From contig NZ_CP107931.1 in NCBI RefSeq assembly GCF_036023875.1, positions 930,001 through 994,000 of the forward strand: DNA of 64,000 bases, written 5' to 3'. The position numbers were made by a program, and so were the translations under genes. The DNA is from Mycobacterium sp. NBC_00419. Its GTDB lineage: Bacteria > Actinomycetota > Actinomycetes > Mycobacteriales > Mycobacteriaceae. The notes below the pieces were generated by a model. The model worked only from the letters and a program-made list of their open reading frames with translations. It had not been told where the DNA came from and did not search any database. Below are positions 1-64,000 of this stretch, in pieces; within the stretch, counting starts at the first letter, position 1; each line of letters begins with the position of its first letter.

Positions 1-3000
1 ATCGTCGTGCTCGAGGCGCTGCCGCGGACGGTGAACGGCAAACTCGACATCGCGGCCCTGCCTGCGCCCGAGTACACCGACCTCAGCCACTACCGCGCCC
101 CGCTCTCACCGGTCGAGGAGGTACTGGCGGGGATCTATGCCGAGGTGCTGGGACTGGAGCGGGTGGGCGTCGACGACTCGTTCTTCGAGCTGGGCGGCGA
201 CAGCATCATGTCGATGCAGGTGGTGACCAGGGCGCGGGCGGCCGGCGTGCTATGCCGGCCGCGTGATCTGTTCAGCGAGCAGACCGTGGCCGGATTAGCC
301 AGGGTCGCCACGACTCTCAGTTCGGATGGTCCCGTCGACGAGGGCCTCGGGCCGGTGTCGCCCACCCCGATCATGCGCTGGCTGCACGCGGTGCCCGGCG
401 CGGTCGATCAGTTCAACCAAACGGTGGTCGTGCAGGCGCCGGACGGCGTCGGCGAGGCCGACGTGGCAATCCTGTTGCAGGCCTTGCTCGATCGCCACCC
501 GATGCTGAGGCTGCGCGTCGCCGATGACGGCGCCGGAGGCTGGTCGATGACGGTGCCCGAGCCGGGATCGATGCCCGCCACCCGGTGCCTGCGGGTGGTC
601 GAGGTCAGCTCCGATGCCACGCTCGCGTCGATGCGGTCGCAGTTGGATCCGCCGGCCGGCGTAATGCTCAGCGCACTGTGGATCACCACCACCCGGCAGC
701 TGGTGGTGATGATTCACCACCTGGCCGTCGACGGGGTGTCGTGGCGAATTCTGCTGGCGGACGTGAATCTCGCCTGGTCTCAGTACAGCAGCGGACGATC
801 GGTGGAATTGCCACCGGGTGGAACATCATTCGCGAGTTGGGCTGCGGTCCTGAATGACTACGCGCACACCGAGCAGGTGCTGGCGCAAGCGCGGTCCTGG
901 CAACGCGTCTGCGCGGTCCCGGCCGCGTTGCCCGCGATGGATCCCGCCAGGGATACCTATCTGAACGCCGGGCGGCTGTCGGTATCGCTGGACAGCGAGA
1001 CGACGCGCGCACTGCTGGGTGAGGTGCCCACGGCGTTTCATGCCGGGGTGCACGAGATTCTGTTGATCGCCTTCGGGTTGGCGTGGGCGCACTACCTGGG
1101 CGACACCGATTCCCCGATCGGCATCGACGTCGAAAGCCATGGGCGCCGCGATGATCTGGCCGACGGACTCGACCTCTCGCGGACGGTGGGCTGGTTCACC
1201 GCACAGCATCCGGTGTCGCTGTCCCTGGGCGGATTGTCCTGGGCCCACATCTCCTCCGGCGACGCCCAACTGGGCGCGGTGGTCAAGGACGCCAAGGAAC
1301 AGCTGCGGGCCGTGCCGGACGGCCTGACCTACGGACTGTTGCGCTACCTCAACCCCGATGTCGGATTGCCCGAGGCCGGGCCGTCGATCGGGTTCAACTA
1401 CCTCGGCCGGTTGGACTCGGCCGCAGCTGGCGGGGACGCCTGGCATACCAGCGCGCCAGAGGCGTCGGTGACCGCCGTGACGTCGGCGATCCCGATGGCG
1501 TTGATGCACACTGTCGACCTCAATGCCGTGACGGTCGACTCGGGCGACGGCCCACGGCTGCAAGCCAATTGGACCTGGGCGCCCTCGGTGCTGGATGAGA
1601 CCCAGATCAGCCACGTCAGCAGGCTGTGGTTCGAGGCGTTGGCCGGCCTGTGTGCCCACGTGCGATCCGGCGGAGGCGGCTTCACGCCGTCGGATGTCGC
1701 ACCGGCACGGCTGACCCAACTCCAGATCGACGAACTCGTCGCCGAGGGCGACGTCGCCGACATCGTGCCGCTGACCCCGATGCAGCAGGGGCTGCTCTTC
1801 CATTCCGGGATCGCGCACAGCGGCGACGACGTCTACGCGGTGCAGGTGAGCATCACGGTGACAGGTCCCCTGGATGCCGAGCGGCTGCGTGCGGCGCTCG
1901 ACACGGTGATCGCCCGCCACCCCAATCTGGCGGCACGGTTCTGCGAACGGTTCGACCAGCCCCTGCAGATCATCCCGGCCGATCCGGTGGCGGCATGGAA
2001 TTACGTCACGCCGGAGCCCAGCCTCGATGTCGACGAGCAGATCCAGCGGGTGTGCGCCGCCGAACGGCTCGCGGTGTGTGACCTGGCCCGGCCGCCGGCG
2101 TTCCGGGTCGCCCTGATCGGTCTCGGCCGGGATCGCCACCGGCTGGTCTTCACCAACCACCACATTGTGCTCGACGGCTGGTCGACCCCGATCCTGCTGC
2201 AGGAGGTGTTCGCCGCCTACCACGGGCAGCGGCTACCCGCCCCCGTCCCCTACCGCAGGTTCGTGACCTGGCTGGCCGACCGGGACCTCGACGCGGCCCG
2301 CACCGCGTGGCGCGAGACGCTGGCCGGCTTCGACACCCCGACCCTGGTCGGTCCACCGGAACTGCTGAGGCCGGGGCGCCCTGGCGTGGAATCCGCGCGG
2401 CTGTCCGCCGCCGCCACCCGCGCCGTCACCGAGCTCGCTCGCACGCACCACACCACCGTCAGCACCGTGCTGCAGGCCGCGTGGGCGGTCCTGTTGACCA
2501 CGTTGACCGGCCGGCACGACGTCGCGTTCGGCGTGCCGGTGTCCGGGCGACCGACCGAACTCCCCGGCGCTGCCGCCATGGTGGGTCTGCTCATCAATAC
2601 CGTTCCCGTGCGGGCGAACATCTCTGCGCAGACGTCCACCGCTGACCTGCTCGACCAGCTGCACAGGTCACACAACCAGACCCTCGAGCATCAGCACCTG
2701 GCCCTCAGCGACATTCACCGCATCACCGGCCACGAACGCCTCTTCGACACCCTCTTCGTCTACGAGAACTACCCGCTCGACACCGACCTGCTGCGCACTG
2801 CAGGCGATCTGGCCATCAGCGAGATCACCACTCGCGACTACACCCACTACCCGTTGACGGTGCAGGCCATGCCAGGCACGGAGCTGGGCTTCGGCGTCGA
2901 GTTCGATACCGATGTCTTCGACACCGACGCCATCCGGGCCATCATCGACCGGTTCACCCGGGTACTGACGGCCATGACGGTCGATCCGGCGCGGCCGCTC

Positions 3001-6000
3001 TCCTCGATCGACCTACTCGACGCCGATGAGCGTCATCGCCTGGGCGACTGGGGTAACCGCGTCGCGGCAACGGCGACCGACACCGCCGCGGTGTCGATTC
3101 CCCAGGCATTGGCCGCGCAGGTGGCCCGCACGCCCGACGCGGAAGCCGTGACCTGCGCGGGCACGTCGATGACCTACCGGCAGCTCGATGACACGTCGAA
3201 TCGGCTGGCACACCTGCTGGCTGACCACGGCGCCGGGCCCGGCGCGAATGTGGCGCTACTGCTTCCCCGCTGCACACAGGCGATTGTGGCCATGACCGCC
3301 GTGCTCAAGGCGGGCGCGGCGTATCTGCCGATCGACCCGGAATGGCCCACGGCCCGAGTCGAATTCATGCTGTCCGATGCCGCACCGGTCGCGGTGATCA
3401 CCACCGCTGCGCTGGTCGACCCGCTCGATGGGTCCGGTCTGCCGGTCATCGACGTCAGTGATCTCGAAGCCCCGCATATCCAGACCCACCCGGGCATCGC
3501 CCGTGCCGCGGTGGCTGCCGATGAGATCGCCTACGTCATCTACACATCCGGCACCACGGGCACCCCGAAGGGGGTGTCGGTCCCCCATCGCAACGTCACC
3601 CGGATGCTGGACTCACTGCGCACCGCGGTGCCACCGGCTGGGGTGTGGACCCAGTGCCACTCGAATGCCTTCGACTTCTCGGTGTGGGAGATCTGGGGTG
3701 CCCTGCTCGGCGGCGGACGGCTGGTGGTGGTCCCGGAGTCCGTCACCCGATCCCCTGATGACCTGCACGCATTACTGATCGCCGAACAGGTCAGCGTGTT
3801 GAGTCAGACACCCTCGGCGTTCTACGCACTGCAAGCCGTCGACGCGCTGGCGCCCGAGCCGGGTCGACAGCTGGCCCTCGACGCGGTGGTATTCGGCGGT
3901 GAAGCCCTTGAGCCACAGCGCCTTCGGAACTGGCTACACCGCCATCCGGACTCACCCATTCTGCTGAACATGTACGGCACCACCGAAACCACGGTGCACG
4001 CATCGTTGCGGGAGATCGCCGCCGACGACCTCGACCGCCGCGGCAGCCCGATCGGGGTTCCGTTGGCGCACCTGTCGTTCTTCGTTCTCGATGGGTGGCT
4101 ACGCCCGGTACCCGCCGGGGTGGTCGGAGAGTTGTATGTCGCCGGCGCCGGGGCCGGGTACGGGTATGTACGCCGAGCTGGATTGACTGCGTCGCGATTC
4201 GTGGCATGCCCGTTCGCGGGCCACGGATCCCGTATGTACCGCACCGGGGACCTCGTGCGGTGGGGCGCCGACGGCCAACTCCAGTACGTCGGCCGCGCCG
4301 ATGAGCAGGTCAAGATCCGCGGCTACCGCGTCGAGTTGGGTGAGATCGACAACGCCTTGCTGACATGCCCACAAGTCAGTCAGGCCGCCGCCACCGTCTA
4401 TCGCAACGAGGTCGGGGACGCCCACCTGATCGCCTATGTCACGCTCGACCACGGCGCAGCCGGCATCCGAGACACCGAGCAGGACGCCGACACCGTCGAA
4501 CAATGGCAACACGTCTACGACGAGCTCTACAGCGCCGAAACGGGATTGCCCGAATTCGGGATGGACTTCCGGGGCTGGAACAGCAGCCTGAGCGGCGATC
4601 CGATTCCACTCGAGGAGATGATCCAGTGGCGCGCAGCCACGGTGGATCGCATCCTGGCCCTGCAGCCACGGCGGGTGCTGGAGATCGGCGCGGGCTCGGG
4701 ACTGCTGCTGTCGCAGATCGCCCCCCACTGCGAACACTATGTCGCCACCGATGTTTCAGCGGTTGCGGTCGCCAACCTGGCCTACTCCCTGGAGCGCTTG
4801 GCGATCCCCTGGCGGGACCGCGTCGATCTGCTGACCCAACCGGCGCACGTGAGCACTGGTCTGCCACAGGGTTACTTCGACACGGTCATTCTCAACTCGG
4901 TCGTCCAGTACTTCCCGAGTGCGGACTACCTGGCCGACGTCATCAGCACTGCGATGGACCTGGTGGCGCCCGGGGGCAGGGTGTTCATCGGGGATATCCG
5001 CAACCACACCCTGCAGGGCGCGTTCCACACCGCTGTCGCCCTCGCGCACACCGCCTCCGACACCGCAGAGCTCCGGCACCGTGCCCGCCGCGCACAGGTC
5101 TCCGAATCCGAACTGTTGCTGGCACCAGAGTTCTTCACGCAGTGGGCAGCCGACCACCCCGCGGCGGCCGGGCTCGACATCCAAGTCAAGCGCGGATCGG
5201 CAGACAACGAACTCAACCGCTACCGCTATGACGTCGTCGTCCACACGTCGCCCACACCGGTGCGGACGATGGCGACCGCACCGGCCTGGCAGTGGACCCG
5301 ATGCGGGGATCTGGCCGGACTGCACACCGAGCTGACAAACTGGCGTCCCGACACCGTGCGCGTCACCGGAATCCCCCGCGCCGGACTGATCACCGACGTC
5401 CGGATCGAACACGCGCTCGCCGCCGGCCTGCCGCTGACCGATGCACTGGCCCGGGGCGCTGCACCCCCGGATGCCACCACCCCCGAAGACCTCTATCAAC
5501 TCGGCGACGACACCGGCTACCACGTCGCCGTCACCTGGGGTGCTGCACCCGGCACCCTCGATGCCGTTTTCCTGGATCGAACCGGTTCCGGGCAACGGCC
5601 ACCGCTGACCGACGTCTATCTGGCACACGCCGGGACTCGCCGGCGAGGCGCCCACGCCAACAGGCCGCACACCGACGCCGAGATCGGCGCGGTACGTGAG
5701 CAGTTGCGTGCGCGGTTGCCGGATTACATGGTGCCCAGGCAGATCATCGCGCTCGACGCGTTTCCGTTGACCTCTTCGGGCAAGCTTGATCGAGGTGCGT
5801 TGCCGGCGCCCGATTTCGAGGGTTCGGGGCGGTATCGGGCCCCTGGGGACGTGGTTGAGGAGATGCTGGCCGGTATCTACGCCCGGGTGCTGGGTGTGGA
5901 CCGGGTGGGGGTCGACGACTCGTTCTTCGATCTGGGTGGCGATTCGTTGTCGGCGATGCGGGTGATCGCTGCCGTCAATGCCGCTGTGGGTAGCGGTCTT

Positions 6001-9000
6001 TCGGTGCGCACGGTATTGGAGTCCCCCACGGTCGCTGAGCTGGCGTTGCGGGTCGGTGCCGATGGGGATCGGCACGAGCCGTTGGTGGCCGGCCCGCGCC
6101 CGGCGGTGGTTCCATTGTCGTTCGCGCAGAACCGGTTGTGGTTCCTCGACCAATTGCACGGCCATCTGCCGGTCTACAACATGGCGGTGGCGTTGCGGCT
6201 GTGCGGGGAACTCGATGCCGAGGCGTTGGGGTCGGCGCTGCGTGATGTGGTGGGCCGTCACGAGAGTCTGCGCACGGTGTTCTCGGCAGTCGGTGGGGTG
6301 CCCCAGCAGGTGGTGGTCCCCACCGAACAGGCCGATCTCGGTTGGCTGGTCATCGATGCCGGCGGCTGGCCGGCGGCCAGGCTGCAACGGGAAATCGACG
6401 AGATCACGCACTGCAGCTTCGACCTTGCGAACGATATTCCGCTGCGGGCGAGGCTCATACGGATCAGCGCCAAGGAGTCCGTGCTAATCATCGTGGTACA
6501 CCACATTGCCGCCGACGGCTGGTCGGTCGGTGTGCTGGCCGGTGATCTGGCGGTCGCGTACACCAACCGGAGCGCCGGACGCGCCCCAGACTGGGCCGCA
6601 CTGCCCGTCCAGTACGCCGACTACACGCTATGGCAGCGAACCCAATTGGGCGATCTGCACGATCCGGACAGCCTGATTGCCAGGCAGCTCGGCTTCTGGG
6701 AGCAGACCCTGGCCGGAATGCCCGAGCGCCTGGCGCTGCCTACCGATCGGCCCTATCCGCCAGTGGCGGATTACCGCGGCGCCAGTGTGACGGTGCAATG
6801 GCCGGCACCGTTGCAGCAGCGGATCGCAGAGGTGGCCCGCGAGCACAACGCCACCAGCTTCATGCTCATCCAGACCGCCCTGGCGATTCTGCTGTCCGCA
6901 GTGAGCTCCAGTTCCGATGTGGCAGTGGGCTTTCCGATCGCCGGTCGCAGGGACCCCGCGCTCGACGCGTTGGTCGGCTTCTTCGTCAACACCCTGGTGT
7001 TGCGGGTGGACCTGGCCGGCGATCCGACCGTCGCCGAGATCCTGGCCCAGGTACGGGCACGCAGCCTCGCAGCCTACGACCACCAGGACGTGCCCTTCGA
7101 AACGCTCGTCGAGCGGCTCAACCCGCCGCGCAGTCTGACCCACCATCCGCTCATCCAGGTGATGCTGGCCTGGCAGAACTTCACCCGTCACGACAACGAT
7201 CCGCACACCGGACCGGCCCTCGGCGATCTCCAGGTGAGCACCCTGCCCCTGCAAAGCCACACCGCCCGGATGGATCTGGCGTTCACCCTGGCCGAACAGT
7301 TCACCGATACCGGCTGGCCGGCCGGCATCGGCGGCACCGTCGAGTTCCGCACCGACGTCTACGACGCTGCCACCGTCGAAACGCTCATCGCGCGGCTACA
7401 CCGGATCCTGCGCGCCATCACCGCCGATGCCAACCAACGACTCTCATCGGTGGATCTGCTCGACGACACCGAACACCCCCGCATCGACCAGTGGACCAAC
7501 CGCACAGCACTGACCGACCCCGCACCCACCGCCGCCTCGATACCCACTGCACTGGCCGCCCAGACCGCCGCCAACGCCGACGTGGTAGCGCTGGTTCACC
7601 CCGACGGATCACTGACCTACGCGGAACTCGACCACGCATCAGATCAACTGGCCCACCGGCTGATCGACCTCGGTGCCGGCCCCGGAACCTACGTGGCCCT
7701 GCTCCTGCCGCGCGGCACCCGGGCCGTCGTGGCCATGACCGCAGTCCTCAAGACCGGCGCCGCCTACCTCCCCATCGACCCTGCCCTCCCCCCGGCGCGC
7801 GTCACCTTCATGCTCACCGACGCCAGCCCCGTCGCCGTCGTCACCACCACCGACCTACACCCGCAGCTCAGCGGCCACCCCCTGCCGATCATCGACATCG
7901 ACACCGCCCCGGCCGGCAACTGCCCCACCACCCCCCTGCCGAGTCCGGCGCCCGACGACATCGCCTACCTGATCTACACCTCGGGAACCACCGGGACACC
8001 CAAAGGCGTTGCCATCACGCACCGCAACGTCATCGCCCTGCTGGACTCACTGCGAGCCGAGGTGGCGCCGGCACAGGTGTGGTCGCAATGCCATTCGTAT
8101 GCCTTCGACTACTCCGTCTGGGAGATCTGGGGCGCCCTGCTGTCCGGCGGGCGGCTCGTGATCGTCCCCGAATCGGTGATCACCTCACCACCGGATCTGC
8201 ATGCCCTGCTGGCGGCCGAACACGTCACCGTTCTCAGCCAGACACCCTCGGCGTTCTATGCGCTGCAACCACACCTGGATGATCAGCTCGCGCTGGAGAC
8301 GGTGGTGTTCGGCGGTGAGGCACTTGACCCGGCGCGGCTGCGCACCGTGCTGGGTGAACACGGGCGCGCGCCGCGGCTGCTCAACATGTACGGCGCCACC
8401 GAGACCACCGTTCACGCCTCGCTGCGCGAGATCGTGGAGCGCGACGCCGAGGGCACCGCCAGCCCGGTTGGCGTGCCGCTGTCTCACCTCGGGCTCTTCG
8501 TTCTCGACCGCTTCCTGCGGCCGGTGTCCCCCGGTGTGGTGGGTGAGCTGTACATCGCCGGCGGCGGGGTCGGAGTTGGTTACTGGCGGCGCACCGGCCT
8601 GACCGCCACCCGCTTCGTCGCCTGCCCCTTCGGACCGCCCGGATCCCGGATGTACCGCACCGGCGACCTCGTGACCTGGCGCCCCGACGGACAATTGGAC
8701 TACCACGGCCGCGCCGACGACCAGGTCAAGATCCGCGGGTACCGCATCGAGGTCGGCGAAATCCAGGCCGCCCTCTGCCACATCGACGGAGTCACCGATG
8801 CCGTCGTCATCGCCCGCGAGGACCAGCCCGGCGACAAGCGCCTCGTCGCCTACATCACGGGACCAGCCGACTCCACCGCCATCCGCGACGCCCTGTCCGC
8901 CCAGCTCCCGTCCTACCTGGTCCCCGCCGCCGTCGTCATACTCGACGCGCTCCCCCGCACCATCAACGGCAAGCTCGACCGGGCTGCGCTGCCGGCACCC

Positions 9001-12000
9001 GGATACCAGCCACACAGCCACTACCGGGCACCGGTGACTCCGGTCGAGGAGATCCTGGCCGCCATCTATGCCCACGTCCTCGGGCTCGATCTGGTCGGAA
9101 CCGCCGACTCGTTCTTCGATCTGGGTGGCGATTCGCTATCGGCGATGCGGGTGATCGCGGCGGCCAATACTGCCTTGGGTAGCGGCCTTTCGGTCCGCAC
9201 GGTGTTGGAGGCCCCCACGGTTGCCGAGCTCGCCTTGCGGATCGGTGCCGATGGCGATCGGCTCGAACCCCTGGTGGCCGGCGAGCGCCCTGCGGTGGTC
9301 CCGTTGTCGTTCGCGCAGAGTCGGTTGTGGTTCATCGACCAGTTGCAGGGCCCGTCGCCGGTCTACAACCTGGCGGTGGCGTTGCGGTTGGGTGGTCCGC
9401 TCGACACTCAGGCGGTGCACGCGTCACTGGCTGATGTGGTGGCCAGGCACGAAGTGTTGCGCACGATATTCACGATGGTGCAGGGAGTTCCGCGACAGGT
9501 GGTGGTTCCGGCCGAGCAGGCTGACGCCGGCTGGGAGATCATCGATGCCGCCGGATGGCCGGTAACCCGCCTGGAGCAGGCCATCAACGACGCGGCCCGC
9601 TACAGTTTCGACCTCGCGGCGGAAATCCCCATTCGGACAACGCTGTTCCGGCTCGCCGAGGATGAGCACGTTCTGGTGATCACGGTGCACCACATCGCCG
9701 CAGACGGCTGGTCGGTCGGTGTGCTGGCCACCGACCTGGTCACCGCATACTCACGCCGGTGCACCGGCCGGGCCCCGGACTGGAACCCGTTGCCCGTGCA
9801 GTACGCCGATTACGCGCTGTGGCAGCGGCACGTTCTCGGCGATCCTGCCGACCCCGGCAGTCGGCGGGCCGCCCAGTTCGGGTTCTGGGAACAGGCGTTG
9901 GCCGGGATGCCCGAACGGGTGCAGCTGCCCACCGATCGGCCCTATCCGGCCGTTGCCGATCACCGCGGGGCCAGTGTGCCGGTGGACTGGCCGGCCGACC
10001 TGCAGCGGCGGGTGCGTGCAGTGGCCCGCGAGCACAACGCCACCAGCTTCATGGTCATCCAGGCCGCACTGGCGATGCTGTTGTCGCGGCTGAGTGCCAG
10101 TTCCGATGTGGCGGTGGGCTTCCCGATCTCCGGGCGCGGCGACCCCGCACTCGATGATCTGGTGGGGTTCTTCGTCAACACCCTGGTGCTGCGGGTGGAC
10201 CTGGCCGGCGACCCCACCGTTGCCGAGATCCTGGCCCAGGTACGGGCACGCAGCCTGGCCGCCTACGACCACCAGGACGTGCCCTTCGAGGTCCTCGTGG
10301 AACGACTCAACCCGCCCCGATCGCTCACCCATCACCCCCTCATCCAGGTCATGCTGGCCTGGCAGAACACCGCAGCGCCCACGGTGGAATCGAGTGATCT
10401 GCACATCACCGCCATGCCGTTGCAGACCACCACCGCACGCATGGATCTGTCGTTCTCGTTGGCCGAGCACCTCACCGAAACCGGGGAGCCGGCCGGGATC
10501 CGCGGCACGGTGGAGTTCCGCACCGACGTCTACGACGCCGCCAGCATCGAGACACTCACCGCGCGGCTCCAGAGCGTGCTGGCGGCCATCACTGCCGACC
10601 CCGGCGCCCGGCTGTCGTCACTGGAGCTGCTCGATACCGACGAACGCGCGCGGCTGACCCACTGGACCAACGCCGAGGAGCTGAGCCGGCCTGCGCCCGC
10701 GGCGGATTCGATCCCGGCCGTGCTCGCCGCGCAGGCCGCCCGCACACCCGATGCCGTAGCGCTGACCGAGGACGGACGCTCGTGGACCTACCGCGAACTC
10801 GACGAGGCCTCAAACCGGTTGGCACACCTGCTGTCCGGGCAGGGCGCCGGTCCGGGTACGACCGTGGCGCTGCTGTTCGGCCGCGGCAGCGATGCCATCG
10901 TGGCGATGACGGCGGTGCTCAAGACCGGGGCGGCCTACCTACCCGTCGATCCCGTGCTGCCCGCCGCCCGCATCGACTTCATGCTGACCGACGCCGCCCC
11001 GATCGCCGCCGTCACCACCACGACCCTGGCCCACCATCTTCAGCACCGCGACATCGCGGTCATCAACGTCGACGACCCGCACATCGCCGGCCACACCGCC
11101 ACGGCGCTGCCGACACCACACCCCGACGCCGTCGCCTATCTGATCTACACCTCGGGGACCACCGGGACACCCAAGGGCGTTGCCATCACGCACCGCAACG
11201 TCACAACCTTGCTGGACTCACTACGTGCCGAGGTGGCACCGGGACAGGTGTGGGCGCAATGCCATTCCTACGCCTTCGATTTCTCGGTGTGGGAGATCTG
11301 GGGCGCACTGCTGTCCGGCGGACGACTGGTCGTGGTGCCGGAGGCGGTGACGGCCTCACCGGTGGACCTGCACGCACTGCTGGGCGCCGAGCACGTCGAG
11401 GTGCTCAGCCAGACCCCGTCGGCTTTCGACGCCTTGCACACCGAACTCGACGATCAGCTGTCGCTACACACGGTGGTGTTCGGCGGCGAAGCACTTGAAC
11501 CGCAGCGGTTTCGGACCTGGCTCCAGGACCGGCAGCGGCCACCGCGCCTAATCAACATGTACGGCACCACCGAGACGACCGTGCACGCGTCGCTGCGGCC
11601 GATCACCATCGCGGACACCCGGTCCCCTGCCAGCCCGATCGGGGTCCCCATGACCCATCTCGGGTTCTTCGTACTGGACAGGTTCCTGCAACCGGTTCCC
11701 GCCGGGGTGGTCGGCGAACTCTATATCGCGGGCCATGGCGTCGGACTCGGGTACTGGCAGCGCAGCGGCCTGACCGCAACACGGTTCGTCGCCTGCCCCT
11801 TCGCAGCGCCCGGCACCCGGATGTACCGCACCGGAGATCTGGTCTCCTGGCGCCCCGACGGGCAACTCGACTACCACGGCCGCGCCGATGACCAGGTCAA
11901 GATCCGCGGCTACCGCATCGAACTCGGCGAAGTCCACACCGCACTCACCGACATCGACGGCGTCGACCAGGCCGTCGTCCTCACCCGCGAGGACCACCCC

Positions 12001-13743
12001 GGGCACCCCCGACTGGTCGCCTACGTCACCGGCACGGCTGATCCCGCACAGATACGCACCCGACTGGCCCAGCGACTGCCCGCCTACATGGTCCCGTCGG
12101 CCGTCGTGGCGGTACCGGCAATCCCGTTGACGCCCAACGGCAAACTCGACCGGCGTGCGCTACCGGCACCGGCGTATCAGCCCGTCGACACCTACCGCGC
12201 CCCCGCCACTCCCGTCGAGGAAGTCCTCGCCGACGTCTACGCCCACACCCTGGCACTCGACCGCGTCGGCACCGACGACTCCTTCTTCGACCTCGGTGGC
12301 GACTCCCTGTCCGCGATGCGCGTCATCGCGGCCATCAACACCACGCTCAACACCCGGCTAGCCGTCCGCACCCTGTTCGACGCACCGTCGGTCCGAGCCC
12401 TGAGCCGTCAGCTGAGCAGCCAATCCGATTGCGGCGAGACGCTCTTCACCTCGGTGCACGGCCGGGACACCGCCCGGCTGCACGCAGCGGACCTCACGCT
12501 GGACAAGTTCATCGACGCCCCCACCCTGGCCGGTGCGCCGGAGCTGTCCGGCCCGAGCGGTGAGGTGCGCACAGTGCTGCTGACCGGGGCGACCGGGTTC
12601 CTCGGGCGCTACCTTGCCCTGGACTGGCTGCAGCGCATGCAGTCGGTCGGCGGGACACTGATCTGCCTGGTGCGCGGCAAGTCCGACGACGATGCGCACC
12701 ACCGCCTCGCCTCCGTTTTCGACAGCGGTGACCCAGACCTGCTGCGGCACTTCCAGACGATGGCCGCCGACCATCTCGAGGTGCTCGCCGGAGACAAGGG
12801 CGACGCCGGTCTCGGACTGGACCAGCAGACCTGGCAGCGGCTGGCCGACACCGTGGACCTGATCGTCGACTGCGCGGCCCTGGTCAACGGGGTGCTGCCG
12901 TACAGCGAATTCTTCGGCCCCAACGTCGTCGGCACCGCCGAGCTGATCCGGCTCGCCCTGACCACCAAGCTCAAGTACGTCAGCTACGTCTCGACAGCCA
13001 ACGTCGGCGATCAGATCGAACCGTCGCAGTTCACCGAGGACGCCGACATCCGTGTCATCAGCCCCACCCGGACCCTCGACGACACCGCGGCCAACGGATA
13101 CGGCAACAGCAAGTGGGCGGGCGAGGTGCTGCTGCGCGAGGCACACGACCTGTGCCGGCTTCCCGTGGCCGTCTTCCGCTGCGGCATGATCCTGGCCGAC
13201 CCGGCCTACACCGGCCAGCTCAACGTGACCGACGGATTCACCCGGGGCGTGCTGAGCGTGGTGGCCACCGGTATCGCACCGGCCTCCTTCTACGCACTCG
13301 ATGCCGACGGCAATCGCCAGCGCGCCCACTATGACGGGCTACCGGTGACGTTCGTCGCCGAATCGATTGCCACGCTGGGCGCCCCGCAGGGCGGGTTCGA
13401 GACCTACCACGTGATGAATCCGCACGACGACGGCATCGGGGTCGACGAGTTCGTCGACTGGCTGGTGGAGGCCGGCTACCCGATCACGCGCATCAGCGAC
13501 TTCGGGGAGTGGTTGGCGCGGTTCGAGGCCGCCCTGCGCGACCTGCCCGACCGACAGCGCCAGCACTCGGCGCTGCAGCTGGTGCTCTCGCGCGGCGCCG
13601 AGACGTTGCAGCCCGCCGAGCCGATCCGCGGCTCCCGCTCGACGACGGAGAAGTTCCGTGCGGCGGTGCCCGATATTCCGCACGTCTCGGCGTCGATGAT
13701 CGTCAAGTACGTCACCGACCTGCAACTGCTCGGGCTGCTCTGA
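1..13743 (+). CDS. Non-ribosomal peptide synthetase with terminal reductase (5' end outside window)
   Basis: The reading frame is open from base 1, so the start lies to the left. Order seen: the end of an A domain (NGKLD, nt 34-48), PCP (LGGDSI, Ser at 202-204), epimerization domain (HHLAVDG 715-735, then RTVGWFT and FNYLG motifs), a condensation domain (HHIVLDG 2158-2178), an A domain (core at 3541) interrupted by a SAM methyltransferase (LEIGAGSG near 4678; NSVVQYFP near 4890), PCP (Ser 5944), C (HHIAADG 6499-6519), A, PCP (Ser 9133), C (9688-9708), A, PCP (Ser 12304), and a thioester reductase (TGATGFLG near 12580; YGNSK near 13096). By motif alignment the three complete A domains read DFWSVGMVHK, DYWSVGMVHK and DFWSVGMVHK, close to the Thr code DFWNIGMVHK. 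Inference: a peptide X(D)-N-methyl-Thr-Thr-Thr released reductively as aldehyde or alcohol. The stop overlaps the ABC exporter start (TGATG). Confidence 0.95.
5917..7179 (+). repeat. Internal module repeat, copy 1 (PCP-C of the third visible module)
   Basis: This stretch runs in register with 9106-10368 at a constant offset of 3189 bases. The PCP serine, the HHIAADG motif and the [10 protein letters not shown] block all sit at that offset, so there is no net insertion or deletion. Long runs look nearly identical by eye, for example around 7020-7100 versus 10209-10289. Confidence 0.8.
9106..10368 (+). repeat. Internal module repeat, copy 2 (PCP-C of the fourth visible module)
   Basis: Partner of 5917-7179 at an offset of 3189 bases. 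The fourth PCP (Ser at 12304) lies 3171 bases after the third, so the following A domain has changed length slightly while the C domain has not. The pattern fits module duplication or gene conversion within one synthetase. Confidence 0.8.
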
Positions 13744-15476
13744 TGGCGCCACCCACCGGCCAGGCCGGGATGCTCACACTGCTTCGCGCTCATCGGGTTT
13801 CGATGGCGGCGAGCCTGGGCCTGCTGTGCGTCGCAACCACCCTCACCCTGTTGCAGCCGCTGCTGGCGGGCCATCTCGTCGACCGGGCCTACACGGGTGC
13901 GCCGACTCTGATCCCCGCCGTCGTGCTGGTGACCATGCTCGTCGGACAGCTGGCGCTGGATGCAGTGGCCCGCTTCCGGCTGGACCGCACCGGCGAGCAG
14001 ATCGTGCTGCGGTTGCGCACCATGTTCACCGATCACGTGGTGCACCTGCCGGTCGGAGTGCTGGATCAGGGCCGCACCGGAGAGCTACTGGCCCGCGCGA
14101 CCAGCGACGCGGGACTGGTGCAGCAGATGCCCCGGGCGGTCGCCGACATCACCTTCGGGACGCTGGCACTGACCGGCGCAAGTATCTTCATGCTCACCAT
14201 CGATCCGGTCACCGTGGGCGTGGTGGTCGCCGCCATGGCCGCGGGGTTCGCCGCCGGCAGCCCCTTTCTCGCCCGGATTCAGCAGGCATCGTTGAATCGC
14301 CAAGCGGCGCTGGGTGATTACACGTCCGGATTGGACCGCGCCCTGGGTGCCGCCCGCACCGTCAAGCTGTTCGGCGCCGAAGCCCGCGAAGCGGAGTCCA
14401 TCAACGTCAGCGCCCACGGCGCCTACCGGTCGGGCGTGCGCATCGCATCGTTCGCGGCGACCAACGTCGGCCTGGTCCGGTTCGGTGTCTTCGGCGCATT
14501 CCTGGCGATCATGGTCATCGACGGGCGGCGCGTGGCGGCCGGCGAGCTGGCCGTGGGCCAGTTCGTCAGCCTGTTCGCCTTCGCCATGTACGCGGTCTTC
14601 CCCGTCGTCGCCGGAATCACCGCACTCACCGTGCTGCGCACCTCGGCCGGTGCGTATGAGCACCTCGTCACGACCCTTCGCGATCTCCCCGAGCCGTTGG
14701 CGGACGCCGCCGCCGACGGCGTCCTGCGCGCGCCACGTCCTGCTGCCAGCGCAGCGCCGTTGGTGGAGTTCGACGGGGTGTCGTTCTCCTACGGCACCAA
14801 CCCCGTACTCGACGACGTCTCCTTCACCCTGGGCCATGATCAGGTCACCGCGCTGATCGGACCGTCGGGGGCCGGCAAGTCCACCATCCTGGCGCTGTTG
14901 TGCCGCTTCCACGAGCCCGATGCCGGAACGCTGCGCTGGGGCGGTGCGGATTTCCGCACCATCGGGTTGGGTGATCTTCGTCGCCGCCTGGGACTTCTGG
15001 AACAGGACGCGCCCGTCCTGCACGGCACGATCCGCGACAATCTGCTCATCGCCGATCCGGAGGCAACCGACGACGAGCTGTGGGTCGTTCTGGGACAGGC
15101 GAATATCGCCGACGAAATCCTGGCCCTGCCGCAGCAACTCGACACCCCGGTACTCGAGCGCGGGCGCAGTCTGTCCGGCGGCCAACGTCAGCGGCTGGCA
15201 CTGGCCCGCGCGTTCCTGTCCCGTTCAGAGCTCATCCTGATGGACGAACCGACCGCACACCTCGATCGCGCCAACGAGTACGACGTGATGAGCAATCTGC
15301 GGCAGGCACGCGGCCGGCGCAGTCTGCTGGTGGTGGCCCACCGGTTGTCCACCGTCACCACCGCCGACCAGATCCTGGTGCTGGCGCAGGGCCGGATCCA
15401 GGCCACCGGCACCCACACCGAACTGTTGCGACTCCCGGTCTACCGCGAACTCATCGAGCACGAACTCACGTGCTGA
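13743..15476 (+). CDS. ABC exporter, fused membrane and ATPase domains
   Basis: A 577-residue half-transporter of the ABCB (type I exporter) class. About 290 N-terminal residues hold the membrane segments. The ATPase domain follows with Walker A GPSGAGKST, signature LSGGQRQRL, Walker B LILMDEPT and the switch histidine in VVAHRLS. It most likely works as a homodimer in the inner membrane. The ATG at 13743 shares its A with the NRPS stop codon (TGATG), so the two genes should be translationally coupled; upstream in-frame starts would lie inside the NRPS gene. Position and coupling suggest it exports the peptide or a precursor, which is inference. Confidence 0.93.
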   Translation: MAPPTGQAGMLTLLRAHRVSMAASLGLLCVATTLTLLQPLLAGHLVDRAYTGAPTLIPAVVLVTMLVGQLALDAVARFRLDRTGEQIVLRLRTMFTDHVVHLPVGVLDQGRTGELLARATSDAGLVQQMPRAVADITFGTLALTGASIFMLTIDPVTVGVVVAAMAAGFAAGSPFLARIQQASLNRQAALGDYTSGLDRALGAARTVKLFGAEAREAESINVSAHGAYRSGVRIASFAATNVGLVRFGVFGAFLAIMVIDGRRVAAGELAVGQFVSLFAFAMYAVFPVVAGITALTVLRTSAGAYEHLVTTLRDLPEPLADAAADGVLRAPRPAASAAPLVEFDGVSFSYGTNPVLDDVSFTLGHDQVTALIGPSGAGKSTILALLCRFHEPDAGTLRWGGADFRTIGLGDLRRRLGLLEQDAPVLHGTIRDNLLIADPEATDDELWVVLGQANIADEILALPQQLDTPVLERGRSLSGGQRQRLALARAFLSRSELILMDEPTAHLDRANEYDVMSNLRQARGRRSLLVVAHRLSTVTTADQILVLAQGRIQATGTHTELLRLPVYRELIEHELTC

Positions 15477-17701
15477 ACCGCGTTGTTCGGCACGCCGTCG
15501 CCGCCCCGCGCCGGACCATCGCCCTGGCCGTGCTGATGCTGATCGGCGTCGCGATCGTCGGCATTCCGGGGATCACCACGCTGTCAGCGGGCGGGGCCCT
15601 GGATCCCCGCGCCGAGTCGGCACAGGCGTCGGCACTGCTCTCCCAGAAGTTCGACCAGGGCGACCTCGGCGTGGTCTTCACCGTCACCTCCGCCGGCGGC
15701 GTGACAGGACCGCACGCCAGGAAGGTCGGCGCCGATATCGTTGCGCGGCTGCAGAACTCGACCCAGGTCAAGCAGGTGCGCTCGGCGTGGACCGTGCCCC
15801 CTGCCGCCGTCCCCGGTTTCGTCAGCAGGGACGGCAGGACGGGCCTGATCGTGGCGGCGATCTCCGGTGGCGAGACCAACGCGCAGATCACCGCCAAGGC
15901 CCTGGCCGACGAACTCGCCCACGACCGCGACGGGGTCTCGGTGCGCGCCGGCGGGGAGGCCACCGTCTACTGGCAGGTGAACAGCCAGACCCAGAAGGAC
16001 CTCTTCGTGATGGAGTCCGTGGCGCTGCCGCTGAGCTTTCTGGTCCTGGTCTGGGTGTTCGGTGGCCTGGTCGCCGCCGCGCTGCCGGTCGCTGTGGGCG
16101 TCTTCGCGATTCTCGGCGCACTGGCCGCGCTGCATGCCATCTCGCTGGTGACCACTGTGTCGGTCTTCGCGCTGAACCTCACCGTCGCTATGGGATTGGC
16201 GCTGGCCGTCGACTACACATTGTTGATCCTGAGCCGCTTCCGAGATGAGTTGACGCAGGGCCGGTCCCGCGCTGTGGCACTCGACCGCGCGATGGCCACG
16301 GCCGGCCGCACGGTGTGCTTTTCGGCGATGACCGTCGGGCTGTCGATGGCGACGCTGATGTTGTTCCCGGGTTACTTCCTCAGATCGTTCGCCTACGCCG
16401 GGGTTGCGGTGGTCGTGTTCGCCGCCGCGGCGGCGATCATCGTCACGCCTGCGGCGATCACACTGCTGGGTGAGCGGCTCGATTCGACGAGGATGCGTCC
16501 GTTGATGCGCCGGCTGCTCTGGGGGCAGCAGCAGCGATCGGCATTGTTCGAGCAGTGGTCCTGGTACCGATGGACGAAGCTGGTCATGCGGCATGCGGTG
16601 CCGATCGCAATCGCCGTGATCGTGTTCCTGCTGCTGCTCGGCGCGCCGTTTCGAGATGCGCGATGGGGCTTCGCCGATGACCGGGTGCTGCCCGCCTCGG
16701 CTTCTGCCCGCCAGGTGGGCGATCAGTTGCGCAACGACTTTGCCGGCGGCGGCATCCCGCCCATCACCGTGGTTCTGCCGGACGTGACCGGCCTGCGAGC
16801 CGCTGAGGTGGACAGGTACGCCGCAGCCCTCTCCCGGGTGCCGGACGTCTCGTCGGTGTCGTCACCGGGCGGCACCTTCGTCGCCGGGCGACCCACCGGA
16901 CCACCCACGGCGCCAACCGGATTCAGCGACGGCAGCGCATTCCTGACAGTGGGCAGCACAGCGCCGCTGTACTCGCCCGCATCCTCGGTTCAGCTCGACC
17001 GGCTACACGCGGTCGCTGCCCCGGCGGGAAAACCGGTGCAGTTCACCGGTGCCGCGCAGAGCAGCCGCGACAGCATGCACGCGATCGCCGCGCGCCTGCC
17101 GCTGGTGCTGGCGTTGATCGCCGTCGTCACCCTGGTGCTGGTGTTCCTGCTGACCGGCAGCGCGGTGTTGCCCGTCAAGGCGGTGGTGATGAGCGCGTTG
17201 TCGCTCACCGCGGCGTTCGGCGCACTGGTGTGGATCTTCCAGCAGGGGCATCTGGGCGCACTGGGCACGGCCGTGACCGGGACGCTGGGTGTTCAGCTGC
17301 CGATTCTGTTGTTCTGCATCGCTTTCGGTCTCTCGATGGACTACGAGGTGTTCCTGATCTCGCGGATCCGGGAGTACTGGCTGGCATCCGACCGCGGGCC
17401 GGAGGCCAACGCCGAGAGTGTCGCTCTCGGTGTCGCCCACACCGGTCGGGTGATCACCGCTGCCGCGCTGATCATGGCGATCTCGTTTTCGGCATTGATG
17501 GCCGCGCAGGTGTCGGTGATGCGGTTGTTCGGGGTCGGCCTCACGCTGGCGGTGTTGGTCGACGCCACCCTGGTGCGGATGCTGCTGGTCCCGGCGCTGA
17601 TGCAGGTGATGGGGCGCCTCAACTGGTGGGCACCACCACCGCTGGCCCGCCTGCATGAGCGGTTCGGACTCAGCGACGACGGCAGCGTCAGCCGACGGTG
17701 A
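15470..17701 (+). CDS. MmpL/RND-family membrane transporter
   Basis: A 743-residue protein with two repeated MMPL halves, each starting with a membrane helix and an extracytoplasmic loop followed by a bundle of helices, about 12 membrane segments in all. Proton-relay-type Asp-Tyr pairs are seen in both halves (LAVDYTLL and LSMDYEVF). It is shorter than the ~950-1000-residue MmpL4-type proteins of glycopeptidolipid loci and closer in size to YdfJ-like members. The GTG start at 15470 overlaps the ABC exporter stop by 7 bases, giving a third coupled cistron. Known family role: export of lipids or lipopeptides across the mycobacterial envelope. The cargo is unproven; the NRPS product is the obvious candidate. 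Confidence 0.93.
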   Translation: MLNRVVRHAVAAPRRTIALAVLMLIGVAIVGIPGITTLSAGGALDPRAESAQASALLSQKFDQGDLGVVFTVTSAGGVTGPHARKVGADIVARLQNSTQVKQVRSAWTVPPAAVPGFVSRDGRTGLIVAAISGGETNAQITAKALADELAHDRDGVSVRAGGEATVYWQVNSQTQKDLFVMESVALPLSFLVLVWVFGGLVAAALPVAVGVFAILGALAALHAISLVTTVSVFALNLTVAMGLALAVDYTLLILSRFRDELTQGRSRAVALDRAMATAGRTVCFSAMTVGLSMATLMLFPGYFLRSFAYAGVAVVVFAAAAAIIVTPAAITLLGERLDSTRMRPLMRRLLWGQQQRSALFEQWSWYRWTKLVMRHAVPIAIAVIVFLLLLGAPFRDARWGFADDRVLPASASARQVGDQLRNDFAGGGIPPITVVLPDVTGLRAAEVDRYAAALSRVPDVSSVSSPGGTFVAGRPTGPPTAPTGFSDGSAFLTVGSTAPLYSPASSVQLDRLHAVAAPAGKPVQFTGAAQSSRDSMHAIAARLPLVLALIAVVTLVLVFLLTGSAVLPVKAVVMSALSLTAAFGALVWIFQQGHLGALGTAVTGTLGVQLPILLFCIAFGLSMDYEVFLISRIREYWLASDRGPEANAESVALGVAHTGRVITAAALIMAISFSALMAAQVSVMRLFGVGLTLAVLVDATLVRMLLVPALMQVMGRLNWWAPPPLARLHERFGLSDDGSVSRR

Positions 17702-18641
17702 TCGCGTCGAGGCGTTCCTTGATGAAGGCCGAGCACGTCACCGGCGCCAGACCCGCCACCGTGCCGATCGGCGGGTCCAGTGGTGTGACGAGCGCGTCGT
17801 GGTTGGCCTCGTAGAAGTAGATCAGCGAGACCAGGTCCTCTTCGGGGGCGTGTGGCTGCGGTGGCAGCACCCGGTGCCGTCCCGAGGGCCACCGATATCC
17901 GCTCCAGTACTCGAGCAGGTCGCCGATGTTGACGGTCAGCGCCGCCGGATCATAGGGCGCGTCGGCCCAACCTTCCGCTTCGGAAAAGACTTGCAGCCCA
18001 CCGGCTCCCGGCTCGCGGTCGAGGATGGTGACGGTGCCGAAGTCGGTGTGCGGACCGATCCGGAACTGGCCGGGTTCGGGCTCCCCCACCACGCTGATCG
18101 GCGGGTAGTGGTTGATGTTCATCGTCCAGGTCGGCCGGTCGGCCAGGGCGACGAACGGGTTCGCCGTCAACCGCAGGGCGTGGGCCATCAACGCCAGCAG
18201 GTCGTCGGCCAGGCGGCGCATCGCCGCGGTGTACCGGGTGACCAGGCTGTGCAGTTCGGGCACTTCGCCGGGCCAGACGTTGGGGGCGAACCAGATCCGG
18301 TCCACCTCGGGGTCACCGGTGGCGGTCTCGGCGCCCAGGCTGTAGCTCTCCTTGAGATCCGGCGGGGTCTCGGTGCCCTCGGCATAGGCGTTGGCCTCGG
18401 CCCCGGGGGCGATCCAGCCGTGGCCGCCGACGCTCACCGAGTAGCGTCCCTTGACCTCGTCGGACAGCGCGAAGAACTCCCGCGCCGCCCCGCGAACGCC
18501 TGCGGTCAGCTCCGGGTCGATGCCGTGGCCGGTGACCAGGATGAAACCCGCCTGCTGCAGGCCGGCGTCGAGTTCGGCGGCAACCGCGTCGGCTTCTGCT
18601 CCCCCGGCGTGCCAGCGGGAGATGTCGATTGCGGCGATCAT
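17688..18641 (-). CDS. Isopenicillin-N-synthase-like Fe(II)/2-oxoglutarate oxygenase
   Basis: A 317-residue non-haem iron oxygenase of the IPNS/plant 2OG family. It shows the N-terminal DIOX-N region, the metal ligands in PHTDFG and a later His in GRHRV, and a downstream R/S-type co-substrate region (LVSLIY). The ATG at 18641 overlaps the deaminase stop as ATGA, so it is the last gene of a coupled permease-deaminase-oxygenase operon. The same structural family contains fungal thymine-7-hydroxylase, which makes oxidation of a pyrimidine base plausible in this context. That link is inference; the residues seen do not define the substrate. The 3' end overlaps the convergent MmpL gene by 14 bases. 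Confidence 0.9.
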   Translation of the reverse strand: MIAAIDISRWHAGGAEADAVAAELDAGLQQAGFILVTGHGIDPELTAGVRGAAREFFALSDEVKGRYSVSVGGHGWIAPGAEANAYAEGTETPPDLKESYSLGAETATGDPEVDRIWFAPNVWPGEVPELHSLVTRYTAAMRRLADDLLALMAHALRLTANPFVALADRPTWTMNINHYPPISVVGEPEPGQFRIGPHTDFGTVTILDREPGAGGLQVFSEAEGWADAPYDPAALTVNIGDLLEYWSGYRWPSGRHRVLPPQPHAPEEDLVSLIYFYEANHDALVTPLDPPIGTVAGLAPVTCSAFIKERLDAITVG

Positions 18642-19084
18642 TCGGCCACCCCGATGTCCTCGTTCCACAGGTCCGGTTTTGCGGCGATGAAATCGGCCAT
18701 CATCGCCGCGCAGCGTTCATCATCGAGCAGCGTCACCTCGACACCGTGCTCGGCCAGCCAGCCGTGGCCGCCACTGAAGGTGCGGCTCTCCCCGATGACC
18801 ACAGCGCCGATGTTGAACTGACGCACCAGCCCGCTGCAATACCAGCACGGCGAGAGCGTGGTGACCATGATCGTCGAGCGGTAGTCGCGCTGGCGGCCCG
18901 CGGCCCGGAAGGCCGCCGTCTCAGCGTGCACCGACGGGTCGTCGTCCTGGACGCGACGGTTGTGTCCGCTGCCCAGCAATACCCCGTCGGCGCTGAACAG
19001 CGCCGCGCCGATCGGAATTCCGCCCTCCGCGAGGCCTTTTCGGGCCTCCTCGTAGGCGACGTCGAGCATCTCCTGCGGTGTCAT
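18638..19084 (-). CDS. Cytosine deaminase, yeast Fcy1-like
   Basis: A 148-residue member of the cytidine/deoxycytidylate deaminase fold. Zinc and catalytic residues are seen as HAE and PCWYC, preceded by GIPIGA. The C-terminal half resembles yeast cytosine deaminase closely, including TTLSPC, LLDDERC and the W-x-EDIG ending, so cytosine (or a 5-substituted cytosine) to uracil is a better guess than guanine deamination. The ATG at 19084 overlaps the permease stop as ATGA, and its own stop overlaps the oxygenase start in the same way. Confidence is high for the family and moderate for the exact base. Confidence 0.9.
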   Translation of the reverse strand: MTPQEMLDVAYEEARKGLAEGGIPIGAALFSADGVLLGSGHNRRVQDDDPSVHAETAAFRAAGRQRDYRSTIMVTTLSPCWYCSGLVRQFNIGAVVIGESRTFSGGHGWLAEHGVEVTLLDDERCAAMMADFIAAKPDLWNEDIGVAE

Positions 19085-20481
19085 ACCCCGGCGCGCTCCC
19101 CGGCGATCTTCGAACGGCACAACACAAGATAACTGGCACCGGCGATCAGGAAGCCGACGAAGAAGGTGATGTCACCCAGTTGCGGGACACCGCGGGCGAT
19201 GTAGCCGACGAACTTCTCCTGATTGGAGAACAGCAGCACCGAGATCACCAGGCCGGCGGCGAACGATGCGAAGCCGCCCCAGTTGGCGTAGCTGCGGTCG
19301 TACAGGAAGCCCGCGATGGACTGCCCGCGCCGCAGGTACTGGTCGGCGAACACCACGCCAAGCCACGGGCCGATCCAGTAGGCGATGATCAGCAGGAAGG
19401 CCTCGTAGCTGGCGGCGGCGTCGGGCAGGGCCCACCACGCCACTCCGAATCCGGCGACGCCGAAGAACACCGTGACCAGTGCGCGGGCGATGTGCTGGGG
19501 AAGCTTGACCCCGATCGTCACGAATGCCATTGCGCCGGAATAGATGTTGATGGAGTTCGCGGCGATGGCCCCGATGGCGATGGCCAGCAGGGTGGCCTTG
19601 GCCAGCGGCGTGGCCAGCTCACCGGTGAACGCCTGGGTCGGGTTGTCCGACAAGGCGGGTCCGATGGTGACCGACGCGGCGCCGACGACCTCGAGCAGTA
19701 CACACGACAGGAACAACCCCGCCGAGGCGTAGAGGCCGGTGAGCGCGGTCGAGACGGTGGACGGCAGGTAGCGGGTGTAGTCCGCGGCATACGGTGTCCA
19801 GCCGGCCGCGTAGCCGAACGCGGTGCCGACGGTCAGCAGGAAACCGCCCAGCGAGCCGTCGCCGACGATTGGATCCAGGGCCGGCGCGCCGACATTCGAC
19901 TTCATCAGGATGGCCACCGAGGCGACGGCGAAGATGACCGCGAGCACCGGGAACGACCAGCGCTCGAAGGCCTGCACCAGGTTGTGGCCGAAAAACGCGA
20001 ACGCCGTCTGCACCAGCACGATGATGACCAGCCCGACCAACGGACCGATGCCGAACAACGCCGCCAGCGCATACGCGCCGCTGACGCTGTTGGTGGCGAA
20101 CCAGCCCACCCCGGCGGTCACCGACATGAGGACCGCGGGCACGGCATTGCCCTTGAAGCCGAACGCCAGCCGCCCGAGGACCATCTGCGGCACGCCGTGC
20201 AGGGGGCCGCGGGCCGACAGCAGGTAGTGCGCGATCGCCCCGAGTCCGGTTCCGAGGACGATGCCGGCGACGGCCTGCCAGAAGCTCATGCCGTAGACGG
20301 CCACCGACAGCACGCCGACGAAGATCGTGGCGAACTCGAGGTTGGGCGAGGTCCACGTCCAGAACAGCTGGTGGGGCTTGCCGTGCCGGTCTTCCTCGGC
20401 GATGAATTCGTTTCCGCCCGGTTCGACCGCGATGATCCGATCGCGGTAGGTGCCGTCGGTGGTCGGCTCGGCAACTGTCAT
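19081..20481 (-). CDS. NCS1-family purine/cytosine permease
   Basis: A 466-residue integral membrane protein with about 12 hydrophobic segments and NCS1 features: N-terminal FWTWTSPNLEF, then GYAAGWTPYAADYTRY in the middle and NIYSGAMAF further on. It should import a nucleobase by Na+ or H+ symport. It is the first gene of the operon with cytosine deaminase and the Fe(II) oxygenase, all three joined by ATGA overlaps, so its cargo is probably the deaminase substrate. There are 46 bases between its start and the upstream reductase stop. That gap has a small GC hairpin (CAGCC-ggg-GGCTG) but no clear promoter. Confidence 0.92.
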   Translation of the reverse strand: MTVAEPTTDGTYRDRIIAVEPGGNEFIAEEDRHGKPHQLFWTWTSPNLEFATIFVGVLSVAVYGMSFWQAVAGIVLGTGLGAIAHYLLSARGPLHGVPQMVLGRLAFGFKGNAVPAVLMSVTAGVGWFATNSVSGAYALAALFGIGPLVGLVIIVLVQTAFAFFGHNLVQAFERWSFPVLAVIFAVASVAILMKSNVGAPALDPIVGDGSLGGFLLTVGTAFGYAAGWTPYAADYTRYLPSTVSTALTGLYASAGLFLSCVLLEVVGAASVTIGPALSDNPTQAFTGELATPLAKATLLAIAIGAIAANSINIYSGAMAFVTIGVKLPQHIARALVTVFFGVAGFGVAWWALPDAAASYEAFLLIIAYWIGPWLGVVFADQYLRRGQSIAGFLYDRSYANWGGFASFAAGLVISVLLFSNQEKFVGYIARGVPQLGDITFFVGFLIAGASYLVLCRSKIAGERAGV

Positions 20482-20527
20482 GGGAAGACTGTGGTGCCGA
20501 CAGCCCCCGGCTGCAACCCGAACAGAG

Positions 20528-21136
20528 TCAGTCGAACTGCGGCGGCTCGGTGCGGGTGCGCTTCAGCTCGTAGAAGTGCGGGTAGGACGCGAACGTCACC
20601 GAGGCGTCCCAGAGCTTGCCGGCCTCTTCGCCGCGCGGGATGCGGGAGAGCACCGGGCCGAAGAACGCCACCCCGTTGACGTGGATCGTCGGGGTGCCGA
20701 CATCGTCGCCGACGGCGTCCATGCCGGCGTGGTGGCTTTTGCGCAGCGCGTCGTCATAGCTGGTGTCGGTGGCGGCCTTGGCCAGTTCGGCGGGCAGCCC
20801 GGCCTGTTCGAGCGACGTGGTGATCACCTCGTCGAGGTTCTTGTTGTCCTCGTTGTGGATCATGGTCCCCATCGCGGCGTACAGGGGGGCGAGCACCTCA
20901 TTGCCGTGGGCCTGCTCGGCGGCGATGGCCACCCGCACCGGTCCCCACGCCTTCTTCATCAATTCCTGGTACTGCTCGGAAAGGTCGCGGCCCTCGTTGA
21001 GCACGGCGAGGCTCATCACGTGGAAGTTGACGTCGATGTCGCGGACCTTCTCGGCCTCGAGGATCCAGCGGGAGGTGATCCAGCACCACGGGCACAGGGG
21101 GTCGAACCAGAAATCGGCGCGGGACTTCTCGGACAT
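20528..21136 (-). CDS. Mycothiol-dependent nitroreductase/DsbA-like reductase (Rv2466c homologue)
   Basis: A 202-residue DsbA-fold protein with the CPWC active site near the N-terminus (DPLCPWCW) and the cis-Pro region GTPTIHV. It matches M. tuberculosis Rv2466c almost along its full length, including the ending [11 protein letters not shown]. In M. tuberculosis that protein reduces disulfides and nitro prodrugs with mycothiol. The ATG at 21136 has GAGGAG seven bases upstream; earlier in-frame starts would run into the pepN promoter. An upstream SigH-type promoter (21174-21199) fits the known SigH control of Rv2466c. Confidence 0.96.
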
Positions 21137-21173
21137 GCGGGCTCCTCGGGTGTTCGGATATGACGTCGAGCAC

Positions 21174-21199
21174 AACTCGTCAACGCAGTCGAGTGTTCC
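21174..21199 (-). promoter_or_regulatory. SigH-type promoter of the Rv2466c homologue
   Basis: Reading the minus strand, GGAAC (21199-21195) and GTT (21176-21174) are separated by 18 bases. This matches the mycobacterial SigH pattern GGAAY-N16..20-GTT. The GTT lies about 38 bases before the ATG at 21136. Rv2466c in M. tuberculosis is known as a disulfide-stress (SigH) gene. Confidence 0.7.
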
Positions 21200-21208
21200 C
21201 TCTCGCGA

Positions 21209-21214
21209 TAGGTT
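21209..21214 (+). promoter_or_regulatory. -10 element of pepN, leaderless geometry
   Basis: TAGGTT fits TANNNT and ends seven bases before the GTG at 21222, so transcription would begin at or next to the start codon. There is no good Shine-Dalgarno sequence in front of that GTG. Confidence 0.6.
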
Positions 21215-21221
21215 GGAACAC

Positions 21222-23801
21222 GTGCTTCCCAATCTCACCCGCAATGAGGCCGTCGAGCGCGCCGCGCTGGTCACCGTCGACAACTACCGGATCGTTCTCG
21301 ACCTGACGGTCTCCGACACGACCTTCAGGTCGACCACCACCGTCGAGTTCGAGGCCCTGCCCGGTGCGGACACCTACATCGACCTGGCGGCCGACGCCGT
21401 GCACAGTGCGGTCCTCAACGGACACGCGATCGACGTGTCGGGTTATGACGAGTCCACCGGTATCGCGCTGCGCGGGCTGGCCAAGCAGAACACCCTCGTG
21501 GTGGAGGCCGACTGCCGTTACTCGAACACCGGTGAGGGTCTGCACCGCTTCGTCGACCCCGTCGACGGCGAGGTGTACCTGTACTCGCAATTCGAGACCG
21601 CCGACGCCAAGCGGATGTTCGCCTGCTTCGACCAGCCCGACATCAAGGCGACCTACGACGTGACGGTCACCGCACCCGCGCACTGGCAGGTGATCTCCAA
21701 CGGGGCCACCGCCTCCGTCGAGGACACCGGCGAGGCCGGGCAATCTTCTCGGGTGCACACGTTCGTCACCACCCCGCGGATGAGCACCTACCTGGTGGCG
21801 CTAATCGCCGGGCCGTACGCGCGCTGGGACGACGTCTACACCGACGAGCACGGCGAGATCCCACTCGGGCTGTTCTGCCGGTCCTCGCTGGCCGAGTTCA
21901 TGGACGCCGAGCGGTTGTTCACCGAGACCAAGCAGGGTTTCGGCTTCTACCACCGCAACTTCGGGGTGCCCTACGCCTTCGGCAAGTACGACCAGCTGTT
22001 CGTGCCGGAGTTCAACGCGGGCGCGATGGAGAACGCCGGCGCGGTGACCTTCCTGGAGGACTACGTCTTCCGGTCCAAGGTGACCCGCTACAGCTACGAG
22101 CGCCGCGCCGAGACGGTGCTGCACGAGATGGCGCACATGTGGTTCGGCGACCTGGTCACGATGACCTGGTGGGACGACCTGTGGCTCAACGAGTCGTTCG
22201 CGACGTTCGCCTCGGTGCTGTGCCAGGCCGAGGCCACCGAGTACGACCAGGCCTGGACCACGTTCGCCAATGTGGAGAAGTCCTGGGCGTATCGCCAGGA
22301 CCAGCTGCCGTCCACCCACCCGGTGGCCGCCGACATCCCGGATCTGCACGCGGTCGAGGTGAACTTCGACGGCATCACCTACGCCAAGGGCGCCAGCGTG
22401 CTCAAGCAGCTGGTCGCCTACGTCGGGCTGGAGCACTTCCTGGCCGGTCTGCGCGACTACTTCGCCGCCCACGCGTTCGGCAACGCCACCTTCAGCGACC
22501 TGCTGGGTGCTCTCGAGAAGGCCTCCGGACGCGACCTGAGCGACTGGGGCCGCCAATGGCTCAAGACCACCGGCCTGAACACGCTGCGCGCCGACTTCGA
22601 CGTCGACGACGCCGGGCGGTTCACCCGGTTCGCGATCACCCAGGGCGGCGCCGCACCGGGTGCCGGTGAGACCCGGGTGCACCGACTGGCCGTCGGCATC
22701 TACGACGACGATCCGGTGACCGGCAAGCTGGTGCGGGTGCATCGCGAGGAACTCGACGTCGCCGGCGAGGTCACCGAAGTGCCTGCGCTGCAAGGTGTCT
22801 CACGCGGCAAGCTGATCCTGGTCAATGACGACGACCTGACGTACTGCTCGCTGCGTCTCGACGACGACTCTTTGCAGACCGCGCTGAGCCGCATCGCCGA
22901 CATCGCCGAACCGCTGCCGCGCACCCTGGTGTGGTCGGCGGCCTGGGAGATGACCCGCGACGCGGAGCTCAAGGCGCGCGACTTCGTGGCGCTGGTGATG
23001 AGCGGTGTGCAGGCCGAAACCGAGGTCGGGGTGGCCCAGCGGCTGTTGCTGCAAGCCCAGACCGCACTGAACTCCTACGCCGAGCCGGGCTGGGCGGCCG
23101 CCAACGGGTGGCCGGCCTTCGCCGACCGGCTGCTGGACCTGGCCCGCGAGTCGGCGCCCGGGTCAGACCATCAGCTGGCGTTCGTCAACGCACTGTGCAC
23201 CTCGGTGCTGTCGCGCAACCACGTCGCCGTGCTGGCGACGCTGCTGGACAACGAGCCGGCCGCGGTGAACCTGGCCGGCCTGGTGATCGACACCGACCTG
23301 CGCTGGCGCATCGTCACCGCGCTGGCCGCCAGCGGCGATCTGGACGCCGACGGTCCTGAGACGCCGTTCATCGACGCCGAGGCCCAGCGTGACCCGACCG
23401 CGGCGGGTAAGCGGCAGGCGGCCGCGGCGGCGGCGGCCCGTCCGCAGGCAGCGGTCAAAGAGCAGGCCTGGCAGCAGGTCGTCGAGGACGACACATTGCC
23501 CAACATCACCGCCCGCTCGATCATCGGCGGCTTCGGTCAGCCCGGGCAGGGCGCGCTGCTGGCGCCGTTCGCCACGCGCTACTTCGCGGCGATTCCCGGG
23601 GTGTGGGATCGCCGATCCAGCGAGGTCGCCCAGACGGTGGTCGTCGGGCTGTACCCGTCGTGGGACATCAGCACCGACGCACTGGCCGCCGCCGACGAGT
23701 TCCTGGGCGGTGAGCTGCCCTCGGCGCTGCGCCGATTGGTGCTCGAGGGGCGCGCCGGCGTGGAGCGCTCGCTCACAGCGCGCGCCTTCGACGCTGGATG
23801 A
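21222..23801 (+). CDS. pepN: Aminopeptidase N (M1 family)
   Basis: An 859-residue cytosolic zinc aminopeptidase, matching the size of M. tuberculosis PepN (Rv2467). The exopeptidase motif NAGAMENAG and the zinc site [11 protein letters not shown] with downstream NESFA are present. The C-terminal half is an ERAP1-like helical domain with an Ala-rich stretch. The GTG at 21222 gives the [12 protein letters not shown]-terminus typical of the mycobacterial protein, so a longer upstream in-frame extension is rejected; it would also overlap the divergent reductase gene. Confidence 0.96.
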
Positions 23802-23824
23802 CCTCGCGCTGAGAGGATCGGGCC

Positions 23825-24208
23825 ATGGTGGCCCCCAACAGCCGGCGAGCCCGCGCCGCGCGCAGACGCACTCGACGCGTCAAGGCGGTGGTCAACGACC
23901 TGACCGAGGAGCAGTGGCTGGCGCTCAAGCAGGCCTGGAACGGCTGCGCCTATTGCGGGGCCACCGGCACACCGCTGCAGCGTGATTGCGTGATGGCGAT
24001 ATCCCGCGGAGGCCGCTACACCGTGGACAACGTGGTGCCAGCCTGCGCGGCCTGCAATGCCAGCAAGTGCAACGACGAGGTCACCAGTTGGATGCGGCGC
24101 AAACGCCTCGATGAACGCGCGTTCCTGGAGCGCTACGTCGCCCTCAGGAACACCGGCGCAGCGGTTACGGCCGAGAAGTCCCCGCCGACAGCACCCGCAC
24201 CGCACTGA
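23825..24208 (+). CDS. Small HNH-type endonuclease-like protein
   Basis: A 127-residue basic protein with a CAYCG zinc pair, a second pair [10 protein letters not shown], and the HNH-like core between them (DCVMAIS, DNVVPAC). The first histidine of a canonical HNH core seems to be replaced in [10 protein letters not shown], so nuclease activity is uncertain. It starts 23 bases after pepN and could be co-transcribed with it. Its 3' end overlaps the convergent DUF5130 gene by 44 bases. It is distinct from the larger HNH protein at 24890-25522. Confidence 0.8.
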
Positions 24209-24644
24209 CCAACCCGTCGATCAGGTTGCCCTCCTTGAACGCTGACGCGGCCGCAGCCACCCCCAGCGGTGCGGACGACTCGATGCCACGGCCGCGAACG
24301 TCAGCGCCGTAGACCACCTCGATGGCCCGCTGGTCCGGCGAAACCGCCAGCAGCACAGCGTTGCTCGGGGTCGGGACGTCCTCGAGGAGCTCGCGGGCCC
24401 GGGCCGCGGTGTCGGCGCCGAGGTCACCGATGTACACCGCGAAGCGGGCCTTGGCCTGCCTGCTGCCGAACTTCAGGGCGTCGTCGAGGGCGACGAGGTC
24501 CTTGGTCGGGAACGGGTAGTTGACTGACAGATGGCCGGGCTCGGTGACGCCGGACAGTCGGCCGCTGGTGGTGACGGCCCAGCCCACCGGCAGGTTCGCC
24601 GGGTCGGTCGTCGCCAGTGCGCTCGCGTGGTCACCACTTGCCAC
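24165..24644 (-). CDS. DUF5130 protein, probable respiratory supercomplex factor PRSAF1 (Rv2468c-type)
   Basis: A 159-residue protein of the DUF5130 family (TPM-like fold expected) with [19 protein letters not shown] and an Ala/Gly-rich C-terminal part. From memory, the M. smegmatis homologue next to pepN was found in the CIII2-CIV2 supercomplex structures and named PRSAF1; this identification is by synteny and recall. The GTG at 24644 is chosen because GGGAGG lies seven bases upstream. A TTG at 24662 would also be in frame. The start overlaps the CtaJ-like gene by 14 bases, so the two are coupled. Confidence 0.8.
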
Positions 24645-24870
24645 TTGCGCCACCTCCCACAATCGTCTCGTTGGAACCGTGACCGTGATGCCCGTCGCCG
24701 GGAACGACCTCGTCGACGGCCGCCCATAGGATCGGCGCGTGCGTCCAGGGCTCGGACAGTGTGTAGGTGGCTGGATGGTTGCCCTTGCGGGAGAAGATCA
24801 TCGCGGCGAGGATCGCCACCACCAGCAGCGGTATCCCGCCCATCAACGAGTGAATGACTGCAGTGCTCAC
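24631..24870 (-). CDS. ctaJ: Small membrane protein, probable cytochrome aa3 subunit CtaJ (Rv2468A-type)
   Basis: A 79-residue protein with one N-terminal membrane helix ([14 protein letters not shown]) followed by a soluble tail containing [17 protein letters not shown] and a His/Gly-rich end. Synteny with M. smegmatis (between the DUF5130 protein and an HNH gene, near pepN and glbO) points to CtaJ, an accessory subunit of the aa3 oxidase in the respiratory supercomplex. The GTG at 24870 is preferred because a TANNNT element sits seven bases upstream (leaderless). A GTG at 24900 is possible but would overlap the HNH gene. Confidence 0.75.
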
Positions 24871-24877
24871 GATGCAA

Positions 24878-24883
24878 ACGGTA
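24878..24883 (-). promoter_or_regulatory. -10 element of the ctaJ-like gene, leaderless geometry
   Basis: On the minus strand TACCGT (TANNNT) is followed by seven bases and then the GTG at 24870. It lies between that start and the HNH stop (24890-24892). No ribosome binding site precedes the GTG, in line with a leaderless mRNA. Confidence 0.5.
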
Positions 24884-24889
24884 TCAGCG

Positions 24890-25522
24890 TCAGGCCGCAC
24901 CCTCGTCGAGGTAACGCACCCACGCGGGGTCGAGCTCCTTGACCGTGCACAACAGCCGCCAGTGCTGGCCCTTCGGCGGCGACGGCACCAGCCGCAATGT
25001 CCAGCCCAGCTCCGCCAGCAGCTTGTCGGCCTTGCGGTGATTGCACCCTGCGCACGCGGCCACGCAGTTCTCCCACGAGTGCTCGCCGCCGCGGCTGCGC
25101 GGGATCACATGGTCGACGGTGTCGGCCTTGGACCCGCAGTAGGCGCAGCGGAACCGGTCCCGGTGCATCAGGGCGGCCCTGGTCATCGGAATGCGTGCCC
25201 GGTAGGGCACCCGCACATAACTGCGCAGCCGGATCACCGAGGGCACCACGATCACCCGCGTCGCCGAGTGGATCACCGGCCCGGACGGGTCGTCGTGAAC
25301 CACGTCGGCCTTGCCGCACAAAAGCATGATGACCGCGCGGCGCATCGGCAACGCGGTCAACGGTTCGTAGGTCGAATTCAGCAGCAATACCCGGCGACGC
25401 CCCCACACTGACCCGTCAGCCGGGCTGGGTATGTGAGGGTCTTCGTGCAGCCCTGAGCCCGGGAGGGACCCGACGGTCCCCGCCGCGGCGCGGTGACCGC
25501 GGTTCCGTTTGCGCTGCGACAT
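24890..25522 (-). CDS. HNH endonuclease (Rv2469c homologue)
   Basis: A 210-residue protein. A low-complexity basic N-terminus leads into a conserved block (VLLLNSTYEPL) and a C-terminal HNH domain with CAYCG, VDHVIPRSRGG, N, and CAGCNHRK, so all zinc and catalytic residues are present. The ATG at 25522 follows GGAGG. The M. tuberculosis equivalent sits in the same place, divergent from glbO. The DNA or RNA target is not known. The 129-base divergent gap to glbO shows no promoter I could assign with confidence. Confidence 0.9.
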   Translation of the reverse strand: MSQRKRNRGHRAAAGTVGSLPGSGLHEDPHIPSPADGSVWGRRRVLLLNSTYEPLTALPMRRAVIMLLCGKADVVHDDPSGPVIHSATRVIVVPSVIRLRSYVRVPYRARIPMTRAALMHRDRFRCAYCGSKADTVDHVIPRSRGGEHSWENCVAACAGCNHRKADKLLAELGWTLRLVPSPPKGQHWRLLCTVKELDPAWVRYLDEGAA

Positions 25523-25651
25523 GCATCCTCCGCGCTCCAGTGCACCACGGATCGGCCGCGAGCGCACGGTTATTTCGGCTGTGTTCGCTGGTCGAGTCCG
25601 TGAACTTCGGGTGACGTCGGCTGCTCCGGGAGCGACGTACACAATGGTGGT

Positions 25652-26047
25652 GTGTCCCAAGATCCGCAGGCCTTCTACGACGCGGTGGGTGGTGCCGCAA
25701 CGTTCCGCGCCATCGTGTCCCGGTTCTACGAGCTGGTTCGGGAGGACGAGGTGCTCCTGCCGCTGTATCCCGAAGACGAGCTCGACGCCGCCGAAGACCG
25801 GCTGCGGATGTTCCTCGAGCAATACTGGGGCGGCCCGCGCACCTATTCCGACCTGCGCGGACACCCCCGCCTGAGGATGCGTCACGTTCCGTTCAAGATC
25901 GGGTTCATCGAGCGCGACGCCTGGCTGCGCTGCATGCATACCGCGGTCGCCTCCATCGACGCCCAGACACTGGACGACGACCATCGCCGCCAACTTATTA
26001 CGTATCTGGAAATGGCGGCCAATTCGATGGTCAACTCCCCGTTCTGA
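25652..26047 (+). CDS. glbO: Truncated haemoglobin O (group II)
   Basis: A 131-residue group II 2/2 haemoglobin, matching M. tuberculosis GlbO (Rv2470): FYDAVGG start, YPEDEL with the CD1 Tyr, FLEQYWGGP, proximal His in RMRHVPF and the G8 Trp in RDAWLRCMH. It binds O2 and NO and in M. tuberculosis is linked to the respiratory membrane. The GTG at 25652 gives the expected length. It lies close to the two supercomplex-associated genes and is divergent from the HNH gene. Confidence 0.96.
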
Positions 26048-26100
26048 GCCCGTCACCTGGATACTCTGAGCACCAAGGGTGCGGGGAAAGGGGTCCGGCG

Positions 26101-26757
26101 ATGGGACGTCAAGCCAGGGCTGAGGCCACCAGACGACGGATCATGGACGCCGCCGTCGAGTTGTTCATCGATCTCGGCTACGGCGAGGCGGGGCTAGCCG
26201 AGATCTTGGCGCGCGCCGATGTCACCAAAGGCGCGTTCTACTACCACTTCGAGTCCAAGGAAGCCGTCGCGGCGGCCATCATCGACGAGACGTACGTCAA
26301 GATCGCGGGCGCGGCGACGACCATCATCGAGTCGTCCGCGCCGGCCGTGGAGAACATCGTGCGGGCCACCTTCGTCGTCGCCGACCTGATGGCCTCCGAC
26401 CGGACCGTGCAGGCCGGCAAGATGCTTGCCCAGTCATTGACCCAGGTCAGCGATCGCGGGCCGAAGGCGTTTCTCGACTGGACCGCACTGTTCGTCGGGC
26501 AGGTCCGCCAGGCGGTCAGCCAGGGCGACCTCTGCGACGATCTCGACCCCGAGGACGTCGGCGAGACCGTGTGGGCCACCGTGCTGGGGACGCACGTGGT
26601 GTCCGACGCGGTGGGTGACGACGTGTTCGCCCGGCTGGCCCGGTCGTGGCGGGTGTTGCTCGGCGGGATCGTGCGAGCGGAGTCGCTGCCGTACTTCCGC
26701 GATTTCGTGGCCCGGACCTACCAGGCCTACGCGCACGCGCCGCTCACGGCACAATGA
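26101..26757 (+). CDS. TetR-family regulator, ScbR/ArpA-like
   Basis: A 218-residue regulator. The N-terminal helix-turn-helix region (RQARAEATRRRIMDAA, then TKGAFYYHFESKE) resembles gamma-butyrolactone receptor-type TetR proteins (ScbR/ArpA). The C-terminal ligand domain is all-helical. A purine-rich site (aaaggggtcc) precedes the ATG. It ends six bases before aglA, so it may be co-transcribed with it. It has no counterpart between glbO and aglA in M. tuberculosis. The ligand and regulon cannot be read from the sequence. Confidence 0.88.
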   Translation: MGRQARAEATRRRIMDAAVELFIDLGYGEAGLAEILARADVTKGAFYYHFESKEAVAAAIIDETYVKIAGAATTIIESSAPAVENIVRATFVVADLMASDRTVQAGKMLAQSLTQVSDRGPKAFLDWTALFVGQVRQAVSQGDLCDDLDPEDVGETVWATVLGTHVVSDAVGDDVFARLARSWRVLLGGIVRAESLPYFRDFVARTYQAYAHAPLTAQ

Positions 26758-26763
26758 GAGAGC

Positions 26764-28314
26764 GTGACTTCTGAACCGAGTTGGTGGGCGAACGCGATCT
26801 TCTATCAGATCTATCCCCGATCGTTTGCCGACAGCGACGGTGACGGCGTCGGCGACCTCGGCGGCGTGGTGGCGCACCTCGACCACCTCAGCACCCTGGG
26901 GATCGACGCGATCTGGCTGAACCCGGTGATGGTCTCGCCGATGGCTGATCACGGCTACGACGTCGCCGACCCGCGCGATGTCGATCCGTTGTTCGGCGGG
27001 CTGGCGGCACTCGAGCGGCTGATCACCGAGGCGCACGCCCGCGGGATCCGCATCACGATGGATCTGGTGCCCAACCACACCAGCTCCCAGCATGCGTGGT
27101 TCCAGGCCGCCCTGGCCGCCGCGCCAGGAAGCACCGAACGTCAGCGCTACATCTTCCGCGACGGCGCCAACGGCGAAGAGCCGCCCAATAACTGGGTGTC
27201 GGTCTTCGGCGGCCCGGCGTGGACGCGGGTTGCCGACGGTCAGTGGTATCTGCACCTGTTCGACGCTGAGCAGCCCGACCTCAATTGGGACAACCCCGAG
27301 GTGTTCGACGACCTGGAGAAGACGCTGCGGTTCTGGCTGGACCGCGGGGTCGACGGGTTCCGCATCGACGTCGCGCACGGGATGGCCAAGCCGCCCGGAC
27401 TGCCGGACATGAGCAATCCCGACGTCGAGATGCTGACGTCGCAGGACGACGATCCGCGGTTCAACCACGAAGGGGTTCACGACATCCATCGCGGCATCCG
27501 CTCGGTGCTCGACGACTATCCCGACGCGGTGTCGATCGGTGAGATCTGGGTGTTCGACAACGAGGACTTCGCGAAGTATCTGCGGCCCGACGAACTGCAT
27601 ATGGGCTTCAATTTCCGTTTGGTGCGAGCCGATTTCGATGCGGTCAGTGTTCACGACGCGATCGAGAACGCGTTGGCGGCCGCCGCGCTGGCCGATGCGA
27701 GCCCGACCTGGACGCTGTCGAATCACGACGTCGAACGGGAGGTCAGCCGTTACGGCGGCGGTGCGCTCGGCCTGTCCCGCGCCAAGGCCATGGCGATGGT
27801 GATGCTGGCGCTGCCGGGGGCGGTGTTCCTCTACAACGGCGAGGAACTCGGGCTGCCCAATGTCGATCTGCCCGACGAGGTGCTGCAGGACCCGGTGTGG
27901 GAACGCTCAGGACACACCGAACGCGGGCGCGACGGCTGCCGCGTGCCGCTGCCGTGGTCGGGCAGCACCGCACCGTTCGGCTTCTCGTCGAATCCCGACA
28001 CCTGGCTGCCCATCCCGGAGCAGTGGCGAACGTTGACCGTGGAGCGCCAGGCCGGCGACCCGGACTCGACGCTGACGTTCTTCGGGACCATCCTGCGGCT
28101 GCGGCGCAACGCTTTTCACTTCACCGAGAACGACATCGAGTGGGTGCAGCTTGGCCCCGGCGTGCTGGCGTTCTTCTCCGGCGGCGTGCTGTGCGTGCTC
28201 AACACCGCCGCCTCGGCGGTCGCCCTGCCTGACGGCACTGTCCTCGCCGCCAGCGCGCCGGTGAAAGACGGCATGCTCCCCGCTGACGCGGCCGCGTGGC
28301 TGGTGACGGACTAG
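26764..28314 (+). CDS. aglA: GH13 alpha-glucosidase (Rv2471 homologue)
   Basis: A 516-residue alpha-amylase-family enzyme cleaving alpha-glucosidic bonds of malto- or isomalto-oligosaccharides, or trehalose-related sugars. The GH13 regions are in order: DLVPNHTS (region I), GFRIDVAHG with the nucleophile Asp (II), GEIWVFDN with the acid/base Glu (III) and LSNHDVER (IV). The start is GTG, six bases after the TetR gene. The stop lies in a palindromic CTAG shared with the stop of the convergent DUF1345 gene. Confidence 0.94.
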   Translation: MTSEPSWWANAIFYQIYPRSFADSDGDGVGDLGGVVAHLDHLSTLGIDAIWLNPVMVSPMADHGYDVADPRDVDPLFGGLAALERLITEAHARGIRITMDLVPNHTSSQHAWFQAALAAAPGSTERQRYIFRDGANGEEPPNNWVSVFGGPAWTRVADGQWYLHLFDAEQPDLNWDNPEVFDDLEKTLRFWLDRGVDGFRIDVAHGMAKPPGLPDMSNPDVEMLTSQDDDPRFNHEGVHDIHRGIRSVLDDYPDAVSIGEIWVFDNEDFAKYLRPDELHMGFNFRLVRADFDAVSVHDAIENALAAAALADASPTWTLSNHDVEREVSRYGGGALGLSRAKAMAMVMLALPGAVFLYNGEELGLPNVDLPDEVLQDPVWERSGHTERGRDGCRVPLPWSGSTAPFGFSSNPDTWLPIPEQWRTLTVERQAGDPDSTLTFFGTILRLRRNAFHFTENDIEWVQLGPGVLAFFSGGVLCVLNTAASAVALPDGTVLAASAPVKDGMLPADAAAWLVTD

Positions 28315-28955
28315 CCCGACGAGAGCACGTTGACCACCGAGGCGATGATCATCGTCCCGAACACGAACGACAACAGGGCATGCCCCAGGGCAGTCCGGCG
28401 CATCCGCGTCGAGGTGAGGTTGGTGTCGGAGATCGCGAAGCTCATGCCGACCGCGAACGCGATGTAGAAGAAGTCGGAATAGCTGGGCTGATCCTTGCGA
28501 TTCGGGTCGTTGAAATCGATGCCCCCGCCCCGGCCCGACGCGAAATAGTGCTTGGCGTAGATCAGTGCGAACAGCGTGTGGATGGTGAGCCAGGACAGCA
28601 CGATGCTGCCGACGGCCATCCACCGTGCGGGGTCGTCGTGGGCCCGGTTCAACAGCACGCCGACACCGACCAGGCTGGACAACGCGCCGCCGAGGATCAG
28701 GCTGACGACTGCCGCGTGGCCGGGTTGCTCACGGCCGGCATGGCTGGCGGTCCGGCGGGCGTCGAAGTGCCACAGCGCCAGCCACGTCCACCCGGTGAAG
28801 ACGCCGGCCACCCCGGTCCAGCCGCCCAGCAGCGCCAGCGATCCGGTGCGCGGCCACAGTATTGCGGTGACCACGGCGCCGACCACGACTCCGACCGCGA
28901 CGCGCGCTGCCGGGCTGCGCCAGAACGGCAGGCGGTCGGCGTTGCCCGCGCTCAC
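28311..28955 (-). CDS. DUF1345 integral membrane protein
   Basis: A 214-residue membrane protein with about five or six hydrophobic segments and DUF1345 landmarks: an ISDTNLTS region near the end and DFFYIAFAVGMSF before it. The biochemical function of the family is not established. The GTG at 28955 overlaps the preceding stop as GTGA, so it is the last gene of the gdh - thioesterase - Rv2474c-type - DUF1345 run. Longer in-frame starts would lie inside the upstream gene. Confidence 0.88.
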   Translation of the reverse strand: MSAGNADRLPFWRSPAARVAVGVVVGAVVTAILWPRTGSLALLGGWTGVAGVFTGWTWLALWHFDARRTASHAGREQPGHAAVVSLILGGALSSLVGVGVLLNRAHDDPARWMAVGSIVLSWLTIHTLFALIYAKHYFASGRGGGIDFNDPNRKDQPSYSDFFYIAFAVGMSFAISDTNLTSTRMRRTALGHALLSFVFGTMIIASVVNVLSSG

Positions 28956-29587
28956 CGCAGCACCAGCGCAGGGTCGCCGCGGCGGCGGAACACCGAGCCG
29001 AATCGGGCGTCGATGCGCAGCCACGCCGGCAGCACCCGAACCCGAACGATCTCCTCGCTCGACGGTGACTCCGGCACGAAACCCATTGCGGTCAACGCGA
29101 ATACGCACCGCATCGGCACACCCGCCACCACGTCGCCCGAGCTGACCTGCAACACGTCCTGATCGAGCAGTGAGGCCGGCGGGCCGTGCGCACTGCCCTG
29201 GTCTCTGGCCAGTTCGGCGCCGCGGCGGGCGAGTTCGATCAGCACCGCGGCCGGCACGTCATCGAGATGGGCGAAGCCGGTCTCCGGCGGCAGTACACCG
29301 CGCCATGCCGAGTCCATCGGGAAGCCGGTGTCGATGTGCCCGGAGGTGTCGGCGCCCCGCAGCCCGCGGGCCAACGCGTCGGCACCGCAGGACAGGTCGG
29401 CGGGGCTCAGCTCACCGGCGACCACTCGCACGGCCAGCACGTCCAGGCCGGTGCCGACCCAGGACGCGAGGTAGCCGTCGCCGCGCCGGCGCAGCCGGAC
29501 TACCGCCGCCTCGTCGAGCCGCAGGGCCCGTTCGACGAAGGCGGCCAGGTCATTGCGCTGCACAGCGTCGGCAATGGTGAGGCTCAT
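28952..29587 (-). CDS. Conserved mycobacterial protein (Rv2474c-type), function unknown
   Basis: A 211-residue protein with no motif I recognise. It is soluble, rich in Ala, Leu and Asp, and has no signal peptide or membrane helix. Size and position between the Rv2475c-like thioesterase and the DUF1345 protein match M. tuberculosis Rv2474c. The ATG at 29587 overlaps the thioesterase stop as ATGA, and its own stop overlaps the DUF1345 start as GTGA, so it is firmly within the operon. Confidence 0.85.
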   Translation of the reverse strand: MSLTIADAVQRNDLAAFVERALRLDEAAVVRLRRRGDGYLASWVGTGLDVLAVRVVAGELSPADLSCGADALARGLRGADTSGHIDTGFPMDSAWRGVLPPETGFAHLDDVPAAVLIELARRGAELARDQGSAHGPPASLLDQDVLQVSSGDVVAGVPMRCVFALTAMGFVPESPSSEEIVRVRVLPAWLRIDARFGSVFRRRGDPALVLR

Positions 29588-29997
29588 CGCAGGTAGCGCT
29601 GCAGGTACTCCCGGTGCGTCGGCGAGAGCCGGACCAGTCGCTGCTCCTCGATGTGCACCGCCGCCAGCTGTGTCTCGGCGATCACCGACGGTCGCGAGTG
29701 GGGCTCGGCGCCCACCGAACGGACCTCGTAGCCCAGGGTGAAGTCGACCGCGCGCAGCCGCTTGGTCCACATCGTCACCTGCAGCGGTGAATCCACAAGC
29801 CGCAGTTGGCCTTTGTAGAGCACCCGAACCTCGTGGATGAGCAGTCCGATCGTGGTGATGTCGTCGGCGAAGGGCTCCCGCAGGAAGTCGACCCGCGCTT
29901 CCTCCAGGATCGTCACCATCGTGGCGTGGTTGATGTGCTGGTACATGTCGATGTCCGACCAGCGAACGTGCACGCCGGTGGTGAATCCGTTAACCAC
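29584..29997 (-). CDS. 4HBT-type acyl-CoA thioesterase (Rv2475c homologue)
   Basis: A 137-residue hotdog-fold thioesterase. The active-site segment [16 protein letters not shown] has the Asp and the His-Asn of the 4-hydroxybenzoyl-CoA thioesterase family, and LEEARVDFL follows. It should hydrolyse a short- to medium-chain acyl-CoA in the cytosol. The GTG at 29997 overlaps the gdh stop by eight bases. Confidence 0.9.
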
Positions 29998-32900
29998 TTG
30001 TTCCTGTTCCAGTCGTCCTGGTCATGCTGCGGATCTGCCGTGCCGCCACCGACAGCGTCGCCAGGTCGCGCTCGTCGTCCTCGTAGATCTCGGCCAGGGT
30101 GCGCCGGGCCCGCTCCACCCGCGATCCGTTGGTGTGCTCCCACTCGGCGATCTTCTGCTCGCCGGTCTCCTCCGGCTCCCCCACCGCCAGCACGTCGAAA
30201 CACAGCGACCGCAGCGAGCCGTAGATGTCGTCCCGAATCGCCAAGCGCGCCAACGCATGCCAGCGATCATCGCGGGGCAGTCCGGACACCGCGGTAAGCA
30301 GGCCGTCAGTGCCGAGATGATCCATGAGGGCGAAGTAGGTGTCGGCGACCTCGGCCGGGTCACGCTCGACGATGTCGGCAATGTCGATCACGTCGAGCAG
30401 GCTGTACTGATAGAGCCCGGCAGCCACGGTGTAGGCCAGATCCTGCGGAGCGCCGTGGGCGGCGAAATCCGCAGCCTCCTTGGTCACGATGGCCTTGTCG
30501 TCACCGCGCAGCCACTCCGACATCCGCGGTGTCAGGGCGGCCACGGTGGCGGCGAACCGGTTGATCTCCGCGCCGACGGCCAGCGGCTGCGGGCGATAGT
30601 TCAACAGCCACCGCGACGCCCGGTCGAGCAGGCGGCGCAGATCTAGCGTCATCCGGTCGGAGACATTGACCGGCAGCGCCCCGTTCTCGCCGGCGTCGCG
30701 GATGCGTCGCCACGTCTCCCCGATCCCGAAGATCGCATCGGTGGCACCGAAAGTGCGCACGGCGTCGACATAGCCGACACCGACGTCCTCGGTGACCCGG
30801 TAGGCGAAGGTGATGCCGCCGATGTCGACGACGTTGTTCACCAGCATGGTTGTGACGATCTCCCGGCGCAGCTGGTGACTGCGGATCTCCGGGGCGAAGG
30901 TGTCGCGCAGCTGACTCGGGAAGTACCCCGGCAGCCGGGAGGCGAACACGTCCTGGTCGGGCAGGTCGCTGGCCAGCACCTCGTCCTTGAGGGCGAGCTT
31001 GACGTGCGCCATCAGCGTCGCCAGTTCCGGGGAGGTCAGTCCGAGCCCGACTTCCTGGCGTCGGCGGATCTCCTTGTTGGACGGCAGCGCCTCGAGCTCA
31101 CGGTTGAGCGCCCGGCGCTCCTCGAGTTCACGGATCTGGCGGGCGTGGACGTTGAGCAACCCCGCCGCGTTGGCCCGGCTGGTGCCCATCAGATCGTTCT
31201 GGTCGATGTTGTCGGTGAGCACCAACTGGCCGACCTCGTCGGTCATCGAGGTGAGCAGTTCGGTGCGCTCCTCGGCGCTGACCTTGCCCGCCGTCACCAG
31301 CGAGTCGACCAGGATCTTGATGTTGACCTCGTGGTCGGAGCAGTCCACGCCGGCGGAGTTGTCCATGGCGTCGGTGTTGATGCGCCCGCCGCACAGGTCG
31401 AACTCCACTCGGCCCAGCGAGGTGACTCCCAGGTTGCCGCCTTCTCCGACGACCTTGGCGCGCACCTGGTTTCCGTTGACCCGGATGGTGTCGTTGGCGC
31501 GGTCGCCCACGTCGGCATCGGACTCTGACTCGGCCTTGATGTAGGTGCCGATGCCACCGTTGAACAACAGGTCGACGGGGGCCTGCAGGATCGCCCGCAT
31601 CAGGGTCGGCGGGGTCACCTCGGTGACGCCGTCCTCGATGCCCAGGGCGGCGCGCACCTGCGGGCTGACCGGGATCGACTTCTGCTGGCGGCTGAACACG
31701 CCGCCGCCCTCGCTGATCAGGCTGGGGTCGTAGTCCTCCCAGCTCGAGCGCGGCAGCTCGAAGAGCCTGCGGCGTTCCTCCCATGACCTGGCCGCATCCG
31801 GGTCGGGGTCGACGAAGATGTGCCGGTGGTCGAAGGCCGCGATGAGCCGGATGTGGTGCGAGAGCAGCATGCCGTTGCCGAAGACGTCGCCGCTCATGTC
31901 GCCGACGCCGACGACGGTGAAGTCCTCGCTCTGGGTGTCCACACCCATCTCCCGGAAGTGGCGTTTGACCGCCTCCCAGGCGCCCTTGGCGGTGATGCCC
32001 ATGGCCTTGTGGTCATAGCCCACCGAGCCGCCGGAGGCGAAAGCGTCGCCCAGCCAGAAGCCGTAGGACTTGGCAACCTCGTTGGCGATGTCGGAGAAGG
32101 TGGCGGTGCCTTTGTCGGCGGCCACCACCAGGTAGGCGTCGTCACCGTCGCGACGGACCACACCGGGCGGGGTGATGACCTGCCCGGTGGTCCGGTCGAC
32201 GTTGTCGGTGAGGTCGAGCAGCCCGGCGATGAACAGCCGGTAGCAGGCCACGCCCTCGTTGCGGAAGTTGTCGCGGTCGGCGGCGGCATCTCCCGTGGGC
32301 GGCACCGGTTGTTTGACGACGAAGCCGCCCTTCGCGCCCACCGGCACGATGACGGCGTTCTTCACGGCCTGCGCCTTGACCAGGCCCAGGACCTCGGTGC
32401 GGAAGTCTTCGCGACGGTCCGACCAGCGCAGGCCGCCACGCGCGACGTGACCGAAGCGCAGGTGCACACCCTCGACCCGCGGTGAGTAGACGAAGATCTC
32501 GAACTTAGGCCTCGGCAGCGGCAGTTCGTCGATGAGCTGCGGATTGAGCTTGAGCGACAACACATTCTGGGCGCGCGCCGAACTCGGATCCTCGACGAAG
32601 AAATTGGTGCGCAGGGTGGCCTGGATCATGGCGGCGAAGGCCCGCAGCACGCGGTCGGTGTCCAGGCTCACCAGCGCGTCGATATCGGCGGTCACCGCGG
32701 TCGCGGCGGCCTGAGCGTCGAGACCCTTGGCGGCCGACTCCGGGTCGAACATCGCCTCGAATAGTGCGACCAACGATGCCGCGGTGCCGGCATTGTCGTT
32801 AAGGACGGTTTCGATGTGGCTCTGGCTGTAGGGAAACGCCGACTGCCGCAGATACTTTGCGTAGGCGCGCAGAACAGCGACCTGCTGCCAGGTCAATCCC

Positions 32901-34861
32901 GCACGCAACACGAGTTCGTTGAACCGGTCGATCTCGGCGCGGCCCTGCCAGATCGCGGTGACCGCGTCGGCGAAGCGTTGCGCGGTGGCGTTCCACTCTT
33001 CGGCGGTGCCTGCCTCCGGCATCGAGGCATCCGGCCGGATCTTGAACTGGTAGATCCAGACCTTGAGCCCGTCGGGGCGCACGACGGTGAACGGGCGCTC
33101 CTCGAGGACCACCACGCCCATGCACTGCAGCATCGGCAGCAGGTGGCTCAGCGAGGCCGTCGAGCCGCCGAGGTACCAGGTGAGGAACGCCTCGTCGCCC
33201 ACATCACCCCGCTCGAACTGCAGTTTGACCGAGTTCTCTTGCAGCGCTTCGATGAAGCCGATGTCGGTGATCGCCTCGATCGGGGTGACGGCCTGCTTGA
33301 ACTCCTCAGGCAGCGCGTCGGCGTAGTGCTCGGCCATCGTCTGATCGATCGAGCCGGTGCGCGCGGCACCGATCAGCCGATCGCCCCAGGTGCGCAGGGC
33401 GTCGGTGAGCAGCGCCTGCACCCGGCTTCGGTTGCCAGCCGAGGTGTCGATGGCCTGGCGGGTCGAGGTGTCCGGCAGCCGCACCGTGAAATGCACCACC
33501 GCCCAAGGTGATTCGCTGACCCGTGCGGTGTAGTCGATGGATTCACCACCGAACTCGCGGACCAGGATGTCCTGCATGGCCAGCCGCACGACGGTGGTGT
33601 AGCGGTCGCGCGGCAGATACACCAGACAGGACACGAAGTGGCCGAGCTGATCGGCCCGCAGGAACAGCAACGCACGCCGGCGCGATCCCAGCTCGATGAC
33701 GGCGGTGGCCATGGCGAGCATCTGCTCGGCGGTCAGCGAGAACAGCTCCGAGCGCGGGATGGTCTGGATGATGTCCAGCATCAGCTGGCCGGGGTGGCTG
33801 GGGTCGCTTTGCGTCATGGCCAGCACCTCACGGGCGCGCCCTGAGATCAACGGGATGTCGAGCACGTTGGCGCTCGTGGCCGCCACCGTGAACAGCCCGA
33901 CGAACCGGTGCTCGACGTCCCCGGACGGTCTGCTCTCCCGCACCACCACGATGTACGGGTACGCCCCGTAACGCAGGAAGCTCGGCATGGTCGCCTGGGC
34001 CAGCACCAGTAGATCACCCGGTTCGGTCAGCTCGGGCAGCACTTCGGTGCGCAGCCGGGCGACGCCGAGCCGGCTGGTCTCGTCGACGGTGGCCTGCCCG
34101 TCGGCCACCGCGCACAGCTGCGAACCCAGCAGCACGAAGTGGCCGTCCGCGAGCCAGCGCAGCAGGTCGGCGACGTCGCGGCGATCGGGGCTGGCGAACC
34201 GGACTCCGGTGTCGGCGTCGAGTTCGCGGGCCAGGTTCTGCAGCACCTCGCTCAGGGCCACCGAATCCAGCGCCACCTGCCGGGCGTCGGCGACGACCAT
34301 CGGCAGCAGCCGCTGCGCCTCGGCGAGGGCCTTGCGGTTGACCGAGGGCGCCAGCTGAACGTGGATCCACGACTCGGGGAACCCGTCGGCGGCGGTGGCC
34401 GCGGACTGCGGCCGCACGTCGAGCAGTTCACCGCTCGGGCTGCGACGGACCTGGAAGACCGGGTTCATCAGGGCGACGTAGGCCACCCCGAGGCGGTGCA
34501 GCAGCACCGTCACCGAGTCCAGCAGCATCGTGGCCTGCTCGGTGACGATCTGCAGGGCGGGCCCGAAGCCGCCCGGGTCGTCACTGCCGTAGACGGCGAC
34601 GAGCGTTTCCGCGGGGGCCCGGCCGTGCGCCAGCCGCTCCTGAGCGGCGATCAGCGCCGGCGGCACCAGCTCATCGGGGCTGACCTGGATGAGCGGGCCG
34701 GTGTCGGAAGCATCGCCGTCGGGCGCTCCGCCGTGCGGGCCGCGATAGGTGGCGAGGTAGGCCGCCCCCATCGCTTTCGTCATCTCGTCGACGGCCGCCT
34801 GGCTGAGATGGGTCCACTCGACCGGCAAGTCGAGGCTGGTAGTTCTGGGGTCAACCGTCAT
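29990..34861 (-). CDS. gdh: NAD-specific glutamate dehydrogenase, large (L_180) type
   Basis: A 1623-residue enzyme converting L-glutamate to 2-oxoglutarate and ammonia. The long N-terminal part holds regulatory (ACT-like) domains. The catalytic region has [15 protein letters not shown] and [13 protein letters not shown] with the catalytic lysine, followed by the NAD-binding domain (VVGEGGNLG) and a helical C-terminus. In mycobacteria this enzyme is inhibited by unphosphorylated GarA. The ATG at 34861 follows AGGAG. It lies 53 bases downstream of ettA. Confidence 0.96.
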
Positions 34862-34914
34862 ACCTGGAACTCCTGATCAGCTTGCGAACCCACGCTGGTC
34901 CGCAGCCGATCACA

Positions 34915-36588
<1,674 letters not shown>

Positions 36589-36635
36589 TGCCGCGGTGTC
36601 GCCTTCCGTCTTTTTGCCTGTATTGCTCGCAGACC

Positions 36636-36641
36636 ATCCTA
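36636..36641 (-). promoter_or_regulatory. Candidate -10 element of ettA
   Basis: On the minus strand TAGGAT fits TANNNT and lies about 47 bases before the ettA ATG, just past the hairpin at 36649-36686. No convincing -35 can be placed because the hairpin occupies that position. Confidence 0.35.
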
Positions 36642-36648
36642 GGCGGGC

Positions 36649-36686
36649 TGGGCGGCCGCGCCGGGTCTCCCCCGGGCGGCCGCCCA
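36649..36686 (-). terminator. Strong GC hairpin after the SSB gene
   Basis: Perfect 11-bp arms (TGGGCGGCCGC at 36649-36659 and its complement at 36676-36686) enclose a second nested stem (CCGGG 36661-36665 with CCCGG 36671-36675). It begins six bases after the SSB stop. No U-tract follows in the transcript, as is common for mycobacterial terminators. It may end SSB transcription or attenuate read-through into ettA. Confidence 0.65.
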
Positions 36687-36691
36687 CCCTG

Positions 36692-37144
36692 TCACGCCGA
36701 CAGCGCCAGATCCGGTGTCTGCTGAGGCTCCTCGACCTCGTCGGGGATCTCGGGCGCCTGGTCGTCGGCGGGGGCCTCCGCGGGCTTGGGCGCGGGCTGC
36801 TCGATGCGCACGATGGACCGCGACAGATCCGGGCCCACCGTGGTGGCGCGCATTTCCAGCGACGACCGCTTGAGGCCGTCCTTGTCCTCGTACTCACTGG
36901 TGAAGACGTCACCGACGACGATCACCGGGGCACCCTTGTAGAGGGCGGCGCCGACGCCGGTGACCAGCTTTCCCCAGCAGTTGACCGTGATGAACAACGA
37001 GTTGCCGGGCTCCCAGGTGCCTTCGCCGTTGCGGCGACGGGAGTTACTCGCGACACGGAAGCTGATCACCTCCTGGTTGTTGACGATCCGGCGGCGAAGG
37101 TCGGTGACGATGCGGCCGACGACGGTGAGATGGGTTTCGAACAT
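36692..37144 (-). CDS. Single-stranded DNA-binding protein paralogue (Rv2478c-type)
   Basis: A 150-residue OB-fold protein related to SSB. The N-terminus FETHLTVVGRIV and the core WGKL are clear. The C-terminal tail is acidic and Pro/Glu-rich but ends in LALSA, not in the DDDIPF-type hexapeptide of housekeeping SSB. It is therefore the second mycobacterial SSB, not the replication SSB. The ATG at 37144 follows AAAGGA. Two DnaA-box-like repeats lie upstream. Confidence 0.9.
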   Translation of the reverse strand: MFETHLTVVGRIVTDLRRRIVNNQEVISFRVASNSRRRNGEGTWEPGNSLFITVNCWGKLVTGVGAALYKGAPVIVVGDVFTSEYEDKDGLKRSSLEMRATTVGPDLSRSIVRIEQPAPKPAEAPADDQAPEIPDEVEEPQQTPDLALSA

Positions 37145-37237
37145 GGCTGTGGTCCTTTCAATCCGTTGCGATCTGTGACCCCAGTCAGCCCCCGCGCACC
37201 GACATCGCGGCCCACCCGGCGATGCAGCAGCGGGCGG

Positions 37238-37266
37238 CTGTGGATGAACCACGGACTGTGGATGAA
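37238..37266. repeat. Two 11-bp direct repeats resembling DnaA boxes, upstream of the SSB gene
   Basis: CTGTGGATGAA occurs at 37238-37248 and again at 37256-37266, with an 18-bp period. The complement contains TCATCCACA, an 8-of-9 match to TTATCCACA. The second copy abuts the stop of the CtaG/CopD gene. They lie 94-122 bases before the SSB ATG. Confidence 0.6.
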
Positions 37267-39270
37267 TCAGCGGTTGACGCCGTCGGTGTCGCGCCGCGCC
37301 AGTTCGGTCAGCATCGCGTTGTAGGCCGCCAGATCCGCCTCGTGGTCACGATCAGCCGCCCGATCCATCCGGGTGGCGATGCGCCGGTCGCTTCTGCTCC
37401 ACTGCACCAGAAGCGCGATCATCACCAGCACCAGTGGAATCTCGCCGGCCGCCCACGCGATCGACCCGCCCAGGTGCTGATCGCCGGCCAGGTCGGTATG
37501 CCAGCTCAATTGCAGTGAGCGGTAAAAGCTTTCACCGAGAACGCGCTTCATGCCCATCAACACCACACCGAAGAACGCGTGCAGCGGCAGGGTGGCGAAG
37601 ACCATCGCGATCTTGGCTACCGGCAGCAATTGGCGCGGCGCGGGATCGATACCGATGACCACCCAATAGAACAGGTAGCCGCTCATCAGGAAGTGCAGGT
37701 TCATCAGGACATGCGCCCCGTGGTTGCTCACCGCCGAGTCGAAGATCCCACCGAAGTACAGCGCGTAGAAGCCCGCGACGAACATGACCGTCGCGACCAC
37801 CGGGTGGGTGAAGAACCGGGACCACCGGCTGTGCAGCCCGATGAGCAGCCACTCCCGGGGCCCGGGCGGGTTGTCCTTGCCCGCGGCGGGCAACGCGCGC
37901 AGCGCCAGCGTCATCGGGGCACCCAGCACCAACAGGACCGGAATCAGCATCGACAGCAGCATGTGGGCGGCCATGTGCATGCTGAACATCGCGGGCATGT
38001 AGCGCCCCAGGCCCGAGGACGTGGTGAACAACAGCAGCGCACAGCCCAGCAGCCATGCCACCGTCCGGCCCACCGGCCACGCGTCGCCGCGGCGGCGCAG
38101 GCGGATCACGCCGCCGATGTAGAGCGCGGCGAGCACGATCGCCGCCGTTCCGTAGACCAGGTCGAAACGCCAGTCGAACAGGATGCGCGCCACCGTCGGC
38201 GGGCCGGCGAAGTCGTATCCGATGGCCACCTCGGCGGGCGAGGGGTTGGCATTCAGCGGCGGCGGTGGCGGGGTGCGCCCCAGCCCGACCGCGATCCCGA
38301 ACGTCAGCCCGAACACCAGGGCCTCGATGCTCGCCAGCCGAATCAATGGCCGCCGGTTGTCGGGGTCGGCCTGAAGGGCGGCCACCGCGCTGCGTCGCTG
38401 CCGCCAACCGAGGACGGCCAGCGCGCTCAGCGCGACGATCTTGGCGACGATGAGCCAGCCGTACTCGGTGGTGAACAGGTCGGCGAACCGAATTCTGATG
38501 AACGCGTTGATCACACCGGAGCACGCCATCGCGACGAAGCACCATAGCGCCACCGCCGAAAAGCGCCGCGCCGCAAGGTCGGCATGCTCACCGCCGCGGA
38601 TCGCGTGCGCCAGCACAGCCAGCAACCCGCCGGCCCACAGGGCCCCGGCGATCAGATGGATCATCAGGCTGTTGGTGGCCAGGTCGTGTGCGCCGCCGGC
38701 CGACGAGTGCCCGGTGAGCCCGAGCGGCACCAGCGTGAGCAGTGAGCCGGCGAGCAGGAACGGCGTCCAGCCCCACCGCAGCACGGCCGTCCCGGCCAGG
38801 GTGACGGCCAGTGCCAGGAACGCCGTCCAGCGCCAGGCACCCGCGGTGTCGACGAGGCTGGTGACCGACCACAGTTGCACCGGGTTGAGGTGGTCGACGA
38901 GTGGCTGCCCCGATACGTCGGAGATGGTCAGCGGTACCAGCAGCGCGGCGCACACCGTCCAGATGCCCGAGGCGACGGTACCCAGCCGCACCGCGCGGTA
39001 GCCGGCGACGTCGAGCACCCCGCTGTCCTGCGGCGGGACGAAGAACGTCGCCAGCAGAAACGAACCCACGGCGATGACGGCGGCGATCTCACCGGCGGCG
39101 CGGGCGAACGGCAGCCCCAGCGAGGTGACCGAACCCGGGTCGGGAAGCCCCGTCGCCGCCAGTGCTTCGGCAAGCGACAGCGCGCCGATGCCGGCCGCGG
39201 TGGTGCCGGCGAGTAATGCCACCACCGAGAGCAGGGGCCATACCGGGGTGCGGTCAGCCTGCCTGGTCAC
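37267..39270 (-). CDS. CopD/CtaG fusion membrane protein
   Basis: A 667-residue protein with some 14-16 membrane segments. The N-terminal half has copper-resistance D (CopD) features. The C-terminal half is a CtaG-type (caa3 assembly) domain with [20 protein letters not shown] and [13 protein letters not shown], rich in Met and His. It probably handles copper for the cytochrome oxidase. A similar two-domain protein in M. tuberculosis is Rv0102, elsewhere in that genome. The GTG at 39270 overlaps the plsB2 stop by 17 bases; no good ribosome binding site is visible, and ATG or GTG codons slightly upstream are alternatives. Confidence 0.88.
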
Positions 39271-41590
39271 GCACCGCCAACTCACGGGCATAGAACTGTT
39301 CGGAGGACAGTTCGTGGATTCGGTCCATATCGGCCAGGATCGCACGCAACTCGTGCAGGAAGGCCTGCCGGCGCTCGCGCAGGTCCGGGGCTGCCTCGAG
39401 CAGCTTCTGGTCGGCAGCCACCTGCCGAGCCGTCGCGAACAGCAGCGCCGACACGGACTCGTTGCTGCGGATCCGGCCCTGGGCCGCGTACTGGGAGCCG
39501 ACGCCGAGCGCGATGGTGGACAGCTCCTTCTCGGCGATGTCGGCCGGGGCGCCGCACAGCACGTCGGCGACGATCTCGTACGCCTCGAAGAAGGGGCGCA
39601 ACATGGCGTGCGCCATGAGCGGCTTCTTGGCGCGCAACAGGTTGTCCACCGCGTCGCCGCCGCCCGCGACCTGGATCTCCCAATCCCCTTGCCAGGCCAT
39701 CTCCTCGGCAAGGTGCGCGCGGAAAGCTGCGGAATCGGCGAAATAGAAGTCGAACTTCAACAGGTCGCGCAACCGCATGGCCTGGTCCCAGAACACCGCG
39801 ACCCGGTCGCCGTCGGGGGCGCGTCCCGCATGGGCCATCGCGAGTTCGGCGATCGCGGTCTCCAGGAACGCGTGGATGATCGTGTTGCGATAGAACGCCG
39901 CCTCGTGCTCGTGCTCGGGCGCGATCCGCCACACCGGTTCGTGGCCGCCGTCGACCCGGGTCACGGGATGGCCGTTGGACAGCGCGTCGGCGGCCGCACG
40001 TACCCCTTCGGGTGTGCGAAGTCGCAAGGCGGAGTTGGTGATCGGGCTCTGCTTGCGCTCCAGGTAGTCCAGCGAGTCCTGCAGGGTGTGATGCAGCTGC
40101 TGCAGTGTCAGCGCGCGCCCGCGGGTGGTGAGCAGCAATGCCGAGACCAGGCCGGTGGCGTTGATCGGAGTCGCCTGCAGAATTCGCCAGGCCACCTCGA
40201 AGGCCATCTTCTGCAGCGCAAGACGTTTGGTGGCCGGGTCCGATCCGGTCGGCCCGCCCGGTTCGCCGAGGTATTGGCGCATCGACACCGCGCCGGGGAA
40301 CCGGACGTAGATCTTGCCGTAATTGCGTTCACCCTGGGCCTTGATGAACTTGTACAGCCACTCCGCACCTTCGGGCGTCTTCTCCCCGCCGCGGGCGTAC
40401 GCCGCGTATTCGGCCGTCTCGTGCAGCTGGTCGAAACTGATCGACACCGGCTGCAGCAGAATGTCCTCGCTGCGGCCGTCCAGATACGCGTCGGCGACGT
40501 AGGCGAGCAGACCCAGCTTGGGCGGCAACATCTTTCCGGTGCGTGAGCGGGTGCCCTCGATCGACCAGCTGAGGTTGAACCGCTTCTGCACGATGAACCC
40601 GACGAACTGACGCAGGACGTACTTGTAGAGCGGATCGTCGAGCTTGCGACGCAGGAAGATCACGCCCGAGCGGCGCATCAGCGGGCCCATGAATCCGAAG
40701 GACAGGTTGATCCCGGCGAAGGTGTGCGCGGGCGGCAGCTTGTTCTCCTGCATCGCCACCGGCACGATCACGCCGTCGAGGTAGGACCGGTGCGACCACA
40801 GCAGTACCGCCGGGTGGTCCTCCAGGGCGCGTCGCATGGTCTCGATTTCGACGTCGTCGTAATCGATTCGGGGGTCGAATCCCCTACTGAAGATGGCGCG
40901 GCCGAGGTTCGGGATCAGGTCGACGGAGAACCTGCTCCAGCCGGTGGCCAGCTCGTTGAGCATCTCCTCGGCCTTGGCCGGGCTGGCTCCGGGGATCTTC
41001 TCCAGGCCGTCGACGAAGCGGGAGGATGCCATCAGTTCGTCGGTGATCAGCCGCGGCGACTTGTACTCCGGACCCAGCAGCCGCAACTCCATGCGCTCGA
41101 TGGCCAACACGGCCCGGCGCAGGACGAAGCGGGCGAAGTCGCGGGGGCTTTCGGCGACGGTGTTGTCCTGCCACTGCTGGCGCAGCTCGGAGACCTTGGC
41201 CGGCTCGCCGGCGACAATGCGTGCACGCGAGGGGTCCTTGCGAAGAATGCTGCGCTGCAACATCTCCGGTGGCCGGTAGGTGTCACGGCCGGAGATCAGG
41301 CCGACGACTTTGACCCGGGTCGGCAGGCCGCCGGGTACCCAGAACACCCGGACCGGGACGACCAGCCTGTCCTCGCCGGTGGCGAGTTCCTCGACGAGTT
41401 GAGCCACCACTCCGGCAGGCGGATCTCCGGCAGGCAGCTGCAGCACCTCGACCTTGGTGTCGGGGTGCGCCAGTCGCTGGGCATGCAACCAGTCGTGCAG
41501 CAGGTCAAACTCGGCCTTCGAGGACACCGAGGCCAGCACCAGAGCGTCGTCGGTGGTGCTGAAGTCGGCCAGGTGATCGCTCGCGGTCAT
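39254..41590 (-). CDS. plsB2: Glycerol-3-phosphate acyltransferase
   Basis: A 778-residue membrane-associated acyltransferase (Rv2482c homologue) making lysophosphatidate from glycerol-3-phosphate and acyl-CoA/ACP. The catalytic HX4D is seen as SHRSYLD, followed by substrate blocks [11 protein letters not shown] and [12 protein letters not shown]. Length fits the PlsB family. The ATG at 41590 overlaps the plsC stop as ATGA, so PlsC and PlsB2, consecutive steps of phospholipid synthesis, are coupled. Confidence 0.95.
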
Positions 41591-43227
41591 CGCCGGCCCC
41601 TGACGGTAGGCGGTTGGGTCTTCTTCGCGGGGGTCTTCTTGGCCACCGCCTTCTTCACCGGAGTCTTGGCCGCCGCTTTCTTCACCGGAGCCTTCTTGGC
41701 CGGCGCCTTCTTCGCGGGAGCCGTCTTGGTGGGAGCCTTCTTCGCGGGCGCCTTCTGGTACACCGGGTGCACCGGAACCTTGCCCTCGGGCCAGTCCTTC
41801 AACGTATCGAGATAGAGCTGGCGGACCTCGGCGATTCTGTCCGGAAGGTCGTCCAGCGACCAGTCCTGGACCGAAATCGGCGGGTAGACAACCACATCGA
41901 CGGTGCCCGGACTCATCGTGGAGGAATCACGCGGTGCGATCACCTCGGCGTTGCGGATCACGATCGGGACGATCGGCACACCTGCGGCCATCGCGAGCCG
42001 GAACGGGCCCTTCTTGAACGGACCGACGGTGCGGGTGTCCAAGCGGGTGCCTTCGGGGGCGATCATGATCGACAGGCCCTTGCTCACGAGGTCCTCGACG
42101 TGCTGCAGCGACTCGACGGCGGCCTTGGGATCGTCGCGGTCGATGAACACGGTGTCGACCAGCTTGCCCAATGTGCCGATGACAGGGTCGCTTTCGAGTT
42201 CCTTCTTGCCCACCCCGGTCCAGTTGTCCTTGAGCAGCGCCGCCGAGATCACCGGGTCGAAGTTGTTGCGGTGGTTGAAGATGAACACCGCGGGCCGCTG
42301 CTTGGTGAGGTTCTCCTCGCCGAGAACGTTGAGCCGAACACCGTTGGCCGCCAACAGCATATTGGGGAACGCGGTGGTGAAGAAGTTCACGCCGCGACGC
42401 CTGCTTCGGGTCAGCAGGCCCCAGCTGATCGCGCCGTAAGCGGCGGGCACCAGCGATCCGACGCCGAGCAGGGTCCGCACCTGGCCCATCAGCCCCCCGC
42501 TGCCGCGACTGCTGAACTCCAGGATCGGCCAGCCGCGCCGGCGGGCCACCGCGGCCATCTTGCCCTCTGGGTTCGTCGGACGCGGGTTGCCGACCAGGTA
42601 CATCAGCGCGACGTCTTCGTCGCCGTCGGCATAGAAGTAGGACTTCTTCAGGTCGATGTCGTTGTCCGCGGCGAACTTCTGCACAGCGTTGGCCTTGCCG
42701 GGCCCCCACAGGATCGGCCGGACGACCTCACCGGTGAGCACGTCGTCCTCGTCGACCTCGAACCGGTTGGTCAGGGTGTTGTCGATACCGAGGAAACGCG
42801 CCACCGGCTCGACCTGCAGGGTCAGCGCCGACGAGCTGAGCACCACGGTGTGGCCGCGTTCCATGTGTGCGTGGACCAGCTCGCGCATCTCCGGATAGAT
42901 CCGCTTCTCGATCTTCTGGACGAAGAGTCGCTCACCGATCTCATGCAGGTCACTGAGCGCACGGCCGCGCAATGCCTGCGAGGCTTTGGTGATCAGCTCC
43001 TCGAACTCGAGTCGCCCGAGCTGGTGGTTGAGCCCGGCCGCGATCATCGTGATCAGCTCGCCGATGCCCATGTCGCGGCTGCGGAACCGCTCCCTGGTGA
43101 GGATCACCGCGGTGAACCCGGCCACCAGGGTGCCGTCGAGGTCGAAGAACGCGCCGATCTTCGGCCCCGGCGGGCTGGCCATAACCTCGGCGACCGAACC
43201 GGGCAGCCGCATGTTCTTCTCGCTCAT
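41587..43227 (-). CDS. plsC: Bifunctional HAD phosphatase / lysophosphatidate acyltransferase
   Basis: A 546-residue fusion (Rv2483c homologue). Residues ~20-230 are a HAD-IB hydrolase ([32 protein letters not shown]). Residues ~300-480 are a 1-acyl-glycerol-3-phosphate acyltransferase (FNHRNNFDP with HX4D, then PEGTR). The last ~65 residues are an Ala/Lys/Pro tail made of PAKKA-like repeats. The ATG at 43227 shares a base with the preceding stop (TGATG). It converts lysophosphatidate to phosphatidate; the HAD domain's substrate is not fixed by the sequence. Confidence 0.94.
41599..41765 (-). repeat. Lys/Ala/Pro repeat tail of plsC
   Basis: The region codes for irregular tandem units such as [10 protein letters not shown] and PVKKA, about 16 lysines in all. 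On the plus strand it appears as recurring gccttctt / cttcgcggg runs. The composition resembles the basic tails of mycobacterial HupB and histone H1. Confidence 0.8.
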
Positions 43228-44708
43228 CAGTGGGAAACCGATCCGCTCGCAGGGGTTGCCGCTGAGTCGGCGGCATCGGGGAACGAGGAGGGCACCACGC
43301 GCGGCGGCGGATCACCGGCCAGCGCGAGCACCTCGTCGAAGCCGCGTCGCAGGCATTCCGCGAACAGGCTCTCGTTGGTGATCGACGCACGGTCGTAGCG
43401 GGTGGTGACGGTGGCGTAGCCACCTCGAGATACCAGCACCACCATCATCGCGACGCCGGGAAGCGGTCCAAGGCCATACTGCCGCAACACTTTTGCGCCG
43501 GCGATATAGGTGTCACCGGAATACACCGGGACGTTGCTGGCCTGCACATCCGATGCGACCACCGAACCGGTCATGGCCTCGAGTACGGCGTCGGGTAGCA
43601 GGCCCAGCACCGGCGCCACCGAGCCGATCAGGTCGATGGCCGCCTCCTCCCGGCGCGAGGTCATCTGCTTGCGGATCTTCTGAATTCGCAGCGCGGCGTC
43701 GGCCACACCGATCGGCGCCGCCAGGTTGACGCCCGCGAAGCGGTTGCCGCCCGCCGGGTCGGCCTCGGCGCGCAGACTCACCGGCACCGCCATCGGCAGG
43801 CTGTTGACGGGAACACCGAGTGCTTCGTGGTAGAGCCGCAACGCACCGCACAACCCGGCCAGGTACGCGTCATTGATCGACCCGCCCGCCGCATGGGCAC
43901 CCGCGCGCAGGTCGGCCAGTCGCATCTCGATGGCCTCGCTGCGCGAGGACAGGCTGCGCCTGCGCAGCAGCGGCGACGGTTCGGCGGCACGGCCCATCAC
44001 CCGTCGCCCCGAGCGGGCGTAGTCGACCGCGTCGAACACCGCGGTGCCGGGATTGCGCACCACCCGGCTGATCACCGACAGCCCGCCGGCCACCGCGCCG
44101 AGGACACCGCCGACCACCGCACCCGGGATCTGGTTGATGCCCTCCCGCATGAGGTCGTTGGGAGTGAGGTCCTGCGGCACCGGCATGGGCGGGGCCGGCC
44201 GCGGCGGTGGTTCACGTTCGAGGTCGTAGATCTCGGCGAACATCGCCGTCGCACCCACGCCGTCGGTGACGGCGTGACTCAGGTGCAGCAGGGTGGCGGC
44301 CTTACCGCCTTCCAGGCCTTCGACGAGGGTGGCGGTCCACAGCGGCCGGGAGATGTCCAGCGGCGATTGCAGACTCACCTCGGCCAGGTCGAGAACCTGA
44401 CGTAGTGTGCCCGGTTCGGGAACCCGGACCCGGCGGACATGGAAGTCAAGGTTGAAGTCGGGGTCGACGACCCAGCGGGCTGGGGCGGTCGGCAACGTCG
44501 GGACGACCACACGCTGACGCAGCCGCAGCACCTTGCGGGAGGCGTTGTCGAACGCTGAGCGGAATCGGTCCCAGTCGGGCGTGGTGTCGAGGATCTCCAG
44601 CGCCATGATCCCGGAGCGGGTCCGCGGGTTGGCTTCGCCACGATGCAGCAGCATGTCGAGGGCGCCCAGTTCGGTGGGCATTCCGTTCGCATCGACGGAT
44701 CGGCTCAT
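43227..44708 (-). CDS. WS/DGAT-type acyltransferase (Rv2484c homologue)
   Basis: A 493-residue member of the bifunctional wax ester synthase / diacylglycerol acyltransferase family, related to mycobacterial Tgs proteins. The N-terminal PLWTATLVEGL block is present. The active-site motif HHxxxDG appears as SHAVTDG, so the first His is Ser while the catalytic second His and Asp-Gly remain. The ATG at 44708 follows GAGGAGGG, a very strong ribosome binding site. It starts the acyl-lipid operon that continues with plsC and plsB2. Triacylglycerol or wax ester synthesis is the family role; activity here is inference. Confidence 0.9.
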   Translation of the reverse strand: MSRSVDANGMPTELGALDMLLHRGEANPRTRSGIMALEILDTTPDWDRFRSAFDNASRKVLRLRQRVVVPTLPTAPARWVVDPDFNLDFHVRRVRVPEPGTLRQVLDLAEVSLQSPLDISRPLWTATLVEGLEGGKAATLLHLSHAVTDGVGATAMFAEIYDLEREPPPRPAPPMPVPQDLTPNDLMREGINQIPGAVVGGVLGAVAGGLSVISRVVRNPGTAVFDAVDYARSGRRVMGRAAEPSPLLRRRSLSSRSEAIEMRLADLRAGAHAAGGSINDAYLAGLCGALRLYHEALGVPVNSLPMAVPVSLRAEADPAGGNRFAGVNLAAPIGVADAALRIQKIRKQMTSRREEAAIDLIGSVAPVLGLLPDAVLEAMTGSVVASDVQASNVPVYSGDTYIAGAKVLRQYGLGPLPGVAMMVVLVSRGGYATVTTRYDRASITNESLFAECLRRGFDEVLALAGDPPPRVVPSSFPDAADSAATPASGSVSH

Positions 44709-44904
44709 CGATCCCTCCTCACGGACACCAGCGCCCTCCTGTTCCGCAATCTTCAACAATCCGACAGCACCACGCTAGTCGGCACAGGCCGCCCAATTGG
44801 GCGGATCGCCGTGACGACGGTCCCAATCCGCGCCACGGCCCGGTTTCACTGCCGGAAAAGCGATATTCACCGTATGGACACCGGGAAGGACCAAGCTTCG
44901 TGGT

Positions 44905-46491
44905 GTGTGCCAGCCCAATTCCCGTCGGACCGCAACTGTCGTCGCGTCGGCCCTTGCACTGATCGTCGCGTCGTGCTCGGCGGCGCCGACAGACATCAGC
45001 GTCGCCAGCACGACCACACCGATCCACCACCTCGTGGTGATCTTCGGCGAGAACGTCTCGTTCGACCACTACTTCGGCACCTACCCGCATGCCGCGAACA
45101 CCGATGGGCAGCCGTTCAGCGCCCAGCCGGACACTCCAGCCGTCGACGGGCTGACACCAGAGCTGCTGACCCGGAACCCGAACACCCACCAGCCGGTGCG
45201 ACTGGGCGGACCGGATCAGATCGTCACCTGCGATCAGGACCATGACTACACCCCCGAACAGCTGGCCTTCAACGGCGGCGCGATGGACAAGTTCGTCGAA
45301 CACACCGAGATCGCCAACTGCAAGCCGCCGATCTACTCGGCCCCGGGCATGGTGATGGACTACTACGACGGCAACACCGTGACCGCGTTGTGGAACTACG
45401 CCCAGCACTTCGCCATGAGTGACAACTCCTACAACTCCACGTTCGGCCCGTCGACTCCCGGCCACATCAATCTGGTGTCAGGCCAAACTCATGGCGTCAC
45501 AAAGGAATTCGTTCCCGGCGGCAAGCCGTTCCCCGCCGACCAGGTGATCGAGAACGCCCTCATCGGCGACTCCCAGCCGTTCGGCGACGACTGCTCGAGC
45601 CGTGACCAGGTCCAGTTGAGCAGCGCGAACAAGAACATCGGTGACCTGCTCAACGCCAAGAACATCACGTGGGGCTACTTCCAGGGCGGCTTCCGGCCGA
45701 CGGCGACCAAGCCGGACGGCACCGCGGTGTGCGGTGCCCAGCACAACGTCGGGACGGCGCTGGGAGGCACGGGCACATCCGGCCCGAAGCCGTTCGGCAC
45801 CAAGAGCGACTACATCCCCCACCACGAACCGTTTCAGTACTACCCGTCGACGGCCAACCCGCACCATCTGCCGCCGGGGTCGGCCGACGAGATCGGGCGC
45901 AGCGACCAGGCCAACCACCAGTACGACCTCTCGGACTTCTGGACAGCGGCCGACGCCGGCCACCTGCCTTCAGTGAGTTTTCTGAAGGCGCCGGGTTACC
46001 AGGATGGCCACGCCCAGTATTCAGATCCGCTCGACGAGCAACAGTTCGTCGTCGAGACGGTCAATCGTCTCGAACGCCTTCCGGACTGGAAGGACACGGC
46101 GATCGTCCTGGCCTACGACGACTCCGACGGCTGGTACGACCACAAGCCCTCCCCCGTCGTATCGGCGTCGACCACTAAGGCCGACGCGCTCACCGGGCCC
46201 GGATCCTGCAGTTCCGCGAGCGCACCGCCGATCGTCTACCAGGGACGCTGCGGTTACGGCCCACGCCTGCCACTGCTGGTGGTCTCGCCCTTCACGAAGG
46301 CGAACTTCGTCGATCACACCGTGACCGACCAGACCTCGATCCTGCGGTTCATCGAGGACAACTGGTCGACGGGCCGGATCGGTGACGATTCGTTGGACGC
46401 CAGGGCCGGGTCGTTGACGGCCTTGTTCGACTTCAGTGGGCCGGTTCGGCCACCGCTGCTCCTTGTCCCGCGCAACGGAGCTGTCGGCTAA
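44905..46491 (+). CDS. Phosphoesterase lipoprotein (acid phosphatase / phospholipase C superfamily)
   Basis: A 528-residue secreted phosphoesterase. The signal peptide ends in a lipobox (LIVASCS), so it should be lipid-anchored outside the membrane. The metal-binding core of the phosphoesterase (PLC/AcpA) family is visible: VVIFGENVSFDHYFG near the N-terminus, then SDNSYNSTFGPSTPGH, with C-terminal DDSDGWYDHK. Expected to hydrolyse phosphomonoesters or phospholipids. It is inserted between the Rv2484c and Rv2485c homologues and read in the opposite direction. Its TAA overlaps the lipQ TAG. Confidence 0.9.
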   Translation: MCQPNSRRTATVVASALALIVASCSAAPTDISVASTTTPIHHLVVIFGENVSFDHYFGTYPHAANTDGQPFSAQPDTPAVDGLTPELLTRNPNTHQPVRLGGPDQIVTCDQDHDYTPEQLAFNGGAMDKFVEHTEIANCKPPIYSAPGMVMDYYDGNTVTALWNYAQHFAMSDNSYNSTFGPSTPGHINLVSGQTHGVTKEFVPGGKPFPADQVIENALIGDSQPFGDDCSSRDQVQLSSANKNIGDLLNAKNITWGYFQGGFRPTATKPDGTAVCGAQHNVGTALGGTGTSGPKPFGTKSDYIPHHEPFQYYPSTANPHHLPPGSADEIGRSDQANHQYDLSDFWTAADAGHLPSVSFLKAPGYQDGHAQYSDPLDEQQFVVETVNRLERLPDWKDTAIVLAYDDSDGWYDHKPSPVVSASTTKADALTGPGSCSSASAPPIVYQGRCGYGPRLPLLVVSPFTKANFVDHTVTDQTSILRFIEDNWSTGRIGDDSLDARAGSLTALFDFSGPVRPPLLLVPRNGAVG

Positions 46492-47687
46492 CTGACAGCC
46501 GCCCGCCGAGTGCGCTTGCGGGCGTTGAGATGTCGGCCGTAGACGATGCCGAGGAATGCGGCGACGGCCTCGCTGGCGAGCTGGCAGCGCAGGGTGGCGA
46601 TGGTGTCGAACGCGTGGTGGGCGTTGGGCAGTTCGGCGTAGGCCACCGACCCGGCACCGGCATCGCGCAGGGCGGTGCAGAAGGCTCTGGCTTGCGAGTT
46701 GGGGACGACGGCGTCGTTCTCGCCGTGCAGGACGAAGAACGGTGGCGCGTCGCGGTGGGCGCGGTACATCGGGGAGGCGTCGCGAAACAGCTGCGGATCG
46801 TCGGCGAGCCGCTGCTGCATGACCACGTGTTCGAGCAGCGGCATCATCAAGCCGTGCATGTTCTCGACATTGGTCAGGTCGTAGACGCCGTAGTACGGCG
46901 CGGCGGCCTGGACGCTGGTGTCGGCGTCTTCGAAGCCGGGCTGCAGCCGGGTGTCGCCCGCGCTCAGCGCCGCCAGCGAGCTCAAGTGGCCGCCGGCTGA
47001 CCCGCCGGTGATGGCGATGAAGTCGGGATCGCCGCCGTAGTCGGCGATGTTGGCCCGCACCCAGGCGATGGCGCGCTTGACGTCGACGATGTGGGCGGGC
47101 CAGGCGTTGCGGGGGCTTCGGCTGTAATTGATCGACACGCAGATCCAACCGAGTTGGGCCATCCGGGTCATCAACGGGTAGCCCTGGCCACGCTTGTCGT
47201 TGATGGACCATCCCCCGCCGGGAACGTGAATGAGGACCGGGGCCCGGCCACCCTCGGGAAGGTCGGGCCGACGCCACACGTCGAGCACGTGGTTACGCCC
47301 GCCTGGGCCGTAGGAGATGTTGAGGGTCTTCTCTGCGTATAGGCGTCGATGCCGCATCGCTTCGAGAACGGCGGCCAAGTTGGGCCGGCGCGCGGAGTAC
47401 GGCTCGAGCGGGTGGTGCACCGCGTCGGCGTAGCCCTCGCCGAAGGTCTCCCGCAACGCGGTCTCCAGCACGGTGTCGGCGTGCTGGACGGCCAGTGCCG
47501 CGGCCACCTTCTCCAGCGGCGAGGGAATCACCGACAGGGCATGCCCGGTCAGCACCTGCGGGGCGAACTCGGCGGCCATCCAGCCCAGCACCCAGCCGGC
47601 AGCGGCTGGTGAGCCGCGCAGCAGCAACGAGCCCGTGTGGAAGGCACGCGTGCACTGCGCTGCCACCTGCTCGATCGGATTGCTCAT
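46488..47687 (-). CDS. lipQ: Alpha/beta-hydrolase carboxylesterase
   Basis: A 399-residue esterase of the hormone-sensitive-lipase-like group (Rv2485c, LipQ). The oxyanion motif is HVPGGGW in place of HGGGW. The nucleophile elbow is GGSAGG, the acid lies in HGENDAVVP and the base His in PNAHHAFD. A hydrophobic N-terminal region of ~60 residues suggests membrane association. The ATG at 47687 has AAGGGAG about 11 bases upstream. A TANNNT element (TAGGTT, minus strand, 47722-47717) could be its -10. Confidence 0.92.
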   Translation of the reverse strand: MSNPIEQVAAQCTRAFHTGSLLLRGSPAAAGWVLGWMAAEFAPQVLTGHALSVIPSPLEKVAAALAVQHADTVLETALRETFGEGYADAVHHPLEPYSARRPNLAAVLEAMRHRRLYAEKTLNISYGPGGRNHVLDVWRRPDLPEGGRAPVLIHVPGGGWSINDKRGQGYPLMTRMAQLGWICVSINYSRSPRNAWPAHIVDVKRAIAWVRANIADYGGDPDFIAITGGSAGGHLSSLAALSAGDTRLQPGFEDADTSVQAAAPYYGVYDLTNVENMHGLMMPLLEHVVMQQRLADDPQLFRDASPMYRAHRDAPPFFVLHGENDAVVPNSQARAFCTALRDAGAGSVAYAELPNAHHAFDTIATLRCQLASEAVAAFLGIVYGRHLNARKRTRRAAVS

Positions 47688-47975
47688 CCGGGGTCGGACT
47701 CCCTTGACACTTAGCCAACCTAAGGCGTTTGCCCAGTTCGGGCGTCTTTCAGGCGGGAATTGCCTGTGCCGCCCGTCACACCATAGCGAATTGTCAGCGC
47801 ACTCAACGACATTTCATCCATGCACAGGGGGCCTCGCCGCGTCGCCGCAGGCCACAAGCCTGCAGATTCGACACGACCGGAAGTAGCTCGACCGTCCAGC
47901 AAAGTGAATTGTTCGTAGACGACTGATGTCGGGCGGCTCGATTGGCAGGAAACACGGAGTGGACGGGGCCAGGCT

Positions 47976-48299
47976 ATGTGGATGCTTCTTCACGATTGGA
48001 GTCCGGCCGCGGCAGGCCGCGCTGCATCCGCAGGGCCGGGCCCGCGCAGGTTGGTCGCGGTGGCGCCGCCGTCACACCCCAACGATGCCGCCCAGGCGAG
48101 GGTGTTTGCCGAGCTCATGCGCGTGGAGATTGCCGAGTTGGATCACCTCATCGACATCGCGCAGACGCGCTGGGCCGACCGGGTCGATGCCGGTTGGGGA
48201 AATGCCCGGACCCCGGAGCCCGTACTGCGACTGAGGACCAAGCGGGCCGAGGTCCAGGGATTCCTAGACCGATTGCAGGCCCGGTTCGCCGCTGACTGA
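47976..48299 (+). CDS. Small hypothetical protein
   Basis: A 107-residue protein that I do not recognise. After a low-complexity N-terminus the C-terminal 65 residues look like a genuine helical domain with charged heptads (RVFAELMRVEIAELDHL, then RLRTKRAEVQGFL). The other two forward frames across this stretch are Arg/Gly/Pro-rich and look like shadows. The exact start is uncertain: ATG codons at 47976 and 47982, and a later GTG, are all possible. It lies alone between lipQ and tRNA-Arg. Confidence 0.6.
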   Translation: MWMLLHDWSPAAAGRAASAGPGPRRLVAVAPPSHPNDAAQARVFAELMRVEIAELDHLIDIAQTRWADRVDAGWGNARTPEPVLRLRTKRAEVQGFLDRLQARFAAD

Positions 48300-48365
48300 G
48301 TTCGGCTCATTCGGATTTGAAGGCGCAACAGCCGTGGGTGCCCCTTCGTGGCAAACCGTCCCGAC

Positions 48366-48371
48366 TAGAAT
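48366..48371 (+). promoter_or_regulatory. -10 element of the tRNA-Arg gene
   Basis: TAGAAT (TANNNT) ends 13 bases before the mature tRNA 5' end. No clear -35 is visible. Confidence 0.6.
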
Positions 48372-48384
48372 CCTTCTCAGCGCT

Positions 48385-48458
48385 GCCTCCGTAGCTCAGT
48401 CGGATAGAGCGAGGGCCTTCTAATCCCTAGGTCGCAGGTTCGATTCCTGCCGGGGGCG
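48385..48458 (+). tRNA. tRNA-Arg (anticodon TCT)
   Basis: A 74-base cloverleaf. The acceptor stem GCCTCCG pairs with CGGGGGC through one G-U pair. The D stem is GCTC/GAGC, the T arm GCAGG-TTCGATT-CCTGC, and the discriminator G. The anticodon loop CTTCTAA gives anticodon TCT, reading AGA. The anticodon stem has a C-U mismatch at the pair next to the loop (31/39). CCA is not encoded. Confidence 0.95.
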
Positions 48459-48485
48459 CTGGTCAGAGGTGGTATTTAGCCATAC

Positions 48486-48674
48486 TCACGACACTGCCGT
48501 TGGGGCGACGCGGCCACGCTCGCCGCCCGCACGTTCAGCGAAAGCGTCCAGCACGGCGAGAACTTCCGGAGAACGCCACACGCGGTTGCCGAGGTCCGTT
48601 GGTTTCGCTGCAGGCCGCCCGACTTGCGGCTCCCACCGAACCTCGTCGTAGGTGATGGGGCGAAGTGAACTCAC
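48486..48674 (-). CDS. Short hypothetical ORF beside tRNA-Arg
   Basis: A 62-residue reading frame (GTG start at 48674) with no recognised domain. Its third-position GC is clearly lower than that of neighbouring genes, and no good ribosome binding site precedes it. It lies between the tRNA and an AT-rich palindrome that could be its own promoter or operator. It may be a remnant of a horizontally acquired gene. Low confidence that it is expressed. Confidence 0.3.
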   Translation of the reverse strand: MSSLRPITYDEVRWEPQVGRPAAKPTDLGNRVWRSPEVLAVLDAFAERAGGERGRVAPTAVS

Positions 48675-48683
48675 CAGGCACGT

Positions 48684-48715
48684 TTAACTTCAGTTATTCA
48701 GCTAAATGAAGTTAA
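48684..48715. repeat. Perfect 9-bp inverted repeat in an AT-rich patch
   Basis: TTAACTTCA (48684-48692) is exactly complementary to TGAAGTTAA (48707-48715) across a 14-base spacer. The region is unusually AT-rich for this genome. A further ACTTCA half-site occurs just downstream, at about 48728. It could be an operator or a terminator-like hairpin. Confidence 0.7.
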
Positions 48716-48823
48716 GGAACCAGATTGACTTCACCTAGCGCTGGTCTGCACGCTTCTCCCCTTCGCGAAATGAGACCCGATGACCTCCCGGCCTCAGGAG
48801 CTTGGACGCGATGCGGATTTATG

Positions 48824-48837
48824 GTCATACTTATGAC
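48824..48837. promoter_or_regulatory. Palindromic operator candidate of the toxin-antitoxin pair
   Basis: GTCATA (48824-48829) and TATGAC (48832-48837) form an inverted repeat with a two-base spacer, directly before the antitoxin start. Autorepression through such palindromes is usual for RelB/Phd-type antitoxins. Confidence 0.6.
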
Positions 48838-48838
48838 T

Positions 48839-49123
48839 ATGACGGAAATCAGTTCACTGGCTGAGACGAAAGCCCACCTGTCGGAGTTGGTGGCGCGGGT
48901 CGGAGAGCAACACGAACGGGTGACGGTCACGGTCCACGGGCGTCCTGCCGCGGTCCTTATCGCCGTCGATGATCTGGAGTCACTCGAAGAGACCATTGCG
49001 GTGTTGTCCGACTCCGCTGCACTGCGCGCACTGAGTGAGGCTGACGCCGAGCTGGCCGGCGGCGAGGCCGAGAGTGCGGACGATCTTGCCGCGGCGATGC
49101 AGGCTCGTCGAGCTGGGAAGTGA
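48839..49123 (+). CDS. Type II antitoxin, Phd/YefM (RelB-like) family
   Basis: A 94-residue antitoxin. The N-terminal DNA-binding part (SLAETKAHLSELV, then VTVTVHGRPAAVLIAVDDLESLEET) matches the Phd/YefM fold, and the C-terminal acidic helix should wrap the toxin. It resembles RelF-type antitoxins of M. tuberculosis. ATG codons at 48821, 48833 and 48839 are all in frame; 48839 is taken because the two earlier ones lie within or before the palindrome. Its TGA overlaps the toxin GTG (GTGA). Confidence 0.85.
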   Translation: MTEISSLAETKAHLSELVARVGEQHERVTVTVHGRPAAVLIAVDDLESLEETIAVLSDSAALRALSEADAELAGGEAESADDLAAAMQARRAGK

Positions 49124-49398
49124 CCGACCAGCGCTACGAGCTGGTCGTCGCCCCGACCGTGCGACGGCAGTTGGCCGAAACCCTGCCGGAAGCGGTGGCG
49201 TTCGCGGCCTATGAGTTCATCTCCGGACCGCTGCTGGACAACCCACACCGAGTCGGCAAGCGATTGCGGCCGCCGCTGGAAGACCGCCACAGTGCCCGCC
49301 GGGGCACGTACCGCGTGGTCTACCGCATTGACGACGAGCGCCGGCGCATCACGGTTGTGGGTGTCTTTAGTCGCGCCGACGCCTACCGCAAGCAGTGA
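49120..49398 (+). CDS. RelE/ParE-family toxin (RelG-like)
   Basis: A 92-residue RelE-fold protein with RVGKRLRPPLEDRHSARRGTYRVVYRID and the ending SRADAYRK, typical of mycobacterial RelE/RelG ribosome-dependent mRNA interferases. The basic residues expected for mRNA binding are kept. The GTG start overlaps the antitoxin stop, the usual order of such pairs. Confidence 0.88.
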   Translation: MTDQRYELVVAPTVRRQLAETLPEAVAFAAYEFISGPLLDNPHRVGKRLRPPLEDRHSARRGTYRVVYRIDDERRRITVVGVFSRADAYRKQ

Positions 49399-49453
49399 CG
49401 ATCGGCCGGCCGCGGCCGGAGGAACCGAAATCCATGCAGGACAGCCACAATCG

Positions 49454-50872
49454 CTACCAGTTACTCGGCGCGTAGTCCTTCAGGAAGCAGCCGTGCAGAT
49501 CCTCGCCGGCCTCGCCGCGCACGATCGGGTCGTACACCCGCGCGGCGCCGTCGACCAGATCCAGCGGGGCGTGGAAGCCCTCGTCGGCCAACCGCAGCTT
49601 GGTGGGATGCGGCCGCTCATCGGTGATCCAGCCGGTGTCCACGGCGGTCATCAGGATGCCATCGCTCTCCAGCATTTCGCCAGAACTGGTGCGGGTCAAC
49701 ATGTTCAGCGCGGCCTTGGCCATGTTGGTGTGTGGATGCCCTGGCCCCTTGTAGCGCCGGCTGAACTGCCCTTCCATCGCCGACACGTTCACCACATACT
49801 TGCGCCGCGCCGGCGAGGCCGCCATGGCCGGGCGGAGCCGGCTCACCAGAATGAACGGCGCGGTCTGATTGCACAGCTGTACCTCGAGCAACTCCATCGC
49901 ATCGACTTCGTGGACCCGCTGCGTCCAGCTGTTCACCGCGCTGGTGTCGGGCAGCAGCCCCCCGGCGTCGATGGCCGTCCCGGCGGCGATCCGCTCCGGT
50001 GAGGCACTGCGGGCCTGCAGCGCCAGCTCGGTGACGGCGTGCGCGTCCGGATGCTCGCCGAGGCTGCCGGCCAACGCATGTGGATGCGCGTCGCTGACGT
50101 GGTCGAACGTGATGACGTCCACCAGTTCCGGCGGTGCCGTGCGCTCGGCTTCGACCAGGGCGCTGTACGAGCCCGGCGGCCGGCGGACCGTCTGCGCGGC
50201 GTTGTTGATCAGGATGTCCAGCGGTCCCCGGCCGGCGACCTCGTCGGCCAGCGCGACCACCTGGGCGGGGTCGCGCAGATCGATGCCAACGACGCTCAGC
50301 CGGTGTAGCCAGTCGGCGCTGTCGTCCATCGCTGCGAACCGGCGGACCGCGTCGTTGGGGAATCGTGTGGTGATCGTGGTGTGCGCGCCGTCGCGCAGCA
50401 GCCGCAGCGCGATGTACATGCCGATCTTGGCGCGGCCGCCGGTCAGCAAGGCGGTGCGGCCGGTCAGGTCGGTGCGGGCGTCACGCTTGGCCCGGTTCAG
50501 CGCCGCGCAGTCCGGGCAGAGCTGGTGGTAGAAGGCGTCGACGACGGTGTAGTGGTTCTTGCAGATATAGCAGGGCCGGGATCGGATCAGGGTGCCGGCA
50601 CTGGCGCCGGCGACCGTGGACACCAGCGGCAGACCCTGGGTTTCGTCGTCGATCCGCCCGGGCGCCCCGGTGGCGGTGGCGGCGACGACAGTTCGGTCGG
50701 CGGCGGCCACGGCGTCCCGTCTGGCGTGCCGGCGGGCCTGCTTGACCGACTTGAAGATGCCCGCGGTGGCGCGGCGGACCCGCACCGCGTCGGGGTGCTC
50801 GGGTGGTAGGGACCGGACCTCTTGGAGCACCTGCAGACAGGTGGCGAGCTTGTCCGGGTCGATCTCAGTCAC
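49454..50872 (-). CDS. SDR-fold protein with zinc knuckle and altered active site
   Basis: A 472-residue protein. The N-terminal ~95 residues are helical and of unknown type. A four-cysteine knuckle follows (Cys101/104/119/122; CYIC, CPDC) and then a Rossmann domain. The nucleotide loop is TGGRAKIG (144-151), where the usual second Gly is Lys149. NNAA (223-226) and Ser364 are normal, but the residue four before Lys386, normally the catalytic Tyr, is Thr382. It may be a redox-altered or regulatory SDR. The GTG at 50872 has no ribosome binding site but a well-placed -10, so a leaderless mRNA is likely. Confidence 0.85.
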   Translation of the reverse strand: MTEIDPDKLATCLQVLQEVRSLPPEHPDAVRVRRATAGIFKSVKQARRHARRDAVAAADRTVVAATATGAPGRIDDETQGLPLVSTVAGASAGTLIRSRPCYICKNHYTVVDAFYHQLCPDCAALNRAKRDARTDLTGRTALLTGGRAKIGMYIALRLLRDGAHTTITTRFPNDAVRRFAAMDDSADWLHRLSVVGIDLRDPAQVVALADEVAGRGPLDILINNAAQTVRRPPGSYSALVEAERTAPPELVDVITFDHVSDAHPHALAGSLGEHPDAHAVTELALQARSASPERIAAGTAIDAGGLLPDTSAVNSWTQRVHEVDAMELLEVQLCNQTAPFILVSRLRPAMAASPARRKYVVNVSAMEGQFSRRYKGPGHPHTNMAKAALNMLTRTSSGEMLESDGILMTAVDTGWITDERPHPTKLRLADEGFHAPLDLVDGAARVYDPIVRGEAGEDLHGCFLKDYAPSNW

Positions 50873-50878
50873 CGTCAA

Positions 50879-50884
50879 AGGGTA
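50879..50884 (-). promoter_or_regulatory. -10 element of the SDR gene, leaderless geometry
   Basis: On the minus strand TACCCT (TANNNT) lies six bases before the GTG at 50872. The 56-base gap to the divergent nitroreductase leaves little room for a 5' UTR. Confidence 0.5.
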
Positions 50885-50928
50885 CGGGCCCCTTGCCCCT
50901 GTTCCGCACCGCAGCGCAAGGTGGTCCC

Positions 50929-51366
50929 ATGCAGAAATCCGATCGGGTCGCCGAGACCGGCGCCTGGCTCCTCGAAAACGGTCACCGCCTGGTGCTGGCC
51001 CTGACCGGCGGACGGTTCCCTCGCACGGTGATGGGAATGCTTCCCGTCGAGTTGCACACCGTGGGCCGCAAATCGGGCAAGCCGTACGCGAACTTGTTGA
51101 CCAGCCCGATCTACGACGACAAGCGCATCGTCGTCGTCGCCTCCAAGGGCGGGCATCAGGACCATCCCGACTGGTACAAGAACGCCATCGCCAACCCGGA
51201 CGTGAACGTGACGGTGAACAACACGACGACACCGATGCGAGCGCGCACGGCCACCCCCGAGGAGCGGGCCGAGCTGTGGCCAAAGGTAGTGAAGACCTAC
51301 AAGGGATATGCGGGATATCAGCTCAATACGCCGCGGGAGATTCCGTTGTTGATTCTGGAGCAATAA
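50929..51366 (+). CDS. Ddn-family F420-dependent nitroreductase/quinone reductase
   Basis: A 145-residue deazaflavin-binding split-barrel protein of the Ddn family. Typical blocks are ELHTVGRKSGKPY, VVVASKGGHQDHPDWYKN and the C-terminal GYQLNT. Members use reduced F420 to reduce quinones or other hydrophobic substrates at the membrane; the substrate cannot be read here. GGTGG precedes the ATG at 50929. Confidence 0.92.
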   Translation: MQKSDRVAETGAWLLENGHRLVLALTGGRFPRTVMGMLPVELHTVGRKSGKPYANLLTSPIYDDKRIVVVASKGGHQDHPDWYKNAIANPDVNVTVNNTTTPMRARTATPEERAELWPKVVKTYKGYAGYQLNTPREIPLLILEQ

Positions 51367-51394
51367 CGACAGATCACGCGATCGAGATTGCCCG

Positions 51395-52486
51395 CTACAC
51401 CGCGGGCTGAGCATCCCCGGCATGCGGCGGCGCCACCACCACTGCCGTCCCGCCGCCGACCCGCTTAGCCCGGTACATCGCCTCATCCGCACGGTGCAGG
51501 ATCGCGTCGACATCGAAGTCGACGGCGGGCTCCCAGGTGATACCCACGCTGGACCCCAGCGCCACCCCCGCAGGGTCCCGGAGCCTCAACTCGCGGACCC
51601 GCATGACAAAGCTGTCGAGATCGTCCTCATCCAAAACTGTTGCGACAAGGACGAATTCGTCACCGCCGAGGCGGCCGGCCAGGTCCTGGGGGCGAATCGC
51701 CTCGGTCAGCTGGTTGGCGACCGCGCACAACGTGGCGTCTCCCACGCCATGCCCGTGGTCGTCGTTGAGCTGTTTGAACCCGTCCAGGTCGATGACGACG
51801 ACCGCGACGACCGCACCGCGCGGACACCGGGCCAGCAGCAGTGCCGTGTCGGCGTAGAGCCCGCGCCGGTTCAGCAACCCGGTCAGCGGATCGCGATTGG
51901 CCGCCTGCGCGGTGGCGCTCAGCCCGCGGCGGGTGCCTTCGATGACCATGGCCGCGATCGCCGGCATGATGACCACCGTCGTCAGCGCGGGCAGGAAGTA
52001 CAGCGACAGGTTCGCCAGCGATTCACCGTCATAGCGGACACCGACCCACGTGAACACCACGATCGTCACCGTCGCGAAGGCGCAATGCAGAAACAACGCC
52101 CGATACCCCAGCAGCACCGCCGCGAAGACGCCGATCAGGCACATGTAGACAGTGGCCGACAAGCGCGGCTCGGGCGCAGTGAGTGTGGCGGCAGAGGCCG
52201 CCAGCGCGACATCGCCCCACACGGCGAACCCGAGCGCCCGCCGGTGACCCGGCCACGGGGTCGCCAGCCACCAGACACCGATCACCAGCGCCGAAACCAG
52301 CAGCGCCAAGTGGATGGACCGGGCTGCCACACCGTGCGGCCCCAGCGGCTGGACGGTGTGGAACTGTTCGATGGCGCTGAGCAGTCCCAGACAGATGCAG
52401 GCCACACCGGTGAAAATTCTGATCGCACCCAGGAAGCCGGTGGCGCGCAGCACCGCAGTGGCGATGGCGAACTCGCGCTCCCCCAT
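51395..52486 (-). CDS. Membrane diguanylate cyclase (GGDEF)
   Basis: A 363-residue protein. The N-terminal ~185 residues hold about six membrane helices (a MASE-like sensor). The GGDEF domain follows, with DPLTGLLNRRG, an intact GGDEF and an intact inhibitory RxxD site (RPQD) five residues before it. No EAL domain is present. It should make cyclic di-GMP and be feedback-inhibited. The signal sensed is unknown. Confidence 0.94.
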   Translation of the reverse strand: MGEREFAIATAVLRATGFLGAIRIFTGVACICLGLLSAIEQFHTVQPLGPHGVAARSIHLALLVSALVIGVWWLATPWPGHRRALGFAVWGDVALAASAATLTAPEPRLSATVYMCLIGVFAAVLLGYRALFLHCAFATVTIVVFTWVGVRYDGESLANLSLYFLPALTTVVIMPAIAAMVIEGTRRGLSATAQAANRDPLTGLLNRRGLYADTALLLARCPRGAVVAVVVIDLDGFKQLNDDHGHGVGDATLCAVANQLTEAIRPQDLAGRLGGDEFVLVATVLDEDDLDSFVMRVRELRLRDPAGVALGSSVGITWEPAVDFDVDAILHRADEAMYRAKRVGGGTAVVVAPPHAGDAQPAV

Positions 52487-52522
52487 GCGATTGCCCTCGG
52501 ATCCTGGACGGTGAGAGTGTGG

Positions 52523-52528
52523 ATGTTA
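52523..52528 (-). promoter_or_regulatory. Candidate -10 of the diguanylate cyclase gene
   Basis: TAACAT on the minus strand, 36 bases before the ATG at 52486. No convincing -35 is seen. Confidence 0.35.
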
Positions 52529-52585
52529 CCGGTCGCAACCATCCTCGCAGTAGCCGAAGTCATCGATGCACGAGTGCGACCCGCC

Positions 52586-52591
52586 TACGAT
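52586..52591 (+). promoter_or_regulatory. Candidate -10 of the glyoxalase-fold gene
   Basis: TACGAT (TANNNT) lies 30 bases before the GTG at 52622. A weak -35 (TCGATG, 52563-52568) sits at 17-base spacing. Confidence 0.4.
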
Positions 52592-52621
52592 GAACCGACC
52601 CATCACACCGGAGGCAACGAA

Positions 52622-52975
52622 GTGAGCGACCACGAAGTCAAGATGATCATCCTGTCGACCGACGACCTGGATGAATCGATCGCCTTCTACAGCGACACCT
52701 TGGGGATGGCGGTGAAGTTTCGCGACGGCACCCATTTCGCCGCGCTCGACGGTGGCGCGGTCACGCTGGCGCTGGCCACCGAGATCGACCATCCCATTCC
52801 CGGCCAGGTCGTCGTCGGTATCAAGACCGCCGACGTGGACGCCGCGGCCAAGGCCGTCGAGGAAAGTGGCGGCGGCATCGTCAAGGGCCCGTACGACGAC
52901 GCCCACGAGCGCCGCGCCGTCGTCTACGACAACAAGGGCAACGGCCTGGTGTTCTACAGCCCGCTCAAGCGCTGA
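52622..52975 (+). CDS. VOC (glyoxalase/bleomycin-resistance fold) protein
   Basis: A 117-residue single VOC domain: LSTDDLDESIAFYSDTLGM at the start, VVGIKTADVDAAAKAVEE in the middle and a C-terminal DNKGNGLVFYSPL. Members bind a metal or an antibiotic, or act as glyoxalases or dioxygenases; nothing here narrows it down. The GTG at 52622 follows GGAGG. It is divergent from the diguanylate cyclase gene and convergent with the carbamate kinase operon, ending 22 bases from it. Confidence 0.88.
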   Translation: MSDHEVKMIILSTDDLDESIAFYSDTLGMAVKFRDGTHFAALDGGAVTLALATEIDHPIPGQVVVGIKTADVDAAAKAVEESGGGIVKGPYDDAHERRAVVYDNKGNGLVFYSPLKR

Positions 52976-52997
52976 GTGGAGCCGCCGCCCACCACGG

Positions 52998-54374
52998 TCA
53001 TGACGAAACACCCTCCGCCGCGGTATAGGCTCGCCAGCCTCCGTGCCGGCTGATCTCACGCTGACCCTCGACCAGAGCCGGCTCACCGAGCACGCCGAGA
53101 ACCGTTGAGCCGTCGGCAAGATTGACCTTGCCGATCGACAACCCGGGTGGCTCGTTCAACAGAATCCCCGCCAACCCGGCGGCGGGCACCGACCACACCT
53201 CCACTGCCACAGCCACTCCCGAGCCGTCGGTCACTCGGATCATGGCGGGGTGGTCGTCGTTGATGGTCCAGATTCGGTACACCGGTTCGGTGGCGGTCTC
53301 CTGGACGAACGTGGCACCGGCGGCGGCCATGTTGGGCGAGAGCTTGAGCCCGCGCATCAGGGTGCCGTTGACCGCAAGCAGCACTGCCCCCGAGTCGGGG
53401 GGCGCCGCCTGTGGCGCCACAGTGTTCGCACCGACGATCCGAGTACCCGATGTGCCGGCCAGGATCGCGGGGATCTCCTCAGCGGCACCGATGATTCCGG
53501 TACCACCGGGGGTGGTGGCGACGAAATCGGCGACGGCTTCGACCTTGGGTTCCATCGACCCCTTGCCGAACTGGCCGGAGGCGATGTACTGCCGGGCCTG
53601 CTCGACGGTGATGGTGTCGAGCCACCTCTCCTCCGGCGTGCCGAAACCGATCGCCACGCGCGGCACCCCGGTCGGGATCATCAACAGGTCCGCGCCCAAG
53701 TCGTGGGCAAGCAGACCCGAGGCAATGTCCTTGTCCACCACCGCTTCCACGCCGGCGATCGTCCCCTCGGGCGAGACGGTCACCGGGATGCCGCCACCAC
53801 CCACCGCGACCACGATCGCTCCGTCGTCGAGGAGCTTGCGAATCAGTTCCGTCTCCAGGATCGCCGTCGGTCGTGGCGAGGCGACGGTGCGTCGCCAGCC
53901 CCGCCCGGCGTCCTCGGCGATCGTCCAGCCCAGCGCCGCGGCCATCTGCGTGGCTTTGGTCTCGTCGAGGAACGAACCGACCGGCTTGGTCGGGTTGCCG
54001 AAGGCCGGATCGTCGAGACTGACCACCGAATGGGTGACCACCGCCACCACCGGGTGCGACAGCCCTCTGCGTGCCAGTTCGTTGCGCAGCGCCTTGACGA
54101 ACATGTAGCCGATCGCGCCCTGGGTATCGGCGACGGCATAGTCGACGGGCACCGGGTCGACCTCGTCGGAGGCCAACTCCGAGCGGCGCAGGATGAATCC
54201 GACCTGCGGCCCGTTGCCGTGGGAGACAACGAGTTTCCAGCCCTGTTCGACCATGTCGATCAGGGGTGGGACGGTCCGGCTGACGGTGTCGTACTGCTGC
54301 GGGATGGAGTCGTGCTCGGCGTCGGTGACAAGAGCATTTCCACCGAAGGCGACGATTGCGGTTCCCACACTCAC
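52998..54374 (-). CDS. Carbamate kinase fused to an allophanate-hydrolase C-terminal domain
   Basis: A 458-residue fusion. Residues 1 to ~315 are a complete carbamate kinase (AFGGNAL, SHGNGPQVG, VGGGGIPV, VDKDIAS), which makes ATP from carbamoyl phosphate and ADP. Residues ~327-458 match the C-terminal domain of allophanate hydrolase (AtzF/DUR1,2 type): VEVWSVP, GLSIGKVNLADG, and the ending HGGWRAY. In some allophanate hydrolases this domain handles the N-carboxycarbamate/carbamate product. The GTG at 54374 overlaps the DUF1116 stop (GTGA). It is the last gene of the FdrA operon. I know of no common fusion of this kind. Confidence 0.88.
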   Translation of the reverse strand: MSVGTAIVAFGGNALVTDAEHDSIPQQYDTVSRTVPPLIDMVEQGWKLVVSHGNGPQVGFILRRSELASDEVDPVPVDYAVADTQGAIGYMFVKALRNELARRGLSHPVVAVVTHSVVSLDDPAFGNPTKPVGSFLDETKATQMAAALGWTIAEDAGRGWRRTVASPRPTAILETELIRKLLDDGAIVVAVGGGGIPVTVSPEGTIAGVEAVVDKDIASGLLAHDLGADLLMIPTGVPRVAIGFGTPEERWLDTITVEQARQYIASGQFGKGSMEPKVEAVADFVATTPGGTGIIGAAEEIPAILAGTSGTRIVGANTVAPQAAPPDSGAVLLAVNGTLMRGLKLSPNMAAAGATFVQETATEPVYRIWTINDDHPAMIRVTDGSGVAVAVEVWSVPAAGLAGILLNEPPGLSIGKVNLADGSTVLGVLGEPALVEGQREISRHGGWRAYTAAEGVSS

Positions 54375-55780
54375 TCCAGTTCCGCCGCCAGCGCGGCCAG
54401 CGCGTCGTTGAAACATTCCATCGGCGCGGTGGTGATGCCCGCTCCGATCTGACCCACGCCCGCCTGCCGGTGGGCGATACCGGTGTTGATGATCGGCAGG
54501 ACGCCGGAGTCGACCACCAGCCGGGCATCGATTCCCGCCGGTGTGCCACCGAAGTTCAACGGCGGCAACGTGAATGCGGGGTTGGCGCCCAGCGTGATGG
54601 ACAGCATGCGGCGGCTGTTGGCCGTCGCATCCGCGGGTGTGCCGCCGACGAACTGAACGATCGCGGGCGAGGCCGCCATCGCGAATCCACCTAGGCCGTT
54701 GGTCTCGGTGATCGCCGAGTCACCCAGGTCGGCGGCCGCGTCGTCGACGGTATAGCCCGGAAAATACAGTCCATCAACAGGATTGGCGGGCGCCTGGAAC
54801 CACTGATCGCCAGTTCCGCTGAGCTTGATGCCGAAGTTCACGCCGTTGCGCGCCATCACGGTGACCATGCTGCTGCCCGGCACCCCCGCGGCGGCGTCGG
54901 TCATCGATTTGCAGGCCGCCATCGAGATATTGAGGAAGAAATGGTCGTTGCCGGCCACGAATTCCAAAGCCCGGCGCACCGCATCCGAGGGCAGATCAGA
55001 GCCCAGCAGCGACAGCGTCAGGCGTTTGAACAGCAGCGCCGAGGCGGCGGCATTGCGGTTGTGCAACTCGTCACCCATGTGCAGCGCTTGCGCCATCAGG
55101 GGTTTGAGGTCCGGGTCGGCCAGCCCCCGCACCGCGACCTGCATGGTGTCGAAGAAGTCGGTGCCCAGCCAGCGCAGCCGGTCGAGCACCTCCGGGGAGT
55201 TGGCACCGAAGCGCAGCACCTTGCCGAGGCCTTCGTTGAGGTTGCAGAACGCCACGTTTCCGGCCGCGGTGTTCTCCACCACCCACACCGGCATCGACGG
55301 GCTGATGATGCCGGCCATCGGCCCGACCGCACCGTGCTCGTGGCACGGTTCCAGCGCGACTGCCCCGCTCTCGGCCAACTTCTCGGCGGCGTCGAGATCG
55401 TCGGCCCAGCCTTCGTAGAGGATGGCCCCGGCGATGGCGCCGCGCTGCGGGCCGCACATGTCGGGCCAGGCGATCGGCGGCCCCGAGTGCAGGATTCGCC
55501 GCTCGTCCGGCCCCAGACCGGGAATCGCCGCACTGGCACGGACGAGGTCGATCAGCCGAGGTTGGGCAGCCAGGTAACGGCCGTAGGCCGTGTGGTTGGC
55601 GTCCTCGATCCGCGGATCACCCACCAGGGTGGCCAGCGTCCAGCCCAGTGCCGTATCAGCACTCGCCGGAGGTGCCCACGTCAGATTGGTGACCTGCCCA
55701 CCCGCCGCGGTGACGTTGTTGGCGAAACCCTGCAGGCCGATGTTGACGACCTTGAGGTCTTCGTCGAAGAGCTTCTTCAC
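54371..55780 (-). CDS. DUF1116 protein (YlbE/AllG-like), carbamoyltransferase component
   Basis: A 469-residue DUF1116 protein, related to E. coli YlbE, now called AllG and reported as one part of oxamate carbamoyltransferase with FdrA (AllF) and YlbF (AllH). Conserved blocks include HSGPPIAWPDMCGPQRGA, EPCHEHGAVGPMAGI and MARNGVNFGI. The GTG at 55780 overlaps the fdrA stop (GTGA). No DUF2877 (AllH) gene is visible nearby. Confidence 0.9.
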   Translation of the reverse strand: MKKLFDEDLKVVNIGLQGFANNVTAAGGQVTNLTWAPPASADTALGWTLATLVGDPRIEDANHTAYGRYLAAQPRLIDLVRASAAIPGLGPDERRILHSGPPIAWPDMCGPQRGAIAGAILYEGWADDLDAAEKLAESGAVALEPCHEHGAVGPMAGIISPSMPVWVVENTAAGNVAFCNLNEGLGKVLRFGANSPEVLDRLRWLGTDFFDTMQVAVRGLADPDLKPLMAQALHMGDELHNRNAAASALLFKRLTLSLLGSDLPSDAVRRALEFVAGNDHFFLNISMAACKSMTDAAAGVPGSSMVTVMARNGVNFGIKLSGTGDQWFQAPANPVDGLYFPGYTVDDAAADLGDSAITETNGLGGFAMAASPAIVQFVGGTPADATANSRRMLSITLGANPAFTLPPLNFGGTPAGIDARLVVDSGVLPIINTGIAHRQAGVGQIGAGITTAPMECFNDALAALAAELE

Positions 55781-57339
55781 GTGGCGACTCCTTCGCGCTC
55801 GGCGATCAGCGCCGCCGACCAGACCGCTGCCTCGGCATTGCTCGACGCGACGAGGACACCGGCCGCCTTCAGGCCGGCAACGGCTTTCGCGCGGTCCTGG
55901 GGATCCAGATCGGTGCCGCACACATAGCCGATGAACGCGACGGTGCGCCCTTCGGCGCGGGCCTTCGCCTTCGACGTGCCGATGATCGACATCAGTCCGG
56001 CGGTCGGATCGTCGGCGGATCCGTACCCGAGCACCACGTCGAACAGCACGACCGCTGTCGTCGGGTCGGCGACCTCGTCGCGGATGCGGGCGTCCTTCTG
56101 CGACGGGTCGATCATGGGATGCGGTCTGCCCTGGGTGAATTCGTCGTCACCCATGTCGACGATGGTGTTCTCCAGGCTGGTCCGGATGTCGGCCAGGGCG
56201 CTGTTGCCCTTGACCGGGGTGTTGGAGTATGCGGAGATGCCGCGGGCACGGTGCACCAGTTGGGCTTCGTAGCAGAAGGTTCCGCCGGAGAAGATGCCGC
56301 GTACATAGCGTTGGCTCGGCGCCATCGATCGCGCCAGATCGCCCAGCAAGCGGCGCATCTCGTTGGAGATGGTGATCTCCCCGGTGTGCGGCTCTTCGCC
56401 GCGAGCCAGCTCCACCGCCATGTCCGCGGCCTGCGCGAGGTAGGCGGCCCCGTACACCCCGTTGCCGGTGATCGAGGCCGGGTCCGCGCCGAGGAAGATG
56501 ACGACGACGGGTTTGTCGCTGGCTTCGGCGGCGGCGAGCACCTTGGCCGCGACATCGGGCGATGGCGGTTTGGAGACCAGCACGATCACCGACGTCCCTG
56601 GATCCGCATCCAGAGCGGCCAGGCCGTGCAGCATGGAGATACCACCGATGGCGTCGGCCAGGTCATGCCCGCCGGTGCCCAGCGCCTGGGAAATCCCCGA
56701 ACCGTTCTGGTGCACCCGGACGGTGACCTCCTGGGTGCCTGTCCCCGAGGCGCCGACGACACCGATCGGGCCGCGGCGCACCACATTGGCGAAGCCGAGC
56801 GGGATGCCGTTGACGATCGAGGTGCCGCAGTCGGGGCCCATGACCATCAGGTCGACGTCGCGGGCGTACTGCTTGAGCGCCAGCTCGGCTTCCGGGCTGA
56901 CGTTGTCGCTGAACACCATCACGTCCAGCCCCAGCCGCAAGGCCTTCATCGCCTCGGCGGCGGCGTAGTCGCCGGGCACCGAGATCAACGCCAGGTTCAG
57001 CGCCGGGTCCTTGGCCACGGCCATCTGGATGCTGGTGACCGGAGCGGCCGCAGCGGTGTCGTCACCGCCGCCCCCGGGGGCGGCAGACAGCAGTGAGTCG
57101 GCCAGGGCGAGCGCTTCTGCGCAGGCGTCCTCGGTGCCCGAGACCGCGACGACGAGGTCGTTGGGCCGAACCTCGAAGGTACCGAGGCCGGCCTGGGCGA
57201 GGTTGTCGACATTGGTGGCCGAGGCCATCACCACCGAGGCGGCGTCGATCCCCGGTACCGAGGTCACCTGCGCCGAGACCGTCATCAAGGACACCGAATC
57301 CTTGTAGAGGTTGGGGTAGAACCGGGATCCGGTGCTCAT
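55777..57339 (-). CDS. fdrA: FdrA, acyl-CoA-synthetase-like carbamoyltransferase subunit
   Basis: A 520-residue protein built like succinyl-CoA synthetase alpha/beta domains. The phosphohistidine-loop region and nucleotide fold are visible (MGPDCGTSIVNGIPLGFANVV, then GVVGASGTGTQEVT, TGGHDL). It is homologous to E. coli FdrA (AllF), reported as part of the complex that exchanges oxalurate and phosphate for oxamate and carbamoyl phosphate. It starts four bases after the hydrolase stop and overlaps the DUF1116 gene. Confidence 0.93.
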   Translation of the reverse strand: MSTGSRFYPNLYKDSVSLMTVSAQVTSVPGIDAASVVMASATNVDNLAQAGLGTFEVRPNDLVVAVSGTEDACAEALALADSLLSAAPGGGGDDTAAAAPVTSIQMAVAKDPALNLALISVPGDYAAAEAMKALRLGLDVMVFSDNVSPEAELALKQYARDVDLMVMGPDCGTSIVNGIPLGFANVVRRGPIGVVGASGTGTQEVTVRVHQNGSGISQALGTGGHDLADAIGGISMLHGLAALDADPGTSVIVLVSKPPSPDVAAKVLAAAEASDKPVVVIFLGADPASITGNGVYGAAYLAQAADMAVELARGEEPHTGEITISNEMRRLLGDLARSMAPSQRYVRGIFSGGTFCYEAQLVHRARGISAYSNTPVKGNSALADIRTSLENTIVDMGDDEFTQGRPHPMIDPSQKDARIRDEVADPTTAVVLFDVVLGYGSADDPTAGLMSIIGTSKAKARAEGRTVAFIGYVCGTDLDPQDRAKAVAGLKAAGVLVASSNAEAAVWSAALIAEREGVAT

Positions 57340-57342
57340 CGG

Positions 57343-58002
57343 TCAGGACACCGCGGCCAGGAAGCGCTCGGAGTCCGAGACCCAGCCGAAGATGCCGCCC
57401 TGGGCCTTGATCATCTCCAGGGCCACACGCTGGAACTCCGGGAAGTAGGAGGCCACGCCGTCGGACAGCACCAGACATTCGTAGCCGCGATCGTTGGCCT
57501 CGCGGACGGTGGTGTGCACGCACACCTCGGTGGTCACCCCGCAGACGACGAGGGTTTTGATGCCGCGGTCGGACAGGATCTGGCCGAAGTCGGTGGCGTG
57601 GAAGGTGCCCTTGCCGGGCTTGTCGATCACCGGCTCGCCGTCGATCGGATACAGCTCGTCGATGATGTCGTGGCCCTGTTCGCCGCGGATCAGGATGCGG
57701 CCCATCGGGCCGGGCTCACCGATGAAGGTTTGCCCGCCGCGGTGCAGCTTGGCCGAGGGACAGTCGGACAGGTCGGGACGGTGTCCCTCGCGGGTGTGGA
57801 CGACGAGCATTCCGATCTCGCGTGCCCGGGTCAACACCCGCTGAATCGGCTCGACGGCGGCGAGCAGCAGTGAGGTGTCGTTGCCGAGCGCCTCACCGAA
57901 TCCGCCGGGCAAGACGAAATCCCGTTGCATGTCGATGATGACCAGCGCGGTGCTGTCCACATCGAATTCGAGGGGGAAAGGTTCTGCATCGATCGTGGGC
58001 AT
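57343..58002 (-). CDS. Isochorismatase-family amide hydrolase, biuret-hydrolase-like
   Basis: A 219-residue cysteine hydrolase. The triad is Asp24 (IIDMQRDF), Lys128 (DKPGKGTF) and Cys161 ([11 protein letters not shown]). The blocks [18 protein letters not shown] and [14 protein letters not shown] resemble biuret amidohydrolase (BiuH) of Rhizobium more than nicotinamidase or isochorismatase. A biuret, ureide or oxamate amide bond is a likely target. It is the first gene of the operon; AGAAGGGA precedes the ATG at 58002. Confidence 0.9.
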
Positions 58003-58040
58003 CGAACGTCCCTTCTGACGGGCACGGGGGCGGGGCCGCT

Positions 58041-58064
58041 CAATTCAATCGCAACAATCAAATC
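58041..58064. promoter_or_regulatory. Direct-repeat operator candidate upstream of the ureide operon
   Basis: On the minus strand GATTTGATTG (58064-58055) and GATTGAATTG (58050-58041) are two 10-mers, eight of ten bases alike, separated by four bases. They form the only AT-rich patch in the 109-base divergent gap between the hydrolase and the acyltransferase. Confidence 0.4.
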
Positions 58065-58111
58065 TGCGCCTCTCGTCGACTTTTGCCTGGGCGTGGCACC
58101 ACGGCCACGGG

Positions 58112-60250
58112 GTGGTTGGCGGCGACAATGGGCGCATCCTGCCCCCCGCTTCGACCAGAACGCGACGACGCTCGTCGCGCACTGACTTTCGCCCTGATAT
58201 CGAGGGTCTGCGGGCTGTCGCCGTGGTCGCCGTGGTGGCATTTCACGCCCACCTGGGGCTGGGCGGCGGGTTCGTCGGCGTCGACGTGTTCTTCGTCATC
58301 TCCGGATTCCTCATCACCCGCCTGTTGATGTCGGAGGTGTCGGCCACCGGCGGGGTGGGGCTGTCTCGCTTCTACGCGGCGCGGGCCAGACGGCTGCTGC
58401 CGGCGGCGGGCACGGTCCTGGTGATCACGGCGGTGGCGGCGGCCACCCTGTTGCCTCCGCTGCAGGCCCGCTCGGCGTTGGCCGACGCGCTGGCCAGCGC
58501 GCTGTATGTGGGCAACTACCGGTTCGCGATCCACGGCACCGACTACCTCGCGGACAATCTGCCGTCGCCGTTCCAGCACTACTGGTCGCTGGGCGTCGAA
58601 GAGCAGTTCTATCTGGTGTGGCCGGTGCTCATCCTGGCCACCGCGTGGCTGGTTCGCCGGCGCCGGATCGGTTCGCGGTCGCCGTTTTTCGTGGCACTGC
58701 TCGCGGTGGCGGGTTTGTCGCTCGCCCTGGCGCTGATCTGGACGACGGCTGCGCCGCCGTGGGCGTTCTTCGCGCTGCCGTCTCGGGCGTGGGAACTGGC
58801 CGCGGGCGGCCTGGTCGCGCTGTCCGTGCGGTTCTGGCGGCGCCTTGCGCCGGGGTCAGCCGCGTTGGCGGGGTTCGGCGGGCTGGCGCTGGTGGTCATC
58901 GCGTGCGTGCAGTTCGACGAACGCACGCCCTATCCGGGTACCGCGGCGCTGCTGCCGGTGCTCGGCACCGCGCTGGTGATCGCCGCGGGGTGCGCGACCC
59001 CCGTGCGCGGCGTGGGCCGGTGGCTTGCCTCGCCGTGGCTACGGGACCTCGGTCGGCTGTCATATTCGTGGTACCTGTGGCACTGGCCGGTGCTGGTGTT
59101 CGCGCCGCTGCTGGTGGGCCACGACCTGGGGCTTGTCGGGCGCGTGCTGGCAGTGGCGGCATCGTTGGCGCTGGCGGTGCTGACCTTGCGCTACGTCGAG
59201 CGGCCGGTGCGTTACTCGATTCCGCTGCGCCGGTCTGCGGGCCGCAGCCTGGTGCTCGGCAGCGCGGTAACCGCGGTCGCGGTCAGCGCGGCCCTGCTGT
59301 TGCCGATGTTCGTGCCGACCTCGGTCGGGCATGGCAGACCCGCACCCGCGGCGATGACCGAAATGCGCGGTGTCACCGCCGCCGACCCGCTGACCGATAC
59401 GATCGCGCGGATCGCCGCCGCGGTGGCCGCCTCCGCACAGCGCCACGACGTTCCGTCCAATCTCGCTCCCCCGCTCGCTGATGCCGCCACCGACAAACCA
59501 GCGGTGTTCGTCAACGGGTGTGTGCGGTCCTGGCGCGAGGCCGGGGTCCCAGAGTGCGCGTCCGGCGACGTGTCAAGCAAGACCACCGTGGCGCTCGTCG
59601 GCGACTCGCATGCTGCGATGTGGCAGCCTGGCTTGGAACAAGCTGCACAGCAACGACATTGGCGACTCGAGACGATGGCCAAGATCACCTGCCCGCTGCA
59701 GGACGTGGGCATCACCAGCCCGTACCTGGGCCGCGAGTACACCGAATGTCAGACCTGGCGGACGCAGGTTATGGCCCGACTGCGCACCGAGCGTCCGAAG
59801 CTCGTCGTCGTGGACATGTCGCGGCGCTACGGCGCCGATTTCGGGTTCACCGCCTACGACCGGGGGTGGCTGGACAGCCTCAAGACGTTGGTCATGCAAC
59901 TGCGATCAGCGACGGGTGGCCGTGTTCTGGTGCTGGGGCCGGTGCCCGATCCGCATTCGACTGTCCCGGTGTGTCTGTCCGATCATCTGACCGACACCCG
60001 TGACTGCACGCCTGACCGGTCAATAGCCATGAACGCCAAGGGCATTGCGGCCGAGGCGACGGCGGTGCGCTCGGCGGGCGGGCGGTATGCCGACCTGTCG
60101 TCGTTGTTCTGCACCGACGCCGTCTGTCCGGTGATCATCGGCAACGACCTGGTGTTCCGCGACGACAACCACGTCACGGTGCCGTATGCGCGCACGCTGG
60201 GGCCGGTGCTGGCGATGCTCGCCGACGAGGCGATCTCGCCGCGCAGCTGA
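58112..60250 (+). CDS. OatA-like membrane acyltransferase with SGNH domain
   Basis: A 712-residue protein. Residues ~25-400 are an acyltransferase-3 domain with about 10-11 membrane helices; it has FRPDIEGLRAVAVV, FHAHLGLGGGFVGVDVFFVISGF and SLGVEEQFYLVWP. The C-terminal domain is extracytoplasmic and SGNH-like, with GDSH near residue 497 and the late DDNH near residue 684. Such proteins move acetyl or acyl groups onto cell-wall polysaccharide or glycolipids. The GTG at 58112 is the best start seen, with only a weak G-rich site upstream. Confidence 0.92.
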   Translation: MVGGDNGRILPPASTRTRRRSSRTDFRPDIEGLRAVAVVAVVAFHAHLGLGGGFVGVDVFFVISGFLITRLLMSEVSATGGVGLSRFYAARARRLLPAAGTVLVITAVAAATLLPPLQARSALADALASALYVGNYRFAIHGTDYLADNLPSPFQHYWSLGVEEQFYLVWPVLILATAWLVRRRRIGSRSPFFVALLAVAGLSLALALIWTTAAPPWAFFALPSRAWELAAGGLVALSVRFWRRLAPGSAALAGFGGLALVVIACVQFDERTPYPGTAALLPVLGTALVIAAGCATPVRGVGRWLASPWLRDLGRLSYSWYLWHWPVLVFAPLLVGHDLGLVGRVLAVAASLALAVLTLRYVERPVRYSIPLRRSAGRSLVLGSAVTAVAVSAALLLPMFVPTSVGHGRPAPAAMTEMRGVTAADPLTDTIARIAAAVAASAQRHDVPSNLAPPLADAATDKPAVFVNGCVRSWREAGVPECASGDVSSKTTVALVGDSHAAMWQPGLEQAAQQRHWRLETMAKITCPLQDVGITSPYLGREYTECQTWRTQVMARLRTERPKLVVVDMSRRYGADFGFTAYDRGWLDSLKTLVMQLRSATGGRVLVLGPVPDPHSTVPVCLSDHLTDTRDCTPDRSIAMNAKGIAAEATAVRSAGGRYADLSSLFCTDAVCPVIIGNDLVFRDDNHVTVPYARTLGPVLAMLADEAISPRS

Positions 60251-60257
60251 GCTGGGC

Positions 60258-60290
60258 CGCAAGTCGACCACAAGTGCATCGCAAGTGCGG
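60258..60290 (+). promoter_or_regulatory. Three tandem 11-bp repeats with SARP-box geometry
   Basis: The heptamers GCAAGTC (60259-60265), ACAAGTG (60270-60276) and GCAAGTG (60281-60287) are separated by four bases each, an 11-bp period. SARP regulators bind heptameric direct repeats with exactly this spacing. A tandem GGTTACGCAT / GGTTACCGCAT follows up to the hemerythrin ATG. Confidence 0.5.
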
Positions 60291-60307
60291 TTACGCATGG
60301 TTACCGC

Positions 60308-61033
60308 ATGAAACCGATGAAACCCGTCACAGTCGTCCCCCGCCAACCCGGCGAACCCGATCCAGATGTCCGCGGCCTCGCATTGGCTCACCGGGCGATA
60401 CTCAACGATGTCGGCCGCCTGACCGATGCGGTCGCCGCCATCCGCGACGGGCAGCCCTGCAGCCCCGGGCGGGCCCGGGCGATCGCCCGCTACACCGAGC
60501 TGATGTGCGATTCGATCCACCACCATCACACCGTCGAAGACGAGGTGCTGTGGCCGGTGATCGATGCCAGCGCCGGTGACATGATCGACCTGACTGAGCT
60601 GACGGAAGACCACGCGGCGCTGGACCCGAGACTGGACGTCATCCGCAGGCGCGCCAACGGTTTTCGCGTCGCGGGAGGCGACGTTCGCACCGCCAAACTG
60701 TTGGCCGCGGAGCTGTCTGATCTGCTGACATTGCTGACCGAGCACATCACCGAGGAGGAGCGCGACATCTTCCCGGTGATCCGCAAGCACCTGTCGGTGG
60801 CAAGCTGGCAGGCCGTCGAGGAGACCGCACAACGCACCGGGCGGCTGTCGTTCGATGCACCGCGCACACTGGCTTTGATGACCGACGAAGAACGCCGCAC
60901 CATGCTCACACAGCTCAGCCCACCGATGCGGGCGGTGATGGGTCTGGTGTGGCGGCGTCACCGCAAGTTCGAGCGGACGGTGTTCGCCTCGGACGCCAGC
61001 TTGGGGCGCAGCGCGGCGGCGGCGGCGCGGTAG
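60308..61033 (+). CDS. Hemerythrin-like (HHE) protein
   Basis: A 241-residue protein with one hemerythrin HHE four-helix domain over residues ~20-165. Iron ligands are visible in LAHRAIL, HHHHTVEDEVLWP, EDHAALD and HITEEERDIFP. A second helical region of ~75 residues follows. Mycobacterial hemerythrin-like proteins are linked to peroxide and NO responses. The ATG at 60308 lies inside a tandem GGTTAC-GCAT repeat. Its 3' end overlaps the convergent SARP gene by 76 bases. Confidence 0.9.
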   Translation: MKPMKPVTVVPRQPGEPDPDVRGLALAHRAILNDVGRLTDAVAAIRDGQPCSPGRARAIARYTELMCDSIHHHHTVEDEVLWPVIDASAGDMIDLTELTEDHAALDPRLDVIRRRANGFRVAGGDVRTAKLLAAELSDLLTLLTEHITEEERDIFPVIRKHLSVASWQAVEETAQRTGRLSFDAPRTLALMTDEERRTMLTQLSPPMRAVMGLVWRRHRKFERTVFASDASLGRSAAAAAR

Positions 61034-64000
61034 CGCCGAGCATCCTCGGTGTTGCCGAGCAACTCGGCGACGGCGGCCAAGGCTTCATCGACCGGCCCGG
61101 TCAGCAGGCTGCCGTTGTCGAGTCCGGCCATCCGCCCGGAGTACGGTCGGAGTTCCTCAGCGCATTTCGCAGCGGCGTCAGCATCTTCGAGGGCTACAGC
61201 GGCGTGAGCGCGCAGCGTGGTGATAGCCAGCCAGTAGTAGGAACGCTCCACCGGCTGGCGGGTCGCCCAGATCTGGCGCGCTTCGTCGGGGCGGCCCGCG
61301 TCCAACAGCGCCAGGACCGCGGCGTCGGCGATCGAGGTCGAGACGTAGGCGTGCACGGCCACGAGTTCGTCGGCCATCACAGCGAGATCGCCGCGCGCCA
61401 GCCCCGCGGTCAACCGGCCGACCACCGAGATCACACCCCCGTTGGCCGCACCCTGTTGTGCCAACTGGGCTGCCGCGGCATCGTAACGTCGCTCGCCCTC
61501 GTCGATATCGCCGCCGAGCACGGTGAGCTGGGCCTTGAACACCTCCAGCACAGTGAGCAACTGCGCGAGCTGTCCGGTGCCTGCTCGCGCCACCGCAAGT
61601 TCGACATGCTGTTGAGCGGCAGGCAGATCCGAGCGCCCGGCGGCGGTCAGGAATGCCAGCCAGTGGGCGACGGCCTGATAGTCGACCGCGGCGGCGGCGT
61701 CGGCGGCGGCCAGGAACTCGTCGGTGAGCTGCTCACGGTTGTGGGCCTCGTCGGGGCCTAGAGCCCCGTACGCCGCGATGTTGAGAGCCGTACACAAGGT
61801 GCGGCCATGGGCGGCTGGATCGTGTTCGTACAACCCACGCGCCAGGGTCAGGCCTTCGACACTGGCTGCGATGGCGGCCGGTGGGTCAGCGCCTTCCAAC
61901 TCTGCGAACACTGCGGCGAGCAGCCGAACCCGTTGCCCCGGGGTCGGCTCACCCGCCAGTGCCCGTCGGAGCGCGCCGAGGATCTCGATGTCGGGGTTGT
62001 CACCTACGCGGGTCCGCCACACCAGGGGCGCGTCCCAGGCCGTCAGAAGACGCGCGGTGCGCTGAGGGGATGGCGCCGCCACCGGCAATGCCTGCTTGAG
62101 CGCGTCGCGGGCGGCCACGACGTCGCCGATGCGCGCGGAGGCGGACACCACTCCGCAGTAGGCCTCAACGGTGCGCTCGGCTTCGTCCTCGCCGGACTCG
62201 GCCCAGTTGGCCAGCTGCAGCATGCGCACCGCGGCCCGCCACTGTCGTGCTGCTTCAACCGGTGCGCCCACCCGATCGGCGTCGCGGGCGGCCGCCATGG
62301 CGAAATCTGCGGCCGCGACTGCACTGGCCGGGGTCGCAGCCGCCACCGCGTGATAGGCCAACGCTGCCGGGTCGGCGGTGTCGCGCTGCTGCAGAAGCTG
62401 ACCGAGCGCGTTGGCGTGCAGGCGCGAGCGCCGCAGCAGCGAAGTGTCCTCATAGAGGGTGTCGCGGACCAGCGAGTGGGCGAACCGGACCCGACCCGGG
62501 GCGGGCTCTTCGAGCAGGCCGACCAGGACAGCAGGCTCCAATGCGTCGAGCAGATCATCGGGCTCGCGATGCGCCAACCCGGCCAGCAGATCGACGTCGA
62601 CCTCACGGCCCAGCACGGCGGCCTGGCGCAGGGCGGTCACGGTGGCACCGGGCAGTCGGCCGAGACGGCGGCGCAGCACGTCGCCCACGCCCGCAGGCAC
62701 GGCCACCGTGGACGCATCAAGTCCCTCGGCCGTCGTCAGGCGCGCCAGTTCGCGAACGAACAATGGATTGCCCCCTGTTCGGTCACGCAGCGACCGCAGG
62801 GCTTCCCCGGTCAGATGAGGCAGACCACAGTCTGCGGCGAGGGCCGCCGTCGCGGCGTCGTCGAGGCCCCCGACGGCAACATGAGCTGCAGTCTGGGCCG
62901 CCAATGCAGCTCGGGCGGAGGCCAATTCGCTGCCCGACTCCGACGGTCGATAGGTGGCGACAACCAGCAGTGGACTGTCCCGCAGTTCGTGTGTCACGAG
63001 GCGAAGAAGCTCGAGGGTCAAACCGTCGGTGCGGTGCAGGTCGTCGAGCAGAACGGCGACCGGACCGTCGTTGGCTGCCCGTCCCACCAGCGCGGCCACG
63101 GCATGGGCGGTCCAGAACGTGCTGTGCCCGTCCGCCTCCGGGGGGCCGTGGTCATGAAGCAGCGGTGCGAGAGCGTGGCGATCACGCGATTCGGTGGGCA
63201 CGTACGCGTCGCCGAAATGGCGCAGCACCTCGGTCCAGGCCCACCCGGGTGGCGCGCCGTCAACTTCCGGACAGCGCCCCTCTGCGACTGTCCAGCCGGC
63301 GGCCCGCAATCGTGCCGCCGCCGCTGCGGCGATCGTCGTCTTTCCCCAACCGGCTTCGCCGCCTAACCAGACCAGCCGGCTACCGAGGCGGCGCGCCTCC
63401 TCGGCGGCCCGGTCAATGGCGGCGAGCTCTCGCGAACGGCCGTGTAGCGATTGAGGTTCCGTGGCGATCACCTGTGACGCCTGCTGGGGGGCGGCAGGCG
63501 GGATCGTTGGCCGGCCGGAGTCGAGATGAGGGGCTTGGCCGAGGATGGCATCTTCGAGGTCGCGAATGGCACGGCCCGGCTCGAGTCCCAGCTCATCGGC
63601 GAGGTGGCTACGGGTGCGGCGCAAGACATCCAGCGCGTCAGCCTGTCGGTTGGCGCGGTACAGGGCTGTAGCCAGGATCACCGCGGCGCCCTCCCTGGTG
63701 GGATGCTCGCGGACGTGCCCCTCCAACTCGCCAACGACCAGTGCGTCGTGATCGAGGGACAAATGGGCTTGCGCACGCAACTCGATTGCGGTGAAGCGCA
63801 ATTCGGTCAACCGTGCCGCCTCGGCGACTGCCCACCGGGCGTCTGACACCTCGGCGTAGGGATCACCGGCCCAGTGCTCGAGCGCTGATGTCAGCGCAGA
63901 GACGCGCCGTGGTGCGTCGTCGTCAGCCTGTGCCCTCCGGACCTGTTCGTCGAAGTGCCAGGCGTCGACGGCGGCGGCGGGCAGTCGCAGGCGGTACCCG
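60958..64000 (-). CDS. Large SARP/AfsR-type regulator with ATPase and TPR-like region (5' end outside window)
   Basis: The frame is open to the right edge, so the N-terminus is missing; at least 1013 residues are present. The end of the winged-helix domain (GYRLRL) leads into a bacterial transcriptional activation (BTAD) domain ending ELGLEPGRAIRDLE. Then comes an ATPase with Walker A GGEAGWGKTT and Walker B VAVLLDDLH, and a long Ala-rich helical (TPR-like) C-terminus without a LuxR domain. Such proteins activate secondary-metabolism or stress genes. Its target is unknown; the repeats at 60258-60290 are one candidate. Confidence 0.92.
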   Translation of the reverse strand, partial: GYRLRLPAAAVDAWHFDEQVRRAQADDDAPRRVSALTSALEHWAGDPYAEVSDARWAVAEAARLTELRFTAIELRAQAHLSLDHDALVVGELEGHVREHPTREGAAVILATALYRANRQADALDVLRRTRSHLADELGLEPGRAIRDLEDAILGQAPHLDSGRPTIPPAAPQQASQVIATEPQSLHGRSRELAAIDRAAEEARRLGSRLVWLGGEAGWGKTTIAAAAAARLRAAGWTVAEGRCPEVDGAPPGWAWTEVLRHFGDAYVPTESRDRHALAPLLHDHGPPEADGHSTFWTAHAVAALVGRAANDGPVAVLLDDLHRTDGLTLELLRLVTHELRDSPLLVVATYRPSESGSELASARAALAAQTAAHVAVGGLDDAATAALAADCGLPHLTGEALRSLRDRTGGNPLFVRELARLTTAEGLDASTVAVPAGVGDVLRRRLGRLPGATVTALRQAAVLGREVDVDLLAGLAHREPDDLLDALEPAVLVGLLEEPAPGRVRFAHSLVRDTLYEDTSLLRRSRLHANALGQLLQQRDTADPAALAYHAVAAATPASAVAAADFAMAAARDADRVGAPVEAARQWRAAVRMLQLANWAESGEDEAERTVEAYCGVVSASARIGDVVAARDALKQALPVAAPSPQRTARLLTAWDAPLVWRTRVGDNPDIEILGALRRALAGEPTPGQRVRLLAAVFAELEGADPPAAIAASVEGLTLARGLYEHDPAAHGRTLCTALNIAAYGALGPDEAHNREQLTDEFLAAADAAAAVDYQAVAHWLAFLTAAGRSDLPAAQQHVELAVARAGTGQLAQLLTVLEVFKAQLTVLGGDIDEGERRYDAAAAQLAQQGAANGGVISVVGRLTAGLARGDLAVMADELVAVHAYVSTSIADAAVLALLDAGRPDEARQIWATRQPVERSYYWLAITTLRAHAAVALEDADAAAKCAEELRPYSGRMAGLDNGSLLTGPVDEALAAVAELLGNTEDARRYRAAAAALRPKLASEANTVRSNLR

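Follow-up and report, generated by a model that had tools for sequence, protein, structure and literature searches.

A carbamate kinase–AH_C fusion at the end of a mycobacterial operon that may degrade triuret or a close ureide

In the window, the stretch of 64,000 nucleotides of Mycobacterium sp. NBC_00419 to which all positions refer, a carbamate kinase (CK) fused to an AH_C domain was found as the last of four genes on one strand, which likely form one operon. AH_C is the C-terminal domain of allophanate hydrolase. We propose, with about even confidence and by analogy, that the operon would degrade triuret or a close ureide and conserve part of the energy as ATP, with AH_C decarboxylating the N-carboxylated ureide that arises in the pathway. 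The features concerned are the following:

57343..58002, minus strand: TrtA-type isochorismatase-family cysteine hydrolase of 219 aa, a predicted triuret hydrolase (PDB match, residue signature)
55777..57339, minus strand: AllF (FdrA) transcarbamylase subunit of 520 aa (NF004760, PDB 3dmy)
54371..55780, minus strand: AllG transcarbamylase subunit of ~469 aa (PF06545, PDB 3clq)
52998..54374, minus strand: CK-AH_C fusion of 458 aa, with a GTG start and a 4-nt overlap with the AllG stop
53430..54374, minus strand: CK domain, residues 1-315 of the fusion
53385..53429, minus strand: linker, residues 316-330, of low pLDDT and of variable length among fused proteins
53019..53384, minus strand: AH_C domain, residues 331-452
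53151..53153, minus strand: codon of Glu408, candidate catalytic acid/base of AH_C as judged by clade conservation

The order hydrolase, AllF, AllG, CK-AH_C was kept in all 16 mycobacterial loci that include the upstream DNA. Reading of the junction revealed AllG to start with GTG at position 55780 and to overlap the AllF stop by 4 nt; beside gene content, order and overlaps as observed, a single transcript for all four genes would be expected. In another mycobacterial genome, AllG and CK fragments lie beside a full-length AH_C (L163, G558:C1:4675000-4687500), which resembles a degenerated operon copy.

The best PDB match of the hydrolase was TrtA (6xix, 277 bits), compared with 227-232 bits for the biuret-hydrolase entries, the TrtA and BiuH labels of the entries being taken from PMC7948467 and from the PDB name of 6xjm. 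Against the BiuH model NF050097 it scored 276.3 bits, below the cut-off of 370. Of the residues separating TrtA from BiuH, as given in the accessible part of PMC7948467, the specificity residues F35, N41, E160, Y187 and I205 are all present, with A134 replaced by T, as are D24, K129, C162 and Q202 of the catalytic set. These scores and specificity residues rule out BiuH, and the enzyme is predicted to be a triuret hydrolase. Among the five isochorismatase matches of its own genome, none other than this hydrolase proved close to TrtA or BiuH.

AllF scored 458.7 bits against NF004760 (cut-off 433) and matched the PDB structure of FdrA, 3dmy, with E 3.6e-81, and AllG matched PF06545 (E 6.4e-92) and 3clq (E 3.8e-121). 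AllF aligned to the FdrA model NF004760 only up to position 497 of 555, and positions 508-552 of the model matched, weakly (E 1.2e-4, frame opened at 55786), the N-terminus of AllG. This suggests that AllFG is arranged differently here, with the end of the model falling in AllG and not in AllF. None of the 16 operon-bearing mycobacterial genomes examined (own genome and 15 more) had a match to AllH (PF11392), which counts against our main reading; the search of the whole own genome found no AllH encoded elsewhere. Of the E. coli system it is reported that AllH is needed together with AllF and AllG, and that AllFGH converts oxalurate to carbamoyl phosphate and is paired with a catabolic kinase (excerpts of PMC11326118).

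In the proposed pathway, the TrtA-type hydrolase would first convert triuret to 1-carboxybiuret and NH3. AllF-AllG, related to oxamate transcarbamylase, would then phosphorolyse the carbamoyl group of a ureide to give carbamoyl phosphate, from which the CK half would form ATP and carbamate, the latter falling apart to NH3 and CO2. The AH_C half, as a putative small catalytic domain with the fold of GGCT (gamma-glutamylcyclotransferase), would remove CO2 from the N-carboxylated ureide. Its substrate could be 1-carboxybiuret itself, in which case AH_C would replace TrtB, or allophanate, released by AllFG together with carbamoyl phosphate; the latter option would account best for the fusion, with a single polypeptide receiving both AllFG products. 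We tentatively rank carboxybiuret first and regard allophanate as a weaker candidate, with a non-catalytic organising role and some other chemistry each judged unlikely. This split is a rough estimate; the rival readings partly overlap with the main one, and their confidences need not add up to one.

In analogy to E. coli AllFGH, AllF-AllG may phosphorolyse 1-carboxybiuret or allophanate, as both are, we infer, acylureas like oxalurate. According to the text available of the respective sources, the half-life of 1-carboxybiuret, which breaks down to biuret, is ~20 min (PMC7948467) and allophanate decays to urea (PMC6219798); since both intermediates decay by themselves, their loss would be prevented or directed by a domain that acts on one of them. 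Phosphorolytic use of triuret in this full form, with AllF-AllG acting on 1-carboxybiuret or allophanate and not on oxalurate, CK gaining ATP and a Glu-type AH_C decarboxylating the intermediate, is put forward with slightly less than even confidence. If AH_C made biuret, AllFG would have to use it, because the search of the own genome yielded no BiuH-like gene. Urea was dropped as a discriminator: the own genome has urease (urease alpha match, 176.7 bits), so a urea end product is neither favoured nor excluded.

The spread of the gene set was surveyed in stretches of ~20 kb per locus, less on short contigs (L183, L191 and the Chloroflexota locus L209). At a threshold of E <= 1e-40, the hydrolase was present in 14/245 Nitrospirota, 16/400 Chloroflexota and 14/396 Actinomycetota genomes (own included). 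The loci were found through the hydrolase, so that all rates hold given its presence, and genomes related by descent cannot be counted as independent. With this reservation, AllG and CK lay near a TrtA-type hydrolase in 19/19 mycobacterial loci (17 genomes; L154 repeats L007 and L162 repeats L004), 7/12 Nitrospirota, 9/13 Chloroflexota, 1/5 other Actinomycetota and 2/5 plasmid loci; for an AH_C with Glu at position 408 (E408-type), the counts were 19/19, 11/12, 10/13, 0/5 and 2/5, the absence from the other Actinomycetota speaking against our main reading. The Nitrospirota places numbered 33, with G885:C60, G873:C53, G859:C118, G859:C13 and G680:C12 at 161529 left out, and 5 of the 18 Nitrospirota hydrolases fetched were of neither type (YLEGI). 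Among 13 loci with a BiuH-type hydrolase only, AllG and CK occurred in two and an E408-type AH_C in one (L222 of G248, which combines a BiuH-type hydrolase, an amidase, a carbon-nitrogen hydrolase and a solo AH_C). Of the loci L018-L080, which were found through CK, 14 carry AllF or AllG; a TrtA-like hydrolase accompanies them in L018, with AH_C, and in L027, without AH_C, and the other 12 showed neither hydrolase nor AH_C within the stretch examined.

An amidase match was found in 13 non-mycobacterial loci, eight of which have a BiuH-type and no intact TrtA-type hydrolase (L146, L147, L192, L211, L212, L218, L221, L222), four a TrtA-type hydrolase only (L144, L214, L215, L216) and one both types (L148). 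Several loci run counter to our main reading: in L144 and L214-L216, the amidase stands in place of AllFG-CK; L212 combines a BiuH-type hydrolase with AllFGH-CK and an AtzE-like amidase; in L180, a TrtA-type hydrolase has none of the partner genes within 19.9 kb; and the genomes G065 and G636 carry a TrtA-AllFGH-CK cluster and, genome-wide, no AH_C match, so AH_C is not indispensable. Carboxybiuret, moreover, also loses CO2 by itself. In L192, AllFGH-CK and AtzF accompany a BiuH-type hydrolase and a fragment of a hydrolase. L214 and L217 have, next to the TrtA-type hydrolase, an oppositely oriented AllG-like gene and neither AllF nor CK.

The operon could instead act on oxalurate or another ureide derived from purines or pyrimidines, its hydrolase not being a triuret hydrolase. 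The literature lends this some weight: in the parts available of the papers concerned, E. coli AllFGH is the oxalurate enzyme (PMC11326118), allFGHK, which adjoins trtA and biuH in nitrifiers, is read as an oxalurate beside a triuret pathway (PMC12625717) and the E. coli operon is interpreted as serving nitrogen acquisition from pyrimidines (PMC12928451). Such a substrate appears unlikely to us given that all 36 loci with AllG, CK and E408-type AH_C, found through the hydrolase and including two mycobacterial repeats, encode a hydrolase bearing the FNEYI signature of TrtA, and given the different arrangement of AllFG, where the model end matches the start of AllG.

The AH_C domain of the window belongs, by its sequence, to a subfamily separate from AtzF-type domains, the family holding at least two kinds. 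Position 408 is Glu in 100% (rounded) of 285 clade sequences and Leu in 94% of 32 AtzF-type ones, this latter group being the remaining PF21986 matches, mostly in long frames. At position 339, the window has L, as do 99% of the clade, against H in 100% of the AtzF-type group; at position 375 it has H, as do 94% of the clade, against K in 100%. A stray AtzF tail was ruled out by the tree and by these residues, and in the absence of the AtzF-type His339 and Lys375, AtzF activity cannot be carried over to the domain. The C-domain of the allophanate hydrolase of K. lactis is credited with decarboxylation of N-carboxycarbamate. Amidase and AH_C in one frame were seen only in L148, L192, L214 and L218. 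Further groups of solo AH_C lie outside the operon within the genus (L149-L153, L164-L166), the one of L152 adjoining formamidase-family and amidohydrolase-family genes.

N336, T338, R341, E392, E408 and W447 are each conserved in 99-100% of the 285 clade sequences, a nearly invariant set that suggests an active site. It weighs, without being proof, against AH_C being a non-catalytic organiser that determines the oligomeric state or keeps TrtA, AllFG and CK in one assembly, thereby retaining unstable intermediates. That AH_C is found fused to CK, solo or overlapping TrtA, that some clusters manage without it and that AtzF is reported to be functional without its C-terminal part (excerpts of PMC3944691), which leaves room for a structural role, would all suit an organiser, to which we assign a low probability.

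The modelled fold of AH_C matches those of GGCT and of gamma-glutamylamine cyclotransferase (GGACT), at 13-16% identity to the aligned GGACT chains. In VIA-align, the whole model gave only AH_C relatives for the tail (50 rows), and GGACT matches needed the domain alone; Pfam GGACT matches residues 5-118 of the Nitrospirota AH_C of L018 with E 2.1e-12. GGCT enzymes are described as having in common a YGSL motif and a catalytic Glu (part of PMC7022552), next to which the clade offers the motif NGTLMRG and E408. A cyclotransferase-like chemistry with E408 as acid/base, in place of decarboxylation, is more doubtful still: the equation of E408 with the Glu of GGCT rests on model coordinates and on a non-significant profile alignment (hhalign against two GGACT proteins, E408 on their Glu, E 0.03-0.045, probability < 2%), and the pathway offers no evident cyclisable substrate.

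Unfused versions of the gene set were found in several lineages. An E. coli plasmid carries, in this order, the hydrolase, AllH (286 aa if read from a start lying 5' of the annotated one), AllF, AllG, CK, a solo AH_C, a cytosine-type permease and LysR; Photobacterium shows the same order from the hydrolase through the permease, and unfused sets also occur in Nitrospirota and Chloroflexota. The E. coli stretch was matched in 1547/5426 E. coli genomes. In Nitrospirota, the start of AH_C overlaps the end of TrtA in seven of the eight loci with the junction read (L183 and L191 left out), by 4 nt in L182, L184, L186, L187 and L188 and by 14 nt in L185 and L189; in L190, AH_C begins after the TrtA stop. 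None of these eight loci (L182, L184-L190) matched the three amidase queries. The solo AH_C beside trtA may be what is annotated as atzF in Nitrospira_D, where atzF is reported to be collocated with trtA and biuH (part of PMC12625717). A group of related permease-like proteins of 528-557 aa (L203:10368-11957, L199:10076-11662, L201:10003-11619, L027:2683-4356 and 4395-5990), with no Pfam match up to E 1, is encoded adjoining or near the hydrolase and, in three Chloroflexota loci, between hydrolase and AH_C.

It is the ureide pathway, rather than the product of CK, that appears as the common partner of AH_C, as the separate AH_C gene adjoins TrtA in Nitrospirota. The initial annotation suggested that the carbamate set free by CK is handled directly by the AH_C fused to it. 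The fusion itself speaks for this idea, but it found no support and is very improbable: in the loci seen of Nitrospirota, Chloroflexota, E. coli and Photobacterium, AH_C has a gene of its own, which joins TrtA and not CK in Nitrospirota; upstream stand the TrtA-type hydrolase, AllF and AllG, left unmentioned in that annotation, and none of the four genes of the operon encodes an amidase to make N-carboxycarbamate; and the subfamily lacks the His and Lys that AtzF-type domains conserve.

The make-up of the fusion itself, as first described, held up; that description gave no strand. A Pfam search placed AA_kinase at residues 5-285 and AH_C (PF21986) at residues 332-451, the latter with 126.3 bits at a gathering cut-off of 27. 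The CK half proved complete, with carbamate kinase sequence and fold along the whole domain; it aligned to carbamate kinase 1e19 over residues 6-314 and scored 334.4 bits against NCBIfam NF009007 (cut-off 266), 343.7 bits against the arcC equivalog model (under the cut-off of 358.25) and under both cut-offs of NF009008 and NF006926. The tail aligned to 5c5z, a solo AH_C from uropathogenic E. coli; its alignments to allophanate hydrolases were weaker. The amidase domain expected before AH_C is absent from the fusion, CK standing in its place (TIGR02713, 95.6 of 511.05 bits). The AlphaFold2 model had a mean pLDDT of 91.2, falling below 50 at linker residues 322-327, and solved structures match both halves.

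At least 162 distinct proteins with both CK and AH_C were found among the database matches listed, this number being the union of two overlapping lists of the best 120 of 8000 scored each, with the window protein and a fused relative labelled Acetobacteraceae as queries; all 120 + 120 carry both domains. In the 138 fused proteins with both marker motifs found, 6-30 residues lie between the motifs. Of the 17 mycobacterial loci L001-L017, 16 have an open, fused CK/AH_C junction; L004 has a stop codon inside the linker, leaving the halves unfused, and L015 is fused at the junction and broken further on within AH_C. Since the halves are separated by a stop in two congeners, with CK and AH_C of G038 as two overlapping cistrons in different frames, an assembly error or frameshift joining two genes had been conceivable; the widespread two-domain proteins and the open junctions exclude it. 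We conclude that fused CK-AH_C is a genuine variant of a modular pair. A 615-aa protein (P0114) holds the AllG end, CK and AH_C in one chain, and some AH_C match, of several kinds, was found in 125/248 sampled genomes of the genus.

AllFGH with AllK of E. coli has the AllF, AllG and CK families in common with the present operon and likewise leads to carbamoyl phosphate and then ATP (excerpts of PMC11326118), but the operon described here begins with a TrtA-type hydrolase and lacks AllH, its AllG rather than its AllF matches the end of the FdrA model, and its CK bears an AH_C domain. Compared with the C-terminal domain of AtzF, there is no amidase, the clade is separate and H339, K375 and L408 are replaced by L, H and E. 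The c4763 protein of uropathogenic E. coli (5c5z), said to serve urea breakdown (part of PMC7558591, citing the c4763 paper), is a separate gene, whereas AH_C is fused here. The TrtA-TrtB-BiuH-AtzF pathway of Herbaspirillum (part of PMC7948467) has the TrtA-type first step in common, with AllFG-CK replacing BiuH and AtzF here. Among openly licensed papers, no description of the fusion was found; PMC12625717 and PMC12928451 came closest, and neither names the fusion or a phosphorolytic triuret route in the text available.

The proposal gives a predicted, testable substrate to an operon with disparate annotations (cysteine hydrolase, hypothetical protein, carbamate kinase, glutamyl-tRNA amidotransferase and cytosine permease in E. 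coli), which, counted as DNA coverage, is at least 80% covered in 1543/5426 E. coli genomes. As the AH_C family comprises at least two sequence kinds, calling a solo AH_C gene an allophanate hydrolase can be misleading. If true, FdrA-type transcarbamylases would serve more than allantoin fermentation, and the domain would be a candidate for carboxybiuret decarboxylation in comammox bacteria without trtB, a step left open in the accessible text of PMC12625717. The same module would then explain both the E. coli operon with its c4763-like gene and the Nitrospirota AH_C beside trtA.
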